This document shows, piece by piece, positions 1 to 64,000 of a DNA stretch of 64,000 nt. The notes below the pieces were generated by a model. It did no database searches. It was not told the DNA's origin and saw nothing but the letters and a program-made list of their open reading frames with translations. Position 1 is the first letter of the stretch; each line of letters opens with the position of its first letter. The position numbers and the translations under genes are program-made. This stretch comes from Pseudanabaena galeata CCNP1313 (GTDB taxonomy: Bacteria > Cyanobacteriota > Cyanobacteriia > Pseudanabaenales > Pseudanabaenaceae), in assembly GCF_029910235.1 (NCBI RefSeq), contig NZ_CP112874.1, positions 2,294,001 to 2,358,000 on the forward strand, written 5' to 3'.

Positions 1-2
1 AT

Positions 3-113
3 GGTGGCGATCGCGGCGGCGGGTTGCTCGATGGCGTATTAGGAATGTTGCTTTGGAATCAAAATAAAGAAGCGAAGGAATCAAAATCAGATAGCCTTAC
101 CAAGTTGCCATAA
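3..113 (+). CDS. C-terminal end of an unidentified protein (partial)
   Basis: An open frame enters from the left edge and stops at 111-113. The visible 36 residues are glycine-rich (GGDRGGGLLDGVLGMLLWN) and end in a lysine/serine-rich polar tail. No family is recognised. It lies 74 bases upstream of mcrC on the same strand, so it may belong to the same defence islet, but the sequence does not prove this. A GC-rich hairpin (127-149) lies between it and mcrC. Confidence 0.45.
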   Translation, partial: GGDRGGGLLDGVLGMLLWNQNKEAKESKSDSLTKLP

Positions 114-126
114 GGATAGATTTTTA

Positions 127-149
127 ATGGTGCGGCTTCGCCGCGCCAT
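127..149. repeat. GC-rich hairpin between partial gene and mcrC
   Basis: Inverted repeat with arms ATGGTGCGG and CCGCGCCAT around CTTCG, with one G-T pair. It resembles the palindromic gene-end elements found throughout the window and probably terminates the preceding gene. Confidence 0.5.
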
Positions 150-187
150 CAAAAGGTTCTTTATTTTATAGCGAAGCTCTAACCACT

Positions 188-1477
188 ATGGATTGGTCAT
201 TGTTTGAGTACGAGGTTAGCTCAGGGTTTGATTGCACAGAGCAAGAACAAAAGGCGATCGCTAAGTTAGAAAAAATCCTAGGCGATCGCTTATTTGACTT
301 GACTATCCAAAAGGGTAAGTTGGAGCTAAAAGCGCGGCAATATGTGGGTGTGTTTCGATTAGGCGATCGCACAGTCGAGGTTTTGCCGAAAATGTACCGT
401 TTTGATGCAACAACACCAAAACAAGAAGCGGTGCGAAATTTGCTGTATATGCTGGAATACACTCATCAACTGAATGTCAAGCAATATTCTCTGGCTTCTC
501 TATGTCAAAAGGATCTCGATTGGTTTGAGATTTTGACAAGATTATTTTCAATGAATCTTCTGGAAGAATGGCAAAGGGGCGCTTTTCGGAATTATCAATC
601 TGTGAGTGATACTTTACCAGTTCTCAAAGGGAAGTGGAACTTAACGGAGCAGCTACGCCGTCCTGAACGCAAGCATTTATTTGCGGTGACGTTTGATGAA
701 TTCACGGCGGATAATCAACTGAATCGGGTTTTGCGCTATGTAGTAGAGCGACTGTATCAGTTAACGCGCAATTTCCATAATCGGCAAATGTTGCATGAGT
801 TGCAGCAATGGATGGAAGAAGTAACTTTATTGTCAAAGGTGAATGTTGAAGATTTGCGATTAATTCCGATTACGCGCTTAAATCAACGCTTTGAGCCGCT
901 TTTAAATTTGGCGCGTTTATTTCTAGAGAATGAGAGTTTGCAATTATCTAGTGGCAATTTCCAGACTTTTGCCTTTGCGTTGGATATGAATAAGCTGTTT
1001 GAGGAGTTCGTGATTAGTTTCATATCTCGCCATCGTCAAGAGATTTTACCAACTCAGTTACAGGATTGTGAATTATTACCACAGTCTTTGGGTGCAGTGC
1101 GTTATCTAGCAAAGAATAGTAGTAATCAGCAAGTATTTCAACTCAAGCCCGATTTGGTGATGCGTCAAAAGGGCGGATTCCCTTTGATTATGGATACGAA
1201 GTATAAGAGATTGAAAGAAGGCGATCGCAAGTTGGGGGTTTCACAGGCGGATTTCTATCAAATGTATGCCTATGCTCAACGCTACAAATGTGCAAATGTG
1301 TTGCTAATTTATCCGCAGGTCGAGGGGATGACAGAGCTTAGTGCTAGATTTGATATAGAAGGTAGGACGATTACGGCGGCGACGATTGATCTTTGTGGTG
1401 ATTTGAGCAAGCAGGGAGAGCGTGATAAGCTATTAGAGAGATTAAGAGGACTTTTTGCAGATAGTCAAGGAGTATGA
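188..1477 (+). CDS. mcrC: McrC-like nuclease subunit of a McrBC-type restriction system
   Basis: The 429-residue protein resembles McrC, the endonuclease partner of the GTPase McrB in modification-dependent restriction. The N-terminal half has the FRLGDRTVEVLPKM segment typical of the family. The C-terminal half carries a PD-(D/E)XK nuclease core: KPDLVM (Asp322), then IMDTKYK (Asp336, Lys338). The frame contains several HIP1 sites, so it looks resident rather than newly arrived. Its stop (1475-1477) is one base from the start of the next gene, implying translational coupling. The expected mcrB is not directly upstream. A McrB-like gene lies 2.5 kb downstream on the same strand, after a toxin-antitoxin locus and an insertion sequence. 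Family assignment is confident; the partner is inferred. Confidence 0.85.
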   Translation: MDWSLFEYEVSSGFDCTEQEQKAIAKLEKILGDRLFDLTIQKGKLELKARQYVGVFRLGDRTVEVLPKMYRFDATTPKQEAVRNLLYMLEYTHQLNVKQYSLASLCQKDLDWFEILTRLFSMNLLEEWQRGAFRNYQSVSDTLPVLKGKWNLTEQLRRPERKHLFAVTFDEFTADNQLNRVLRYVVERLYQLTRNFHNRQMLHELQQWMEEVTLLSKVNVEDLRLIPITRLNQRFEPLLNLARLFLENESLQLSSGNFQTFAFALDMNKLFEEFVISFISRHRQEILPTQLQDCELLPQSLGAVRYLAKNSSNQQVFQLKPDLVMRQKGGFPLIMDTKYKRLKEGDRKLGVSQADFYQMYAYAQRYKCANVLLIYPQVEGMTELSARFDIEGRTITAATIDLCGDLSKQGERDKLLERLRGLFADSQGV

Positions 1478-1478
1478 A

Positions 1479-2105
1479 ATGGCAATATCAACAAGCGATC
1501 GCCAAAAAGTTATGCAGTTAGTTGAGCAGTTACCTGATGAATCCCTTAGTGAGGTGATTGACTTATTAAATAATTTGCTTAGGCAAACTAGGCAGTCTCA
1601 GCCTTTAATATCTTCCAAGTCTGAAGAGTTGTTATTGCAAGTTATCGGTCGGCGACTTTTGCCAGATGACCAAGCTAGGCTTGATTATTTGCGTGAACAA
1701 AATGAAAGTGGTGATATTACGGAAGCAGAGCATCAAGAGTTATTAGGTTTTGTCTCTCGTGTAGAAAATGAAGACGCTGAGAGGGCGGCGGCTATTTTGC
1801 AACTAGCACAAAATCAGGTTGAGGTTGATGATTGGCAATATTTAGCAAAACGAAATCATCCTTGGCGAAAACAGTTATATGTGAAAGGACAAAAACTACT
1901 TGCTTCGACTATTTGGCAAGACATGATAGCTAATGAAATGTCAGTTGAAGAGGCTGCTGATAATTGGGATTTGCCTTTAGAAGCAATTGATGAAGTTATT
2001 CGTTACTGTGAAAGTCATCAGGACTTGTTGAGGTTAGAGGCTGATGAAGAGCGTTATCGTTTAGTAGTAAAAGGAGTCTCTTTTGAGTCTAAAGTTGCTG
2101 CTTGA
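1479..2105 (+). CDS. Conserved cyanobacterial protein with a DUF433-like C-terminal region
   Basis: The chosen ATG at 1479 has AAGGAG at 1467-1472 and begins one base after the mcrC stop; an upstream in-frame start at 1455 would overlap mcrC. The product is 208 residues. The first half (LPDESLSEVIDLLNNLL, then LREQNESGDITEAEHQELL) is charged and helical, as in many small cyanobacterial proteins linked to toxin-antitoxin loci. The second half (HPWRKQLYVKGQKLLASTIWQD, MSVEEAADNWDLPLEAIDEVI) resembles the DUF433 winged-helix fold often found in antitoxins. It could be a DNA-binding regulator of the mcrC operon or an orphan antitoxin; no toxin partner lies next to it in the same orientation. Function not established. 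Confidence 0.6.
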   Translation: MAISTSDRQKVMQLVEQLPDESLSEVIDLLNNLLRQTRQSQPLISSKSEELLLQVIGRRLLPDDQARLDYLREQNESGDITEAEHQELLGFVSRVENEDAERAAAILQLAQNQVEVDDWQYLAKRNHPWRKQLYVKGQKLLASTIWQDMIANEMSVEEAADNWDLPLEAIDEVIRYCESHQDLLRLEADEERYRLVVKGVSFESKVAA

Positions 2106-2434
2106 TGAGGATTCTCAGGAGAAATATTTATAAGAATAGTCATCACCAAATCAATGGAATGCCAACAAGAGGCATTCGGTGATCTCGGCTAATGAGAGGT
2201 AAACCAAGATGAGAAGCCGTAGCTGCTATAACTCTATCAGGTAAATCAGGAACTGCCTGTTTAGGGATTTTCGCTAAAGCATCAACTACTTCAGATGTTA
2301 AATCAAATAGAACTAATCCAGTATCGCCAACTGCTAGAACCTCATCTAATTGATTTTTAAAGTCGCTAGAAATGCGGACTTTTTCTTGAAGATAAACAAT
2401 CTCAACTAAACAAATTGTTGGAATGTAAATCACT

Positions 2435-3485
2435 AGACTTCATCGGAAATAAAGAGGAGACAAGACACTCTCATATTGCCCCATTGTTACGCTAAAGTTA
2501 AGCAACCTTCCCATGTCTCATCGTAACCCTGAAATTGTGTAATCCACAAGAAGTTTCCATAACAACGTCAACATAATTCTCTTTTCGATTTCTAAAAGTA
2601 TCATGGACAATGCGTGATCTTTTCACACCACCAATGTGATGTTCTACTACAATTCTTTGTTTAGAAATCTCTCGATTACTTTCTTTTTCCTCATCGGTTA
2701 ACTCTCCACCACGAGGTTTCTTTTTCGGTTGCAAAATAGTTACCCCATCTGGCTTATAACCTTGGTATCCTGTGTCTTGCCATAACTTACTCCCATCGGG
2801 AAACTCATGTCCCTCGTCATCGGCAAGTTTCTTGTCGTGGCGTTTGCCCTCAACAGTTTCACTGAGGTATATGACTTTGCCCCCTGCCATCCGTTCGGTG
2901 ATGATATTGTTCTTCACCGTTGTCGTTTTTTTCTTGCCACTGTAGTGTTCGTCCCTTTTGACTTTATCTTGAGGTCGATTGATGCGTCGTTCTGTACCAT
3001 CAATCACAAACTCCAATTCTGGGCAATTTGCTAATACTTGCTCTAACTTGCTCGCTTTCCGCTCGGGCAAATGTTGTTCTTTACCTAAAGCTTGATTTAA
3101 TATGACTGTTAACCGATGCACCCATAGGTTTGCCTGTGGTTGTCCTATCCCAAATAAAAATCCCTGCACTTCTTGAGTCGGATATTGCCGAAAGTAAAAC
3201 AAAATAAATAACATTTTGTCCCTAATTTCTTGCAGTTCTGCCTTTCGTCCTCCCCCATACTCTCGTTTTCTTTCACTAGCTTCAATGAAGTACTTATATA
3301 TGTAGTCTTGCCATGCTTTCTCGAAGCTCGGGACTAAAGCCTCGAACTCTGCCAAACTCATTCCTGTCAAACTCTGTAAAATCCGAGGTTTATTTTTTAG
3401 TTTGGTATATGAAAGCATTTTTGACTTGCAATTTTCTGGAATGAGACTATTTTAGCTACTTCTTTTGTTATTTCCGATGATGTCT
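2435..3485 (-). mobile_element. IS5-family (ISL2-type) insertion sequence, 1051 bp, complete
   Basis: Both ends are visible: AGACTTCATCGGAAATAA at the left and, inverted, AGACATCATCGGAAATAA at the right, an 18-bp terminal repeat with one mismatch. It is flanked by ACT at 2432-2434 and 3486-3488, a 3-base duplication of the ANT form known for the ISL2 group. It contains one intact transposase gene on the minus strand. It interrupts the vapC frame exactly as expected from a recent insertion. Its coding region has few HIP1 sites compared with its neighbours, consistent with transfer. Confidence 0.88.
2498..3418 (-). CDS. IS5-family transposase (DDE_Tnp_4 / HARBI1-like fold)
   Basis: The 306-residue transposase catalyses movement of the surrounding element. 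The N-terminal region (about 1-110) holds the helix-turn-helix part with FYFRQYPTQEVQGFLFGI. The DDE catalytic core follows: first Asp in FVIDGTERRI, second Asp in WQDTGYQGY, and the glutamate in IVVEHHIGGVKR. All three are present and the frame is uninterrupted, so the enzyme is probably active. It lies between the two terminal repeats and reads in the same direction as the broken vapC gene. Confidence 0.9.
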   Translation of the reverse strand: MLSYTKLKNKPRILQSLTGMSLAEFEALVPSFEKAWQDYIYKYFIEASERKREYGGGRKAELQEIRDKMLFILFYFRQYPTQEVQGFLFGIGQPQANLWVHRLTVILNQALGKEQHLPERKASKLEQVLANCPELEFVIDGTERRINRPQDKVKRDEHYSGKKKTTTVKNNIITERMAGGKVIYLSETVEGKRHDKKLADDEGHEFPDGSKLWQDTGYQGYKPDGVTILQPKKKPRGGELTDEEKESNREISKQRIVVEHHIGGVKRSRIVHDTFRNRKENYVDVVMETSCGLHNFRVTMRHGKVA

Positions 3486-3597
3486 ACTATCTCACCGCGA
3501 TCGCATTGTTCAAAAACTTCGTTAGCCGCATTACTCAATTTGGGGTTGTCTTCTAAATACCAAATTAAGGCATGGGTATCAGTTACTGCGTTGCTCA

Positions 3598-3831
3598 TCA
3601 AACACTCTCACGGGGAAAGTTTGTTGACATTTCTTTTCTGACTTCGGCTATGTCGTTATCGCTGATGTTAGCGCCCCGCCACAAACCACGCAAAGACCTA
3701 CGAGGCTTAGGTTTTATATTCAGTTCACGCTTAATTTCAGGGGTTACTTTTTCGATTAAGTTAATTTTATCTACAAGCGAAAGTTGCTTGGCTAGTTTTA
3801 AGACTTGCTCTAGGGTGACAACTTGAGTCAT
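3598..3831 (-). CDS. Antitoxin of the disrupted VapBC pair
   Basis: The 77-residue protein has an N-terminal helical region (LEQVLKLAKQLSLVDKINLIE) and a C-terminal segment RSLRGLWRGANISDNDI followed by EVRKEMSTNFPRE. The latter is the usual toxin-binding tail of small cyanobacterial antitoxins paired with PIN toxins. Its stop overlaps the toxin start by one base. The partner toxin is interrupted by the IS element, so this is now an orphan antitoxin that may still autoregulate its promoter. It is divergent from mcrB; the 150 bases between them should hold both promoters. Confidence 0.75.
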   Translation of the reverse strand: MTQVVTLEQVLKLAKQLSLVDKINLIEKVTPEIKRELNIKPKPRRSLRGLWRGANISDNDIAEVRKEMSTNFPRESV

Positions 3832-3981
3832 AAGTTTAGACTTTTTGTATGCTTTGATTTGTATGCTTTGATTTTACTCTAGTAGGATTAGCATGAGTTG
3901 TTAATGTAAGAGGGTAGATTCTAAAAGAGCATGATAAGCTAGTAAAGGGTTTGAGGATAATTTTATATATCAAGAAAATGT
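3832..3981. promoter_or_regulatory. Divergent intergenic region between antitoxin and mcrB
   Basis: This 150-bp AT-rich gap separates two divergently transcribed genes and must carry both promoters. A direct repeat of TTGTATGCTTTGATTT-like sequence (two adjacent copies of TTTGTATGCTTTGATTT, about 3845-3874) is visible and could be an operator for the antitoxin. No clear -35/-10 pair was identified. Confidence 0.35.
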
Positions 3982-6012
3982 ATGAGTCCTAATCAAGATT
4001 GGCGCATTACACTTCAGGAATGGCTACAAAAAAATCCTAAAGTGATGTCTGATGATTTGAAACAACTAAGAGAAGAGTTTGTTAAAAGTTTTCCTATAGA
4101 CAAATTACCAGAAATGACTCTCGATCAATATGCTGCGGGGAAGCACGATCGCGAAATTGGTAGTACTTTTTGTCATTGGATTGAGTTTAGAACAAAAAAA
4201 TTGGGAAGTATTAGCGGTGGTAGTTCAGCTAAGTTTGGTATTGCTTGGAGCGCTAAATACGGAAAATGGGAATGGAATCAAATACTTCAGGCTGACAATG
4301 AAGAGTCGGCTTTTCAAAAAATCAAAGATGGATTAATAGAACTCATTAATTCTGCTAAATTAAAACATTTTGATGATCTGGATAAAATTGGAGATAAAGG
4401 ATTAGGAAAGAACAGAAACTCGGTTCGGGCTAAGCCTCTTTCTTTATATTTCCCAGATGATTTTTTGCCTATTTCTAATCCAACGCATCTGGATAATTTT
4501 CTAAAATATTTTAATCAAATCCCCAAAGAAGGTTTACACGCAAAAAATAGACAGCTTTTAGAATTTTTAAAAAGCCAGAATGAATTTCATAGTTTTGATA
4601 CAGTACAAATGATGTATTTTTTGTATCACTTATTGCCACAAGGAGAACAAGATATTGCTGATGTTGATATAGAAGTAGAAGCTAAAACAGTGACATTATC
4701 AAATTCAAAAACAACTCAGAACTTGCTTAAAGTTTCTCAAACAACTAAAAATATAATTCTTTATGGATCGCCAGGTACAGGTAAAACCTATACAGTTAGC
4801 CAATTTGCAAAATTATTTTTATCTAAGCAATTACAATCTCCTATAACTCCAGAGCAACGTAAACTTGATGCAATCAAAGGTTTAACTTGGCATGATGCGA
4901 TCGCATTAGCTATATATGCCAATTTTCAATCTAAAAGTTTATTTAAGGTTACAGAATTAGTTGGCAATGACTTAATACAGCTTTATTGGAGTACAACTAA
5001 GACTGAAAAACTTAGCAATACTATTCACTATGCGCTTCAAATACATACAGATCCAAGTATTGAAACAGTAAAAATAGCAAAACGTCAATTACCATATCTA
5101 TTTGGGAAAGATCGAGACGGATTTTGGTCTCTCACTGATTTAGGCAAGGAATATGTTGAAGAAAACCTAGCTAAACAATTAAAGGAATTACAAGGTTCAA
5201 CCATTATTAAATCGGATATATCAAAATATTTCAGATTTGTGACCTTCCATCAATCATTTGCCTACGAAGAATTTGTAGAAGGAATTAAACCCTTAACTAA
5301 TGAATTAGATGAAGTTAGTTATAGAGTTGTTGATGGGGTATTCAAACAGATTTGTAGACAGGCAGAATTAGATCCTGACAATAAATATTTGATTATTATT
5401 GATGAAATCAACAGAGCAAATATTGCTAAAGTTTTTGGTGAATTAATTACGCTAATTGAAGATGATAAAAGGATTGGAGCGCCTAACGAATTAAAAGTTA
5501 CCTTGCCTTACTCCCAAGAAGAATTTGGCGTACCGAAAAATCTATATATATTAGGAACAATGAATACAAGCGATCGCTCGATCGCCCTACTAGACATTGC
5601 CCTCCGCCGCCGATTTACCTTTATTGAACTTAAACCCGATCCCGAACTACTCAAAGAGAAAATTATCGAGGGCATCAGACTAGATCAATTGCTCATCCAA
5701 CTCAACCAACGCATCACCCTCCTCATCGGACGCGATTACCAAATTGGGCATAGCTACTTCATGAATGTTGATAATATCGAATCCTTGCGATTTACTTGGT
5801 ATCACCGCATCATTCCACTACTGCAAGAATACTTCTATCACAACAGCGAAATGCTGAGAATAGCGATCGGTGAGCAATTTATGCCAGCGATGACCATAGA
5901 TTCCGCATTGCAAAAAGCACTCGGTAACTTCTTCCCTTCTGAACCTCAGTATGAAATCACAGAATTAGAAGATGATGAGTTTAGAGATGCACTATCAAAA
6001 TTGACAGACTAA
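3982..6012 (+). CDS. mcrB: McrB-like AAA+ GTPase of a McrBC-type restriction system
   Basis: The 676-residue protein has an N-terminal region (about 1-240) of unknown specificity, likely the DNA-sensing module, followed by the McrB AAA+ motor: Walker A GSPGTGKT (262-269), the McrB-type [13 protein letters not shown] segment (422-434), Walker [12 protein letters not shown] (470-480), sensor MNTSDRS (527-533, variant of the usual MNTADRS) and RRRF (542-545). About 130 extra residues (285-415) lie between Walker A and FHQSF; they contain WHDAIALAI and [14 protein letters not shown] and look like an inserted winged helix. The upstream ATG at 3978 runs into a stop, so 3982 is the start. The McrC-like protein at 188-1477 is the probable partner. 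Confidence 0.85.
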
Positions 6013-6051
6013 AAGTTAAACCTACAGCAATACAAGTCTTGCTTAGGACAT

Positions 6052-6106
6052 AAAACCCAAATAGTGTGAGGCGGCGCAAAGCGCCGCCTCACACTATTTG
6101 GGTTTT
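6052..6106. repeat. Perfect 55-bp hairpin (palindromic gene-end element)
   Basis: Two 26-base arms starting AAAACCCAAATAGTGTGAGG pair perfectly around a loop of AAA, with the shared GGCGGCGC core at the tip. It lies just after mcrB and may terminate it. The same outer stem occurs at 26972-27022. It sits in a longer repeat beginning near 6027 with TTGCTTAGGACATAAAACCC, also seen near 22350, 30640 and (inverted) 12960. Confidence 0.8.
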
Positions 6107-6130
6107 GATTTGTCCTGATACAGGTGGCTA

Positions 6131-6177
6131 CCCAAATAAAAGAAGGCGGCGCTTTGCGCCGCCTTCTTTTATTTGGG
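6131..6177. repeat. Perfect 47-bp hairpin (palindromic gene-end element)
   Basis: Arms of 22 bases beginning CCCAAATAAAAGAAGGCGGC pair perfectly around TTT. The tip shares the GGCGGCGC core with the preceding hairpin but the outer stem is different. The remainder of the 315-base gap before nadK holds no gene. Confidence 0.8.
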
Positions 6178-6327
6178 TTTTGCTCTAACTTCTAGCAGTC
6201 AATGGAAATTACTGAATAAACCCTGAAAAACTTTAATATTTCAACAACTTATTACAAGCTAAAAGCCAAGAGCTAAAGGCTATAATTACAAAACTGACAA
6301 AAATTTTTGAAATAATCTAGGTAGTCA

Positions 6328-7251
6328 TTGAGCGTGCCAAAAGTCGGAATTATATACAACGACTCAAAACCTGTCGCTAAGCGTGTAGCTCTAGATATGA
6401 AGTTGTGGCTAGAAAAGCGCGGTATCCAGACTGTTATGGCGACGGGAAATGGCGGCATTTTGGGCTATGGCAAGCCAGATGCTCCTGTTTGTCACACCTT
6501 GATTGAGAGTTTAGTGCCATTAGGATTCGATCGCGAGATCATGTTTGTAGTGTCTTTGGGCGGCGATGGCACAGTACTATCCGCCTGTCGGCAAATTGCC
6601 CCACTTGGTTTGCCAGTATTAAATGTCAACACAGGGCATATGGGTTTTTTAACCGAAACCTACTTAACCGACTGGGAAGAAGCGATCGCCCAAGTCGTCG
6701 AAGGGCAATATGTAGTTGAGCAGCGATCGATGATGACGGTGCGTGTTTACGATAGCCAAGGTCTGCTCTGGGAAGCCCTATCACTAAACGAAATGGTACT
6801 GCATCGCGAACCCTTGACTAGTATGTGTCATTTTGAGGTGCAGATTGGTCATCACCTACCCGTCGATATTGCCGCCGATGGAGTGATTATTTCCACACCT
6901 ACAGGCTCAACTGCCTATGCCCTCTCCGCAGGTGGCCCCGTGATCGAGCCAGGCATTCCCGTATTTCAGCTTATTCCCATTTGCGCCCATTCAATGGCTT
7001 CACGGGCTTTAGTCTTTGCCAATACCGAAAAAGCGATCGTCACACCTGCTAATCGTCATCGTTTAGTGTTAGTTGTGGATGGTAATGCGGGGTGTTATGT
7101 CTATCCAGACTATCGGGTTGAAGTAGAGCGATCGCAATACCCTGCAAGGTTTATCCGCTTGCAGAAAGGTGAGTTCTTTAAGGTCTTACGCGAAAAGTTA
7201 GGCTGGGGACTACCACATATTTCTAAGCCAACCTTGGGCGAATTGACTTAA
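6328..7251 (+). CDS. nadK: NAD kinase
   Basis: The enzyme phosphorylates NAD to NADP in the cytosol. The 307-residue sequence shows the family's GGDGT motif ([13 protein letters not shown]), [10 protein letters not shown], the conserved LNEMVLHRE segment and [16 protein letters not shown], which shape the nucleotide and NAD sites. The frame opens with TTG at 6328; a GTG at 6334 giving MPKVGIIYN matches the usual cyanobacterial N-terminus and is an equally good start. There is no close operon partner: mcrB ends 315 bases upstream, and a 113-bp MITE follows four bases after the stop. Confidence 0.93.
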
Positions 7252-7254
7252 AAT

Positions 7255-7367
7255 TACGTCAATTCGACGAACGCGCAAAATGGTAAAAATCGCAGAGCGA
7301 TTTTTACCATTTTGCGCCATTTGCGCCGCGAGAAGCGCGGCGCAAATGGCTATATCGAATTCACATT
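7255..7367 (-). mobile_element. 113-bp MITE, copy 1
   Basis: The element ends in inverted copies of (A)ACGTSARTTCGA and is flanked by AAAAT at 7250-7254 and 7368-7372. Inside are two palindromes, one centred on AAATCGCAGAGCGATTT and one on CGCCGCGAGAAGCGCGGCG. It is the same length as copies at 12661, 18367 and 52805 and lies in the opposite direction to the last two. It encodes nothing and probably forms strong hairpins behind nadK. Confidence 0.85.
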
Positions 7368-7431
7368 AAAATTCATAGGATTAGAGAGGTGCAAAGCGCC
7401 TATCTAACTTTATTAGCATATAACAGGCGCT

Positions 7432-8190
7432 ATGGGTCAAAGTCTTAACTTTGCAAATCAAGATTTGCGCGATCGCTCATTTAAGAGTAAAAATCTCGTC
7501 GGTGCTGACTTTAGCGGCGCGGATATTCGCGGATGCAACTTTTATCGCTCTCAACTTAAAGCGGCTAATTTTGCTAATGTGCGGACTGGTACGAGCCAAC
7601 GTCAAACAGCGATCGCAGGGATTGTCTCATTTGTGATGGCACTAATGTTTGCGGGTACGGCACTGATTGCCACCATATTGCTGAGCTGTTTTGTGATTGC
7701 TTTCATTTTTGGGTTAGCCTTTGTCAATCGTGAAGCAGTTTATTGGGTTGCCATTGTGGCGATCGTCGTGTTTGCCGTTAGTTTTGCGATCGCTTTCACG
7801 GCAAGTTTTGTGCTCTCAGGTAGAAAAGGAACTTTAACAGCCATCGTCATTTCCCTAGCCATAGCCTTTGTGACGGGTTTCTTTGGCTCAACCTTCAGCA
7901 AAATACTCGTTGCGGGTGCATTTAATGCGATCGCAAGTGCGTTGAGGTTTAATGTTTTTACTGCTCTATTAATATTTTTAGCGATCGAGCCATTACAAAT
8001 TTTTGGCAGTTTGTATTTATTCCGTTTCACAATCAATACAGCACGTATAACTACAGGCACAAAATTTCAGTATGCAGACCTAACCAAAGCCTCATTTCAC
8101 AAAGCTTCTTTAGTTAATTGTGATTTTTCTAATGCGATTATGCTTGACGTTGATTGGGAGCAAGCTCAAATATCCCGTTGTAAACTATAG
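7432..8190 (+). CDS. Pentapeptide-repeat membrane protein
   Basis: Of 252 residues, the first 50 form pentapeptide repeats (LNFANQDLRDRSF, ADFSGADIRGCNF, AANFANV) and the last 45 form another set (FQYADLTKASFHKASL, CDFSNAIMLDVDW). Between them lie about four to five hydrophobic segments rich in Ala, Val and Ile (residues 60-200). The protein is probably an inner or thylakoid membrane protein with a beta-helical cap built from both ends. Such sandwich architectures are common in cyanobacteria but have no assigned function. No operon partners are visible. Confidence 0.8.
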   Translation: MGQSLNFANQDLRDRSFKSKNLVGADFSGADIRGCNFYRSQLKAANFANVRTGTSQRQTAIAGIVSFVMALMFAGTALIATILLSCFVIAFIFGLAFVNREAVYWVAIVAIVVFAVSFAIAFTASFVLSGRKGTLTAIVISLAIAFVTGFFGSTFSKILVAGAFNAIASALRFNVFTALLIFLAIEPLQIFGSLYLFRFTINTARITTGTKFQYADLTKASFHKASLVNCDFSNAIMLDVDWEQAQISRCKL

Positions 8191-8288
8191 AAAACCAGAG
8201 AAAATCTATTCCTTTTCTACCTATCCTTGTCTAGGTTTCCAAGATCCTACTGGGAATAAACTTTAGATCATTGATAGCCGCTATGGCT

Positions 8289-8480
8289 TCACGCCAAAAG
8301 ATCACTTCTTGAAGGTTTGCCCGAACATTGCTTCAAAACCCGATGAGCTTCTTCGGTGCAGCAGCCACATTCCTTACCCAACAGCGTTAATTCTGAGAGC
8401 ATGGCGATCGAGCAGGCTCCTTTGCTAACCGCTTTTTGAATATCTTTCTCAGTTACTGCGTTACAAATACAAATGTACAT
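8289..8480 (-). CDS. bfd: Bacterioferritin-associated ferredoxin
   Basis: The 63-residue protein has the Bfd [2Fe-2S] pattern: two cysteines in YICICNAVTEKDI and two more in GKECGCCTEEAHRVL. In the known family it docks on bacterioferritin and donates electrons to release stored iron. Here it is divergent from the two bacterioferritin genes, which supports that role. The shared 274-base promoter region contains a Fur-box-like sequence. Length is normal for the family. Confidence 0.88.
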   Translation of the reverse strand: MYICICNAVTEKDIQKAVSKGACSIAMLSELTLLGKECGCCTEEAHRVLKQCSGKPSRSDLLA

Positions 8481-8534
8481 CTTTTTATTTTAATCCTTTT
8501 TAAAAAACATGTAATAAGAATAATCGACTTTATT

Positions 8535-8553
8535 GAAAATTATTGTCATTATT
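8535..8553. promoter_or_regulatory. Candidate Fur box between bfd and bfrA
   Basis: GAAAATTATTGTCATTATT matches 14 of 19 positions of the Fur consensus GATAATGATAATCATTATC. It lies 55 bases upstream of the bfd start and about 200 upstream of bfrA, where iron control of bfd is plausible. Assigned by eye only. Confidence 0.35.
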
Positions 8554-8707
8554 GTCACTTATCTAAGTTAAATCCGTCAAGTCAAAAACCTCAGATTTGG
8601 AATAATTTTGACAGCAAGCAAAGACAGTTATCATAGATTGCCTCTGCTTTACCTTGGGTGCAAGTCATATAAACATTACACTCTGAAAATTTTTAACTTT
8701 GGATTAG

Positions 8708-8713
8708 TATAAT
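8708..8713 (+). promoter_or_regulatory. Likely -10 element of bfrA
   Basis: A perfect TATAAT lies 42 bases before the bfrA start codon. No good -35 hexamer lies 17 bases upstream, which would suit an activated or type-2 cyanobacterial promoter. Confidence 0.4.
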
Positions 8714-8754
8714 AAATAGGATAATGACAATGAACAAAATTAGGATTACCCCCT

Positions 8755-9219
8755 ATGCAAGGAAATCTAGACGTAAAACGTCAGCTAAACGACGCACTTA
8801 AAGCTCAACTAACAGCCATTAACCAATATTTTCTTCACGCCCGAATGTGCAAAAACTGGGGGTTAAATCAGCTTAATGATCGTGAATATCGCTATTCGAT
8901 CAAGGCAATGAAGCAAGCCGATGTTTTGATCGAAAGAGTTCTTTTTCTTGAGGGATTGCCCAGTTTACAAAGTTTAGGGACTCTTCGGATTGGTGAGAAT
9001 ATACCTGAATTACTAGACTGTGACATGGCTCTATGCAATGAAATTTTGAACGGACTGAGAGCATCTGTTGTTACTTGTGAGACTCAACAAGATTATGTAA
9101 GTCGTGATTTGTTAGCCAAACTAATTGAAGATACTGAAGAGCAGGTTGATTGGCTAGAGTCCCAAATTTGGTTGATTGAAAACTCAGGCTTGCCTAACTT
9201 CTTACAGTCGATGGTTTAG
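8755..9219 (+). CDS. bfrA: Heme-binding bacterioferritin subunit lacking the ferroxidase centre (BfrA type)
   Basis: This is a full-length 154-residue bacterioferritin chain. Aligned without gaps to the E. coli protein, the heme ligand Met52 is kept (AMKQAD), but every di-iron ligand is replaced: Glu18 to Gln, Glu51 to Ala, His54 to Gln, Glu94 to Cys, Glu127 to Thr, His130 to Gln. The neighbouring bfrB has the opposite pattern. This is the split known for BfrA/BfrB in Synechocystis, where the two subunits co-assemble. It should supply heme for electron flow from Bfd during iron release. The bfrB start lies 66 bases downstream, so the two are probably co-transcribed. Confidence 0.9.
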   Translation: MQGNLDVKRQLNDALKAQLTAINQYFLHARMCKNWGLNQLNDREYRYSIKAMKQADVLIERVLFLEGLPSLQSLGTLRIGENIPELLDCDMALCNEILNGLRASVVTCETQQDYVSRDLLAKLIEDTEEQVDWLESQIWLIENSGLPNFLQSMV

Positions 9220-9284
9220 CTTTTTAAGAATAGATTGCCAACGCAATTTATAAGATTCCTTTAAAAAATATAAGTGAGAAAATC

Positions 9285-9752
9285 ATGAAAGGCAGTGAGA
9301 AGGTTTTACAACAGTTGTCTAAGTTGTTGAGAGGTGAGTTAGCAGCGAGAGATCAATACTTTACGCATTCACGCATCTACGCAGATTGGGGATTGAACAA
9401 ATTGTATGAACGCATCAATCATGAAATGGCGGATGAAACCCAACATTCAACTTGGTTGATAGAGAGAATTCTATTTTTGGAAGGTACTCCTGATCTGTCC
9501 CAGCAAGATGGAATAAATATTGGGAAAACTGTTCCAGAAATGCTAAAGAATGATTTGGACTTTGAATACAAGGTGATGGATGATCTCAGAGAGGCGATCG
9601 CGGTGTGTGAGAACGAGCAAGATTATCAAAGTCGTGACATTTTACTCAAAATACTTGTCGATACAGAGCAAGATCATGCTTATTGGTTGGAAAAACAGCT
9701 AAAGCTAATTGCCCAGATGGGTTTGCCAAACTATCTCCAATCACAAGCTTAG
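9285..9752 (+). CDS. bfrB: Ferroxidase-competent bacterioferritin subunit without heme ligand (BfrB type)
   Basis: This 155-residue bacterioferritin keeps the ferroxidase ligands: Glu18 ([10 protein letters not shown]), Glu51 and His54 (ADETQHSTW), Glu94 (DFEYKV) and an E-x-x-H pair (TEQDHAYW) shifted by a one-residue insertion. Met52, the heme ligand, is Thr. It should oxidise and mineralise iron while the partner BfrA binds heme, together forming a mixed 24-mer. The pair follows the known Synechocystis arrangement. The gene ends 17 bases before a large hairpin, a likely terminator for the operon. Confidence 0.92.
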
Positions 9753-9769
9753 GAACTTAAGGCTTAATA

Positions 9770-9818
9770 AAACACGCTCTTAATGGGGCGGCGAAGCCGC
9801 CCCATTAAGAGCGTGTTT
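9770..9818. terminator. Hairpin after bfrB
   Basis: Perfect 23-base arms beginning AAACACGCTCTTAATGGGGC around GAA. No U tract follows, so it may stabilise RNA or act as a palindromic element rather than a classical terminator. Confidence 0.6.
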
Positions 9819-9852
9819 GAGAAGTCTCTTATTTAGCGTAAATTTCTGCTTT

Positions 9853-9930
9853 TACCCCCCCTTAATCCCCCCTTGCAAAGGGGGGAAACTCAGATTCTCC
9901 CCCTTGTAAAGGGGGAGTTAGAGGGGGTAA
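9853..9930. repeat. Double C-rich/G-rich palindromic repeat
   Basis: Two stem-loops in tandem (CCCCCCTTGCAAAGGGGGG and CCCCCTTGTAAAGGGGG) enclosed by an outer CCCCC/GGGGG pair. The same architecture occurs at 29312-29392 and, translated in frame, inside cobG at about 43808-43884. The rest of the gap between bfrB and the MEKHLA gene also holds a core/stem palindrome at about 9979-10062. Confidence 0.7.
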
Positions 9931-9978
9931 AAACTTCTCAAACTCGCTCTAATTCTGGAAAATCTGGATTGGTATCTT

Positions 9979-10062
9979 ACTGCGCTTTGCGATTAAATCC
10001 AAACCAAGAAAAAATTTGAAAACGCTGCTTTGCAACGCTTTCAAATTTTTTCTTGTGGTTCG
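9979..10062. repeat. Palindrome with AAAGCGTTGC-type core
   Basis: Long inverted repeat (AACCAAGAAAAAATTTG and its complement) around GCTGCTTTGCAAC. It is preceded by GCGCTTTGCGATTAAATCC. Copies with the same core but other outer stems are at 18262, 19757 and 24122. Confidence 0.65.
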
Positions 10063-10099
10063 TTGCTATATATTTGACTTAGCCAATCTAAGACAAATT

Positions 10100-10615
10100 A
10101 TGAATACAAATCAATCGCCACCTTGGTTAAAACGAGAACTATTACAACATATTCAGTTGTTACTCTATAGCTTTCACCATTGGACTGGCAGACCTCTCAT
10201 GTCAATTACCGATCACCAAACACCACAAGAAATTGCAAATTTGTTATTTAACGCCGATTTTGTAGTTGTTTCCCACGGTACTCAAATCGATCCAATTCTC
10301 AACTATGGCAATCAAAAAGCACTTGATTTATGGAAGATGGATTGGACTACTTTTACCGCAACACCATCAAGATATACGGCTGAGCCAATGGAACGGAGTG
10401 AAAGAGAACAACTGTTATCACAGGCAAAATCTCAGGGATATATTAGTGATTATCGCGGGATTCGGATTGCCAGTACAGGCGATCGCTTTTATATCGATCA
10501 AGCTATTATCTGGAATGTAGTAGACAGCGATGGTAAGCTTTGGGGGCAAGCCGCTACTTTTCGGAAGTGGGAAGCGATCTCGTCTGCACCTATAACAAAC
10601 GCAGTGTGGAACTAA
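10100..10615 (+). CDS. MEKHLA-domain protein
   Basis: The ATG at 10100 gives a 171-residue protein. Longer frames from upstream would be encoded by the adjacent palindromic repeat and are unlikely. The sequence resembles the MEKHLA domain (LLQHIQLLLYSFHHWTGRPL, QKALDLWKMDWTTFTATPSRYTAEP), a PAS-like fold also found at the C-terminus of plant HD-ZIP III proteins. In bacteria it stands alone and its ligand is unknown. A redox or small-molecule sensing role is plausible. The gene converges with the cyclotransferase-like gene across a hairpin. Confidence 0.75.
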   Translation: MNTNQSPPWLKRELLQHIQLLLYSFHHWTGRPLMSITDHQTPQEIANLLFNADFVVVSHGTQIDPILNYGNQKALDLWKMDWTTFTATPSRYTAEPMERSEREQLLSQAKSQGYISDYRGIRIASTGDRFYIDQAIIWNVVDSDGKLWGQAATFRKWEAISSAPITNAVWN

Positions 10616-10643
10616 GAATTATGAAATATTACCAATTAAGCAA

Positions 10644-10693
10644 ACCCAGTTAACTATTAGTGATCGCGGAGCGCGACCACTAATTAGTTAACT
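10644..10693. terminator. Bidirectional hairpin between convergent genes
   Basis: Imperfect inverted repeat with AGTTAAC at the outer ends and TCGCG-GAG-CGCGA at the tip. It separates the convergent MEKHLA and cyclotransferase-like genes and overlaps the 3' end of the latter. Confidence 0.5.
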
Positions 10694-11263
10694 GTATTGA
10701 CGTTTGTGATATGACTGCAATTGGTAAATATGATAAAACAATTGCCAAAAATATTTTTCGGTTAGCCCACAGGTTGAAGCACCTCGTAACACGACATTGG
10801 AATACCAGTCATTGGGCGCAAGTTCGCGAGACAGCTTATTGACTACGCTATAGGTTCTGACATTGGTGTAAACCGTTTGACCAACGCTAACTGTAATCAA
10901 TTCGTGCTGATAGCCACCCCTTGATACATCTTCACGCAGATCAAGCTGATCGCTTAGACGCATCGGTAAGCAATATAAAACACCTTCCACATAGGAATTA
11001 GGATCTTTGACAATATCCAAGCAACCACAATCACGATGGGGCGATCGATAATAAAAACCAAGCCTGTACCCACTTAAACGCGCTACACCAACAACATAAT
11101 GATGGGCTGTCTCCCCAAGCGATCGCTTTAAATCCACAGGACACATACAGGAACCGTAAGCAAAATAATAAAACATCGGTTCTGATTGACCACATAACTC
11201 TAGATCAGAATTTTCTGAAGTCTGTAACTGTTGTATTTGCAGTGATTTGAGCGGATCTACCAT
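10688..11263 (-). CDS. Gamma-glutamylcyclotransferase-like protein
   Basis: The 191-residue protein has the GGCT/AIG2 signature YFAYGSCM at residues 32-39, followed by LSGYRLGFYYRS and the SYVEGVLYCL strand typical of the fold. Members cyclise gamma-glutamyl groups, releasing 5-oxoproline, in glutathione turnover. The conserved glutamate probably lies in the EDVSRGGYQHE segment. Cyanobacterial homologues are about this size. The first 28 residues are polar and not part of the domain, so the start could be the Met at residue 30. No operon neighbours. Confidence 0.75.
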   Translation of the reverse strand: MVDPLKSLQIQQLQTSENSDLELCGQSEPMFYYFAYGSCMCPVDLKRSLGETAHHYVVGVARLSGYRLGFYYRSPHRDCGCLDIVKDPNSYVEGVLYCLPMRLSDQLDLREDVSRGGYQHELITVSVGQTVYTNVRTYSVVNKLSRELAPNDWYSNVVLRGASTCGLTEKYFWQLFYHIYQLQSYHKRQYS

Positions 11264-11428
11264 ATCTGTAAGTTAGGCAAAAGCTTTTTAGTATTCTGGG
11301 ATACCTGCCAAAAGTATAAGGCTTTGTGTATGCTCATCAGAGTTAACAATTAGATGAATTTTTTGAGCTAAAAAGACTCTATTGCTAATTGATCTAATTA
11401 AGTATGTCGCACCTAATTTAAAAAAAAT

Positions 11429-12655
11429 ATGCCCGAATATACAAAAAAAGATCTAGAACCAGAATCTTTGTTAGATGATCAAGAGCAAAAAACTCAGTTA
11501 TCGACAAAGCCCAAATTATCCGAATTAGCTTTAGTTTTTGCCAAGCTTGGCACGATCGCTTTTGGAGGCCCAGCCGCCCATGTTGCTCAAATCGAGTTGG
11601 AAGTGGTGCAGAATCGTCGATGGTTGAGTCGTGAGAAATTACTAGATTTATTGAGTATCAGTAACTTAGTCCCAGGACCTAATTCGACGGAGTTAGTAAT
11701 TCATGTAGGACTAGAGCAAAGAGGATGGTTAGGAGCGATCGTCGCAGGAGCGAGTTTTATTATTCCTGCGATGTTATTGGTATGGGGATTAGCAATTATT
11801 TATGTCCAGTATCAAACTATTCCTACGGTTGGATGGTTGCTATATGGAGTTAAGCCCGTAATTATCGCGATTGTTACCCAAGCATTATGGAAATTAGGGC
11901 GATCGGGGCTTAAAAATACCGCAACTTGGAGTGCAGGAATTTTGGTATTGGCTTTATATTTTCTCAGAGTTAACGAAATTGCTTTGATGATCGGTGCAGG
12001 TATTGCCGTATCCCTAGTTCGCAACCTCAACTTCCTTAAAAATCCTAAATCCCTCTCTAGCGTTCTTTTTCCTTTTTCCTTTTTCCCTTTACCTTTAAGC
12101 GTCGTTGCTACCGAAATCGCGCCTAAACCTTGGACTGCTGTATTTTTAAGCTTTCTAAAAATTGGTTCAGTTCTCTATGGTAGTGGCTATGTGCTACTAG
12201 CCTTTGTTCAGCAGGAATTTGTCGATCGCAATCAGTGGTTGACTTCTCAACAGTTATTAGATGCGGTGGCGATCGGGCAGTTTACCCCCGGTCCCGTATT
12301 AACCACCGCCACATTTATCGGTTATTTATTGGCTGGAAATTTGGGTGCGATCGCTGCTACGATTGGCATTTTTTTACCAGCTTTTATTTTAGTTCCTGTG
12401 ATTAATCCCTTTGTCTCTAAATTACGAAAATCCCCTTGGACAGCAGGTTTTCTTGATGGAGTGAATGCAGCTTCCATTGGTTTGATGGCAGCCGTAGCTT
12501 GGGAATTAGGTCGTGGAACTCTGATTGATATTTGGACGATTCTTGTAGCGATCGCGAGTCTGGCAATCTTTCTTAAATTTCCTAAAATTAATTCGGCTTG
12601 GTTAGTCATCGCTGGTGGGGCGATCGGTTGGCTGCTTAAATTTAAGGCAATATAA
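11429..12655 (+). CDS. chrA: Chromate transporter, ChrA/CHR family
   Basis: A 408-residue bidomain CHR-family membrane protein. Each half has the conserved start: LGTIAFGGPAAHVAQIE near residue 40 and LKIGSVLYGSGYVLLAF near 240, each followed by a proline/glycine signature (LVPGPNSTE; GQFTPGPVLTTATFIGY). About ten to twelve hydrophobic segments fill the rest. In characterised members the protein exports chromate using ion gradients; the substrate here is inferred. A low-complexity FPFSFFPLPL segment links the halves. A 113-bp MITE follows six bases after the stop. Confidence 0.88.
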   Translation: MPEYTKKDLEPESLLDDQEQKTQLSTKPKLSELALVFAKLGTIAFGGPAAHVAQIELEVVQNRRWLSREKLLDLLSISNLVPGPNSTELVIHVGLEQRGWLGAIVAGASFIIPAMLLVWGLAIIYVQYQTIPTVGWLLYGVKPVIIAIVTQALWKLGRSGLKNTATWSAGILVLALYFLRVNEIALMIGAGIAVSLVRNLNFLKNPKSLSSVLFPFSFFPLPLSVVATEIAPKPWTAVFLSFLKIGSVLYGSGYVLLAFVQQEFVDRNQWLTSQQLLDAVAIGQFTPGPVLTTATFIGYLLAGNLGAIAATIGIFLPAFILVPVINPFVSKLRKSPWTAGFLDGVNAASIGLMAAVAWELGRGTLIDIWTILVAIASLAIFLKFPKINSAWLVIAGGAIGWLLKFKAI

Positions 12656-12660
12656 ATTGT

Positions 12661-12773
12661 AACGTCAGTACGACGAAAGCGAAAAATGGTAAGAATCGCT
12701 AAGCGATTCTTACCATTTTCTGCCATTTGCGGCGTGCGAAGCACGACGCAAATGGCTATATCGAACTCACGTT
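12661..12773 (-). mobile_element. 113-bp MITE, copy 2
   Basis: Ends AACGTCAG and CTCACGTT, flanked by the direct repeat AAATTGT at 12654-12660 and 12774-12780. The internal palindromes are GGTAAGAATCGC/GCGATTCTTACC and CATTTGCG-type arms around GTGCGAAGCAC. Same length and layout as the other three copies. Confidence 0.88.
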
Positions 12774-12783
12774 AAATTGTAGA

Positions 12784-12875
12784 TATAGCAATCCTATATG
12801 GGTTGTGAGAGTGCGCCCCTTCGGGGCGCACTCTCACAACCCTCTAAATCTTACAAATCATTTAGGATCGCTATA
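12784..12875. repeat. TATAGC-ended palindromic repeat, copy 1
   Basis: 92 bp with inverted ends TATAGCAATCCTA and TAGGATCGCTATA and an inner palindrome GAGAGTGCGCCCC-TTC-GGGGCGCACTCTC. Related copies are at 17418-17504 and, missing the right end, at 24055-24110. Confidence 0.7.
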
Positions 12876-12894
12876 GCAGCAAAAATGATTTAGC

Positions 12895-13003
12895 AGCGCA
12901 AAAGATAGCTAAGACAAAGCAAACCCCAAAAGATGAATTGCGGCACGAATCGCTGCCACTCATCTTTGAGGGTTTATGTCCTAAGCAAAACTTACATTGC
13001 TAT
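12895..13003 (-). repeat. Degenerate copy of the GCTTAGGACATAAA repeat
   Basis: Read on the minus strand it begins TTGCTTAGGACATAAACCC and contains an imperfect hairpin (AAGATGAGTGGCAGC / GCCGCAATTCATCTT). It resembles repeats at 6027, 22350 and 30640. It lies at the 3' end of the large kinase gene. Confidence 0.5.
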
Positions 13004-16000
13004 CGCTTATTCAAATTTTGGATTTGTTCTATACCGATGATAATGTGTTCTAAAAGAATTTTGGCATTGTGAGGTAATTCCCCTTTTTTACTAGTTTCTT
13101 CCAATATGCTAGCTCGCTTAGCTACACCAGTAACACCGATCGCAGTACTAGAACCTTTGATAAAATGTGCTTCATGCACAACCTTATCATAATCCTGTTG
13201 AGATATGGCGATTTCTAGTGCTTCTATATGTTCAGGCATTGAGCTAACAAAAGCCTGTAAAAGTTCTTGCTTAAAGTCATTATTTCCGCTAGATATTTCC
13301 TCAAGATATTCCCAATCTATTTCTATAATCAATTCAGGATTGGTGACACTTTGCTCTTGATTACTGGCAGAATGGATATTTAACAAACAGTCTTCCACAG
13401 TAGAATCTAACTTAGTTGAGATGCGAGTAGCAAATACTTGTCCCCAATGAGATAGTTTTTTGGCTAGATCTTCCTTACGCACAGGTTTACTTAGGTAATC
13501 ATCCATCCCTGACGCTAAACAGCGCTCGCGATCTTCTTCCATAGCGTTAGCCGTCAGCGCAATGATAATAACCTTAGCAGCAGAATAACCTTCTGCTGCT
13601 TCTAAGACCCGAATTTGGCGGCTAGTGCTATAACCATCTAAGATCGGCATTTGACAATCCATCAAAATAATATCGTAATGAATTTGCGAGAATAGCTCTA
13701 AAACCTCCTGCCCGTTTGCCGCAATATCAGTCTGATATCCTAAACTTTGAAGTTGATTGATTGCCACCTTTTGATTAACTAAACTATCCTCTACAAGTAA
13801 AATCTTTAGATTAGAAGGTAAGACGGAAGAAGGAATACATAAAGAATAAATGGGAGACTCAAAAACTGATTTTTTGGCATTCCCTGAGATGCTTTCAATT
13901 AAACAATGTAAAAGACGCATCTTGCGGACAGGTTTGCGAAGATACTCGGCAAAGCCAATCTCGATCATGCGAGTAGCATCGCCACTTTGATCGAGAGATG
14001 TCAACATCACTAAGTGGATATATTTGAGTTTGGTAGAGCTTTTAATTTGTCTCCCCAGTTGCTCACCATCAATTTCAGGCATTTGCTTATCAAGAATGGC
14101 AATTTGATATGGATCAGTTGCCGCGATCGCCCTTTCTAGATAAGTTAAAGTCAACTTAGATTGCTGAATCGTATCAACACGCATCCCAAAGCTACTAAGT
14201 TGATGGTAAAGAATATTGCAATTAGTAATACTATCGTCAACTACAAGTACTCTCAACCCTTCTAAAATTTCAGCACCCACATCATTGCGAGGGCAGTTTT
14301 TCTGTTTCTGGAAGGTAACTATAAACCAAAATGTCGAACCCTTATTCTCTTCACTTTGTAGATGGATTTCGCCCCCCATTAACTCTACAATTTGCTTGCA
14401 TATCGCTAATCCGAGTCCAGTTCCCCCATATTGACGAGTTGTTGAGGTGTCAACTTGAGTAAATGGCTGAAACAACTTTGTTTGGACTGATGGAGAAATA
14501 CCAATACCAGTATCAATAATCGCAAATTTTAAAACAGCATCACTATCAGTCTCAGATTGCAGTGTAACTTCAATTACGACTTCTCCTTTAGATGTAAACT
14601 TGATGGCATTGTTAGCCAAATTTAGCAAAACTTGGCGTAAACGACTGACATCGCCTCGCAACCATTTAGGAACATTAGGATGAATAAATGAAGCTAGTTC
14701 AATATTTTTAAAATAAGCTGATGGAGCAAGAATTTCTGTAATTTCTTCGATGATAATATCTAAGTCAAAGTCAAGACTCTCTAATTGCATTTCACCAGCT
14801 TCTAATTTAGAGAAATCCAGAATTTCATTAATTAAATTTAATAAATGATCGCCACTAGAACGGATAGTGTCGGCAAAGTCCCTCTGACGAGCATCAAGAT
14901 CGCTATCCAGTAACAGTCCTGTCATCCCGATCACGGCGTTCATTGGGGTGCGAATCTCATGACTCATAGTTGCCAAGAACGAACTCTTAGCTAATGTAGC
15001 TTGTTCTGCTTCTAAACGAGCCGCTTCCAAAGCAATATTTTGCTCCTGTAAGAGTTTTAGTTGTTCTTTTTGTTGAGCCAGCAGCCTTGACTGAGCGATC
15101 GCGATTCCAATTTGATCGGCAAGCTGACTCATGAGACTAATCTCAAAGGATTCCCAATGTCTTGGTGCTGAACATTGATGGGCGATCAGTAGCCCCCACA
15201 ACTGCTCATTCTCAAGAATGGGAACAACCAGATTTGCTTGCACTTGGAAACTGGTCAAAAGTCCCTTGTGACATTCACTGAGATCCGACTCAGCTATATG
15301 ATCGATCGCCACCTTTCGTCCTTGTTGATAGACTTGCCAATGCCCTGATTGAAAGCAAGTATCTTGAATATCAGTATTCAGTGTGGAGCGCCATTTCGGA
15401 TTGATTGATTCTACTTCTACAGATCCACTCCAATCGGGATGAAATCGGTAAATGAGGACACGATCAGCTCGAATTAATTTGCGGATCTCACTAACGGAAG
15501 TATTAAGTATTTCTGTAAGGTTTAAGGATTGCCGAATACGCAAAGCAATATCGGAAAGCAACAGCGATCGCCAGTTCTGTTTGTGTAAATCTCTTTCAAC
15601 CTTACGCTTTTCCATGAATTGACCGATCTGTCTACTGATCGCTGTGACTACATTAAGTAGTTCAGGACTGGGATTTTGGCATTGACGGCTAAACATCGTA
15701 ACCACAGCCAAAGTGGTCTCATTCTCGCCACAGACAGGAAAACTTAACGCATAGTTGAGCCCTAATTTTTTAACAGCTTCTGATTTATAGAAATTAGGAT
15801 ATTGCTCAATCTCCACACACTTAGCACATCCCTCAGCCCAAACTGAACCAATCAACCCAGATCCATACTTAACTGACATTAGTTGATGAGTTTGGATCAG
15901 TTCTGTTGCATTAATAGCGGGGTTGGTATAACTTGTCATGAGGTTCAAAGTGTGAGGATAGCTACTGGTAAGCCACAGTTCTGCAATATCCCAAGATAAT

Positions 16001-17073
16001 TGTTCGCATAGTATGCGTAAGATGCGAATTGCAGCGCTACTAAAGCTAGAAGATTCTCCAAGAACTCGTGCTATTTGATTTTGGGCAGTTACCAGTTTTT
16101 CGGTTTGTTGACGATGAAACCGATCCTTTTCAGCTTCTTTTTGAGAAGTAATATCTTTCGCAACGCATAGAAATCCCGTAATCTCTTTCTGCTCGTTACG
16201 AATGGCTGTAATCGATAGTAAGACAGGAATGCGATCGCCATTCTTACAAATATAAGTCCAGTCCTTCTCAAATACTTCCCCCAACTTTACCTTAGCTGTC
16301 AACACTTCAAAGCCAACATCAATCGGTTGTTTTAATTCGACTGATAATTGCTGCGATCGTTCATTGATTTCTGTAATGTCATGGAAGATTACAGGGATTT
16401 TGCCAATCACCTCCGATGCTTTATATCCCAACATCAACTCTGCTTCTGAGTTGAAGGATTGAATAGTACCTTGCAAGTCAGTGGCAATAATTGCCAAATT
16501 AACGCTATCTAAAATCGCTTGTTGGAGCATCGATACTTTCTTTGATGACTCAAGTACAGACACAAGGAGCTTTGAAGATTCATTGTTGCGTCTTAACTCT
16601 AATTGGCTGATGACTATACGACTAAGGGCTTCGAGTTGTTGAATTTGGATAGATGTTAGGGTCTGCGGCTGGAGATCGATGACGCATAATGTTCCTAATG
16701 TGAAATTATCAGAAGTTTTTAAGGGTATACCAGCATAAAAGCGAATTTGCGGATTACCAACCACCAAGGGATTATTGACAAAACGAGGATCTTGAAGTGT
16801 ATCGGTTACTAGCAACATGGTCTCGTTGGCAACTACATGGGCGCAAAAGGAAATGTCGCGTGGTGTCTCTGATATATCAACGCCAATACAGGACTTAAAC
16901 CATTGCCGATCGCGATCGATTAACGATATCAAAGCGATCGGTGTGCCGCAGATACTAGCAGCCAGTTGCGTCAAGTCATCGTATTCCTGCTCTGGCAATG
17001 TATCGAGGATGTTATATCTCTCAAGGGCTGCTTGGCGATCGCTTTCATTCAATGGTATTTGAGGCTTTTGCAT
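13000..17073 (-). CDS. Hybrid sensor histidine kinase with a cyanobacteriochrome-type GAF domain
   Basis: A 1357-residue multidomain kinase. Order by eye: GAF (20-160), PAS (182-311), GAF (335-490), GAF (505-665), HisKA with MSHEIRTP (His705), HATPase with N box (818-826), DTGIGI and GGTGLGL, REC1 (Asp995), REC2 (Asp1139), HPt (His1303, EAHFIKGSS). It therefore carries a complete internal phosphorelay. The third GAF has D-T-C-F (571-574) and E-C-H (600-602) before ANLVVPIL and [10 protein letters not shown]; this matches DXCF cyanobacteriochromes, which bind a bilin at the CH cysteine. So it is probably a light sensor. No output gene lies adjacent. The domain calls are firm; chromophore binding is inferred. 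Confidence 0.9.
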
Positions 17074-17230
17074 AAAGTTAAACCAAATAAATACTTTTAT
17101 TCCTCGCTTATCCCCCGTTTCATCAAAACGCTTGTAACTATAGCAGTAATCCTAAATGAGTCATGAAAAATAGAAGCTTATAACAAGAGGCTTAAGTCCC
17201 TTGCCTTTCTCACAAATGAAGGATGTCTGC

Positions 17231-17320
17231 TAAGTAGCTGACCATAATTAAAACCTAAAGCCAGAAGCCGTATCGCCCGTTACGCGAGCGGGACAGCTTT
17301 CTAGATTTTTAGTTTACTTA
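17231..17320. repeat. AAGTAGCT-ended repeat, copy 1
   Basis: Shares TAAGTAGCT, CCATAATTAAAACCTAAA, CCAGAAGC and AGTTTACTTAT with 23924-24015, around a short palindrome CGCCCG-TTACG-CGAGCG. The 666-base gap between the kinase and dps contains this, the two repeats that follow, a hairpin and no gene. Confidence 0.6.
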
Positions 17321-17325
17321 TGCCT

Positions 17326-17422
17326 ATATAGCGGTTCACAGTCTAGTGAAGTACGGGATTGTTTCCCCGCCTTCGGCGGGGAAACAATCCTTTGTACCTC
17401 GCTTGCTTAAAAAGCCCTATAG
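17326..17422. repeat. GTCTAGTGAAGTACGGG palindromic repeat, copy 1
   Basis: Central palindrome GGATTGTTTCCCCGCC-TTC-GGCGGGGAAACAATCC, with TATAGCG-like ends. A second copy with a changed stem (GGTTTGTTTCC) lies at 48507-48606. Confidence 0.65.
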
Positions 17423-17504
17423 CGCTCCTAAATGAGTTGTAAGATTTTGAGTGTTGGTACGCCCCGAAGGGGCGCACCAACACAACCTATTTAGGATTTC
17501 TATA
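17418..17504. repeat. TATAGC-ended palindromic repeat, copy 2
   Basis: Begins TATAGCGCTCCTAAATGAG and ends CTATTTAGGATTTCTATA, with an inner stem GTTGGTACGCCCC / GGGGCGCACCAAC. Same ends as the 12784 copy but a different inner stem. It abuts the preceding repeat. Confidence 0.65.
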
Positions 17505-17649
17505 TTCAAGATAGTTATAATATTAAATCCGATTTAGACAGATTGCAAAAAGATAGTTTAGAGCGTGTTTGAGGAGTTTTGGTATAAAAGGGGATTAAAG
17601 GGGGAAAGCATAAATTTATGCTAGATAGAAGACTTCTCAAACCATCTCT

Positions 17650-17680
17650 CAGAATGGCGGCGCTTTGCGCCGCCATTCTG
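17650..17680. repeat. Hairpin upstream of dps
   Basis: CAGAATGGCGGCGC / GCGCCGCCATTCTG around TTT, a perfect 14-base stem with the shared GC core. It lies 60 bases before the dps start. Confidence 0.7.
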
Positions 17681-17701
17681 AACTATCTTTTTCAGATTTG
17701 A

Positions 17702-17707
17702 TATAAT
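17702..17707 (+). promoter_or_regulatory. Likely -10 element of dps
   Basis: TATAAT lies 33 bases before the dps start codon, in the sequence GATATAATACATAC. No strong -35 is visible. Confidence 0.4.
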
Positions 17708-17739
17708 ACATACAGAAAGTAATAATCAGGATAATTATA

Positions 17740-18252
17740 ATGGGCAAAAACAAGGAAAAGTCAACTGATAAAGAGCTATCTGGCTCGATTAATATTGGGA
17801 TTTCTGAAGAAGATCGGACTGCGATCGCTGAAGGACTATCGCGATTGCTTGCTGATACCTATACCCTTTATCTCAAGACCCATAATTTTCACTGGAATGT
17901 GACAGGACCAATGTTTAATACATTGCACCTGATGTTTGAAGCACAATATACAGAGCTTGCCCTCGCTGTCGATCTCATTGCCGAACGCATTCGCTCCCTT
18001 GGCATTCCTGCCCCTGGAACCTATTCAGCCTATGCAACACTCACTTCGATTCCTGAAACTGAAGGAGTTCCTAAAGCGACAGAAATGATCAAGTTGCTAG
18101 TCGAAGGACAAGAAGCGGTAACACGTACTGCTCGTTCCATTTTCCCGATCGCAGAAAAATCAAGTGATGAACCTACAGCCGATCTCTTGACTCAACGGAT
18201 GCAAGTCCATGAAAAAACTGCATGGATGTTGAGAAGTTTGTTAGAAGAATAA
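17740..18252 (+). CDS. dps: Dps-family ferritin-like DNA protection protein
   Basis: The 170-residue protein carries the Dps signature [27 protein letters not shown] (around 47-73), which supplies inter-subunit ferroxidase ligands (His, Asp/Glu), and a final helix [17 protein letters not shown]. Dps dodecamers oxidise iron with peroxide and protect DNA. The charged N-terminal tail ([13 protein letters not shown]) could bind DNA. The gene appears monocistronic, between hairpins. Together with bfrA/bfrB it gives this region three ferritin-like proteins. Confidence 0.92.
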
Positions 18253-18261
18253 TCATAAATT

Positions 18262-18346
18262 AGAGCGCTTTGCACTTAAATCCAAGCCAAGGAAGTTTTT
18301 AAAAGCGTTGCAAAGCAACGCTTTTAAAAACTTCCTTGGGGTAAAT
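18262..18346. repeat. Palindrome with AAAGCGTTGC core, after dps
   Basis: CCAAGGAAGTTTTTAAAAGC pairs with its complement around GTTGCAAAGCAAC, preceded by GCGCTTTGCACTTAAATCC. Same core as 9979, 19757 and 24122 but a different outer stem. Confidence 0.65.
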
Positions 18347-18366
18347 TTGAATGCGCGGCTTAATTT

Positions 18367-18479
18367 AACGTGAGTTCGATATCGCCATTAGTGTCGTGCG
18401 AAGTACGACGCTAATGGCAAAAAATGGTAAGAATCGCTAAGCGATTCTTACCATTTTTTGCTTTCATCGAACTGACGTT
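18367..18479 (+). mobile_element. 113-bp MITE, copy 3
   Basis: Starts AACGTGAGTTCGATAT and ends ATCGAACTGACGTT; flanked by AATTT at 18362-18366 and 18480-18484. Two internal palindromes as in the other copies. It lies 47 bases upstream of the cruG start, so it forms most of that gene's upstream region and may carry or disrupt its promoter. Confidence 0.88.
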
Positions 18480-18526
18480 AATTTAAGATAGGATAAGTTT
18501 TTAGAATATAAGCATCTCCATCGAAG

Positions 18527-19705
18527 TTGAATAATCCGCTTTTTTTGATAGGTTTCCCGATATTTTTTTTGCTTTTACAAGTCCCCGCGACACTTGTACT
18601 ACTAAAACGCCTTAGCACAGCCCGCGATCGCACATCACCGTTACTTCCCCTTGAGCCAGCAACCGAAGAATTAGCCAAGCAATCGCCTAAAGTTTCGATA
18701 GTCATCCCTACACTCAATGAGATCGATCGCTTACCGACTTGTTTAGAAGGATTACGAGATCAAGCTGCCAAAGAAATTATTGTGGTGGATAGCCGATCGC
18801 AGGATGGCACACCCGAATATGTGCAGAAATTGCAAAAAGAGTTTCCTATTCCCCTCAAACTAATTACCGACGATCCTCTGCCCGAAGGTTGGGTGGGTCG
18901 TCCTTGGGCTTTACATACAGGATTTTTGCATAGTGATCCAACTAGTGAATGGGTGCTGGGTATCGATGCTGACACCTTGCCGCAAAAGGGACTAGTAGCT
19001 AGTTTTGTGCAGCAAGCCACTGAGGACAATTTTGATATTGTTTCCCTATCACCGAAGTTTATTCTCAAAACCGCAGGTGAACAATGGTTACAACCTGCCC
19101 TATTAATTACCCTGATTTTTCGATTTGGAGCAACAGGCGATCGCACCCAATTTACTGAAGATCGGGTGATGGCAAATGGTCAATGTTTTTTATCCAAGCG
19201 TGCCAAGCTGGTCGAACTAAATGGCTATGAACTTGCCAAGTCTTCATTTTGCGATGATGTTACCCTTGCAAGAGCCGCCGCCCAACGTGGCGCAAAGGTG
19301 GGCTTTCTCGATGGGGCAGCATTGATGCAGGTGCGAATGTATACATCAATGGCGGAAACATGGCGCGAATGGGGGCGATCGCTTGATCTTAAGGATGCCT
19401 CAACTCCAACACAAACCTTTGCTGATTGCCTCTTACTTACGTCTGTTCAAGGTTTACCGATACCTTTGCTAATGGCTCTGTCAATTTGGCAACCTGTACC
19501 ATCGCTACTGATGAATATCTGGTTTTGGCTCAATGCCTTTCTCATATTTATTCGCTGCTTACTAGTATTTGGCATTCGTACTAGTTACACCGAAGTGGGC
19601 TTTTGGTTTTGGCTATCTCCTCTAGCTGATCCCTTTGCCGTAATGCGGATCTGGATTTCCGCACTCACCAAACCCAAAAGTTGGCGCGGGCGCACTTACT
19701 CATAA
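18527..19705 (+). CDS. cruG: Family 2 glycosyltransferase, probably CruG-type carotenoid glycosyltransferase
   Basis: The 392-residue membrane-anchored GT2 enzyme has a hydrophobic N-terminus, then KVSIVIPTLNEIDRLPTCLEGL, the nucleotide-binding VVDSRSQDGTPEYV, a metal-binding DAD (GIDADTLP), and FCDDVTLARAAAQRGAKV. C-terminal hydrophobic stretches add two or three membrane spans. The pattern fits the CruC/CruG group; CruG is implicated in glycosylating myxol carotenoids in cyanobacteria. The start is TTG at 18527 with only a weak GAAG before it; a stop codon lies upstream in frame. Family 2 is certain; the carotenoid substrate is recalled from family resemblance. Confidence 0.72.
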   Translation: MNNPLFLIGFPIFFLLLQVPATLVLLKRLSTARDRTSPLLPLEPATEELAKQSPKVSIVIPTLNEIDRLPTCLEGLRDQAAKEIIVVDSRSQDGTPEYVQKLQKEFPIPLKLITDDPLPEGWVGRPWALHTGFLHSDPTSEWVLGIDADTLPQKGLVASFVQQATEDNFDIVSLSPKFILKTAGEQWLQPALLITLIFRFGATGDRTQFTEDRVMANGQCFLSKRAKLVELNGYELAKSSFCDDVTLARAAAQRGAKVGFLDGAALMQVRMYTSMAETWREWGRSLDLKDASTPTQTFADCLLLTSVQGLPIPLLMALSIWQPVPSLLMNIWFWLNAFLIFIRCLLVFGIRTSYTEVGFWFWLSPLADPFAVMRIWISALTKPKSWRGRTYS

Positions 19706-19756
19706 GACCACATCAGACAATGGGCTTAAGCCCATTGTTATCGCAAATCTTGCTGT

Positions 19757-19840
19757 AACAAACCCCCAAGAAGAATTTTGAAAGCGTCGCAAGGCAACGC
19801 TTTCAAAATTCTTCTTGGTTTGGGGCTATACGCTGAGCGC
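19757..19840. repeat. Palindrome with AAAGCGTCGC core, after cruG
   Basis: CCCCCAAGAAGAATTTTGAAAG-type arms pair around CGTCGCAAGGCAACG. It is a fourth variant of the core/stem family; the right flank ends in GGGGCTATA. Confidence 0.6.
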
Positions 19841-19849
19841 TGCTTGAAG

Positions 19850-20671
19850 CTAGAAAAATGCAACACGACTATCAAATCCTTGACGACGAATAGTTTGGCT
19901 CAAAGTCTCAGCACTACTGCGATCAGGATAGCCCTGCACTTCGATATAAGTGCCACGATAGGAAGAGCGTAATTGAGCATTAGGTGCGATCGCTTGGACT
20001 CGTTGCAACTCCGATACTAAACCCGTGGGAATAATCACGAAGTAGCGTAATTGTGTGCCAGAGGGTGGATTTTGAGCGGTGATCGGCGGAATACTTTGAG
20101 TCGGGAAAGACTGACTTTGTGGGGGAAGCGCTTGAGGCGATCGCACAATTTCGATCGCATTGTTACTAGGAAACCCTGAGTTAGGCACGTTGGGTAATGG
20201 CTCATCTATCCGTACTGTTGGAATCGATTCCACAGGAATTGGCGCGGATGAAATGGGTGGATTGGGAATAGCTGGGATCGAACTTACAGGCGCTGAAGGA
20301 AAAGTTGCAAATTTACTTTGTACAGTTTGGATTTGGGGATTTAGCCCTGCTTGACTAAACTGAGCAGCACGGCGTTGTGCAAGATTTAAGTTATTGAAGC
20401 GTCCTAGTTGCACCACCTGCTCACCTGTGGCTAAGCGACTGACAAATGCGTCGGGCGCTAACACTTTAGCTTGTTGTACATTTGCCACATTGGGTAAATA
20501 GACAAGGTACTGCGTGCTGCTGGCATTGGTGGGGACCGCTACTGGGAAGGAGTCATTTGGGAAAGACTGGGCGTTGGCGCTAAAGTCGTTGATCGCAGTG
20601 GTGCTAATACTCAACAGAGATACTAGTCCAAGGGAAACGTTGCGAAGAGTGTTTTGTGTGTGGAGTCTCAT
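19850..20671 (-). CDS. Secreted or periplasmic protein with two SPOR-like domains
   Basis: The start at 20671 gives 273 residues beginning MRLHTQNTLRNVSLGLVSLL, a signal-peptide-like N-terminus; the longer upstream frame adds an unlikely leader. Two similar regions of about 60 residues lie at the N- and C-terminal ends (YLVYLPNVANVQQAKVLAPDA and YFVIIPTGLVSELQRVQAIAP); each ends in SPOR-like QAGLNPQI / RQGFDSRV. They are joined by a proline/serine-rich linker (SSIPAIPNPPISSAPIP). SPOR domains bind denuded peptidoglycan, so a cell-envelope role is likely. Not a characterised family. Confidence 0.65.
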   Translation of the reverse strand: MRLHTQNTLRNVSLGLVSLLSISTTAINDFSANAQSFPNDSFPVAVPTNASSTQYLVYLPNVANVQQAKVLAPDAFVSRLATGEQVVQLGRFNNLNLAQRRAAQFSQAGLNPQIQTVQSKFATFPSAPVSSIPAIPNPPISSAPIPVESIPTVRIDEPLPNVPNSGFPSNNAIEIVRSPQALPPQSQSFPTQSIPPITAQNPPSGTQLRYFVIIPTGLVSELQRVQAIAPNAQLRSSYRGTYIEVQGYPDRSSAETLSQTIRRQGFDSRVAFF

Positions 20672-20759
20672 ATGCTTGAGCTGAAGGTAGCAAAAAATGA
20701 AATTGGGCGCGATTGTACCATACTCTACAAGACTCACGTAATCTCCTTTAGTTTCAAAC

Positions 20760-20890
20760 AGCAATTCTCATTATAAAAATCGGTTTTTTGAAAGCCCGCC
20801 GTTGGCGGGCTTTCAAAAAACCGATTTTGGTGTTTCTAGCGCCGAAGGCGCTGGAAACACCAAAATCGGTTTCATAATGAGAAAATAGCT
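20760..20890. repeat. Double-palindrome repeat with AATTCTCATTATAAAA ends, copy 1
   Basis: Inverted ends AGCAATTCTCATTATAAAA and TTTCATAATGAGAAAATAGCT enclose two adjacent palindromes: CGGTTTTTTGAAAGCCCGCC / complement, and TTTTGGTGTTTCTAGCGCC / complement. A second full copy is at 38657-38782 and a partial one at 22419-22470, with different inner stems. Confidence 0.65.
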
Positions 20891-20892
20891 TG

Positions 20893-20921
20893 AAGGGCGG
20901 CGCTTTGCGCCGCCCTTCACT
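20893..20921. terminator. Hairpin overlapping the proA stop codon
   Basis: TGAAGGGCGGCGC / GCGCCGCCCTTCA around TTT; the right arm reaches into the proA stop codon at 20920-20922. Confidence 0.65.
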
Positions 20922-22257
20922 ATAAATCGCGATGGGTAAAGGCTTTAGCCTTTGCACCTGTGTAGTTAGCCACGATATGACCATCACCCACAAGGCGATA
21001 CTTATAAGTAACTAGCCCTTCTAAACCCACTGGCCCACGAGGCGGCATTTTGCTGGTGCTAATGCCCACTTCTGCACCAAAGCCATAGCGGAAACCGTCA
21101 GCAAATCTGGTTGAACAGTTGTGAAATACCCCAGCAGCATCGATATCGCTCATAAATATCTCGGCGATCGCTTGATTTTCGGTGACGATCGCTTCGGTAT
21201 GTTTCGAGCCGTAGATAGTGATATGGGTGATCGCCTCATCTAAAGAATCAACAATTTTGATGGACAAAATCAAATCACAATATTCCGTTGACCAGTCGGA
21301 TGCTTTTGCAGGATTGATCGCCATGATTTCCAGAGAGCGATCGCAGCCACGTAGCTCTACACCACGCTCTTGCAAAGCAGGTAAAGCTAAAGGCAAGAAT
21401 TTAGAGGCGATCGCTTTATGTACTAACATCGTCTCGATCGCATTACAAGCCGCAGGATATTGGGTTTTGCTATCGACTGCGATCGCTACAGCTTTTTCCA
21501 AATCCGCCGACTCATCTACATATAAATGGCAGACTCCATCGGCATGACCGAGAACGGGAATATGCGTATTGTCTTGGATGTAGCGCACAAACTGATTAGA
21601 ACCTCTAGGAATAATCAGATCGATCAGTTTATCCATCTTTAAAATAGCCAAGGTTTCGGCGCGGGTGGTCAATAGCTGCACCACATTTGGCGATACGCCA
21701 CCCTGTTTTGTAAATAGCTCTTCTAACGCTTTGTACATGACCAAAGCGATCGCTTCACAGGAATGTACTGCTTCACTACCACCTTTGAGAATCACGCCGT
21801 TACCTGACTTAATACCTAGCGCTGCAATTTGGGTAACAGCATCAGGACGCGCTTCAAAAATTACCCCGATTACGCCCAATGGGCAAGACAAACGCTCTAA
21901 TACTAAGCCTGCATCTAGCTCACGATGAATTTGGCGATCGCCAATGGGATCTTCAAGGCGAATTACATCGCGCACACCTGCGATCATGCCCTTCAGTTTA
22001 TTGGCATCCAGTTTGAGGCGGGCGATCAAGGCGCTGGACAATTGGTTCGCATTAGCCGCAGCGATATCCTTTTGATTAGCTACCAAAATCATTTCAGTTT
22101 GTTGCTCTAGAGCAATTGCGATCGCTTCTAAAGCAGCATTTTTGGAAGCAGACGGCAATTTCGCTAAGGCGATCGTAGCCGTGCGAGTGCGTTGGATCGA
22201 CTCTAATAAATCTTGTGGCAAATCCTGTGACAAATCTATAGATACATTCCCAGACAC
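20920..22257 (-). CDS. proA: Gamma-glutamyl phosphate reductase
   Basis: The enzyme reduces gamma-glutamyl phosphate to glutamate semialdehyde with NADPH, the second step of proline synthesis. The 445-residue sequence shows the family's [25 protein letters not shown], the catalytic cysteine in [12 protein letters not shown], and the C-terminal [20 protein letters not shown]. The length is slightly longer than the usual 415-430 because of N- and C-terminal extensions. No proB is nearby. The gene ends in a GC hairpin. Confidence 0.95.
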
Positions 22258-22343
22258 GTTAATCTCTATTACTTTTCGTGGATTACATTTGAGCTTTGGG
22301 CATCGCCTTTGAGTGTAGGGCTACTGCGTAAGTCTTATCTTAT

Positions 22344-22470
22344 AGCAATGCAAGCCTTGCTTAGGGCATAAAACCCAAAAGCAGAGTGGCGGAGCTTTGC
22401 TCCGCCACTCTGCTCACTATAAAGCCCGCCAACGGCGGGCTTTTATAAAACCGATTTAGATAATGAAAAT
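22344..22470. repeat. Composite repeat: GCTTAGGGCATAAAACCC unit plus half of the AATTCTCATTAT unit
   Basis: TATAGCAATGCAAGCCTTGC and TTAGGGCATAAAACCCAAA precede a perfect hairpin (22381-22413, GCAGAGTGGCGGAGC around TTT). It is followed by AAAGCCCGCC-AAC-GGCGGGCTTT and ACCGATTTAGATAATGAAAA, the end of the double-palindrome repeat. Confidence 0.6.
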
Positions 22471-22481
22471 TGCTAGTAACC

Positions 22482-22850
22482 CTACGATATTCTCAATAAA
22501 GTCCTTACTGTATTCATCAATTCATCTGGGAGAAAAGGCTTGCCAATATAAGCATTTGCCCCTTGTCGATATCCCCAATGGCGATCAGCTTTGGTACATT
22601 TAGACGAACATATAACGATGCTGATATTCCAAGTTTCAGGATTGTCTCTCAGTTTCCGACAAAGCTCATAGCCATTCATTTCAGGCATTACAATATCTAA
22701 AATCGCGAGATCAGGATGTAACACCTCAGCTTGGGCGATCGCTTCCACCCCATTCTTAGCAGTCACAACTTCAAACTGATTGTTTTGAAGTAAATTAGCT
22801 ATCATTTCCCTCTGAGTCTTACTATCTTCAACAACAAGAATTTTGGACAT
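22482..22850 (-). CDS. CheY-like response regulator (PilH-like)
   Basis: A single receiver domain of 122 residues: acidic pocket Glu8-Asp9 (VVEDSKTQ), phosphoacceptor Asp52 (AILDIVMPEMNG) and the conserved lysine in IGKPFLPDEL. The wording KILVVEDSKTQREMI and WGYRQGANAYIGKPF matches the PilH/PixH class of cyanobacterial chemotaxis regulators for type IV pilus motility. There is no kinase beside it. It is divergent from a NarL-type regulator 428 bases away; this gap holds a 101-bp MITE and no gene. Confidence 0.85.
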   Translation of the reverse strand: MSKILVVEDSKTQREMIANLLQNNQFEVVTAKNGVEAIAQAEVLHPDLAILDIVMPEMNGYELCRKLRDNPETWNISIVICSSKCTKADRHWGYRQGANAYIGKPFLPDELMNTVRTLLRIS

Positions 22851-23131
22851 CGAAGAAATCCTCTAAGTTCTACATTTTCATCCTAGAACTGAGGTAGAAA
22901 TTGCACATGAAGACTAAGTCCTGAATTTACTAGTACTTTAGTCCCATTCAAAATTGGGACTATCGCTACTTGTTCGTTAATATATAAACAGCTAATTTAA
23001 GGTAATACCAATCTGCACAAATAAACCAAGAACTCAAGCTCTTGGTTAAAAGCTCAAGTCTGCTGATGCAGTCTGAAGAATACTTCTAATTAAACCGTTT
23101 CAACAGGTTTGCGCTTTTAGCTCGTATTTGA

Positions 23132-23232
23132 TACCAAAGCACAAAATGGCTACGCCATTTTGTGCTTTAAAAACCCTTACTGGGTTTGGTTTGTAATTCA
23201 CAAAAGTGTGGCAATACTTTCGTGAATTGGTA
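23132..23232 (-). mobile_element. 101-bp MITE with TNA duplication, copy 1
   Basis: Starts TACCAAAG and ends GAATTGGTA, flanked by TGA at 23129-23131 and 23233-23235. It contains CACAAAATGGC-TAC-GCCATTTTGTG, an AAACCC...GGGTTT pair and CACAAAAGTGTG-type arms. It is inverted relative to copies at 43030 and 53830 and lies 46 bases upstream of the NarL-type regulator. Confidence 0.85.
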
Positions 23233-23278
23233 TGAGTACTTGAGTGCAGGGCGATCGCCCAAAGCATAGGTAATTCCC

Positions 23279-23920
23279 ATGACAATCCGCATTTTACTTG
23301 TTGATGATCATGCATTTATTCGTCGCGCCCTGAAGATTTCTCTTGGCGATGAATCTTCTTTGGAAATTGTTGGAGAAGCCGAAAATGGAAACTTAGCGAT
23401 CGCCCAAGTAGAGAGCCTCCAGCCAGATGTTGTTCTCATGGATATCCAAATGCCTCTTATGGATGGAGTGGAAGCCACTAAACAAATTTGCGATCGCTTC
23501 CCCGAAACAAAAGTTCTAATTCTCACCGTTGATGATACAGAAGAATATGTTTCACAAGCTTTGAAATATGGAGCATCAGGATATATCTTAAAGAATACGT
23601 CTCCCGAAGAATTATCATTCGCAATTCAAGCTGTCTATCGAGGCTATATGCACTTAGACTTAAACTTAGGTCGAAAAGTAATTGCCCGAATTCCTGAGAT
23701 TTCCGAAGTATCTACAACTGATTGGGATAAACTCACTCCTAGAGAGCAACAAATAGTAAAATTAATCGCTACTGGCGCAAATAATGATGAAATAGCTAAT
23801 CAGCTTTATATATCCACAAGAACTGTCAAAAATCACATTACCAATATTTTGAGTCAGCTAAATTTACGCAACAGAACTCAGATTGCGATCTTAGTTACTT
23901 CGATTCTTAACTATTCGTAA
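23279..23920 (+). CDS. NarL/FixJ-family response regulator
   Basis: The 213-residue protein joins an N-terminal receiver (Asp9-Asp10 in LLVDDHAF, phosphoacceptor Asp55 in VVLMDIQMPLMDGVEA, Lys near residue 105 in YILKNTSPEE) to a C-terminal LuxR-type helix-turn-helix (LTPREQQIVKLIATGANNDEIANQLYISTRTVKNHITNI). It should bind DNA as a phosphorylation-dependent dimer. No cognate kinase is adjacent, as is common in cyanobacteria. Targets are unknown. Confidence 0.92.
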   Translation: MTIRILLVDDHAFIRRALKISLGDESSLEIVGEAENGNLAIAQVESLQPDVVLMDIQMPLMDGVEATKQICDRFPETKVLILTVDDTEEYVSQALKYGASGYILKNTSPEELSFAIQAVYRGYMHLDLNLGRKVIARIPEISEVSTTDWDKLTPREQQIVKLIATGANNDEIANQLYISTRTVKNHITNILSQLNLRNRTQIAILVTSILNYS

Positions 23921-23923
23921 CTG

Positions 23924-24015
23924 ATAAGTAGCTCACCATAATTAAAACCTAAAACCAGAAGCTATGCCGCCCGCAACGCAGGCGGCACAGCTTTCTAAGT
24001 TTTGAGTTTACTTAT
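23924..24015. repeat. AAGTAGCT-ended repeat, copy 2
   Basis: GATAAGTAGCTCACC and AGTTTACTTATC form the ends; the centre is GCCGCCCGC-AAC-GCAGGCGGC. Same body as 17231 but a different inner stem. Confidence 0.65.
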
Positions 24016-24054
24016 CTACTTATTACATGGCACAAAATCTAATCTTGATCAACA

Positions 24055-24205
24055 TATAGCAATCCTAAATAGGTTGTGAGAGTGCGCCCCTTCGGGGCGC
24101 ACTCTCAAACTTACAGAAATCATCAATCAAACAAATCAAAATATTTTTTGAAAGTGTTGCTTTGCAACACTTTCAAAAAATATTTTGATTTGTGTTTGGG
24201 CTCAA
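24055..24205. repeat. Truncated TATAGC repeat followed by AAAGTGTTGC-core palindrome
   Basis: TATAGCAATCCTAAATAGG and GAGAGTGCGCCCC-TTC-GGGGCGCACTCTC (to about 24110) lack the usual right end. A perfect palindrome follows: CAAATCAAAATATTTTTTG with its complement around AAAGTGTTGCTTTGCAACACTTT. No gene occurs in the 380 bases before folB-rnhA. Confidence 0.6.
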
Positions 24206-24300
24206 AACTCTGTAATAGTATTCTGTAGTTCACTAAAGTAGACTTTAGCTTCTAGCCAAGAACTTGAGTTTTTGGTTTATTTTCAATTAGCATCAACCAA

Positions 24301-25215
24301 ATGACAAGCAAAATTTATTTAAAAGGCGTAAGAGCCTATGGATATGTAGGATATCTTCCTGAAGAAAATGTATTGGGGCAGTGGTTTGAGGTGGAGGGTA
24401 CCCTATGGGTAGATTTTGAGCAATCTACCCATAGCGATGAAATTGAAGATACGGTTAACTATATTTCCTGTATTCGCAAGATTGAGACTTTAATTCAGAC
24501 GCAGAAATTTAAATTGATTGAGAGATTGGTTGGGGCGATCGCTGACAGCCTACTCGAAGACACAAAAATCTCTCAGGTCGAGGTGAAGGTCATCAAGCAT
24601 CCGCCAATTCCAAATTTCTTAGGTTCAGTTGCTGTGGAAATTGTGCGATCGCGTTCTCAAATCACCTCTAAAAATGCAACTACAAAATTAGAATCAGCAC
24701 CAGAATCCATAAATTTTCCTCAACCCAAAACAATCCCTAACGCCCAATTCCCAATCCCCAGTTCAACCGAAGCTAAAATCATCAGCATCCACACTGATGG
24801 AGCCTGTTCCAAAAATCCAGGGCCTGGGGGTTGGGGTGTAGTTGTTCATTTCTCTGATGGTAGTACTAAAGAACTGGGCGGCGGTATTCGTGAAACTACT
24901 AATAATCAAATGGAACTACAAGGAGCGATCGCAGCTCTAGAATTTCTCGCCAGCCATAAACAATCCACGCCTGTCGATCTCTACACTGATAGTAAATATG
25001 TTCTAGATGGCATTACCAAATGGATCAAGGGTTGGAAAAAGAATGGTTGGAAAACTAAGGATAATAAGCCCGTCAAGAATCAAGAGTTTTGGCAACAACT
25101 CGATCCTCTCAATACTGCAAATATTCGATGGCATTGGGTAGAAGGACATTCTGGAGATCCTGATAATGAGCGATGCGATGCGATCGCTCGCAGCTACACT
25201 GCCAAGTATATGTAA
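24301..25215 (+). CDS. Dihydroneopterin aldolase - ribonuclease HI fusion
   Basis: A 304-residue protein joining two unrelated enzymes. Residues 1-118 are a FolB-like aldolase (folate pathway): Glu21/Glu22 in LPEENVLGQ, Tyr54 in DTVNYISC and Lys99 in [10 protein letters not shown] are the expected active-site residues. Residues 158-304 are a complete RNase HI: Asp166 in [18 protein letters not shown], Glu205 in NNQMELQGA, Asp230 in YTDSKYV, His283 and Asp293 in [15 protein letters not shown]. The linker (about 119-157) is proline-rich and encoded by CCCAATTCCCAATCCCCAG-like DNA that resembles dispersed cyanobacterial short repeats. The frame is continuous. Both halves look catalytically intact; the fusion itself is unusual. 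Confidence 0.88.
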
Positions 25216-25373
25216 GTTATACCTATTCACGAAGGTGTGGCAACAGGTTTCTGTAGAAGTGAAGTTGCTCATTTTTGGTTGCCTCACGCTTGGAAATCAT
25301 TGTAAAGCTTAGCTTTTGCCTCTATAGTTTGTAGCGCGATCGCCTATCGCCAAACCTGAAGTCCAGAGATTAA

Positions 25374-25436
25374 GATCCCCGACTTTTTTTGAGAATTTGC
25401 AAATCACTTTTGATAGCAAAGAAAAAGTCGGGGATC
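25374..25436. repeat. Inverted repeat GATCCCCGACTTTTT
   Basis: GATCCCCGACTTTTT pairs with AAAAAGTCGGGGATC across a 33-base loop, downstream of the folB-rnhA gene. It could be a terminator or a short palindromic repeat. Confidence 0.5.
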
Positions 25437-25475
25437 TGGGCAGTTACAGGTTACTTTTGATTGCAGGAATGACCA

Positions 25476-25612
25476 TTAAGAATCTCTAGCTCTTTTCGCC
25501 TGTTGTCGCCATTCCTCTAATTTCTCTTCGGTAATGGGATTTTTTCCTGCCTTTAGCTCCTCAAGCCACCCTTTTACTTCCTCATCTCCAAAGCTTAGAT
25601 AGTCAGCACCTT
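25476..25612 (-). pseudogene. C-terminal remnant of an unidentified gene
   Basis: About 45 codons are open to a stop at 25476-25478, with a convincing protein-like, charged sequence (LSFGDEEVKGWLEELKAG, KLEEWRQQAKRARDS). The upstream part is missing because the truncated transposase of 25595-25984 joins it in a different frame. Family unknown. Confidence 0.45.
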
Positions 25613-25984
25613 CTGCTTAGAGTCAGTCTGATTGGTCACAGTACATTTGATGCTTTTGCCATCCATCGCCAGCCATTGTCCTGATTCTCCTGTCTGGCTA
25701 TTTTTACACCACTCGTTAAACAGTTTCACGAGTGGTTCGATTTCTACTCCCTGAATGACACGGCGAAAGGTTGAATATGACGGGATTCGGCTCTCGGTTG
25801 GTAGCTCTAGCATTGTTTGCAGGGTTCCCCAATGTTTCTCACAAAAATCGGCTAATGGGCGATATCCGTGATAGCCACACAATACTTCCAGCAAGGTTAA
25901 GCACATTACTAACCATAGTGGATGGCGTTTACCTTTGCTTTTTCGATGGTCTGGGATCTGCTTTAATTGTTCTATAAAGTTCAT
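25595..25984 (-). pseudogene. Truncated ISAs1-type (H-repeat associated) transposase
   Basis: The 129-codon frame begins MNFIEQLKQIPDHRKSKGKR with LWLVMCLTLLEVLCGYHGYRPLADF, the N-terminal region of ISAs1-family transposases, and reaches AMDGKSIKCT, which holds the first catalytic Asp. After QTDSKQ it runs out of frame into unrelated sequence, so about two thirds of the enzyme is missing. A 10-base inverted repeat (ATGGTCTGGT at 25983-25992 and ACCAGACCAT at 26014-26023) overlaps the start codon and could hide it from ribosomes. The remnant should be inactive. Confidence 0.75.
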
Positions 25985-26156
25985 GGTCTGGTCTTGCTTT
26001 TTGCTTAGCTTTTACCAGACCATTTTTTACTATTTTGGCTACTTGTTTTTCTGTAACCTCAGCCCACTCTCCCTTCCCGAAAATGAAACCACCCTGCCTC
26101 TTGGGAGAAGGGGTTGGGGGATGAGGGTAGATTTTCTATCTGCGTAAGGTGAGTTA

Positions 26157-26193
26157 AATAAGCAAAGGGTCGCTTCGCGACCCTTTGCTTATT
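26157..26193. terminator. Hairpin at the end of plsY
   Basis: AATAAGCAAAGGGTCGC pairs perfectly with GCGACCCTTTGCTTATT around TTC; it covers the plsY stop at 26189-26191. Confidence 0.7.
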
Positions 26194-26845
26194 CTGGTTT
26201 GCTTTCAGTTTTAAAACTTAGCTCTGTGCCATTGAGAATACGCTCAATGTTAGAGCGATGCAGCCAAATTATAAAGATGCAGCCCACAGTTACAAAACTT
26301 GAATAAATGATATCCCCTTGCAATGTCCACATGAAAACAGGGGCGGCGGCGGCGGCAGCGATCGAGCTAATCGAAACAGTACGCCAAATTGCCATAGTTG
26401 CCAACCAAATACTAAAAGCAGCGATCGCCGCGATCCAATTCAACATACACAAAATTCCCACCCCTGTCGCCACAGACTTACCACCCTTAAACCCCAACCA
26501 CACTGGACGGCTGTGACCAATCAGCGCTAGCATCCCTGCCCCAATCACAAATAGGGATAAATTATTAGTAATCGGTGCTTGAGTATAGCCAAACGTTGAA
26601 GCCAAGAGCATCTGCAAGTAATTCGCCGATTGCATCATGTAAATGGCGATCGCCCCCTTCGCAAAATCGGTCACAAATACAGTAATTCCCGCCAACTTGC
26701 CCACATTGCGCCAGACATTGGTTGCTCCTGTCGAGCCTGAGCCAAGCTCACGAATGTCTATACCCGCCATCCGTCCCACCAAATAACCTGTGGGGAAAGA
26801 TCCTAAAAGATAGGCGATCGCAAGCAACAGATAGGGAAACCACAT
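26189..26845 (-). CDS. plsY: Acyl-phosphate:glycerol-3-phosphate acyltransferase PlsY
   Basis: This membrane enzyme makes lysophosphatidic acid from acyl-phosphate, the first step of phospholipid synthesis. The 218-residue sequence shows the three conserved PlsY motifs: LLGSFPTGYLVGR, GSGSTGATNVWRNVGK and GHSRPVWLGFKGGKSVATGVG, with about five membrane spans. An alanine run (SIAAAAAAP) lies in a loop. It appears to stand alone, bounded by hairpins. Confidence 0.94.
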   Translation of the reverse strand: MWFPYLLLAIAYLLGSFPTGYLVGRMAGIDIRELGSGSTGATNVWRNVGKLAGITVFVTDFAKGAIAIYMMQSANYLQMLLASTFGYTQAPITNNLSLFVIGAGMLALIGHSRPVWLGFKGGKSVATGVGILCMLNWIAAIAAFSIWLATMAIWRTVSISSIAAAAAAPVFMWTLQGDIIYSSFVTVGCIFIIWLHRSNIERILNGTELSFKTESKPE

Positions 26846-26861
26846 AAGCTGTATTTCATAA

Positions 26862-27022
26862 ACAATAGGGGCTAGCGCAAGCGCTACCCCTATTCTCTAA
26901 TATTGTGGTAATTACAGCGCTTTGCGCTTTCTAAAAACCAAAGGAAATTTTAAAAGTTTCCCTTTAGTACATAAAACCCAAATAGTGTGAGGCGGCGCGA
27001 AGCGCCGCCTCACACTATTTGG
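26862..27022. repeat. Cluster of palindromic repeats between plsY and the small protein gene
   Basis: Contains AATAGGGGCTAGCGC / GCGCTACCCCTATT (26862-26893), a diffuse AAGGAAATTTTAAAAGTTTCCCTT palindrome (about 26941-26964), and AAAACCCAAATAGTGTGAGG with its complement around the GGCGGCGCGAAGCGCCGCC core (26972-27022), the same stem as at 6052. Confidence 0.65.
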
Positions 27023-27073
27023 CTATCGATTAAAAAAAGGAGACGCATTGCGTCTCCTTTTTTTAATCGATAG
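27023..27073. terminator. Terminator of the 68-residue protein gene
   Basis: CTATCGATTAAAAAAAGGAG plus ACGC pairs with its full complement around ATT; its T-rich arm covers the stop codon at 27063-27065. It acts in either direction. Confidence 0.7.
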
Positions 27074-27269
27074 AAATAGATTGTGGACCGTCATTTTTGC
27101 CATTATTGCTAGCAGAAGTCCCCGTAGTTGGTGTTGCTCCTTGCTTTTCTAGCCAACCCTTTAGAGGATCTTGTTGGAGATCGAGCTTGAGAAAGCCCGA
27201 AACGAGTCCACCAAAGAAAGCAACGGGTTGCCCTACGAACTCATTGAAAATCGGTTTTAGCTCGTCCAT
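27063..27269 (-). CDS. Small conserved hypothetical protein
   Basis: The 68-residue sequence (DELKPIFNEFVGQPVAFFGG, SGFLKLDLQQDPLKGWLEKQG) is compact for its first 45 residues, with a hydrophobic FFGGLVSGFL stretch, then a disordered Thr/Ser/Asn tail. It has the look of a conserved cyanobacterial small protein, and the strong terminator overlapping its stop supports a real gene. No function is recognised. The 319-base region upstream has a partial repeat (GCTTTTGCAAGCAAAAGG, GATTACAGCGCTTTGCACTG) and no gene. Confidence 0.6.
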   Translation of the reverse strand: MDELKPIFNEFVGQPVAFFGGLVSGFLKLDLQQDPLKGWLEKQGATPTTGTSASNNGKNDGPQSISID

Positions 27270-27588
27270 AAAAATGCAGAAATATATTTGGGGTTGTTTT
27301 AGTTATCGGTTACAGCCTTTTGCAAGCAAAAGGAATACAAAGGACTTTTTAAAAGTTCTTTGAGTATGATTACAGCGCTTTGCACTGCAATTTTTAGGTC
27401 GTACCTATAACAATTGTATCTTTAAAATCTGGAAAGTTGAAAGGATTACATCCCTCTAGGCTACTTTCACTCTAGTGATTGCTATAATTTCTGATCAAAT
27501 CTAGCAATTTCTCACCATATCGTAGTTAAATCAATCAATGCACTCTTACTAATTTCTGCAAGAGTGGCAAATCTAGAGAATATTTTCG

Positions 27589-29271
27589 ATGACCACGCTA
27601 AACCGATCTACTCTTCGCCGCCTCAAAAAACTCAAGCAGTCATCTGCGGTTTGGGAAGGCGATCGCCGTGCCTTACCAGCCAAGATCCGCCAACCACAAG
27701 ACTCTTCTAATATTATCCCCCTCCATGCCCATGATGAAGAGTCGAAGCCCCATTGCATTTTGTGGGTAGATGGCTCGATGGGAATGGTACGTTCTATGGA
27801 CGTAGTTGATTCGGTGGTGGGGCAAGAAGCCTTTGTCCGCGCGTTGCTACAGGCGATCGAACATCCTCAAAGTCCTGCTCAGCCATCCTTGCCCCAAAAG
27901 ATCTTGGTATGCGATCGCGAACTCCAGTTCTATTTGCGTGGCGTACTACAGGACTTAGGAATATCGGTTGAATATGTCGAGCGCTTACCTTTAATTGACG
28001 AAATTTTCTCCCATATTTTGGAAAGCTTTACGGCAAATCCGCCTGTTGTGCCAGAAAAGTTTGCCGCAGCCTTGCATAAGCAATCTGAGCATTTATGGCG
28101 AAATGCTCCTTGGAATACCCTGTGGGATCATCAAGTAATTTCGATCAAGCTTGATCAATGGGATCTCGACACCCTCTATGCGATCGTTATGGGCAAAATG
28201 GGCTTAGAGCAGGGCGTAATTTTTTACCGTTCCGAAGAGTCGCTAGTCAAATTTCGGCATCGGATTGTCTCAGGTAGCTCTGAAGATGAGATCGAAGAGA
28301 CCTTTTTGCATCAAGACTGCCTATTCAATCTCTTTGAAACCCCTGAGTTAGAAATGGAAGATGATTTTCCTCCTTTTCCATTTCGCGGCAAAATCAGATC
28401 TGTACCTGCGGCAACTACACCGATGAAGCCGATTTATGGGGCTTTGCACCCTCTCGAAGGTGGTAGACCCTATCTCTATGACGAAGAGGCGATCGCCTTG
28501 ACGGTGGCGTTAGAGGCTTTAAATAAATTTTGGGAACAGTACCATAAGCGCTTGAATTCTAATTTTGGCAGTCTCTCAGGCACTTATACGATTTATGCAC
28601 CGAGTCTTGATAGTGATGTCGAAGAAGCAATCAAGGTTGTCGTTAGGACTATGCCCGATCTGGCTAATGAGTTACATCAATTAGTCGATGAAGATGACGA
28701 TGAGGATGATGGTCCCTTAATCAATGAGGATCTCTGGCCAGAAAATGCCCTGATCCATATGATGACCATCCCTTGGGAACAGGTGGAATTTTTACGCAAT
28801 GCGTCAATTCATCAACAGTTATCTGAGGCAGTCTCAGCGATCGCCCCAGCCCGAAAAGGTGAAGGCTTACCAGGGCTAATGATTCAAACTTCGCGTCCTA
28901 AAGCATTGGAATTGATCGAAGAAATCAAGGAGTTTGATGGTATTCAGTCTTTATGTTTTAATCCTGCTGAGGATATCTTTGGTAATGCTTGTCAGCTTGG
29001 CTTAATGGTGATGGGTAATGATGATCTTCATCTATTTGGCGAATTTGACAAACAAACTCTTAATGGTGAACACCACAAGCGTTGGAAACAACGTGCCAAA
29101 ACCACTAAAGGCAATGTCTGTGTGATTATCGCGATGGGCATCACTGGGGCTTCTCGCGCTAATCCTGCACCGCATCATATTTTGGGCTACTACGAAATCA
29201 AGATCATCGACGATAAAGAATTAGGCTTAGGCAAGTTACGCGCCGAACCTGCCTTTGACTTTGAATTTTAG
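27589..29271 (+). CDS. Conserved cyanobacterial hypothetical protein
   Basis: The 560-residue soluble protein starts with a basic N-terminus (NRSTLRRLKKLKQSS). It has a central acidic stretch (DEDDDEDDGPL, about residues 366-376) and conserved-looking blocks such as PHCILWVDGSMGMVRSMDVVD, KILVCDRELQFYLRGVLQDLGI, WDHQVISIKLDQWD and GNVCVIIAMGITGASRANPAPHH. The pattern matches a cyanobacteria-specific family of unknown function (a DUF6930-type match is possible but recalled, not tested). There are no transmembrane spans or recognisable catalytic motifs. The gene is isolated, followed by the C/G-rich palindromic repeat. Confidence 0.65.
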   Translation: MTTLNRSTLRRLKKLKQSSAVWEGDRRALPAKIRQPQDSSNIIPLHAHDEESKPHCILWVDGSMGMVRSMDVVDSVVGQEAFVRALLQAIEHPQSPAQPSLPQKILVCDRELQFYLRGVLQDLGISVEYVERLPLIDEIFSHILESFTANPPVVPEKFAAALHKQSEHLWRNAPWNTLWDHQVISIKLDQWDLDTLYAIVMGKMGLEQGVIFYRSEESLVKFRHRIVSGSSEDEIEETFLHQDCLFNLFETPELEMEDDFPPFPFRGKIRSVPAATTPMKPIYGALHPLEGGRPYLYDEEAIALTVALEALNKFWEQYHKRLNSNFGSLSGTYTIYAPSLDSDVEEAIKVVVRTMPDLANELHQLVDEDDDEDDGPLINEDLWPENALIHMMTIPWEQVEFLRNASIHQQLSEAVSAIAPARKGEGLPGLMIQTSRPKALELIEEIKEFDGIQSLCFNPAEDIFGNACQLGLMVMGNDDLHLFGEFDKQTLNGEHHKRWKQRAKTTKGNVCVIIAMGITGASRANPAPHHILGYYEIKIIDDKELGLGKLRAEPAFDFEF

Positions 29272-29311
29272 AAATCATTCAAGAATTACTTTCTGCGGTC
29301 AAACGCTCTAA

Positions 29312-29392
29312 GAGATCCCCCTCAATCCCCCTTAAAAAGGGGGAAGAAGATAATTCTCCCCCCTTTTTAAGGGGGGCTGGGGGGGATCTAAG
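29312..29392. repeat. Double C-rich/G-rich palindromic repeat, copy 2
   Basis: AGATCCCCC ... GGGGGGATCT outer arms enclose CCCCCTTAAAAAGGGGG and CCCCCCTTTTTAAGGGGGG. Same design as at 9853 and as the insert in cobG. Further palindromes (GGAGCGCTTAGCGCTCC; GGCGTGC-TTT-GCACGCC) follow to about 29500. Confidence 0.7.
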
Positions 29393-29512
29393 CAATTCTT
29401 AAATGGTTTCTTAAATTCGGAGCGCTTAGCGCTCCATTAATAGCGTGCAAAGCACGCTGCTTAAATCCATTAATGGCGTGCTTTGCACGCCACTTAAAAA
29501 TATGGTTTTTAT

Positions 29513-30571
29513 ATGTCTCAACAAATCATTTACCGCATCCTCGATGCTAACCTCGATCGCGCCCGTGAAGCCTTACGAACCATCGAAGAATGGTGTCGCT
29601 TTGGCTTAGAAGATGTGGACTTATGCGATCGCTGCAAACACATGCGCCAAGAACTCGCTCAATGGCACAAAGAAGAATTTCGTCGCGCCCGTAATACCCC
29701 CGACGATCCCGCCACAGGGTTGAGCCATGCAAATGAATCTATTCGTGCTGATGTCCAAGCTGTCCTCAGAGCGAATATGGGACGCTTACAGGAAGCGCTT
29801 AGGGTTTTAGAAGAATATAGCAAAGTCGTTGATCCCACGATGGGAGAAGCGATGAAACAAATGCGCTATCAGGTCTACACCCTTGAGAGTCAATTACTGA
29901 CCCATGAAGTTACCAATATTGGTGAAATCCGTCGCCAAAAATTACAAGCTGCAAATTTATATCTGGTGACGATGCCCGTAGAGAATATTGTCTCCGTTGT
30001 GGAGTCGGCTCTCCAAGGTGGTGTACAGATCGTGCAGTATCGAGAAAAGGATGGTGAAGATAGCACTCGCTATGCGATCGCCCAACAGCTTTGTGATCTC
30101 TGCCATAAATACGATGCTTTATTTCTAGTTAACGATCGCGTTGATATTGCGATCGCTGTGGAAGCCGATGGTATCCATGTGGGACAGACGGATTTACCAG
30201 TTTCTGTAGTCCGTCAAATTCTGAATGCTAACGGCGGCGATGCTTCACAGTACATCATTGGGCAGTCAACCACCAATCCCCAAGAATTAGAGATTGCTCT
30301 AAATAATCAAGTGGATTATGTTGGTGTGGGTCCAGTCCATGCCACGCCCACAAAACCTAACAAGGCAGCTTCAGGGCATGAATATGTCAACTATGCTGCT
30401 CAAAATATCAACATTCCTTGGTTTGCGATCGGTGGGCTGGATGAACACAATTTAGCAGCAGCGATCGCGGCGGGAGCAAAACGAGTTGCCGTAGTCCGCG
30501 CCCTAATGAAAGCTGAGCATCCCGATCTCATCGCCAAACAAATGCGATCGCTTTTACAAACCAAAAATTAA
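29513..30571 (+). CDS. thiE: Thiamine phosphate synthase with N-terminal ThiD2-like domain
   Basis: The 352-residue protein has the cyanobacterial two-part architecture. Residues 1-140 (YRILDANLDRAREALRTIEEW, LQEALRVLEEYSKV) form the helical ThiD2-like domain. Residues 145-352 are the ThiE TIM barrel: VQIVQYREKDG, LFLVNDRVDIAI, ADGIHVGQTDLPV, IIGQSTTNPQE, VDYVGVGPVHATPTKP and FAIGGLDEHNL. The barrel joins hydroxymethylpyrimidine diphosphate and thiazole phosphate to give thiamine phosphate. The stop codon lies inside a perfect hairpin (30567-30599). Confidence 0.93.
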   Translation: MSQQIIYRILDANLDRAREALRTIEEWCRFGLEDVDLCDRCKHMRQELAQWHKEEFRRARNTPDDPATGLSHANESIRADVQAVLRANMGRLQEALRVLEEYSKVVDPTMGEAMKQMRYQVYTLESQLLTHEVTNIGEIRRQKLQAANLYLVTMPVENIVSVVESALQGGVQIVQYREKDGEDSTRYAIAQQLCDLCHKYDALFLVNDRVDIAIAVEADGIHVGQTDLPVSVVRQILNANGGDASQYIIGQSTTNPQELEIALNNQVDYVGVGPVHATPTKPNKAASGHEYVNYAAQNINIPWFAIGGLDEHNLAAAIAAGAKRVAVVRALMKAEHPDLIAKQMRSLLQTKN

Positions 30572-30599
30572 ATAGCGGCGCGTTGCGCCGCTATTTAAT
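30567..30599. terminator. Hairpin overlapping the thiE stop codon
   Basis: ATTAAATAGCGGCGC pairs with GCGCCGCTATTTAAT around GTT. The TAA stop is part of the left arm. Confidence 0.7.
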
Positions 30600-30627
30600 G
30601 TCTAAAAAAGGTGTCGGTATTGTACAT

Positions 30628-30720
30628 ATAGCAAAGCAAGGTTTGCTTAGGACTTAAAACCCAAGAATCGAGTGGCGGCGCGAAGCGCCGCCACTTGATT
30701 CTTGGGTTTTGGTTTGTACT
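30628..30720. repeat. GCTTAGGACTTAAAACCC palindromic repeat
   Basis: TATAGCAAAGCAAGG and TTGCTTAGGACTTAAAACCC lead into CCCAAGAATCGAGTGGCGGC and its complement (30655-30710). It is followed near 30758-30828 by a GGTAGGGGC...GCCCCTAC-type repeat. No gene lies in this 300-base gap. Confidence 0.65.
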
Positions 30721-30871
30721 AGCTAACTCTTTTTTTGCTATATTTCTAATTTTATTGGTAGGGGCAAACCCCCTGTGGTTGCCCAGATTTCTACTGGGTA
30801 GGCACGGGGGCGCTACCCCTACATCCAATTAAAAAAGGCGTTTCATTATGAGAATATATGCAACACCTTTT

Positions 30872-31702
30872 TTATTCGGGTTGCTTTTTAGAAGTAATAT
30901 CTCTAATCGTGACTGTAAAGCCATCGCCCAACTTGACCACTATTACCCGATACCAACCAACAGGCTCTGAAGTGTAATAGATCTCTTCATCCAAAGGAAC
31001 CCCTGTCTCCACCACATTAACTAAGCGTTCAAACAGTTGGCGATTAAACTTTTCTAGAAACCTTCTTAGCACTAATTTACCAATTAAATCTTCGCGACTG
31101 CGATCAAATATCCTCGATATCATCGGATTCAATACTAAGCAACGGAAATCGATAATATTACCTGTAATCGGATCGCGAACAGCCTGCATGGCAGCAATAC
31201 CATCGGAAACACTATTTAAAACGCTGGTAATTAAAGCCCGCGATTGATAGAGCATTTCTTCGGTTTCTTTGTGCCTAGCGATTTCGTCTAGTAGTAACCG
31301 TTTCTGACGCTGAATTGTCAATTGGTTTTCGAGACGGACTAATACTTCTTCGCTTTGAAAAGGTTTACAAATATAGTCAACCCCCCCAGACCAAAAAGCT
31401 TTTACCTTATCAAAAACATCATCTAAAGAGCTAATAAATATCACTGGGATATCACGTAAATCCTCATCCTCTTTGAGGGCTTGGCAGACTTGATATCCAT
31501 CCATTTCTGGCATCTTGATATCCAAAAGAATCAGATCAGGGCGTTTTACCTTTGCTGTTTTGAGAGCCATTCTTCCGCTAGTTACACTGCGGACGGTATA
31601 GCCAAGGGTTAGCAATAGGTCACTAAGTAGCTGCAAATTTTCTGGAAGATCATCTACTAAGAGGATATTGCCTGTTAATTCAAGCGAAGGATGGTAAATC
31701 AT
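30872..31702 (-). CDS. Response regulator with REC and PAS domains
   Basis: The 276-residue protein has an N-terminal receiver (Asp17-Asp18 in NILLVDDLPEN, phosphoacceptor Asp61 in LILLDIKMPEMDGYQVC, Lys in YICKPFQSEE), a short coiled coil (QRQKRLLLDEIARHKETEEML) and a C-terminal PAS-like domain (LNSVSDGIAAMQAV, RVIVVKLGDGFTVTIRDITSKK). It has no DNA-binding or enzymatic output, so it probably relays signals through protein contacts. It starts 35 bases after the MASE1 kinase gene on the same strand, making it the likely partner. Confidence 0.85.
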   Translation of the reverse strand: MIYHPSLELTGNILLVDDLPENLQLLSDLLLTLGYTVRSVTSGRMALKTAKVKRPDLILLDIKMPEMDGYQVCQALKEDEDLRDIPVIFISSLDDVFDKVKAFWSGGVDYICKPFQSEEVLVRLENQLTIQRQKRLLLDEIARHKETEEMLYQSRALITSVLNSVSDGIAAMQAVRDPITGNIIDFRCLVLNPMISRIFDRSREDLIGKLVLRRFLEKFNRQLFERLVNVVETGVPLDEEIYYTSEPVGWYRVIVVKLGDGFTVTIRDITSKKQPE

Positions 31703-31737
31703 GAATTATGTTGCCAATATAAGCAGAGTGCAGAGCG

Positions 31738-34227
31738 CTATTCGATATGTGTGCAAAGTAATGGCTCGGTGAGATCAATTAATTTCTCAAATTGGAAATT
31801 ACGCACTAGTTTAGTTAGCGATCGAACTAAGAAAATTTCTGTGTCTGGAATTTCCCCAATTAAGTTTATAACAATATTTTTGTCAGCTTCAAGAGCCGAT
31901 CTATATAATTGCATAATCCAGCTATCTGGCATAATTTTTAAATTTTCAGAATTTAACGATATCTCCTCGGAAATATCACTATCATGCTCATAAAGCTGTA
32001 TGTTTTCGTATGTATACTTCACGCCAAGATGTTTAGCTAGGGTATCAAAAATAGTTTGTTCGCTAAAGGGTTTACGCACAAAATCGTCACACCCTGCTGA
32101 AAGCACGATCGCTTTCTCTTCTTCTAAAACACTAGCAGTTAAGGCGATCACGGCGGTGGCATTACCTTTAACGGTGGACTTAATGTGCTTAGTTGCCTCG
32201 TAGCCATCCATTATGGGCATTCGCATATCCATCCAAATTAGGTGTGGTTCCCACTGATCCCAAATAGCGATCGCCTCTAGTCCATTACTAGCTTCTTGAA
32301 CTTCAAAGCCCATTGGACTTAGCATCTTGACTAGCAACTGGCTATTAATGGGCTTATCATCAACCACTAAAATTCTGTAGTTGGGCTGATCAGGTGCAAG
32401 AGCTAATGTGCGCCTTTTTTGGCTTGGATCACTAATTAAAGGTGTACCAATTTGGGCTTGAATCTGAAACTGGAAAGTTGTGCCTTTCCCAAGTTCGCTA
32501 GTGACAGAAATATCTCCACCCATCAACTGTACAAACCTGCGGCTAATCGCTAACCCTAAGCCTGTACCTTCTTGTTTTTCGCGACCAGCCTGAGCCTGAG
32601 AAAAGGATGCAAATAGTTGAGGTAGTTCTGCTTCTGCAATACCTACGCCTGTATCTCGAATGCTGAAATTGAGGATACATTTATCGCTAACTATATTGAC
32701 TGCATTTTCTACGGTACTTGTGGCAGCATTGGTCAAAGTAATAACGACTAAACCCTCTTTGGTGAATTTAATTGCATTGCCAATTAAGTTAAGTAAAACT
32801 TGACGCAGTTTTACTTCATCAGTGCAGATATAGCGAGGTACTTTAGGATCGCGCTCAAAGAAGAGGTCTAAACCCGCATTGGCGACCCGTAATTGGAGCA
32901 TGTCTTCAATATCCTCCAACAAATGATCGAGATCAAAATTTTGAATATAGAGTGTAGTCTTGCCTGCTTCAATTTTTGATAGATCGAGAATATTATTAAT
33001 TAATGTCAATAAATAATCACCACTGCGGTTAATAATACTGGCATTTTCGTAATGTTCTTTTGCGAGGTTGTTAGCTCGCATCATTAACTGAGAGAAGCCA
33101 AGAACTGCATTTAGTGGCGATCGCAATTCATGACTCATATTTGCGATAAAAGTACTTTTAGCTTGGTTTGCGGACTCGGCTTTAGCAGCAAGTTCTAGAG
33201 CTTTTGCTTCACTTTGTTGTAAGTCTATCGTTCGATCTAGAACGCGCTTTTCTAGGTCAGTATTAGCTCTCTGCAAACTCAAATTCGCTTGCTTATTTTC
33301 CTCAACGATCGCCAAGATCGCCAAGGTCATAATCGAAATCACCCCCATAAAAATTTGTAATAGCAGGAGTGAATCGCCCGTAGCAATTGCTTTATAAAAT
33401 ATCCCAAACTTATTGGCAGTAGCGATCGAAGCTGTCATCGATATAAACATGACAAACAAAGTCGTTAGTCTATGACCAAAGCGAAAAGCTGACCAAATCA
33501 ATGGTGGTAACAGAAGGTACTCAAGGGGTTGGGCTTCATAAAAAGAAAAATAGGACACCACAATTATGCTTATGAAAGCCACCACTACTTCCCAACTAAG
33601 ATAAGGGTTGCTTTCTTCTTTCTGATTTGGTTTTAGCCATGTTAGAGCCAGCGAAGCAAAGATTAAAACACCAACCGAATCACCAATCCACCAAGGAAGT
33701 AAGAAGTTTGTAATAAAGTTAGCACCTTCATATCTCCTAGTTAGGGCATAGATACCAACCCCAGTTATAGTTTGCAGAATCGTTCCACTAAATATCGAAC
33801 AAAGTACAAATGTGACTACATGGCGAACTTTAAGGAATGGGTATGTAGTATGGGTAAACTTTAAAATCAGAGAAACTGTGATCAATGTGCCGATTGTGGA
33901 ACCGATCGCTGCTCCTGATGCAGGTATCAAAACTCTCCACCAGTTTCTGTGTAAGTTATACAGCAATATTCCGCAAAACATTCCCAACCATCGCGATCGC
34001 CCAAAGAATAGAAGTAAGCCCGCATTTAGCCCAGAACCCGGCCAAACAGGAGAAGGTCCAAGGGTTGAGAAAATGGTGTTAGCTGCAAACCAAGATGAAA
34101 TAAAATAGGCAACTATAATACAAGCTGACTCAACCCACCAGCGTGGGTTATGTACTTCTATACCTAGTTTTGACAGACCCAACGGAGAGCTATTGGTTTT
34201 TTGAGTAGAAAATTTGTTGCTTTCCAT
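31738..34227 (-). CDS. MASE1-type hybrid sensor histidine kinase
   Basis: An 829-residue membrane kinase. Residues 30-310 contain about eight hydrophobic segments with PSPVWPGSGLNAGLLLFFGRSRW and LPPLIWSAFRFGHR, which fit the MASE1 sensor domain. A coiled coil (320-355) leads to HisKA (His366, MSHELRSP), HATPase (Asn484; DTGVGI 525-530; GTGLGL 554-559) and a receiver (Asp623-Asp624, Asp667, Lys719). The last 90 residues (760-829) look helical and may be a degenerate HPt lacking a clear histidine motif. The signal is unknown. The REC-PAS regulator follows in the operon. Confidence 0.9.
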   Translation of the reverse strand: MESNKFSTQKTNSSPLGLSKLGIEVHNPRWWVESACIIVAYFISSWFAANTIFSTLGPSPVWPGSGLNAGLLLFFGRSRWLGMFCGILLYNLHRNWWRVLIPASGAAIGSTIGTLITVSLILKFTHTTYPFLKVRHVVTFVLCSIFSGTILQTITGVGIYALTRRYEGANFITNFLLPWWIGDSVGVLIFASLALTWLKPNQKEESNPYLSWEVVVAFISIIVVSYFSFYEAQPLEYLLLPPLIWSAFRFGHRLTTLFVMFISMTASIATANKFGIFYKAIATGDSLLLLQIFMGVISIMTLAILAIVEENKQANLSLQRANTDLEKRVLDRTIDLQQSEAKALELAAKAESANQAKSTFIANMSHELRSPLNAVLGFSQLMMRANNLAKEHYENASIINRSGDYLLTLINNILDLSKIEAGKTTLYIQNFDLDHLLEDIEDMLQLRVANAGLDLFFERDPKVPRYICTDEVKLRQVLLNLIGNAIKFTKEGLVVITLTNAATSTVENAVNIVSDKCILNFSIRDTGVGIAEAELPQLFASFSQAQAGREKQEGTGLGLAISRRFVQLMGGDISVTSELGKGTTFQFQIQAQIGTPLISDPSQKRRTLALAPDQPNYRILVVDDKPINSQLLVKMLSPMGFEVQEASNGLEAIAIWDQWEPHLIWMDMRMPIMDGYEATKHIKSTVKGNATAVIALTASVLEEEKAIVLSAGCDDFVRKPFSEQTIFDTLAKHLGVKYTYENIQLYEHDSDISEEISLNSENLKIMPDSWIMQLYRSALEADKNIVINLIGEIPDTEIFLVRSLTKLVRNFQFEKLIDLTEPLLCTHIE

Positions 34228-34304
34228 TGCAGCTATTCCTTTTCAACTAAAGACAAGTTTTTAATAGAGCAAAGATGGACGTTTGGGGCTGCCTTTGTTG
34301 TTCT

Positions 34305-36254
34305 CTAAATTCGCTCGGCAAGTTCTAGCCAGCGCTCAGTGGATGTATTGATCTCCATAGTTAGTTCGGCTAAGCGAGCGGATAGCTTCTGTAATTCCGT
34401 ATGACCACTAGGCGGATTGTGATAAAGATTCTTCTCGATTTGAGTCTTTTCTGCTTCTAGTTTGGGGATTTTTGCTTCTAACTCCTCATATTCGCGCTTC
34501 TCTTTGTAAGAAAGTTGCGAAGTTTTTTTGGATTCCACTTTGGATTTAGCAGTTTCAGGAGCAGATGGTGCGATATTACTGGACTTCTGCTCTTTAGTTG
34601 CTTTATTAGCAGCTTGCTCCTTTGCATCACTAGATTCTTTCTCAGCCTCGTCTTTCTTGTATTCTAAATAGATAGAATAGTTTCCAGGATACAGGCGCAC
34701 TTCACCTTCGGCTTCAAAGGAAAAAACCATCTCAACAGTCCGATCAAGGAAATAGCGATCGTGGGAAACAACAATTACACAGCCGTTAAATTCTTCGAGA
34801 TATTCTTCTAATACAGCGAGGGTCTGCACATCGAGATCATTCGTCGGTTCATCGAGGATCAAGACATTGGGAGCCGCCATCAATACTTTCAGCAGGAATA
34901 AGCGCCGCTTTTCACCACCTGACAGTTTGTTGATCGGCGCATATTGGGTATTACCAGGGAAGAGAAATCGCTCGAGCATTTGCGAAGCAGTGATGATGCT
35001 TCCATCAGAGGTTTTCACCAATTCAGCAACATCCTTGAGATAGTCAATTACTCGCTGATTACCATGTTCAGCAAGATCATCGGAATGTTGATCGAAGTAA
35101 CCAAAATGGATCGTCGTGCCGATTTCCACCGTGCCTTCGTCGGGCTGTAAACGTCCCGTCACAATATTCATCAGCGTAGATTTACCCGCGCCATTACTGC
35201 CGATAATACCGATGCGATCTTCAGGCGTAAAGTTATAGGAAAAGTCTTTGATCAGAGTGCGATCGCCATAGGATTTACCGATGCGATCAAGTTCCACTAC
35301 TTTTTTGCCGATGCGTCGTCCTGCGGTGGTGATATCAACCTTGGCATTGGCTTGTTTAAATTCTGTGGCTTGCAGAGCATGGGCGCGATCAATGCGTGCC
35401 TTTTGCTTGGTACTCCGCGCCTTAGGTCCTTTTTTCAACCATTCCAATTCCCGCCGTAATAGTCCTGCATGTTTACGCTGCGTACTCAGTGATGACTCTT
35501 CTGCTTCCGCTTTTTTCTCTAAATAATAGGAATAATTGCCTGAATAGGAATACAAATCGCCGCGATCAATTTCAATAATGCGATTGGTAACGCGATCTAG
35601 AAAATAGCGATCGTGGGTAATCAGCAATAAAGCACCACGATAGCGATTGAGATAGCTCTGTAACCATTCCACCGAGAGTGCGTCAAGATGGTTAGTCGGC
35701 TCATCCATCAGAAGCACATCAGGTGCAGAGAGTAATGCTGAGGCGATCGCAATTCGTTTGCGATACCCACCTGAAAGGCTACCGATTTTTGCTTCTAAAT
35801 CATCAATTCCTAATTTAGTTAACACAATTTTGGCGTTAGTCTCCAAATCCCAAGCCCCCGTCTGATCCATGCGTTCAGATACTCGCGATAGTTGCTCTAG
35901 CAACCGATCCATATCGCCATGTCCGTGGGTTAACTTATCGGAAATTTCTTCATATTCCTTGACTAGGGACATTTGCTCGCCGCTATCGGCAAATACTTGT
36001 TCTAAGACCGTATTTTCTTCATTCAGGTCTGGCTGCTGTGGTAAATAGATAATTTTGGCGCTGGAATTTACCCAAAGTTCACCGCCATCACTATGCTCTA
36101 GCCCCGCGATCATTTTAAGTAATGTGGATTTACCCGAACCATTTGTACCGATCAGCCCGACTTTATCGCCTTCATCGAGGCTAAAACTAGCATCCTTGAG
36201 GATTTCCTTGATGCCAAAATCTTTGCGGAGCGATCGCAGTGTAAAAAGTGCCAT
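34305..36254 (-). CDS. uup: ABC-F family ATPase (Uup-like)
   Basis: The 649-residue protein has two fused ABC ATPase domains and no membrane domain: Walker A GTNGSGKST (36-44) and GSNGAGKST (about 353-361), signatures LSGGYRKR and LSGGEKRR, Walker B VLLMDEPTNHLD and VLILDEPTNDLD, and the linker KKGPKARSTKQKARI of ABC-F proteins. The C-terminal 110 residues are a charged coiled coil (EAEKESSDAKEQ, EELEAKIPKLEAEKTQIEKNL), the Uup hallmark. Such proteins act on ribosomes; Uup also affects DNA stability in E. coli. Full length; no clear operon partner. Confidence 0.9.
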   Translation of the reverse strand: MALFTLRSLRKDFGIKEILKDASFSLDEGDKVGLIGTNGSGKSTLLKMIAGLEHSDGGELWVNSSAKIIYLPQQPDLNEENTVLEQVFADSGEQMSLVKEYEEISDKLTHGHGDMDRLLEQLSRVSERMDQTGAWDLETNAKIVLTKLGIDDLEAKIGSLSGGYRKRIAIASALLSAPDVLLMDEPTNHLDALSVEWLQSYLNRYRGALLLITHDRYFLDRVTNRIIEIDRGDLYSYSGNYSYYLEKKAEAEESSLSTQRKHAGLLRRELEWLKKGPKARSTKQKARIDRAHALQATEFKQANAKVDITTAGRRIGKKVVELDRIGKSYGDRTLIKDFSYNFTPEDRIGIIGSNGAGKSTLMNIVTGRLQPDEGTVEIGTTIHFGYFDQHSDDLAEHGNQRVIDYLKDVAELVKTSDGSIITASQMLERFLFPGNTQYAPINKLSGGEKRRLFLLKVLMAAPNVLILDEPTNDLDVQTLAVLEEYLEEFNGCVIVVSHDRYFLDRTVEMVFSFEAEGEVRLYPGNYSIYLEYKKDEAEKESSDAKEQAANKATKEQKSSNIAPSAPETAKSKVESKKTSQLSYKEKREYEELEAKIPKLEAEKTQIEKNLYHNPPSGHTELQKLSARLAELTMEINTSTERWLELAERI

Positions 36255-36311
36255 GCCTAATCATCATATGAACTTATGTCTTAGTTTAACTTCAGTGCGC
36301 CTAGAAAATGT

Positions 36312-36356
36312 CCAAATAAATGAAGGCGGCGCTTCGCGCCGCCTTCATTTATTTGG
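36312..36356. terminator. Hairpin overlapping the end of the membrane protein gene
   Basis: CCAAATAAATGAAGGCGGCG plus C pairs with its complement around TTC; the right arm contains the stop of the 36349-36933 gene. Confidence 0.7.
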
Positions 36357-36933
36357 AATTAAACCGATCCCAGAAAAATAAAAGCAAGGTGATCCCTGTC
36401 AAAAATCCGTAAATCCCCCCGACCACCAGCGTTAAAAAATATCCCAACTGCTTGATCATTAAACTCCCCACCATTACGCCCACATACCAACTGCCCGTAG
36501 TACCCGCAATCCACCAACCCGATCGCTTAAAGTGGTGTTTCATTATTGTCCATTGCATAAATCCCGTCGAAAAACCCCGTAAACAAGCATAAATCGCTAA
36601 TAAATCTACTGCTTCGCCATAGGTAATAGCTAATTGAAAACTCGCCCAAGAACTTAGCCCTCCGCCCACAGCACCACCGACTAAAGTCGTCCATAACCAT
36701 CCCAAGCCGCCAATATATCGCCTGATCACTAACCACTGGGCTATGGCGATCGCCAAACTCATCACAGCAAAACTCAGAAACACCCCAAAATCGCCTGTTA
36801 TATAATCTGTAACAAAAGCGCTAACTCTGCCTCCACCTGCATAACTGAGAGATGTAGCCACAGTCCACAGAGGCAAGAAACTCCAATGGAGTTTTTTGCT
36901 GGTTATCGCTTTTAACCTAAACTTGTTTAACAA
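36349..36933 (-). CDS. Predicted multi-span membrane protein
   Basis: The 194-residue protein has about six hydrophobic segments (FLPLWTVATSLSYAGGG, FGVFLSFAVMSLAIAIAQWLV, WLWTTLVGGAVGGGLSSWASF, YVGVMVGSLMIKQLGYFLTLVV, FLTGITLLLFFW). It has the repeated charge-plus-tryptophan pattern (QWLVIRRYIGGLGWLW, QWTIMKHHFKRSGWW) of a family of small cyanobacterial membrane proteins of unknown role. It is divergent from a glycosyltransferase gene with only 30 bases between starts. Confidence 0.65.
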   Translation of the reverse strand: MLNKFRLKAITSKKLHWSFLPLWTVATSLSYAGGGRVSAFVTDYITGDFGVFLSFAVMSLAIAIAQWLVIRRYIGGLGWLWTTLVGGAVGGGLSSWASFQLAITYGEAVDLLAIYACLRGFSTGFMQWTIMKHHFKRSGWWIAGTTGSWYVGVMVGSLMIKQLGYFLTLVVGGIYGFLTGITLLLFFWDRFNSK

Positions 36934-36963
36934 GGATTTGAGCCTAATATTTGAGCTTAATAA

Positions 36964-37971
36964 ATGAGAAGACTATACTTTTTATTACCAGGGACGACTG
37001 ATAAATTTGCTTGTGGGGGCTTATGGGCTGAGCTAAAAACGCTGGAATTAGTTAAAAAAGTTTGTCCTGCGGAAGTAGTCACCTATCGTCAACGAGAGCA
37101 AGGACATTTATGGCTAGATGATTTGCTGAAGGGTGGTGATACATTTCAAGCTTTGGATGATGTGATTTTTGTGATGAGTTGGGGGTTTGATGTTGCCAAG
37201 CTAGCTCCTAAACTAAAACGTTTAAATGCGATTTACCATGCCCATAGCGCAGGTTATGGATTTAATTTACCCGCTAGCGTGCCAATTATTACCGTCAGTC
37301 GTAATACGCTCGGATATTGGGGACAGCGATCGCCGCATTCGTTAATTTATTATTTACCAAACGAGATTTCCGACAAGTTTCAAAATTGGCAAGGCGATCG
37401 CGATATAGATGTACTGGTTCAGGCTCGCAAATCATCTAGTTATCTGATGCGCCAATTGATTCCTTCGCTCCAGCAAAAATGCCGCTTAGAAGTAATTGAT
37501 TATTATGTTGAAGATTTAGAAGGATTGTTTAATCGCGCTAAGGTCTATCTATATGATTCCGCAGAATATTGGGCAGTTCAAGGTGTTACCGAAGGATTTG
37601 GGCTACAACCAATGGAAGCTTTAGCCTGTGGCTGCCAAGTTTTTTCGAGTGTCAATCATGGCTTATCAGATTATTTAGATCCTGCTTTTAACTGTTACAA
37701 GATTGCAGGATATTCACAAGAGTTTGATATGCAAAGGATTCTCAGAGTGATTCAGACCAATCAAAAGTTATCTTTGTCGCCAACATTATTAGATGAGTAT
37801 CGTGCTGAAAATATCATCAAGCGGTTACAGGTAATTTTGACGGAATTAAATGAGTTTTTTGATCACAAGCAGTTATACCAAAGTAATATTCCCAGCTTGG
37901 GTTATTGGCAAGTAATGAACCTGCGATCGCAGAGAATATTGGCAAAAATCAAAAAGAGACTTAAATTTTAG
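36964..37971 (+). CDS. GT-B fold glycosyltransferase-like protein
   Basis: The 335-residue protein opens LYFLLPGTTDKFACGGLWAE and contains the donor-binding signature of family 4 glycosyltransferases (GVTEGFGLQPMEALACGCQVFSS, then NHGLSDYL). The N-terminal domain has VSRNTLGYWGQRSPHSLIYYLPNEI. It probably transfers a sugar to a surface polysaccharide or lipid. Substrate unknown; no polysaccharide cluster surrounds it. The gene is divergent from the membrane protein and convergent with the cold-shock protein gene. Confidence 0.75.
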   Translation: MRRLYFLLPGTTDKFACGGLWAELKTLELVKKVCPAEVVTYRQREQGHLWLDDLLKGGDTFQALDDVIFVMSWGFDVAKLAPKLKRLNAIYHAHSAGYGFNLPASVPIITVSRNTLGYWGQRSPHSLIYYLPNEISDKFQNWQGDRDIDVLVQARKSSSYLMRQLIPSLQQKCRLEVIDYYVEDLEGLFNRAKVYLYDSAEYWAVQGVTEGFGLQPMEALACGCQVFSSVNHGLSDYLDPAFNCYKIAGYSQEFDMQRILRVIQTNQKLSLSPTLLDEYRAENIIKRLQVILTELNEFFDHKQLYQSNIPSLGYWQVMNLRSQRILAKIKKRLKF

Positions 37972-37998
37972 TTTGCCGATGTCTAGTTTTGGCTTCTT

Positions 37999-38586
37999 TT
38001 ATCTCGGTGCTTTCTTCCAACCATTAGCGATCGCCTCAGCCTCTGTGCAGAACCATCGCTCTCCTTTGCTGACATCAATGTTGGTTATAGCGTAATCTTC
38101 CATGTTTGGCAGATGATATAACTTACTCCCTGAACTGACAGAAATATTGCCTTTAATATTGCAACCACGCATAAAGTTCATGGCAGGAGAAATTAAGCTA
38201 ATCCCTAAGCCAATCAAAAATATGACAGGGATCACCTTCTGTATTGCTCCATGCGTATTGAGCTTGTTGATTTGTGTATTTCTATTTATTTGTTTACCTG
38301 TAGATTGCTTATTAGACGTTTGATTAGAATTACGCAATCTTTGATTTGATCCTGTAGGTTGGTTGAGTACACCTTGAATTGAAGCTTTAGAAGCCCGTAT
38401 TTTTCCGTTTTCTTCGGTAACTTTTTCGTAAAAGATAGTATCTCCCACGATGGGACGACGACTTGCACCTTTTAACACACTGATATGTAAGAAAACTTCT
38501 TTACTCCCATCATCAGGTTTAATAAATCCAAACCCTCGATCATCTTTCCAAGTTGTTAATTGCCCCTGATGTGGAAAAGATTGCAT
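37999..38586 (-). CDS. Cold-shock domain - transmembrane - sunset-domain protein
   Basis: The 195-residue protein begins with a cold-shock domain (1-70; RGFGFIKPDDGSKEVFLHISVL contains both RNA-binding motifs). A Ser/Asn/Gln-rich linker (75-112) leads to one transmembrane span (VIPVIFLIGLGISLISPAM). The C-terminal CNIKGNISVSSGSKLYHLPN...ERWFCTEAEAIANGWKKA is the module often called the sunset domain. Cold-shock domains are usually tethered to DUF1294 membrane segments in bacteria; this combination differs. If the topology is standard, the nucleic-acid-binding domain is cytoplasmic and the C-terminal domain is outside. Function unknown. Confidence 0.78.
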   Translation of the reverse strand: MQSFPHQGQLTTWKDDRGFGFIKPDDGSKEVFLHISVLKGASRRPIVGDTIFYEKVTEENGKIRASKASIQGVLNQPTGSNQRLRNSNQTSNKQSTGKQINRNTQINKLNTHGAIQKVIPVIFLIGLGISLISPAMNFMRGCNIKGNISVSSGSKLYHLPNMEDYAITNIDVSKGERWFCTEAEAIANGWKKAPR

Positions 38587-38656
38587 AAAATATCGTTATT
38601 TTGTCTTTTTTCTAGATTAACCCAAAATGTCAATTTGTGATAATTACCTTAGTAAT

Positions 38657-38782
38657 AGCAGTAATTATCATTATGAAACCGACTTTAGAGTTTACTTTGG
38701 CGATGTAAACTCTAAAGTCGGTTTTTGCAAGTCAGCCATTGGCGGACTTGCAAAAACAATTTTTATAAAGAGAATTGCTGCT
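38657..38782. repeat. Double-palindrome repeat with AATTCTCATTAT ends, copy 2
   Basis: Ends AGCAGTAATTATCATTATG and TTTTATAAAGAGAATTGCTG; inside are AACCGACTTTAGAGTTTAC with its complement and TTTTTGCAAGTCAGCC / GGCGGACTTGCAAAAA. Same design as 20760-20890, different inner stems. Confidence 0.65.
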
Positions 38783-38807
38783 TGTATAGGGACTTATACT
38801 TTTTCCC

Positions 38808-39275
38808 CTAAGCAATTAGCCAACAAGTGAGTGCCGCCGCGATCGCATCCGCCGCATCATCAGGACGTGGAATCGCATCAAGACTTAACTCCCGCTTTAC
38901 TGCTTCCTGTACATCACTTTTATCAGCATTGCCATGACCAGTGAGAGCTTGCTTGATCTGTGGTGGAGAAAACTCAATCGGTTCAATATTGTGTTGATTG
39001 AGAACTAATACGATTACGCCTCTAGCTTGAGCCACATTTACCAAGTTTCCCATTCGATAAAAGAATAACTTTTCCATTCCCACCACTTGCGGTTGGAACT
39101 GCTCGATCAGCGTATGCATATCTTCATAAATAGTCTTAAGGCGATCGCCAATCGGTGTTTGCTTCGGTGTCACAATTGTGCCAAATTCTAAGAGTTTTGG
39201 TGTGGCAGGTTTGTCAACCTCAATTAAGCCAAACCCCACAATTGCCAATCCTGGATCAATCCCTAAAATTTTCAT
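38808..39275 (-). CDS. ruvC: Holliday junction resolvase RuvC
   Basis: RuvC resolves Holliday junctions with RuvAB during recombination. The start at 39275 gives 155 residues and [16 protein letters not shown], the standard N-terminus; the longer frame adds 24 unlikely residues. The catalytic acidic residues are Asp7, the Glu in [10 protein letters not shown] and the pair in [13 protein letters not shown]. The [14 protein letters not shown] segment is also typical. No ruvA or ruvB is nearby. Confidence 0.94.
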
Positions 39276-39581
39276 ATTAGCAATCCTAGCAGAATCTTTG
39301 CCCACAACACATAAATCCTCAAAACAGAAGGTCTTGCGAAACCTCACTATCAGTCTTAAAGATCTAGATTGAGATTTTTATTGTCTACATGTGTCGTGTA
39401 AAAACTTAATCTAAGATGGTTTTGAGATATCTGTAAGGCTTTTAAGCTATAATGGCAGAGTGTTTTTGAGTCTTTATTCAAAAGACATCCTAAAACACCA
39501 TCAAAAGCGCCCCTAAAATCATTTTTTAGAGCTTTAAAAAAATCCATAAAAGCGACATAATTTTTGGAGTTGTTTACCTTC

Positions 39582-42500
39582 ATGCCTGAGATCGTTACAG
39601 AAACTTACAATGCCAATCAGATCCAAGTACTTGAGGGTCTAGAAGCAGTTCGTAAACGACCTGGGATGTATATCGGCACAACTGGGCCAAAAGGATTACA
39701 TCACCTCGTTTTTGAGGTCGTTGACAACAGCGTAGACGAAGCCCTTGCAGGACATTGCGATCGCATTTTAGTTGAGCTTCTGCCCGATGGCTCTGTACAA
39801 GTCTCCGACAATGGGCGCGGTATCCCCATTGACATTCACCCCAAAACTGGTAAATCAGCCCTCGAAACTGTACTGACTGTTCTCCACGCTGGTGGTAAAT
39901 TCGGCGATGGCGGCTATAAAGTATCAGGTGGTTTACATGGTGTCGGAATTTCCGTAGTTAATGCCCTATCGGAATGGGTGGAGGTATCAGTATGGCGCTT
40001 GGATACAGTCTATACCCAAAGATTTGAGCGCGGTTTTCCTGTTAGCGATCTCATCCCTAGCAAGAGTCAAGAAACAAGGCGCGGTACACAGGTGCGTTTC
40101 AAGCCTGATCCGCAAATCTTCACTACTCAAACTGAATTTGAATACGACATTCTCGCTAGCCGCCTCAAAGAGCTTGCCTATCTCAATGCTGGCGTAAAAA
40201 TCGAATATTGCGATCGCCGTGGTGCAGAACTTCGCACCGATATCTATTGTTATGAAGGTGGTATTCGCGAATACGTCGCCTACATGACCCGCGACAAGGA
40301 ACCGATTCATACTGACATTATTTATGTGAATGGTGAACGCGATAATGTGGTGGTGGAAGTTGCTTTGCAATGGTGCATTGACTCCTACAACGATAATGTT
40401 CTCGGTTTTGCCAATAACATCCGCACCATTGATGGTGGTACGCACCTTGAGGGTCTAAAAACGGTTTTGACCCGCACAATGAATGCCACAGCACGCAAGC
40501 TGAAAAAGCTCAAAGATGGCGACTCAAATCTGGCTGGGGAAAACGTCCGTGAAGGTCTAACGGCGGTGATTTCGGTCAAAGTTGGCGATCCAGAATTTGA
40601 AGGGCAAACTAAAACTAAACTAGGCAATACTGAAGTGAGAGGTATTGTTGATTCCTTTGTGGGTGAAGTTCTCAATGAATATCTTGAGTTTCATCCTGCG
40701 GTGGCAACTTCGATTATTGAGAAAGCGCTACAAGCCTTTAACGCTGCGGAAGCCGCCCGTCGCGCCCGTGAGCTAGTCCGTCGGAAATCCGCCCTAGAGT
40801 CTTCGACCTTACCTGGAAAGCTTGCCGATTGTAGTTCTCGCGATCCCAAAGAATCCGAAATCTTCATTGTTGAGGGAGATTCTGCAGGCGGCTGTTTTGA
40901 GGGTGACACGCTCGTTGCCTTAGCTGACGGACGAAATATTAGTTTCAAGCAACTGGTAGAAGAAGAACAGTCTGGCAAGCAAAACTTCTGCTATACGATT
41001 CGCAACGATGGCACGATTGGAGTTGAGCGGATTATCAATGCCAGAATTACTAAGCAAAATGCTGAGGTAATTCGTGTCACTTTAGATAATGGTAAGCAGC
41101 TAATTTGTACGCCTGATCATCCTTTTATGCTGCGCGATCGCACCTACAGGGCGGCGGCTGAACTGACAACTGAAGATTCTTTAATGCCGCTCTATCGCAA
41201 GCTTTCCAGTAAAGCAGATAAGGGTATTACCATTGATGGTTACGAGATGGTGTGGAATCCCAAATCTGATGGTTGGTTGTTCACGCACATGATCGCAGAT
41301 TGGTATAACCGCTATCAAGGTGCTTACCAAGCCGAAGATGGAGAACATTGTCATCATCTTGATTTCAATAAACTTAATAACAATCCAACTAATCTCAAAC
41401 GTTTACCAAAGTTAGAGCATTTGCAATTGCATCAAGTTCACATTGCCAAAACCTTGCATCGTCCTGAAGTCATCGAGAAATGTCGTCAATTAAAAACTAC
41501 GGCGGAATTTCGCGATCACATGAGTCAGAGAATGCAAGAACCTGCAACCAGAGAAATCCTCTCGCAACAGGCAAAAGCACAGTGGCAAGATGCTGAATAC
41601 AAAGCCTATATGACTGCGAAGTGGCGTGAATTTTATGAGGGCAATCCTGATTATAAACAACAAAATTACCAGCAGTTAGATCAAAGTCAGCGCGAATATT
41701 GGAGCAATCCTGAACATCGTCAGCAGCAATCTACAAGAACAAAAGAATTTTTCGCCCAAAATCCTGAAGCAAAACAACGTTTATCAGAAATTGCCCAACA
41801 ACAATGGCAAGATAGCGATTTGATCGATTGGCGGCGTGTAAAAACTCAAGAGCAATGGACAGATAGCTTTAGGGCGAAACGTAAAGCTGCCTTGCAACAA
41901 ACCTACTACCGCAAAACCTTAGCTGCCCTTAAGCAAGTTGCAATTGAGAATGGTTGTCTTGATTTAGATGCCTATCGTGCTCATCGGATTGATACCCGCG
42001 ATAAATCTCTTCTGAAATTTGAGACATTCTGCGATCGCTATTTTGAAGGTAATTCTGAACTTGCGATTGAGGCGGTTGCTAATTACAATCACCGCATTGT
42101 CAAGATTGAGAATCTAACCGAGCGCATTGATGTTTATGACATCGAAGTGCCAAACACTCACAACTTTGCGCTTGCTAGTGGTGTATTTGTACATAACAGC
42201 GCTAAGCAAGGACGCGATCGCCACTATCAGGCAATTCTTCCATTGCGTGGTAAAGTTCTCAACATTGAGAGAGCCGATGACAGCAAGATTTATAAAAACA
42301 ATGAAATCCAAGCCCTGATTACAGGTTGCGGGTTGGGGATTAAAGGTGAAGACTTTAATGAGTCCCAACTGCGCTACCACAAAATCATCCTCCTTGCTGA
42401 TGCGGACGTTGACGGAGCGCACATTCGGACATTGTTGCTGACATTCTTCTATCGCTATCAGCGAGAATTGCTTGATCGCGGCTTTATCTATATTGGATGT

Positions 42501-42821
42501 CCTCCACTATATAAATTAGAGCGTGGTAAAACCGCTCAGTACTGCTATAGCGATAACGACTTACAGAAATTAATTGCCACCTTCCCACCCAATGCGAATT
42601 ACAACATTCAGCGCTTTAAAGGTTTAGGCGAAATGATGCCTCAACAGCTATGGGAAACGACAATGAACCCAGCCACGCGATCGCTCAAACGTCTCACCAT
42701 CGAAGATGCTGCCGAAGCCGATCGCATCTTCACGATTTTGATGGGTGATAAAGTTGCGCCACGCCGTGAGTTTATTGAAACCTATGGTTCCAAACTAGGA
42801 CTTGCGGACTTGGATATCTAA
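39582..42821 (+). CDS. gyrB: DNA gyrase subunit B precursor containing an intein
   Basis: GyrB supplies the ATPase and TOPRIM parts of gyrase, which supercoils DNA. The ATG at 39582 (MPEIVTETYNANQIQVLEGL) is preferred over the frame start 18 bases upstream. Extein motifs: VVDNSVDEALAGHCDRI and DNGRGIPIDIHPKTG (ATP site), GLHGVGISVVNALS, and TOPRIM EGDSAGG and DADVDGAHIRTLLL. A 435-residue intein (40893-42197) splits EGDSAGG from SAKQGRDR. Removal leaves a 644-residue GyrB, normal for cyanobacteria. The stop overlaps a strong hairpin. No gyrA or recF is adjacent. Confidence 0.96.
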   Translation: MPEIVTETYNANQIQVLEGLEAVRKRPGMYIGTTGPKGLHHLVFEVVDNSVDEALAGHCDRILVELLPDGSVQVSDNGRGIPIDIHPKTGKSALETVLTVLHAGGKFGDGGYKVSGGLHGVGISVVNALSEWVEVSVWRLDTVYTQRFERGFPVSDLIPSKSQETRRGTQVRFKPDPQIFTTQTEFEYDILASRLKELAYLNAGVKIEYCDRRGAELRTDIYCYEGGIREYVAYMTRDKEPIHTDIIYVNGERDNVVVEVALQWCIDSYNDNVLGFANNIRTIDGGTHLEGLKTVLTRTMNATARKLKKLKDGDSNLAGENVREGLTAVISVKVGDPEFEGQTKTKLGNTEVRGIVDSFVGEVLNEYLEFHPAVATSIIEKALQAFNAAEAARRARELVRRKSALESSTLPGKLADCSSRDPKESEIFIVEGDSAGGCFEGDTLVALADGRNISFKQLVEEEQSGKQNFCYTIRNDGTIGVERIINARITKQNAEVIRVTLDNGKQLICTPDHPFMLRDRTYRAAAELTTEDSLMPLYRKLSSKADKGITIDGYEMVWNPKSDGWLFTHMIADWYNRYQGAYQAEDGEHCHHLDFNKLNNNPTNLKRLPKLEHLQLHQVHIAKTLHRPEVIEKCRQLKTTAEFRDHMSQRMQEPATREILSQQAKAQWQDAEYKAYMTAKWREFYEGNPDYKQQNYQQLDQSQREYWSNPEHRQQQSTRTKEFFAQNPEAKQRLSEIAQQQWQDSDLIDWRRVKTQEQWTDSFRAKRKAALQQTYYRKTLAALKQVAIENGCLDLDAYRAHRIDTRDKSLLKFETFCDRYFEGNSELAIEAVANYNHRIVKIENLTERIDVYDIEVPNTHNFALASGVFVHNSAKQGRDRHYQAILPLRGKVLNIERADDSKIYKNNEIQALITGCGLGIKGEDFNESQLRYHKIILLADADVDGAHIRTLLLTFFYRYQRELLDRGFIYIGCPPLYKLERGKTAQYCYSDNDLQKLIATFPPNANYNIQRFKGLGEMMPQQLWETTMNPATRSLKRLTIEDAAEADRIFTILMGDKVAPRREFIETYGSKLGLADLDI
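40893..42197 (+). other. GyrB intein with HNH homing endonuclease
   Basis: This 435-codon in-frame insertion starts at Cys (CFEGDTLVALADGR, block A) and ends VFVHN followed by Ser (block G), so splicing should proceed by the standard Cys1/Asn/Ser+1 route. Block B is CTPDHPFML; block F is RIDVYDIEVPNTHNFAL. The middle carries an HNH nuclease motif (GEHCHHLDFNKLNNNPTNLKRL). It is followed by repeated helical units (EFYEGNPDYKQQ, EYWSNPEHRQQQ, EFFAQNPEAKQR) like modular DNA-binding motifs of homing enzymes. The insertion site is the one used by the Synechocystis GyrB intein. Confidence 0.95.
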
Positions 42822-42857
42822 ATAAAAAAGGCGGCGCAATGCGCCGCCTTTTTTATT
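42821..42857. terminator. Terminator of gyrB
   Basis: AATAAAAAAGGCGGCGC pairs with GCGCCGCCTTTTTTATT around AAT, with a T-rich 3' arm. It begins on the last base of the gyrB stop codon. Confidence 0.8.
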
Positions 42858-42862
42858 GATTG

Positions 42863-43140
42863 ACTGATGTTACGTGGAACTCAGATAATGAACCTCTTGC
42901 TGCTAGCTAATAGCGAAGCAGGGCAACCACGGGGGGATTGCCCCTACTCCAATAATTTAGATTTTTGTAGGGGCTGTGCCCCCGTGCCAGCCCTAGACTT
43001 AGATGATCGTAGGAATTCTATCCACGTAATACCAATTCACGAAAGTGTGGCAACACTTTTGTGAATTAAAAACCAAACCCAGTAAGGGTTTTAAAAACAC
43101 AAAATGGCTACGCCATTTTGTGTTTTGGTATAACATCAGT
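42863..43140. mobile_element. ACTGATGTTACGTGGAA element, copy 1, with nested MITE
   Basis: Inverted ends ACTGATGTTACGTGGA and TCCACGTAACATCAGT (the right one split by the 101-bp MITE) enclose CAGGGCAACCACGGGG and GGGGCTGTGCCCCCGTGCC. Without the nested MITE it is about 174 bp. GATTG lies on both sides (42858-42862 and 43141-43145), a likely duplication. The TCA of its right end is the stop codon of cobG on the minus strand. Confidence 0.75.
43030..43130 (+). mobile_element. 101-bp MITE with TNA duplication, copy 2 (nested)
   Basis: Starts TACCAATTCACGAAAG and ends GTTTTGGTA, flanked by TAA at 43027-43029 and 43131-43133. It interrupts the right inverted end of the larger element at 42863-43140; removing it with one TAA restores TCCACGTAACATCAGT. 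Confidence 0.9.
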
Positions 43141-44686
43141 GATTGATAAATCCTCTAAAAGTTTGTGTAGAATTTTGACGCTGAGTTTGATAGTTCCGCA
43201 ATAGCTGTTCTACTAACTCAGGTAATTTGTCAGCAGGATATTCCGCATATACTTCTCTACCAAAATTAGAATCACCATCACCTACATAAACTCTATAAGT
43301 CTCTGTATTAGTTCCGCCCATTCCAACCACAGCAATATCACTGGGATGGTGCTGAGCGCAAGACTTTTCACAGCCTGAAACATGGATATTGATCGGTTGA
43401 TCAAGTTGCATACAGCTTTCTAGATAAGTGGCAATCTTCTTAGCATCTGACTGGGTATCAGTATGAGCAGATTTACATCCTTTATAACCAGAACAAGCAG
43501 CGATCGCAGCATAGGGATGATGAGCCGAAATATATAAGCCTAAATTCAAGATCTCCTGCGTTACCTGCTCAAGATCAGCTTCCGCAATATCCGTAATCAG
43601 CAGATTTTGCCAAGGCGTTAACCGCAAAGCTCCACCACCATATTGTTTAGCAAGATTACTTAGACCAGTGAGTTGCTGAGAAGTTAACCTTCCCAATGGA
43701 ACAACCACACCAATATAGAAAAGCCCCGATTGTTTTTGAGAATGAATTCCCAAATGTTGAAAAGACTCTCTCTCTAAGTGGGAACTTATTGCTTCGTTTA
43801 GAGGTGTGATCCCCCTGCCTTCGGCATCCCCCTTGGGAAGGGGAACTTCTAAAGCCCCCCTTCCCAAGGGGGGTAGGGGGGATCTTAGTTTCTCTTCAAC
43901 TAGATCAAGATACTTTTCCACGCCCCAATCATGCAGCAATTCTCGTAATCTCGGAGGACGCGATCGCGAATGTGTTTTCTGCTCTAGCTGTTGCTGCGTA
44001 TATTCTCGATAAACTTCTGTTAGTGCCGCAAGAACTTCTAAGACTTGGTTTTCAGGGATTAACACATTCACTGATGCTGGCGAATCGCCGCGATCGCCTA
44101 ATCCTAAAAGCAAATCAAAATAAATCTCTTGATCAATTTCAACCGCTACCAAACAAATATCATTAGGGAGATCGCTAACCCTAATCGCTTCACCACCATC
44201 AAAACAAATACTAAATTTATTAGAAAGAATCGCTAGTTCGGGATGCTGTAATAGATAGAAATTCCATGCTTTAACCAATGGAATTGTATTGATTTTTGCG
44301 TGAGCATCAATCCCAGCGCTAGGACTAGCCATCATATTCCGCAAGCCGTCGGTGCTTTGGGTGCTAGAAGCAAGTCCATAATCTTGAAAATCTAGTAGCA
44401 CTTCTTCGGGCAAAGCTTGACTAGTGCGGATTTGCAGATTTGCACGATTAGTAATTTGGATTTCGTCATTACCAAATTGATTGACTACCTGTAGTAGCGC
44501 TTCGCACTGAGTAGAAGTAATTAATCCCGCAGGTAAACGGATACGCGAAAGAATGCCATCTTGAGCAGTGGTGGCATTAAAGAGACTGGGACAAATAGCT
44601 GTAGTAGATTGCAATTGAGAATATTCCAAAAAAATATAGATGTCGCCCTCACCCCTAGCCCCTCTCCCAATGGGAGAGGGGAACAT
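43136..44686 (-). CDS. cobG: Precorrin-3B synthase, with in-frame repeat insertions
   Basis: CobG-type enzymes act in aerobic cobalamin synthesis and contain siroheme and a [4Fe-4S] cluster. The core shows ICPSLFNATTAQDGILSRIRLPAG and the cluster cysteines Cys398, Cys404 (CSGYKGC) and Cys439, Cys443 (CEKSC). Residues about 268-295 (RSPLPPLGRGALEVPLPKGD onward) are translated from a dispersed C/G-rich palindrome and are foreign to the family. The first 15 residues (MFPSPIGRGARGEGD) come from another repeat; TTG at 44629 or 44614 may be the true start. The stop codon lies in a MITE end. cobW and hupE lie upstream on the same strand. Confidence 0.85.
   Translation of the reverse strand: MFPSPIGRGARGEGDIYIFLEYSQLQSTTAICPSLFNATTAQDGILSRIRLPAGLITSTQCEALLQVVNQFGNDEIQITNRANLQIRTSQALPEEVLLDFQDYGLASSTQSTDGLRNMMASPSAGIDAHAKINTIPLVKAWNFYLLQHPELAILSNKFSICFDGGEAIRVSDLPNDICLVAVEIDQEIYFDLLLGLGDRGDSPASVNVLIPENQVLEVLAALTEVYREYTQQQLEQKTHSRSRPPRLRELLHDWGVEKYLDLVEEKLRSPLPPLGRGALEVPLPKGDAEGRGITPLNEAISSHLERESFQHLGIHSQKQSGLFYIGVVVPLGRLTSQQLTGLSNLAKQYGGGALRLTPWQNLLITDIAEADLEQVTQEILNLGLYISAHHPYAAIAACSGYKGCKSAHTDTQSDAKKIATYLESCMQLDQPINIHVSGCEKSCAQHHPSDIAVVGMGGTNTETYRVYVGDGDSNFGREVYAEYPADKLPELVEQLLRNYQTQRQNSTQTFRGFINH
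43808..43884. repeat. C/G-rich palindromic repeat inserted in frame in cobG
   Basis: GATCCCCCTGCC ... GGGGGGATC outer arms enclose TCCCCCTTGGGAAGGGGA and CCCCCCTTCCCAAGGGGGG, the same double-hairpin plan as at 9853 and 29312. It adds about 26 codons to cobG without breaking the frame. Confidence 0.8.
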
Positions 44687-44743
44687 GAAAAGCTATTTCT
44701 CCCCCTCTCCCAATGGGAGAGGGGGCAGGGGGGTGAGGGTCTT
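44643..44743. repeat. CCCCTCTCCCAATGGGAGAGGGG palindromic repeats between cobW and cobG
   Basis: Two copies of the stem CCTCTCCC-AAT-GGGAGAGG enclosed by an outer CCCTCACCCC / GGGGTGAGGG pair. The repeat overlaps the annotated 5' end of cobG and the gap after cobW. Confidence 0.75.
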
Positions 44744-45782
44744 ATAAACTTAGCGCCGCTTCAATTTGCGATCGCTCTAAAGATTGACCGATAAATACCA
44801 AACGGGTTTGGCGAGTTTCATCACTAGCCCATAGGCGATCATAGGAAGTCTCAAGGCGATCGCCTACGCCTTGCAACACCATTCGCATCGGCTTATTCGG
44901 GACATTGACAAATCCCTTAATGCGATAGATTTCCTGATCGGCAATCGCTTGTTTTAGCGATGTTAATAACTGAGTCGGCTCAAAGGCGCGATCGGTCACG
45001 ATATTAATCGAATTAATATCATCATCATGCTCATGTTCTTCTTCATGGTCATGATGGCTAGGACGAGAATCGAGATTATCCTCAACCGCAGCATTGAAGC
45101 CCAATAGAATCTCAGAGCTAATTTTGCCTTCATCACAAGCAATTACCTTAACGCCATCGCGCAATTCTTGCTTGAGCCATGAATGGACTTTATTTTGAGC
45201 GTCAGCATCCACCAAATCAGTTTTCGTTAATAAAACCAAATCGGCACAGGCTAACTGATCTTCAAATAGTTCTTCAATGGGAGTTTCATGATCAAGATTG
45301 GGATCTTCCTGACGTTGAGCATTGAGCGCATCCAGATCGCCTACCAATTTGCCACTAGCAACTGCCTCGCAATCCACAACGGCGATCACACCATCAACCG
45401 TTGCACCATTACGAATCTCTTGCCAACGGAAGGCTTGGATTAAGGGTTTGGGTAATGCTAAACCAGATGTTTCGATGAGAATACAATCAATGCGATCGCG
45501 TCTTTTCAATAGTTCCTGCATCGTTGGCAGAAACTCTTCCTGCACGGTGCAGCAAAGACAGCCATTGGTCAATTCCACAATATTCGGTGTAACCTCTGTG
45601 CCATCTTCATCGCAAACGCGACAAGAACGCAGCAAATCACCATCAATGCCGATCTCGCCAAATTCATTCACCAGTACAGCAATGCGCCGACCTTGATTAT
45701 TTTGTAACTGCTCTCGAATGAGGGTAGTTTTGCCACTACCTAAAAAGCCAGTAATCACAGTTACAGGTATTTTCGCTGCCAT
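44742..45782 (-). CDS. cobW: CobW-type GTP-dependent metallochaperone
   Basis: The 346-residue G3E GTPase has Walker A GFLGSGKTT (12-20), the metal-binding CLCC motif (75-78, in ELTNGCLCCTVQEE), Walker B-like ILIETSGLALP, the guanine-specificity LTKTDLVD, and a His/Asp/Glu-rich metal-binding stretch (HHDHEEEHEHDDD, about 243-255). The C-terminal domain (about 260-346) is the COG0523 C domain. Its position between cobG and the cobalamin-riboswitch-controlled hupE points to cobalt delivery for vitamin B12 rather than zinc homeostasis. A hairpin at 45825-45866 lies between hupE and this gene. Confidence 0.9.
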   Translation of the reverse strand: MAAKIPVTVITGFLGSGKTTLIREQLQNNQGRRIAVLVNEFGEIGIDGDLLRSCRVCDEDGTEVTPNIVELTNGCLCCTVQEEFLPTMQELLKRRDRIDCILIETSGLALPKPLIQAFRWQEIRNGATVDGVIAVVDCEAVASGKLVGDLDALNAQRQEDPNLDHETPIEELFEDQLACADLVLLTKTDLVDADAQNKVHSWLKQELRDGVKVIACDEGKISSEILLGFNAAVEDNLDSRPSHHDHEEEHEHDDDINSINIVTDRAFEPTQLLTSLKQAIADQEIYRIKGFVNVPNKPMRMVLQGVGDRLETSYDRLWASDETRQTRLVFIGQSLERSQIEAALSL

Positions 45783-45824
45783 AATTTGTCTCTAAGAATT
45801 TTAAAAAGCCCACATTTTTATAGA

Positions 45825-45866
45825 TTGCGAAGTAGGGGCAATTCACGAATTGCCCCTACTTCGCAA
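45825..45866. repeat. Hairpin between hupE and cobW
   Basis: TTGCGAAGTAGGGGCAATTC pairs with GAATTGCCCCTACTTCGCAA across AC. It may partially terminate or process the hupE-cobW-cobG transcript. Confidence 0.65.
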
Positions 45867-45872
45867 AATAAT

Positions 45873-46547
45873 CTAACCCTTAGGCACAGGGAGCAGTAGA
45901 GCAGAAATATTCGAGGCTAAAAATGTAGCTCCAATTCCGCAAATGACTAGACCTGCTGATTTGAGGCTAGGTGATACTTGAGAGAAATCACCTTTGAGGA
46001 CTTTCTGACCAACCAAAAAAGCGGAACCCGAAATAACTAGTTGAATTAAGGTAAACCCAACTAAATAGGAAACTAAAGCGGTAGTCTGTGCGCCAAAAAT
46101 TGCTTCCCCATAGGCATGACCATGAAATAGCCCTGAGACTGCGGATAAAGCAATCATCACTAATGCATTAGGGCTATTTTTGGTGGTTAGAAAAACGCCA
46201 AATAGCAAAATCGAAGCTGGAACCACTAGCTCGACTACGGGCAAATTAACACCCATGAGGTGCAGTCCAGTACCAAGCATTGCCGATAAAACAAAGAATA
46301 GGGGAATTAAGAAACCTTGAGGCTTGACTGCTGCAAATAAACCTACAGCCACAATAAAAGCAAGGTGGTCAAGCCCAATTACAGGGTGAGCCAATCCTGA
46401 CATGAAGCCCTCAAAAAAGTTGCTAGGAACTCGTCCGCCCATCGGATGGTGCGCTGATGCAGGGCTAGCAAATACTAAAAAGCTAAAACCAAAGGCGATC
46501 GCTAATGCTTTAGCTTGAACTGAGGCAAAAATTTTAGATAAATTCAT
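45873..46547 (-). CDS. hupE: HupE/UreJ-family metal permease, probably cobalt importer
   Basis: The 224-residue protein has a signal-peptide-like N-terminus ending ASPASA before HHPMGG, a His-rich metal-binding start. The family motif HPVIGLDHLAFIVAVGL follows, then about six membrane spans and a second histidine site, GLFHGHAYGEA. HupE proteins carry nickel or cobalt; a cobalamin riboswitch directly upstream and cobW/cobG downstream identify cobalt as the likely substrate. Expression should fall when B12 is plentiful. Confidence 0.9.
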   Translation of the reverse strand: MNLSKIFASVQAKALAIAFGFSFLVFASPASAHHPMGGRVPSNFFEGFMSGLAHPVIGLDHLAFIVAVGLFAAVKPQGFLIPLFFVLSAMLGTGLHLMGVNLPVVELVVPASILLFGVFLTTKNSPNALVMIALSAVSGLFHGHAYGEAIFGAQTTALVSYLVGFTLIQLVISGSAFLVGQKVLKGDFSQVSPSLKSAGLVICGIGATFLASNISALLLPVPKG

Positions 46548-46574
46548 ACTCTGTAACTCGCAGATATGGACAAA

Positions 46575-46790
46575 TTAAACTAGTTCTAGCGGGCATCCTG
46601 ACTTTAAGTACCTGAGTTGATTTTCCTGAAGGGAAAATCAACTTAAAAACAACATATTTAGAATTTGTTGTCTGGTTTTGAAATTAGCGTTAGCTAATTT
46701 CAAAACCCCTTAAGTACCTTTACAGTTGCGGTACAGCGTTGGACTTTCACCAAACTTTCCCCATGATTAAAACTAAGCAAATACAAATAA
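46575..46790 (-). promoter_or_regulatory. Cobalamin (B12) riboswitch upstream of hupE
   Basis: On the minus strand the class core is clear: GGGGAAAGTTTGGTGAAAGT at about 46743-46762, GCTGTACCGCAACTGTAA (46720-46737) and the B12 box AGTCAGGATGCCCGCT (46588-46603). Two hairpins sit between these parts: TTTTGAAATTAGC / GCTAATTTCAAAA and TGATTTTCCC / GGGAAAATCA. The outer boundaries are approximate. It lies 40 bases before the hupE start, so control is probably at translation or by early termination. Confidence 0.88.
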
Positions 46791-46895
46791 TCTACTTAAT
46801 TTCACTTTTTTAACGGCTGATCCCCGTTAAAGCTAGAACAGCCCTATGACTCTACAATAAGTCGTATACCTTACGAACAAATCTTCACAGATTTA

Positions 46896-47003
46896 TACCA
46901 ATTCACAAAAGTGTTGCTACACTTTCGTGAATTAAAAACAAAACCCAATTCATAGCAAAACACAAAATAGCTACGCCATTTTGTGTTTTGCTATGAATTG
47001 GTA
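46896..47003 (+). mobile_element. TNA MITE, longer variant (108 bp), copy 3
   Basis: Starts TACCAATTCACAAAAG, ends GAATTGGTA, flanked by TTA at 46893-46895 and 47004-47006. The AAACCCAGTAAGGGTTT section of the other copies is replaced by CCAATTCATAGCAAAAC, pairing with GTTTTGCTATGAATTGG at the right end. Confidence 0.82.
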
Positions 47004-47036
47004 TTACGTATGATGAAGAACGCACAATTTAACAAT

Positions 47037-48296
47037 TTATATAATTCCATCAGCAGCCATTTCTTCGCGGGTGTAATTAATCGAAAAATCTAAGAAAAAA
47101 CCATAAAGCTCAATCTCAGCAACCGCAGGGAAAAGGCGTAAAGTACTGACACCCAAGTTTTTTGGGTTATCTGCTAGCCAACCAAAAGCTTCTTTAGTAT
47201 GTGCGCGTACTATTAAGACCTCTCCCTCTGAATTATGGCTAAGAGATAGCTCAGCATCCCCCGGACGTAAATACATTTCACTATAAATTTGACCCAACAT
47301 TCGCCATTGTTGTCGCCAATAAGTCATTCCCTGCCTCTCATGATCGATCGCATATTCCGCTAGGTTTGCGATATTCCGCCATGTAATATCTTCCCTTTGA
47401 AAAATTAAACGTAGTTCACTAATAGCTTGTTCACATTCTTCTTCAAACTTGAGTAATGGAATCGGATCGGCGAGACGACGAGGGGTTTTTCCTAAAGTCA
47501 TGAGTGACTGAATCACAGTTGATTCAATCTGACTAGATAGCTGCTCTTTAACCTTTTTAGTTTGCCAGATTACACCTTGTTCAGAGGTAGCATACAAAGC
47601 GGGTAGACGATTTAGTACGTATGCACATACATCATCAATTCCCACTTTTCGTGGCATAACATTTGCCATGTGGGTCAATTGACTTTTTACTTCTTGTTTT
47701 ACTAAATCTTCTAAAACATTGATTAGGAAATAAGAAGCGGAAAGAATATAGGATTTTAGTTCAGGATTGGGTAATTCTACGTTGTTTTGCCAAGACTGGA
47801 GATCAGTCTGATGGGATTCTTTACGCTGTAAATAGCCCTTAATTTCTCGTAATCGATGGCGATCGTTAATACTTAGACTCGCATATTCTGGTGTGTGACT
47901 AACTAATGTGAGTGCTTCCTGAAAAGCTTGTGGGACACCCTGCCATTGCAAAGAAGACTTGCTAAAAAGTTTTTGTAGCTTTGCCAGAATATGGGCAGGG
48001 GTTTCAACTTTACTAGCCTCAATTTTGGTTGATTTCCGCAAAGGATCACGCTTTACGCCCAGCAGGGCTTGCTGTACTGCGCTAACAGTCTGCTGCTGTA
48101 GTTCGTTGTAGGCGCGTTTGCGCTGTTGCAGCCATCCTCGACTCGTACTTGCATAGAGTACTGGCAAGCGATTGAGGGCAAAGGCTGCTACCTCGCTAAT
48201 GCTAATTGCTTCGCGGGCGGTGGGGCTGAGGTGCTTGAGTTGTTCTTGCACCTCTACGACAACGATCTCCTCAAGGACATTTTTGAGGCTAGTCAT
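47037..48296 (-). CDS. Protein with two ComFB domains
   Basis: The 419-residue protein contains two copies of the ComFB fold: residues 5-80 (VLEEIVVVEVQEQL, VAAFALNRLPVLYASTSRGW) and 191-266 (VLEDLVKQEVKSQL, VCAYVLNRLPALYATSEQG). Each has a helical spacer after it (100-180; 280-350), and there is a C-terminal region rich in aromatic residues (LFPAVAEIELYGFFLDFSINY). ComFB proteins have been described as cyclic dinucleotide receptors in cyanobacteria, affecting motility and competence. Most are single-domain, so this tandem form is notable. No signal peptide or membrane span. Monocistronic. Confidence 0.78.
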   Translation of the reverse strand: MTSLKNVLEEIVVVEVQEQLKHLSPTAREAISISEVAAFALNRLPVLYASTSRGWLQQRKRAYNELQQQTVSAVQQALLGVKRDPLRKSTKIEASKVETPAHILAKLQKLFSKSSLQWQGVPQAFQEALTLVSHTPEYASLSINDRHRLREIKGYLQRKESHQTDLQSWQNNVELPNPELKSYILSASYFLINVLEDLVKQEVKSQLTHMANVMPRKVGIDDVCAYVLNRLPALYATSEQGVIWQTKKVKEQLSSQIESTVIQSLMTLGKTPRRLADPIPLLKFEEECEQAISELRLIFQREDITWRNIANLAEYAIDHERQGMTYWRQQWRMLGQIYSEMYLRPGDAELSLSHNSEGEVLIVRAHTKEAFGWLADNPKNLGVSTLRLFPAVAEIELYGFFLDFSINYTREEMAADGII

Positions 48297-48506
48297 AGGT
48301 TTTGCTGCTAGAAATTTTACGTTTGATAGCCTGTATAAATATTAATGTCAGTATCAAGTCAGTATCAAATTGATGAATAATTTATAGTAATTTATGATCG
48401 GATCAATAATTAGATTTTATTGAACGTACTACAAAAGAGATACTTTCAACAAAATATATCCATTCCTTCAGCAGAAATTACTGTAATTAGTCATTTATTA
48501 TGTTTT

Positions 48507-48606
48507 ACATAGCGTTTATTAAGTCTAGTGAAGTACGGGTTTGTTTCCCCACCTTCGGCGGGGAAACAAACCTGTTTACCTCGCTTACTTGAAAAGCGCT
48601 ATATGT
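48507..48606. repeat. GTCTAGTGAAGTACGGG palindromic repeat, copy 2
   Basis: Ends ACATAGCG and CGCTATATGT enclose GGTTTGTTTCCCCACC-TTC-GGCGGGGAAACAAACC. Compared with 17326 the inner stem changes from GGATTG to GGTTTG on both sides. Nothing else is visible in the 459-base gap before mutS. Confidence 0.65.
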
Positions 48607-48755
48607 TGATTTAAATGATTTTTTTAAGACAATTAAACTGAGCTATTAAAATATATCTAATACTAACTTGCCCAAATTTATAGCAATTTATAGCAAACTT
48701 TAAAAGTCTCGAAAAGTAGAGATGGATGAATCTTACTCAAACTATCATATTTAGT

Positions 48756-51443
48756 CTATGGAGAATGAGTATCAAAAATTGTCATTTGCGCTTCTTGGGG
48801 TAAATCTTTAGCCAATTTTAATGAAGACTTTGGTGAGCGATCGCCTGATTGACTATTTGCTTTAGTCGATCCACCTGATCTCAAGCCCGTAGCAATGTGA
48901 CTATTTTTAGCAATTTGTTCTAAAACTTGCTTAGCACGACTAATCACACTCGCAGGCAACCCTGCTAAACGCCCCACCTCAATACCATAGGAACGATCTG
49001 CGCCGCCTTCTTGGACTTGATGTAAGAAAATGATTTCATCTTCTAGTTCTTTGACCGTAACTTGGAAATTGGCAACATTGGGAAGCAGACTCGCGAGTTC
49101 ATTGAGTTCATGGTAATGGGTAGCAAAAATACCGCGTGCTTTGATCTTATTGGCGATATATTCAGCGACTGACCAAGCGATCGCCATGCCATCAAAGGTG
49201 GAAGTACCGCGCCCAATTTCATCGAGTAATACCAATGAATGATCCTTTGCATGATTGAGAATATTTGCGGTTTCATTCATTTCCACCATGAAAGTGGATT
49301 GACCTGTGGCAAGATCATCCACTGCACCGACACGGGTAAATATGCGATCGCATACACCTAACGTTGCGGATTCCGCAGGGACAAAACTGCCTACTTGCGC
49401 CATTAATTGAATTAGTCCCACTTGCCGCAAATAGATACTTTTGCCGCTCATGTTTGGCCCTGTTAAGACGATTAAATCTGGGCAGTCTGGATTCTGGACT
49501 TCATGACCTAAATAGGTAGAATTAGGAACAAAGAAACCTGCGGGAAGGGACTGCTCAACTACGGGATGACGACCGTTGTGAATAGCGATCGCGCGATCGC
49601 TGGTAATTTGGGGACGACAATAGTTATAGGTCACAGCAACTTCAGCGAGACTACACAACACATCGGCAGCAGCGAGGGCGGCGGCGAGGGTTCGCATTGG
49701 TTCAATATGTTTAGCGGTGAGTAACCTTAACTCCACAAACAGATCATATTCCAATTGCTTCAATTCACTATCGGAATTAAGAATCCTTGTTTCGCGCTCT
49801 TTTAGTTCAGGTGTAATATAACGCTCTTCATTAGTCAGGGTTTGCTTACGGATGTAATCAGCAGGAGCTTGTTCACTCTTGCCACGAGAGATACTGATGT
49901 AATAGCCAAAAGCTTTATTAAAGCCAACTTTGAGCGTATTAATACCAGTGCGTTCCTTTTCCTGCTTCTCAAAAGTTGCTAACCATTCCACATCATCGCG
50001 ACTTTGTTGGCGCAGGCGATCAAGTTGTTCATTGACTCCTGAACGAATAATATTTCCTTCGGTAATGTAAATTGGCGGTTCTTCAACGAGAGTTCTTTGT
50101 AATTGATCCCCCAGTTGTAATAGTTCCGATGGTACGGACTGCAAAGCTTTTAAATATCGAGAATTGGATCTCGCCACCACATCCGCAACATCACGCATTC
50201 TTTCTAGTGATACTGCGACAGCAATTAAATCGCGTCCATTTGCTGTACCTGCACCAATTCGACTACATAAACGCTCGATGTCATAGATTTGACTCAGACA
50301 ACTTCTTAAGTTCTTGCGTAGAGAATGTTGCTTTAGGAGTTCTGTAATTGTATCGAGACGTTCATTGATCGCGTTGATATCTTTAAGTGGTTGCAATAGC
50401 CAACGGCGCAAGGCTCGGCTACCCATGCCCGTGGTGGTTTTGTCTAGCGCCCATAGGAGTGAACTATAGTAAGTGCCGTCACGCACGGTTTGCGTAATTT
50501 CGAGATTGCGGCGTGTTTGATTATCCAGAATTAAGTAATCAGCGATCGCATAGGTGGAAATCCCTTGCAATGGCATTTTTACGCTTTTTTGAGTGGATTC
50601 CAGATATTCTAAAATCCCTCCTGCGGCTCTAATTGCTAGAGGTAAAGACTTACAGCCAAAGCCCTCAAGCGATCGCACTCTAAAGGTATCGAGAATTCTC
50701 TGTTTGGCTTCAGCTAAGGCAAAGGCAGATTGCGATCGCGGCGTGTAGCAAAAGCTTTCAGGTAAGGCGTTATAGGGTTCAGGTAAACTCGATTGTTTTG
50801 TTTGGGAAATTCCTTCCCAAAAAGCTTGCGTTTTCTCCGCCTTATAACCACGAAACAATTGTGGATTAGGAACATCAATGGGAATAAGAACTTCCGCAGG
50901 TTGTAAACGTAATAATTCTTGAATTAAATGTTCAGTGCTATTTAACTGGGTGACCGAAAACTCACCTGTGGAAATATCGGTATAGGCTAAGCCCCAATTT
51001 TCGCCCCCATTAGCGATCGCCACCAAAAAATTATTTTTTTTCGCCGCCAGCATTCCCTCTTCGATCACGGTTCCGGGGGTAATTACCCTTGTAACTTCGC
51101 GCCTTACTAGACCTTGTGCCTCTGAAGCTGCTTCCATCTGATCGCAAACGGCGATCGAGTAGCCTTTTTCAACTAACTGATTAGCATAGCGATCGAGGGC
51201 ATGGTGCGGAATTCCTGCCATGGCGATGCGCCCGATCGCTTTACCACCATCACGCCCCGTTAGCACTAATTCCAATTCCCGCGAAATTAGTTCTGCATCC
51301 TCAAAAAATGCTTCAAAGAAATCTCCCAATCGATACAACATCACCGCATGGGGATATTGCTCCTTCATTTCGATATAGTGCAGCATCATTGGTGTGAGGG
51401 CAGCACGATTAACTAGAGCCGACGATAGAGCTAGTTCAGCCAT
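48756..51443 (-). CDS. mutS: DNA mismatch repair protein MutS
   Basis: MutS finds mismatches and recruits MutL. The 895-residue protein has the N-terminal mismatch-reading segment ([17 protein letters not shown], with the Phe-x-Glu motif), the long lever/clamp region, Walker [17 protein letters not shown], Walker [17 protein letters not shown] and the ATHYHEL motif. The C-terminal tail (about 840-895) is polar, with a short end consistent with tetramer contacts. Length is normal for MutS1. No mutL nearby. Confidence 0.95.
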
Positions 51444-51503
51444 TCAAATTTGGATCTTGAAACAATGTAACCAAACCATTGTAAACGGCATTTTGTCTTT
51501 GTA

Positions 51504-51598
51504 TAGCTGTCGCCAGTCTTGTTAAGACGCAAACCCAAAAGACGAGTTGCGGCGCTTCGCGCCGCAACTCGTCTCTAATACAAATGGTGAAAGCTATA
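51504..51598. repeat. TATAGCT-ended palindromic repeat before the phosphoesterase gene
   Basis: TATAGCTGTCGCC and AAAGCTATATA ends; the central hairpin AGACGAGTTGCGGCGC / complement around TTC is at 51540-51574. Confidence 0.6.
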
Positions 51599-51674
51599 TA
51601 ACGGCGATCTTGCGATCGCCTATATCTAGCTATACTCTATAATCAAAGGGTAATTACTCATGGTTTGGATCTAG

Positions 51675-52757
51675 GTGGCACTTAAGTTTAAATTTGCGAT
51701 CGCCTCCGATTTGCATATCGCATTGCCCCATACGATTTGGCAACATCCTGCGCGATTTCACCTCGTTGAGTACAGCATCTCCGCCTTTGAAGAAGTGCTG
51801 TCGCAACTGGCTAACCTAGACTTAGACTTTCTACTTTTACCAGGGGATCTCACCCAGCATGGAGAACCAGAGAACCATCAATGGTTATCGGAGCGACTCG
51901 CGAAACTTCCCTATCCTGTCTATGTGATTGCGGGAAACCATGATGTACCAAGAATCGATACCTTTGATAAATTCTCTCCTCACTATACCAAGTTTGGCTT
52001 TGAGCATGGACTTAGTGAACCAAATAAACTTTATTATGAATGCGAAGTATTACCTAAAGTTCGTCTAATTGGATTGAACTCTAATCAATTTGATGCTGAT
52101 GGACAACAAATTGGCTGGATCGATGATGAGCAGTTAATTTGGTTGCAATCGGTTCTTGAAAATCAAGACTATGAATTGAACTTAGTGACAATTCATCATA
52201 ATGTGTTGGAACACATGCATGACCAATCCCGCAATGCTCTCGGTAAGCGCTATATGCTGGGCAATAATGAGCGGCTATGCAAAGTTTTACATCAGGCAAA
52301 TGTGAAGTTAGTCTTTACTGGGCATCTCCATGTGCAGGATGTTACCTATAGCGATCGCTACGATCTCTATGACATCACTACGGGTTCTCTGGTGAGCTAT
52401 CCTCACCCTTACCGCGTTCTCAATTACATTTCTGATGCAGCAGGCGATCGCCTAGAAATAGAATCTTTTCGCGTCAAGTCAATTCCTGAGCAAGCTGATC
52501 TATTACATTTCTCACGGGAATGGATGGGAAATCATTCCCATCCGTTTGTTCTGAGATTACTAACTCATCCGCCTCTCAATTTGCCTGTAGAGTTAGCGGA
52601 AACCTTAACACCACAACTTCGTTATTTTTGGGCATATATTGCTGATGGTGATGCCAAATTTGAGTTTCCTAACTTTCCGCCAGTAGCTAAAGAGTATTTT
52701 GAAGCATTTAGCGATATTCCACCCAAAGACAACAACATTACGCTAGTTCTTAACTGA
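51675..52757 (+). CDS. Calcineurin-like metallophosphoesterase (CpdA-like)
   Basis: The 360-residue protein has the metallophosphoesterase metal ligands in order: ASDLHIALPH (Asp, His), LLLPGDLTQHGEPENH (Asp), VIAGNHDVPR (Asn-His), VTIHHNVLEH (His) and FTGHLHVQDV (Gly-His-x-His). The class includes cAMP phosphodiesterases; a role in cyclic nucleotide turnover is possible but untested, though a Crp-family gene lies 424 bases downstream. The start is GTG at 51675. The TGA stop (52755-52757) is contributed by the end of a mobile element (52753-53036). Confidence 0.82.
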   Translation: MALKFKFAIASDLHIALPHTIWQHPARFHLVEYSISAFEEVLSQLANLDLDFLLLPGDLTQHGEPENHQWLSERLAKLPYPVYVIAGNHDVPRIDTFDKFSPHYTKFGFEHGLSEPNKLYYECEVLPKVRLIGLNSNQFDADGQQIGWIDDEQLIWLQSVLENQDYELNLVTIHHNVLEHMHDQSRNALGKRYMLGNNERLCKVLHQANVKLVFTGHLHVQDVTYSDRYDLYDITTGSLVSYPHPYRVLNYISDAAGDRLEIESFRVKSIPEQADLLHFSREWMGNHSHPFVLRLLTHPPLNLPVELAETLTPQLRYFWAYIADGDAKFEFPNFPPVAKEYFEAFSDIPPKDNNITLVLN

Positions 52758-53036
52758 TGTTACATGGAACTCAGATAATGAACCTCTTGCTGCTAGCATA
52801 ACAGGACGTGAGTTCGATATAGCCATTTGCGGCGTGCTTCGCACGCCGCAAATGGCGAAAAATGGTAAGAATCGCTTAGCGATTCTTACCATTTTTCGCT
52901 TTCGTCGAACTGACGTTAACAGGGCAACCACGGGGGGCTTGCCCCTACCTGTAAATTTTAGATCTTGTAGGGGCTGCGCCCCCGTGCCAGCCCTAGACTT
53001 ACGCCATCGCAAGAATTCCTTCCACGTAACATCAGT
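52753..53036. mobile_element. ACTGATGTTACRTGGAA element, copy 2, with nested 113-bp MITE
   Basis: Ends ACTGATGTTACATGGAA and TTCCACGTAACATCAGT. Sequence either side of the nested MITE (CTTGCTGCTAGC; GGGCAACCACGGGG; GGGGCTGCGCCCCCGTGCC) matches the 42863 copy. Its TGA is the stop of the phosphoesterase gene. Confidence 0.75.
52805..52917 (+). mobile_element. 113-bp MITE, copy 4 (nested)
   Basis: Starts GACGTGAGTTCGATAT, ends GTCGAACTGACGTT, flanked by AACAG at 52800-52804 and 52918-52922. It lies inside the larger element at 52753-53036. Confidence 0.9.
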
Positions 53037-53181
53037 TATTAAATAATAAAGTGTGAAGCGGTGCAAAGCACCCCTTCACATTCTGCAAGAATTTAAGAAT
53101 AATTTATTGATTAGATAAACTAGGCTTAACCCGATAGTGTCGAGAAGCACATAGGATCACTAATGTGTACCTCACGCTTTT

Positions 53182-53811
53182 ATGACATATACGTTCTCAA
53201 GTTTTGATCTTAACTCCACCCATTCTGTAACCGATTGGCGGCGATCGCTCGAAGAGATTTATCGCGGTCGTACCATGCACACTTACAAGAGTGGACAAAT
53301 TATTCCCATGTATCCGCATGAAGTATGGGTGGTTTGTCGTGGTGTTGTGCAACTAAATACCCTGCATCCGTCAGGCGATGAAGTTTTGGTTGGCTTTGCA
53401 GTACAAGCAATGCCCTTTGGCTTGCCATTAACAAACCTTGAACCTTATCAAGCGATTTCCCTATCAGATGTTGACTTAATGAGGTTTACCTTAATTGAGC
53501 TAGAACAATCACCTCAGCTTTATCATGGCATTTTGCAACATCTCAATCGTCGACTTCAGCAAACGGAAGCTTTGCTAGCGCTAGTTAGTAATAAACGGGT
53601 AGAAGAGCGTCTCCGCCAAATTCTGCTTCTGCTTAAGCAAGAAGTTGGCATCCCTGTTGACGGTGGAACTCGCCTGACTGTGCGTCTTACGCACCAGCAC
53701 CTTGCTAGTGCGATTAGCAGTACCCGCGTCACTGTTACTAGAGCGATGAAATTATTACAGGATGAAGGATGGTTAAAAGTCGATCGCGATCGGCATATCG
53801 TTCTTGTATAG
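53182..53811 (+). CDS. Crp/Fnr-family transcription regulator
   Basis: The 209-residue protein has an N-terminal cyclic-nucleotide-binding-like beta barrel (YKSGQIIPMYPHEVWVVCRGVVQLNTLHPSGDEVLVGFA), a dimerisation helix (YHGILQHLNRRLQQTEALLALVSNKRVEERLRQILLLLKQ) and a C-terminal winged helix (VRLTHQHLASAISSTRVTVTRAMKLLQDEGWLKVDRD). The barrel lacks the RxS-type phosphate cassette of cAMP-binding Crp, so the ligand may differ. HTH spacing resembles NtcA-type cyanobacterial regulators, but it is not NtcA. Targets unknown. Confidence 0.87.
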   Translation: MTYTFSSFDLNSTHSVTDWRRSLEEIYRGRTMHTYKSGQIIPMYPHEVWVVCRGVVQLNTLHPSGDEVLVGFAVQAMPFGLPLTNLEPYQAISLSDVDLMRFTLIELEQSPQLYHGILQHLNRRLQQTEALLALVSNKRVEERLRQILLLLKQEVGIPVDGGTRLTVRLTHQHLASAISSTRVTVTRAMKLLQDEGWLKVDRDRHIVLV

Positions 53812-53829
53812 CAATCATAAACCCTCTAA

Positions 53830-53930
53830 TACCAATTCACGAAAGCGTAGCAACACTTTTGTGAATTGAAAACCAAACCCAGTAAGGGTTTTAAAAACAA
53901 AAAATGGCTACGCCATTTTTTGTTTTGGTA
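53830..53930 (+). mobile_element. 101-bp MITE with TNA duplication, copy 4
   Basis: Starts TACCAATTCACGAAAG and ends GTTTTGGTA, flanked by TAA at 53827-53829 and 53931-53933. Nearly identical to the copy at 43030. It begins 18 bases after the Crp-family gene. Confidence 0.88.
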
Positions 53931-53932
53931 TA

Positions 53933-54018
53933 AAAGTTGATAGGCGGCGCGAAGCGCCGCCTATCAACTTTTAAAGAAATAAAAAAAAGGGCGCGAAGCG
54001 CCCCTTTTTTTTATTTCT
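53933..54018. terminator. Two hairpins at the end of rplY
   Basis: AAAGTTGATAGGCGGCGC / GCGCCGCCTATCAACTTT around GAA, then AAGAAATAAAAAAAAGGGCG and its near-perfect complement around CGAA; the second covers the rplY stop (54011-54013) and is T-rich. Confidence 0.75.
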
Positions 54019-54562
54019 TGAGAATGGTAACAACGAGAGCAGTGCTTTCGGTTACAGGTTTAACGCCTTCAGGGTAGTTAATTTCGCTAACATGCACACC
54101 CTTACCGATTTCCAGAGGGGTAATATCGATTTCAAAGCTTTCAGGGATATTGCTTGGAGCGCAAGATACACGCACATAATTCTTGATTGTGTCCACGGAG
54201 CCACCGCCAACTTTTACGCCTACAGGTACGCCTACGAAGTGCAAAGGAATGTCTACTTCGATCTTCGACTGAGCCTCGATCGCAAAAAAGCTAAGGTGAT
54301 AAATAGAGTTTTTGTAAGGATGATTTTGAACTTCACGCAATAGTGTTTTGCCTTTGAAATCACCATCGGTTACATTTACTTCGATCATTGTGTTATTGAT
54401 CGTAGCTTCGCGAAGTAAGGTAGTTGCTTCTTTAGCATCTAGAGCGATCGAGATTGACTCAGATCCTTTGTGTCCATATACAGTCGCAGGGATTTGACCA
54501 CCGCGACGAAGAGCGCGATTGTTGGCTGGGGGACGAGTAGTAGCGTTAATTTGTAGTTGCAT
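54011..54562 (-). CDS. rplY: 50S ribosomal protein L25 (CTC-type)
   Basis: The 183-residue protein has the L25 N-terminal 5S-rRNA-binding domain (ALRRGGQIPATVYGHKG, ISIALDAKEATTLLREA, LREVQNHPYKNSIYHLSFF) and the C-terminal CTC extension (VDIPLHFVGVPVGVKVGGGSV, PESFEIDITPLEIGKGVHVSEI). This long form is usual outside the enterobacteria. It lies upstream of nothing obvious; purA is 130 bases before it on the same strand, so they may be co-transcribed. Confidence 0.93.
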   Translation of the reverse strand: MQLQINATTRPPANNRALRRGGQIPATVYGHKGSESISIALDAKEATTLLREATINNTMIEVNVTDGDFKGKTLLREVQNHPYKNSIYHLSFFAIEAQSKIEVDIPLHFVGVPVGVKVGGGSVDTIKNYVRVSCAPSNIPESFEIDITPLEIGKGVHVSEINYPEGVKPVTESTALVVTILKK

Positions 54563-54692
54563 TTTGGTAATTGGTGATTGCTTAATGGCTTTTAGCCGTT
54601 AGCGATTAGCTATTGGCTTTTAATTTGTAGTTGTCATTGCCTAGATTTAACCCAGAAGCTAAAAGCTAAAAGCTAGAAGCTGAGTGCTAAAT

Positions 54693-56018
<1,326 letters not shown>

Positions 56019-56080
56019 TCAATAAAATCTCACAATTGCCAATTATCACAAAAGATTGTATTGATTGTCAATCACTTTCT

Positions 56081-56121
56081 CTAAAAATAAAGGGCGTGCT
56101 TTGCACGCCCTTTATTTTTAG
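56081..56121. terminator. Terminator between purA upstream region and the FAD oxidoreductase gene
   Basis: CTAAAAATAAAGGGCGTGC pairs perfectly with GCACGCCCTTTATTTTTAG around TTT, just past the stop of the oxidoreductase gene on the minus strand. Confidence 0.75.
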
Positions 56122-56123
56122 GT

Positions 56124-57140
56124 TTAAACTTTGAGTAATTCGATCGCTGACTCTGCGGCGGCAATACCTGAATGATAAGCAGCTTCAATATTTTTGCCAG
56201 CACACCAGTCACCTGCACAGACAAGCGCCAAAGGAATCGCTGTGGATAGGCAAGAAACCCCTAAAGACTCTTCGGCGAGCGCGTAGCGCCAACGATGCAC
56301 TTGCCACCATTCGGGGCTAGCTAGCCATTTTGCCAATAGTCTCCCCACTTGATTGAGCAAAGGCTTACCCGCGATTTCCAAATCAGGCTCCTCCATTGAT
56401 TGTTTGGCAAATTCGGCAGTACTTTGCAAGACAAAGACAGGTTGTATGGCTTTGTCTGCATGTTTGCTACTGTCGTAGCTAATCCAATCAAGAATGGGAT
56501 CATCGATACATCTAATTGCTTGCCACTCGGATGGCACTGAGTTACTGGCATTGTAACCAGCCATGATCGTCACACTGGGGGCAAATTTGACTGATTGGAC
56601 AGCTTGCAGAAAGCTCGGTGCTAAGGTCAGAACCTCTTCAAATAAAGGTAAAAATTGAGGGGCGGGTATGGTTGAAATAATCGCCGAAGTTTCGAGAGTT
56701 TCTTGGCGATCAGTTACTAATTGCCATTTGGTATCGTTGTGGCTGACCCCAACGATGCGAGCATTGTTAATGATCGGAATTTCCATGGCAAGGGATTTGG
56801 CGATCGCCGTCATTCCTCTTGGGCAGCAATAGCGTGCATGTCTGGCATCGGCATCAGGAGGACGCAAGCCAGATGACGATAGTTGATAGACATTGCGCGT
56901 CCACTCTTGAACAATGCCTTTTTCTTGGAGTTTGCGAACAAATCTCCCGAAACTGTCACTTTTCACAGATATGAGTTGTGCGCCATGATCGACCCAAGTA
57001 CCTTGCAAACGTCTAGTTGCCATTCGTCCGCCCACACCTGCTGACTTCTCAACAATGGTGACATCTAGCCCCGCTTGCTTTAGTTGTTGAGCGCAGGTTA
57101 ATCCTGCCATCCCTGCGCCGATCACAATTACATCTTTCAT
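56124..57140 (-). CDS. FAD-dependent amine-oxidase/renalase-like oxidoreductase
   Basis: The 338-residue protein begins with a Rossmann FAD motif (VIVIGAGMAGLTCAQQLKQAG, then VTIVEKSAGVGGRMATRR) and ends with the second FAD contact (LVCAGDWCAGKNIEAAYHSGIAAAESAIEL). This matches cyanobacterial renalase-like NAD(P)/FAD oxidoreductases. The substrate is unknown. The downstream asparaginase-type gene and this one are on the same strand with a hairpin between. Confidence 0.85.
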   Translation of the reverse strand: MKDVIVIGAGMAGLTCAQQLKQAGLDVTIVEKSAGVGGRMATRRLQGTWVDHGAQLISVKSDSFGRFVRKLQEKGIVQEWTRNVYQLSSSGLRPPDADARHARYCCPRGMTAIAKSLAMEIPIINNARIVGVSHNDTKWQLVTDRQETLETSAIISTIPAPQFLPLFEEVLTLAPSFLQAVQSVKFAPSVTIMAGYNASNSVPSEWQAIRCIDDPILDWISYDSSKHADKAIQPVFVLQSTAEFAKQSMEEPDLEIAGKPLLNQVGRLLAKWLASPEWWQVHRWRYALAEESLGVSCLSTAIPLALVCAGDWCAGKNIEAAYHSGIAAAESAIELLKV

Positions 57141-57190
57141 ACAGTTTCAGTTCATGCCTCTTGAAGAGCTTAGCTCATCTTGATCGTGAT

Positions 57191-57229
57191 TTTAAAGTTA
57201 AGGTGAGCTACGCTCACCTTAACTTTAAA
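57191..57229. terminator. Hairpin overlapping the isoaspartyl peptidase stop
   Basis: TTTAAAGTTAAGGTGAGC pairs with GCTCACCTTAACTTTAAA around TAC; the stop codon at 57225-57227 is in the right arm. Confidence 0.7.
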
Positions 57230-58097
57230 GTGTATCTTGCATCTTTTCGCCATCATGGTATGCAGCGAACAATACGGGACAGGTCTTGCCCCATGCGATC
57301 GCCCCCGTAGCATCCAGACAAATTGCACCAAAATCGCGATCGCGACTTTTCGCTTCATTGATTGATTTTTCGACAGCTTGCTGAAGTGTCATACCATCAG
57401 TAACACGCACCACCACTCTAGTCGCAAAGCCTTCATCAAGAATGTCTTCACCGACACCCGTACAGCTTACACCAGCAAATTTAGTGGCATAGTTACCCGC
57501 AGGGGTTGCCGAGTCGCTAACTCTACCAATACGCTCAAAGCCACGTCCACCTGTGGATGTCCCCACGCAAATGCTGCCATATTGATCCAAGACCACTGCG
57601 CCGATAGTTCCCATCGCCACATCTGCCATTTTGCGAGTGAAGTTAGTTTTGCGCTCCTCTACCCATTCGGCAAGACGTTCATCGGTGAGGGGATTGTAAA
57701 TCGGAATGCCTAATTCGCGAGTGAGTTCCGCCGAGCCGTAATCAGAGAGAACGCGATCGTCGCTAGTCTGCAAATGCTTAGCGAGATCAATGGGATTTTT
57801 GACTCTTGCGGTATTGATGACACCGCTAAAACTTTGGCGATCGCCGTCCATAATCGAAGCACTCATCCGCACTTGACCATCGGACTGTAAAACCGATCCA
57901 GTCCCCGCATTAAATCGCGGATCGTCTTCGAGCATTTGACAAGCCTTGACGACAGCATCGATCGCTTTCACGCCATCAAGGAGCATCGGATAAACGTTTT
58001 CCAGAACCGCAAATAGAGATTTGCGGACAGGTTCATAGCCGCCTTTACTTTCGACAGTGCTACCCGCACCGCCATGAATGATGATTTTTGGTTGCAT
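57225..58097 (-). CDS. Isoaspartyl peptidase / plant-type L-asparaginase
   Basis: An N-terminal-nucleophile hydrolase of 290 residues that self-cleaves before Thr164 (MADVAMGTIGAVVLD) to release the catalytic threonine of the beta subunit. Other family signatures are IIIHGGAGS at the N-terminus, the RFNAGTGSVLQSDG substrate loop, and VGTSTGGRGFERIGRVSDSATPAGNYA. It removes isoaspartyl dipeptides from damaged proteins and can hydrolyse asparagine; cyanobacterial homologues also degrade cyanophycin dipeptides (beta-Asp-Arg), though no cyanophycinase is nearby. Confidence 0.92.
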   Translation of the reverse strand: MQPKIIIHGGAGSTVESKGGYEPVRKSLFAVLENVYPMLLDGVKAIDAVVKACQMLEDDPRFNAGTGSVLQSDGQVRMSASIMDGDRQSFSGVINTARVKNPIDLAKHLQTSDDRVLSDYGSAELTRELGIPIYNPLTDERLAEWVEERKTNFTRKMADVAMGTIGAVVLDQYGSICVGTSTGGRGFERIGRVSDSATPAGNYATKFAGVSCTGVGEDILDEGFATRVVVRVTDGMTLQQAVEKSINEAKSRDRDFGAICLDATGAIAWGKTCPVLFAAYHDGEKMQDTL

Positions 58098-58312
58098 TTA
58101 GTTTGGTAATTGATGATTGATTAAGCCATTTATGTAGGGGCAAAGCATTCCCGCAGAAATTGATAAATTTTCAGATCCTTTGAATTTGGGAATGCTTTGC
58201 CCTTAATCTCAAAACGCAGGGATAATTGATCAGTTAAAGCAAAGAGGGTTGAGCATTTGCGAATTGAGGTTTTGGTGGAGAGTTTGGAGATAGTCGCGCA
58301 AATGCTAAACCC

Positions 58313-59746
58313 CTACAACTCGCCAAATCCCTTTTTCTTTTTTTTCTTCTTGCCATAAACAGGATTACCTGATGGGGCTTGGTTGCCCATACCACCCATT
58401 CCAGGGAATCCGCCGCCGCCCATGTTGGGCATTCCAGGGAAGTTGGGCATTTTGCCTTGTCCCATTTGTTGCATCAAGGCTCTCATCTTTTGGAAATCTG
58501 CAACGAGCTTAGTCACATCCTGAAGTTTATAACCAGCGCCGTTCGCAATTCGTTGTTTGCGGCTCGGACTTTTAGCAATTAGGTCGGGATCTTTGCGCTC
58601 CTGTTTAGTCATCGAAGAAATCATCGATTCACAACGCTTGAGTTGCTTTTCAGCCTCTTGGATTTGGGCATCATTGATTTTCATGCCAGGCAGCATCTTC
58701 AACATTCCACCGAAGGAACCCATGTTTTTCATCATGCGGGTATTCTTTAGGAAGTCGTCAAAGTCAAACTTAGCGCTCAGAATTTTCTCTTGAAGCTGCG
58801 CGGCATCAGTAAGATCAATTTCTTCTTGCGCTTTCTCAACTAGCGTCAGCACATCGCCCATGCCCAAAATCCGCGAAGCCATACGCTCAGGATAGAAGGG
58901 TTGCAACGCCTCAACTTTTTCACCGACACCGATAAATTTAATCGGCTGTCCCGAAATTTGTCGCACCGATAGCGCTGCACCACCACGAGTATCGCCATCC
59001 ATCTTGGTCAAGATTGCGCCTGTAACCCCAATCTCATCATGGAATGTACGAGTTAATGTTGCCGCCTCTTGCCCTGTCATCGCATCGACAACCAGCAGCA
59101 CTTCATCGGGATTAATCGCATCCTTGACGCGCTTGAGTTCATCCATCATGTCGCGATCGATCTGCAAGCGTCCCGCCGTATCGACGATCACGGTATTAAC
59201 GCCTAATTCCTTCGCCTTTGCCAATCCTTGACGGGCAATCTCTACAGGGTCAGCATCAGCACCCATTTCAAAGACTGGCACATTGATTTGCTTGCCGAGG
59301 GTGAGCAACTGGTCGATCGCCGCAGGACGATATACGTCAGTGGCTACGAGTAAGGTAGTGCGCTCTAGTTTGCGTAAATGCAAAGCTAATTTGGCAGTAG
59401 CAGTAGTTTTACCCGTACCCTGCAAACCTGCCATCAAAATTACAGTGGGGGCATTGGCAGATTCGGCAAGTGGCACATTTGCCTCGCCCATCGTCCTTAC
59501 CAATTCGTCATAGACAATCTTGATAAATTGCTGATCGGGGCGTACCCCTGCGATCACGTCAGCGCCTTGTGCCTGTTTGGAGATTTCTTCGACAAATTCT
59601 TTGACAACTTGTAGGTTGACATCTGCCTCTAATAGCGCCCTGCGTACTTCGCGAATCGCGCCTTGGATATTGGAGTCAGAGATTTTGTCCTGTCCGCGTA
59701 ACTTTTTCCAAGCCGCCTCAAATTTATCGGCGATTTCATCAAACAT
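58313..59746 (-). CDS. ffh: Signal recognition particle protein Ffh
   Basis: Ffh binds signal peptides and 4.5S RNA and docks ribosomes at the membrane with FtsY. The 477-residue protein has the N domain (FDEIADKFEAAWKKLRGQDK), the G domain with GLQGTGKTTATAKLA, VDTAGRLQID and TKMDGDTRGGAALS, and the methionine-rich M domain (NTRMMKNMGSFGGMLKMLPGM, RMASR, MMDELK). The C-terminal tail is Gly/Met-rich with a lysine run (GKKKKKKKGFGEL). Full length. The 215 bases downstream hold a weak palindromic repeat (GGGCAAAGCATTCCC / GGGAATGCTTTGCCC) and no gene. Confidence 0.96.
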   Translation of the reverse strand: MFDEIADKFEAAWKKLRGQDKISDSNIQGAIREVRRALLEADVNLQVVKEFVEEISKQAQGADVIAGVRPDQQFIKIVYDELVRTMGEANVPLAESANAPTVILMAGLQGTGKTTATAKLALHLRKLERTTLLVATDVYRPAAIDQLLTLGKQINVPVFEMGADADPVEIARQGLAKAKELGVNTVIVDTAGRLQIDRDMMDELKRVKDAINPDEVLLVVDAMTGQEAATLTRTFHDEIGVTGAILTKMDGDTRGGAALSVRQISGQPIKFIGVGEKVEALQPFYPERMASRILGMGDVLTLVEKAQEEIDLTDAAQLQEKILSAKFDFDDFLKNTRMMKNMGSFGGMLKMLPGMKINDAQIQEAEKQLKRCESMISSMTKQERKDPDLIAKSPSRKQRIANGAGYKLQDVTKLVADFQKMRALMQQMGQGKMPNFPGMPNMGGGGFPGMGGMGNQAPSGNPVYGKKKKKKKGFGEL

Positions 59747-59972
59747 ATCTAGTTTTGCTTTTGCTGTTTTTGGTTCTACCTACTAATTTACATTCACCAC
59801 CGTGACATTGATCCTTAATCTGAGGAAATTGCGTTGGTAAAATGGGTAAACCTTACTCTAGACTTTGCGTTAGTAATGACCATTCTCTATTGACATAGCA
59901 TATAGCAACGCAAATTCAATACACAATTCCTTGCTAAACTAAGACACTAAAATATATTCTTTTGGAGTCTTC

Positions 59973-60569
59973 ATGGATTACTGGATTGCAGCGATTTGTG
60001 TCTATGTTTCATTAGCAAGTGTAACTTTGATCCCTTCTATTCGTAATCTTATTGGAAAAGTTCCTTTACATCCTGGAGGATCGTCTTTCAGTGATTCCGA
60101 TTACTTTTCTGAACACACAAGAAAGCAGCTTGAACAACATTTTACAAGAATTCAAGGAACGCTGAGATTTTGGAAGAAAAAAGCAGTAATTTATACATCT
60201 TTTCATTACTACTGTGTTGTTTGGACAATTCTTTCGTCTTGGGCAGTGCCATTGATTGGCGCAATTACACCACAAGATGGAAATTCAAATGCAAAATGGC
60301 TTCTAGTGACAATTTCTAGTCATGTGGCTCTGTCACTAAGTTTTCACCGAGGTCTAAAAGTAGCAGAAGGAATGAAAGCTTTTCGGCTTGGAGAATCAGA
60401 GTTTTATGATTTGTATAGAAGATTGCTCGATAGCCCTAAAACTTTTGGAGATAATGAAGAAAAGCAAATAGAGCAATATTTTGCTGAGGTTGCACGTATT
60501 CGCAAATTAGTCAGAAGTGCTGAGACGGACAGTCTACCTGATGTTGAGTCAATAAAGGCAATAACTTAA
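59973..60569 (+). CDS. Small membrane protein, SLATT-like
   Basis: The 198-residue protein has an N-terminal membrane span (WIAAICVYVSLASVTLI) and a pair of central spans (SFHYYCVVWTILSSWAVPLIG; WLLVTISSHVALSLSFH). A charged helical C-terminus follows (GMKAFRLGESEFYDLYRRLL, EEKQIEQYFAEVARIRKLV). Two central spans plus a charged helix recall SLATT/DUF4231 proteins, proposed as membrane-pore effectors in nucleotide-signalling conflict systems. No sensor such as a cGAS-like or SLOG protein lies beside it. Recognition is by architecture only. Confidence 0.5.
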   Translation: MDYWIAAICVYVSLASVTLIPSIRNLIGKVPLHPGGSSFSDSDYFSEHTRKQLEQHFTRIQGTLRFWKKKAVIYTSFHYYCVVWTILSSWAVPLIGAITPQDGNSNAKWLLVTISSHVALSLSFHRGLKVAEGMKAFRLGESEFYDLYRRLLDSPKTFGDNEEKQIEQYFAEVARIRKLVRSAETDSLPDVESIKAIT

Positions 60570-60732
60570 AAGCTGTCACATGAGATTGTCGTCTTAAATA
60601 TTTTCTCAATATCAACGCTTCGGTCTACAAATGACTAAGGGAGATATATATCCCTTAACAATCAAGAAATCGCCTCACAGTATCTAAAAATTTAAGCTAA
60701 AATCATGACGTTAAGCGGTGAGTCTACAAGCC

Positions 60733-61305
60733 ATGATCCAAGCTTTAGCTAAGTCTAATAACGAACATATTGTTAGGCAGTTCGTAACGTGGGAAAAGTT
60801 TCAAGCCTTAGAATCTGCTTTTGCGGATATTGATGGTGTGCGCCTGATTTATTGTGAGGGAGTGTTAGAAATTGTGGGTATTGGACGACTGCATGAAATG
60901 ATCTGTAGTTTGCTTGGGGCATTGCTAATTTCATATTTCACGCTCAAGCGCATTCGGTTTGTGTCTACTGGCGCATATACGCAGTCATTGCAAGGACGCA
61001 CCAAATTTCAAGCAGATTTGTCCTATAACTTTGATACAGAAAAAGAGATTTCGGATTTGTGTATTGAGGTGGTGGTGACGAGTGGTAATGTCGCTAAGCT
61101 TAGAAAATATCAATTGCTAGAGGTTCCTGAAGTTTGGTTTTGGGAAGATGGGAAGATTAGTATTTTTTGCTTGCAGGATGGGGATTATGTGGAGAGTTCC
61201 CATAGTTTATGTTTGCCTGATTTGGATATTGGGCATTTGGAACAATGTCTGTTGATGGATTCTCAGTTAGATGCAATGTTGGCTTTGGCTGATAGATACA
61301 AATAG
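60733..61305 (+). CDS. Uma2-family (DUF820) putative nuclease
   Basis: The ATG at 60733 gives 190 residues. The sequence follows the Uma2/DUF820 plan, a PD-(D/E)XK fold expanded greatly in cyanobacteria: WEKFQALESAFADIDGVRLIYCEGVLEIV, LHEMICSLLGALL, the FQADLSYNF catalytic Asp, IEVVVTSGNVAKLRKYQLLEVPEVWFWEDGKI with a Glu/Lys pair. Function is uncharacterised; these genes often sit alone. The longer frame from GTG at 60718 is less likely. Confidence 0.82.
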   Translation: MIQALAKSNNEHIVRQFVTWEKFQALESAFADIDGVRLIYCEGVLEIVGIGRLHEMICSLLGALLISYFTLKRIRFVSTGAYTQSLQGRTKFQADLSYNFDTEKEISDLCIEVVVTSGNVAKLRKYQLLEVPEVWFWEDGKISIFCLQDGDYVESSHSLCLPDLDIGHLEQCLLMDSQLDAMLALADRYK

Positions 61306-61587
61306 GTTTAGGAGCAAAAATTCTGTCAGCAAAATTTTCTAATTTATTTCCAGAGGATTTGCCCAAAGTTATTCAAAGATCGCGATTGGTTTACCGTGAT
61401 GGCAAATGGATAGAGATAATGTCAAATCAAGAAATTCGCACAGCATCGGGTGTCTATAACTTTGTCACCCAATCTGGGACTATATTTATCCGTAGGGCTA
61501 GTGCTAAAGTGGGAAATAGCCTAATCGGTCATGTTGATTTGGCAATGGGTCGTGAGGTGGACTATGCAGGGCGACTCTATTTCTCAG

Positions 61588-62965
61588 GGGTGCGACCTTG
61601 ACATAATACGAAGATTGTAGAACAATGAAAGAATAACGAAGGAGATCAAGAAAGAAAATGTCGGCAAAGTTAATAAGTGTAGAAGGCACAAAAGTAAAAA
61701 TCGAACTTACAATTGAATTGAGTGAATCGATGTTAGATAGTGAAGGTAATATTCAAGAAGGATTGAACGAAGCAGGGTGTATAGCAGCTAAGGAAGCAAT
61801 GAAACATTTAGATACAGATGGTTCAGCAATAAAGCTAGGAGAGAAAACATGGCGAACAAAGGGAGAGGAAGAGAAAGCATATCAAACTCCTTACGGCGAG
61901 GTAGTAGTAGCAAGGCATGTATATCAAAGTGCGGGTGGGGGAAAAACTTATTGCCCCATGGAAAGAAACGCACGAATAGTTGTGACATCAACACCAAAGT
62001 TCGCCAAACAAATATCATCGAAAATGGCTAATGGGGTAGCAAGAGAAGTACAACGAGATTTGCGTGATAATCATGGGCGTGAGGTAGCAGTATCCTATAT
62101 TCAGAGATTGAGCGAAGCGGTTGGCAGCATTGTGCAAGCAAAAGAAGAAAGTGACAATTATGAGCCGCCAGAGATAGATGTCAAGATTGAATCGGTTGGT
62201 ATAGGGTTAGATGGAACCTGTATGCTGATGTGTGAAGATGGCTGGCGAGAAGCTATGGTAGGGACGATATCATTATATGATAGTGAAGGAGAACGTCAGC
62301 ACACGATCTATCTGGGAGCAACACCAGAATATGGTAGGAAGCGATTTTTAGAACGATTAGAGCGAGAAATCAGACAAACAAAAGATCGATATCCTAATGC
62401 AACCTATGTAGGAATTGCTGATGGAGCCGAATCCAACTGGAAATTCTTAAATGAACACACAGAAGAGCAGATCCTCGATTTTTATCATGCTTCAGGTTAT
62501 TTGGGAATACTAGCCGAAGTTCTACATCCTAAGCAAATTCCCGAACAAAAAGAATGGCTTAAAAATAGTTGTCATCAACTCAAACATGAAATCGGAAGTG
62601 CCGAAAAATTCTACAACCAGATGGTACTGGCGATGACTGAAAATAAGCTAACCGAAACCATGAGGGAAAAGCTCCAAGCTTCGATTACTTACTTTAACAA
62701 TCATTTGTGGCAAATGGACTATGCTCAATTCCAACAGAAAACCTATCCGATTGGCTCTGGTGTGACCGAAGCTGCTTGCAAGACTTTAATAAAGCAACGA
62801 TTATGTTGCTCTGGGATGCGTTGGAAGGACAAGGGGGCGAGCATAATTTTGAGTTTAAGAGCTTTAGTTTTAACTTCTACTCGTTGGGAGCAATTCTGGG
62901 ACAATCTCAATCAGTATGGGTTTCCTGCTGCTGTCTAATAATTGTATTGTATTGAGGTCGCACCC
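61588..62965 (+). mobile_element. ISKra4-type insertion sequence, 1378 bp
   Basis: Inverted ends GGGTGCGACCT and AGGTCGCACCC bound an element flanked by TTTCTCAG at 61580-61587 and 62966-62973 (8-base duplication). The insertion breaks a toxin-like frame that is restored when it is removed. It carries one full transposase gene. Confidence 0.88.
61658..62938 (+). CDS. ISKra4-family transposase
   Basis: The 426-residue transposase has the family layout: an N-terminal region with YGEVVVARHVYQS and TYCPMERNARI, a DDE core with IGLDGTCMLM (first Asp), VGIADGAESNWKFL (second Asp), a DFYHASGYLG segment, and YPIGSGVTEAACKTLIKQRLCCSGMRW containing the final glutamate. The frame is complete, so the element may still be mobile. 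The start has GAAGGAG just before (about 61639-61645). Confidence 0.88.
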   Translation: MSAKLISVEGTKVKIELTIELSESMLDSEGNIQEGLNEAGCIAAKEAMKHLDTDGSAIKLGEKTWRTKGEEEKAYQTPYGEVVVARHVYQSAGGGKTYCPMERNARIVVTSTPKFAKQISSKMANGVAREVQRDLRDNHGREVAVSYIQRLSEAVGSIVQAKEESDNYEPPEIDVKIESVGIGLDGTCMLMCEDGWREAMVGTISLYDSEGERQHTIYLGATPEYGRKRFLERLEREIRQTKDRYPNATYVGIADGAESNWKFLNEHTEEQILDFYHASGYLGILAEVLHPKQIPEQKEWLKNSCHQLKHEIGSAEKFYNQMVLAMTENKLTETMREKLQASITYFNNHLWQMDYAQFQQKTYPIGSGVTEAACKTLIKQRLCCSGMRWKDKGASIILSLRALVLTSTRWEQFWDNLNQYGFPAAV

Positions 62966-63138
62966 TTTCTCAGGGCGAACAACTCGCGGAATTTTGCGAA
63001 AATGGACGAATGAGTCGGGTCACTATCGTCCTCCTGCGGATGCTAGAAGTAATGCTTGTCTTCCTGAGGAGAAGTTTCAATTAGGGCAGTTTAGAAGTTT
63101 GTTCAGTGTCGAATTTTAGATAGGCTAGGAAAATCATT

Positions 63139-63555
63139 ATGACAAGTTCTATAGATTTGCAAAATCATAATTCTCAAGCTTTGATGAGCCTATCAGAAGA
63201 TCAACAGTTTGAGCATGTTTGTCTGTTGCTTGAAAAAGATATTGTTGAGGCGCTAAGGGTTGCTAATTCTACACTTAAAAGTAAGAAATATTTTCAGGAT
63301 TTGCTGGAAAGAGGGTTAGAGGTTGCTGATGCTAGTGAGATTGAGGTTTGGCTGAGGTATCTAGTTCCTAGGTTGGGAATGCGATATGTGATCAATGTGC
63401 TTGAAGGTAAGTTGATTGAGCGATCGCAGCAGGTGAAAAAGGCTATGTATTGGTTGCCAAAGTTTTTAAATAGGGCAAATGATAAAGAGGTGAATTTGTT
63501 TAGAGGTTTGGAGAATAAAATTCTTAAATCATCAGTAAGTCGCGTCACTGTATGA
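63139..63555 (+). CDS. Hypothetical protein, possible immunity partner
   Basis: The 138-residue protein is mostly helical and charged (QQFEHVCLLLEKDIVEALRVANS, YFQDLLERGLEVADASEIEVWLRYLVPRLG, KKAMYWLPKFLNRAND). There is no signal peptide or membrane span. It starts 19 bases after the interrupted toxin-like gene with AGGA before the ATG, so both were probably one operon; position alone suggests immunity. No family is recognised. Confidence 0.55.
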   Translation: MTSSIDLQNHNSQALMSLSEDQQFEHVCLLLEKDIVEALRVANSTLKSKKYFQDLLERGLEVADASEIEVWLRYLVPRLGMRYVINVLEGKLIERSQQVKKAMYWLPKFLNRANDKEVNLFRGLENKILKSSVSRVTV

Positions 63556-63639
63556 CTTTTGACTGGTACTATGATGTTATTTAACCGAGAAATAAATTTA
63601 AAGTCAAAAAGTTGTTAGAACTAAGAACGAGGTATATCT

Positions 63640-64000
63640 TTGGAAGCTAAGTTGAAACACCTTGAGATGGTTCAAAGCGTTATAAACCGAATGGCAGGAA
63701 ATTCTTTTTTGATTAAGGGTTGGAGCGTTACTTTGACATCGGCACTTTTTGCACTTGCCGCCAAGGATTCAAATTCATTCTTTGTATATTTAGCCTATTT
63801 CCCATGTGTAACTTTTTGGTCTCTAGATGGTTATTTTCTTCGTCAAGAAAGACTTTATCGGAAGCTCTACCAAGTAGTTGCAAAAAAGAAAATTGACGAT
63901 ATAGACTTTTCTATGAACGCCGATGTTTATGAGGACAAGGTTGATTCTTGGTTTTCAACTTGCTTCTCAATAACGCTTAAGATTTTTCATGGAACTATCT
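63640..64000 (+). CDS. N-terminal part of a membrane protein (partial, runs off the window)
   Basis: A frame from TTG at 63640 (GAGG seven bases before) is open to the window end, 120 codons. It starts with a charged helix (LEAKLKHLEMVQSVINRMAGNSF). Two close hydrophobic segments follow (IKGWSVTLTSALFALAAK; FFVYLAYFPCVTFWSLDGYFL), then RQERLYRKLYQVVAKKK. The pattern of a two-span hairpin followed by a charged helix resembles SLATT-type conflict proteins, as in the gene at 59973. The C-terminal end lies outside the window. Confidence 0.6.
   Translation, partial: MEAKLKHLEMVQSVINRMAGNSFLIKGWSVTLTSALFALAAKDSNSFFVYLAYFPCVTFWSLDGYFLRQERLYRKLYQVVAKKKIDDIDFSMNADVYEDKVDSWFSTCFSITLKIFHGTI

Follow-up and report, generated by a model that had tools for sequence, protein, structure and literature searches.

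A FolB-RNase HI fusion gene in Pseudanabaena and its apparently recoded relatives in sister genera

The genome of Pseudanabaena galeata CCNP1313 encodes dihydroneopterin aldolase (FolB) and ribonuclease HI in a single gene. This folB-rnhA fusion lies at 24301-25215 on the forward strand of the window, i.e. the whole stretch of 64,000 nucleotides that was analysed, and is an unbroken frame of 304 aa with an ATG start in the list of open reading frames. We consider it likely (probability about 0.8) that it is one bifunctional FolB-linker-RNase HI gene, descended from folB and rnhA genes that were neighbours, and supplies both activities, the two domains working independently on a tether. The joining of RNase HI to a metabolic enzyme is of a known kind; the apparently recoded state of the FolB-RNase HI pair in sister genera is unusual. 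A metabolic enzyme is here tied to a genome-maintenance nuclease across most of a bacterial family, which makes it a second case, after the RNase HI-CobC proteins, of an RNase HI joined to a vitamin-pathway enzyme. A literature search, thin in subscription journals, returned no paper on a fusion of dihydroneopterin aldolase with ribonuclease H, and none on folB together with rnhA in cyanobacteria.

The fusion gene, its domains and its linker

The FolB domain occupies positions 24301-24657 (+ strand, residues 1-119) and the RNase HI domain positions 24775-25212 (+ strand, residues 159-304), both supported by profiles and dN/dS and the latter also by Foldseek. Residues 5-114 match Pfam FolB (PF02152) with an E-value of 6e-30 and 104.5 bits for a cut-off of 31.8, and the NCBIfam folB equivalog TIGR00525 is passed with 88 bits (cut-off 72). 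Residues 161-298 match Pfam RNase_H (PF00075, E 6e-44), and the ribonuclease HI equivalog NF001236 is passed with 187.9 bits (cut-off 160). The residues E21, Y54, E74 and K99, which we take to be the FolB active site by reference to S. aureus DHNA, and D166, E205, D230, H283 and D293, presumably that of RNase HI by reference to the E. coli enzyme, are present in 31/31 fused proteins. The window protein is a FolB by its profiles over curated cut-offs and its active-site residues, and a bacterial RNase HI by its profile, four acidic residues plus histidine and RNase H fold. Profiles and residues confirm the original prediction that one frame carries active-site residues of both enzymes, and both enzymes are complete.

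AlphaFold2 models the protein as two folded domains in no confident arrangement (pTM 0.51), with pLDDT below 50 at residues 123-156. The best Foldseek match of the RNase half is E. coli RNase HI (E 3.6e-18, TMt 0.84) and the best 50 matches are all RNase H entries; the FolB half was identified from sequence. Within the genus, dN/dS is 0.045 for FolB, 0.027 for RNase HI and 0.59 for the linker, rough values because dS is near saturation. They were calculated as mean dN over mean dS from 25 of the 26 genus sequences (G010 left out), with 243, 294 and 298 usable pairs out of 300 for FolB, RNase HI and linker, respectively. Both domains are under purifying selection. Both enzymes look intact, and the protein is probably bifunctional. 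A genome-wide search for other folB or rnhA genes, as had been suggested, found the fusion gene as the sole FolB match and the sole RNase H above cut-off, with no second copy of either over cut-off in this genome. One further RNase_H match, at C1:1999700, stays below the cut-off with 21 bits, and RNase HII is also encoded.

The two domains are separated by a Ser/Thr/Pro-rich linker of 46 aa (24643-24780, + strand), placed by pLDDT and dN/dS and disordered by prediction. Among the 27 fusions with a long linker (the genus, g1, plus G005 of genus g4), 16 different lengths of 39-68 aa were found and the reading frame is kept in all of them; the linkers of genus g3 (G002-G004) are short, 15-21 residues. 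The linker is best modelled as a flexible tether, predicted to be disordered, that evolves fast and almost without constraint. An alternative is that RNase HI is also made on its own, from a start codon within the linker, the fused frame being only partly read through. In favour of such a start, the linker opens with GTG, TTG or ATG in 21/31 fused genes (the window genome has GTG), but 6/31 have none of these codons anywhere in the linker, 24/31 have none after its first codon, and the frame is kept through the 16 lengths of the 27 long linkers. Separate translation is therefore very improbable.

Within the linker, three tandem heptamers, CCCAATT CCCAATC CCCAGTT, span 21 bp or seven codons (24743-24763, + strand), an array equalled in 0/200 codon shuffles. 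With the motif of the original prediction as the consensus of the scan, arrays for which 0/200 shuffles were as good were found in 12/26 linkers of the genus and in 0/5 other fused proteins. They are absent from the outlier G005 and from G010, G015, G019 and G024, four genomes that a MutS tree places apart from the genus's main group of 20. The 14-mer CCCAATTCCCAATC has two copies in the genome (reversed-pattern control: 0), the other one being in a run of the same heptamers within a gcvP-like coding frame, so such repeats can occupy translated sequence. This second run, at L246:1464-1514 (G000:C1 near 82686), was assigned to a gcvP-like frame by eye. The linker of G018 exceeds that of G027 by seven residues, i.e. 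three heptamers. Given their presence in 12/26 linkers and the copy in the gcvP-like frame, the heptamers read as a later insertion or expansion, tolerated by the linkers and lengthening one of them, rather than as what caused the fusion. The short-repeat DNA that had been described in the linker is real; the idea of a repeat that replaced the intergenic region and so drove the fusion is rejected on the arrays' occurrence in 12/26 linkers of the genus and 0/5 elsewhere.

The closest precedent is the actinobacterial RNase HI-CobC family (Rv2228c, MSMEG_4305, SCO2299), likewise an RNase HI and a vitamin-pathway enzyme held by a variable linker. The linker is described as highly variable and both domains as under purifying selection in the available part of the source (PMC7466739). 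The partner there is CobC, of the B12 pathway, in C-terminal position; here it is FolB, of the folate pathway, in N-terminal position. The window protein has an E. coli-like basic handle, aligned to QWIHNWKKRGWKT, which Rv2228c is said to lack in the same available text (PMC7466739). Membership of the RNase HI-CobC family was rejected as the CobC domain is missing: the Pfam scan at E 1 revealed no CobC (phosphoglycerate-mutase-like) domain in the window protein. FolB is also known fused to other enzymes, in the eukaryotic folB-folK-folP proteins (PMC4224340) and in the FolK-FolB of Bifidobacterium longum (PMC1971073), as far as the accessible portions of these sources go. Those fusions join steps of one pathway, whereas the partner of FolB here has no pathway link to it. 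The portions available of two further papers (PMC5009743, PMC4921024) name neither FolB nor RNase HI.

Fused, adjacent and separate genes in cyanobacteria

All 38 genomes of the family, which is also the number in the order, gave a match in the search. The genes are fused in frame in 26/26 genomes of genus g1, 3/3 of g3 (G002-G004) and 1/1 of g4 (G005). The fused state in 26/26 genomes of the genus rules out a sequencing error at the window gene, such as a missed stop codon between the halves, and its extension over three genera of the family contradicts the recent origin that had been proposed. In g2, represented by G001 (a draft assembly, 74% complete), folB is followed in frame by rnhA, which is separated from it by stop codons and has an ATG of its own. 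In g6 (G033) and g8 (G036 and G037) the two genes overlap, each in its own frame, and are joined at nine consecutive A's (A9), and in g5 and g7 (two genomes each) they lie at separate places. The fused or frame-joined state amounts to 33/38 family genomes. Separate, adjacent, slippage-joined and fused versions in one family constitute a natural series on the origin of a fusion and, with four states of the same pair at hand, the idea of recoding as an intermediate becomes directly testable.

Among 80 loci from named genomes, 20 contain a FolB within the fetched stretch, fused in every case; this Pseudanabaena-like set overlaps the 26 genus genomes. The stretches fetched for the other 60 gave no FolB. 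In a sample of the class, 213/214 genomes gave a match and, among the matches listed, one genome of another family is fused (G056). Of 40 chosen rnhA loci of other families, folB was in the fetched stretch in four: G056, fused, and G105, G114 and G083, adjacent. In these last three, as in G001, rnhA follows folB and has an in-frame Met of its own. In G095 the genes are about 600 bp apart. Adjacent folB and rnhA in other families indicate that the neighbourhood preceded the fusion or recurs, as expected from a fusion of neighbouring genes. With G056 counted, the fusion probably occurred at least twice in cyanobacteria. A second RNase HI is present in G056 (46%), and G027 and G029 have a second, weak match of 32% identity. 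RNase HII was found in 36/37 family genomes.

A conserved C-terminal domain with the core ELADLMD..ASAVTSRG..W.WRNW is present in the same ORF in 33/40 RNase HI ORFs fetched from other cyanobacterial families (L171:2947-3879, L058:5550-5861, L056:5589-5897 and others) and in 0/12 family loci. Searched in genomes, it gave strong matches in 7/7 from outside the family; in 19 family genomes there was no match in 14 and a weak one (25-32% identity) in five. Six proteins, not all carrying the domain, contained no Pfam family for it, and its model, of modest quality (pLDDT 71), gave no fold match in the PDB at E 0.001. In G056 the domain is at G056:C18:507897-508166, in a separate frame of 103 aa downstream of the folB-rnhA fusion.

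The A9 junctions and the order of events

The A9 run that joins the folB and rnhA frames lies at L149:2590-2598 in G033, at L154:971-979 in G036 and, on the minus strand, at L155:2526-2534 in G037. The FolB frame of G036 and G037 reads GCT AAA AAA AAA TCC with a TAG ten codons past the run; the RNase frame is offset by -1 and becomes open only within the run, which its upstream TAA overlaps. The FolB frame of G033 reads TCA AAA AAA AAG TCG TAA and the RNase frame is again at -1. The shift must fall in a stretch of 40 nt in G036, 40 nt in G037 and 25 nt in G033, each with exactly nine consecutive A's, the first two of which are just ahead of the stretch in G036 and G037. A sample of 388 kb from these three genomes (240, 72 and 76 kb) contains five A9 or T9 runs besides the junctions, so that 3e-4 to 5e-4 occurrences are expected per shift stretch. 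G036 and G037 belong to the same genus, hence the A9 state stands for two lineages and not three.

The RNase frame has no ATG, GTG or TTG before the catalytic TDG in any of the three genomes: TDG is at codons 7, 7 and 39 and the first such start at codons 46, 46 and 54 in G036, G037 and G033, respectively. An ATC, a very rare start, precedes TDG in the RNase frame of all three. No other RNase HI match was obtained at E 0.001 in these genomes. Lacking a common start codon before the catalytic aspartate, RNase HI in g6 and g8 appears to be accessible only from folB, by -1 frameshifting or by slippage during transcription. Between G036 and G037 the RNase frame has dN 0.137 and dS 1.545 (dN/dS about 0.09) and FolB has dN 0.160 and dS 0.807; the RNase frame of this pair is under purifying selection. 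The features of a programmed frameshift or slippage site were thus found, the A9 in 3/3 genomes and selection on the downstream frame from the G036-G037 pair. As a candidate stimulator of frameshifting, the 60 nt downstream have a predicted fold with raw energies of -22.3 (G036) and -19.5 (G037) kcal/mol but hardly fold in G033 (-6.5).

The heptamer A_AAA_AAG is the slip site of E. coli dnaX, a case of -1 frameshifting, and is also contained in the FolB frame of G033. The dnaX shift shortens the product, whereas the shift in g6 and g8 would lengthen it and would be needed for any RNase HI to be made. Thermus dnaX slips on nine A's by transcriptional slippage, and nine is the length at which selection against A/T runs appears in many bacterial genomes, according to the available part of the study (PMC1088944). 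We give about even odds to the proposal that g6 and g8 make RNase HI solely by slippage at A9, one gene yielding FolB alone and FolB-RNase HI, and that the homopolymer acted as a stepping stone towards fusion. Ordinary frameshift errors or pseudogenes, i.e. an under-called homopolymer or a decaying rnhA, are an unlikely explanation of these junctions. A-runs are common sites of assembly errors and indel mutations, two of the three assemblies are drafts (150 and 190 contigs), and if the true run were an under-called A10, the three A9 genes would simply be fused in frame; on the other side stand the identical A9 and required shift in three genomes of two genera, the purifying selection on the RNase frame between G036 and G037, and another A9 run of G033 inside an intact frame of 385 aa, where A9 looks correctly called at least once. 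Transcriptional slippage at A9, a ribosomal shift and a true A10 would each give a FolB-RNase HI protein. For annotation, RNase HI could be overlooked in g6 and g8 genomes or labelled as a startless gene.

Recoded gene pairs with fused homologues, e.g. magnesium chelatase, were gathered in the GeneTack clusters, as the available text reports (PMC3711429). The A9 genes resemble these pairs in having two frames joined by a shift and in-frame fusions in relatives (PMC3711429, same available text). They differ, as far as that text describes the pairs, in that a single family here shows the genes adjacent, joined at A9 and fused in frame. Its available main text mentions neither RNase H nor neopterin (PMC3711429).

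Two trees bear on the order of these events. In the MutS tree (49 rows; G035 and nine further genomes are outside it), g3, g7 and g8 form one group (support 90) and g4 and g5 another (88). Forcing all in-frame fusions of the family into one clade on MutS costs 31 log units (AU p 0.021), and the AU test gave p 0.019 for the fused plus A9 genomes as one clade and p 0.158 for g1 plus g4, for groups chosen once the first tree had been inspected, and in the presence of long branches. The FolB plus RNase HI tree (45 rows) disagrees: in it the in-frame fusions of the family form one clade (81), with G033 next (88). Both trees require more than one change of state and, taken together, they allow one or several origins of the in-frame fusion, or fissions. 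Early in the Pseudanabaenaceae, neighbouring folB and rnhA genes would have come to yield a single product. Two routes would lead to the present states: the frames were first joined by a slippery A9 junction, which in some genera gave way to a true in-frame one, or the in-frame fusion came first, was broken at the A-run and is rescued by slippage.

Proposed function and reasons for retention

In the bifunctional protein, the FolB domain would act in folate synthesis and the RNase HI domain on RNA-DNA hybrids, each independently, the linker serving as a flexible tether that may tolerate almost any sequence. Coupling between the active sites is unlikely because the tether is almost unconstrained. 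FolB enzymes form octamers, so up to eight RNase HI domains would probably be displayed per particle, and the two activities would be made in fixed proportion, which may be of benefit.

Against a function for the fusion itself, 36/37 family genomes also encode RNase HII, so the cells may be able to do without RNase HI and the fusion may be close to neutral, and in four genomes (g5 and g7) the two genes are far from each other. It is somewhat less than an even bet that the fusion was near-neutral, a stop codon or frame having been lost between adjacent genes and the result fixed by drift, an account that is compatible with one bifunctional gene. Besides the genes held apart in g5 and g7, the nearly unconstrained linker (dN/dS 0.59) and the low confidence of domain packing (pTM 0.51) point the same way, and the same verdict was reached for the RNase HI-CobC protein MSMEG_4305, to judge from the accessible part of the report (PMC7466739). 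However, the fused or frame-joined state of 33/38 family genomes, and of the distant-family G056, suggests an advantage or else that neighbouring genes fuse easily.

An advantage might come from the octamer itself, making RNase HI multivalent and thereby more processive or better targeted, in replacement of the C-terminal domain. That domain's occurrence on 33/40 RNase HI ORFs of other families and on 0/12 family loci (L140-L155) fits such a replacement, as does the separately fused G056, whose domain is a separate frame of 103 aa just downstream. But g2, g5 and g7, with separate genes, are also devoid of the C-terminal domain, which means that its loss came without FolB fusion, and the fold of the domain is unmatched in the PDB; selection for a scaffold is an improbable origin of the fusion. 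Drift and fixed-ratio co-production are the leading reasons for the retention of the bifunctional gene, with a scaffold benefit possible.

A partnership with an operon or with neighbouring genes was rejected for the loci compared, in which no conserved neighbourhood was seen. These were 20 Pseudanabaena-like loci, with flanks of at most 5 kb and for some much less, plus six family loci. Among them, none of eight window neighbours recurred (tblastn, E 1e-8) except for response-regulator matches of 33-39% in two. Upstream of the fusion gene, at 24075-24200, are two near-perfect palindromes, one a GC-rich hairpin and the other long, AT-rich and built around GAAAGTGTTGCTTTGCAACACTTTC, in a region with a folding z-score of -13.8; a related copy, mismatched at two core positions, is at 18302-18324. 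Downstream, on the opposite strand, a transposase fragment of 129 aa (25595-25984) matches DDE_Tnp_1_assoc. Further along the window, gyrB (39582-42821) contains an intein: a match to Pfam Intein_splicing (446-872) separates its gyrase B part from its Toprim part.
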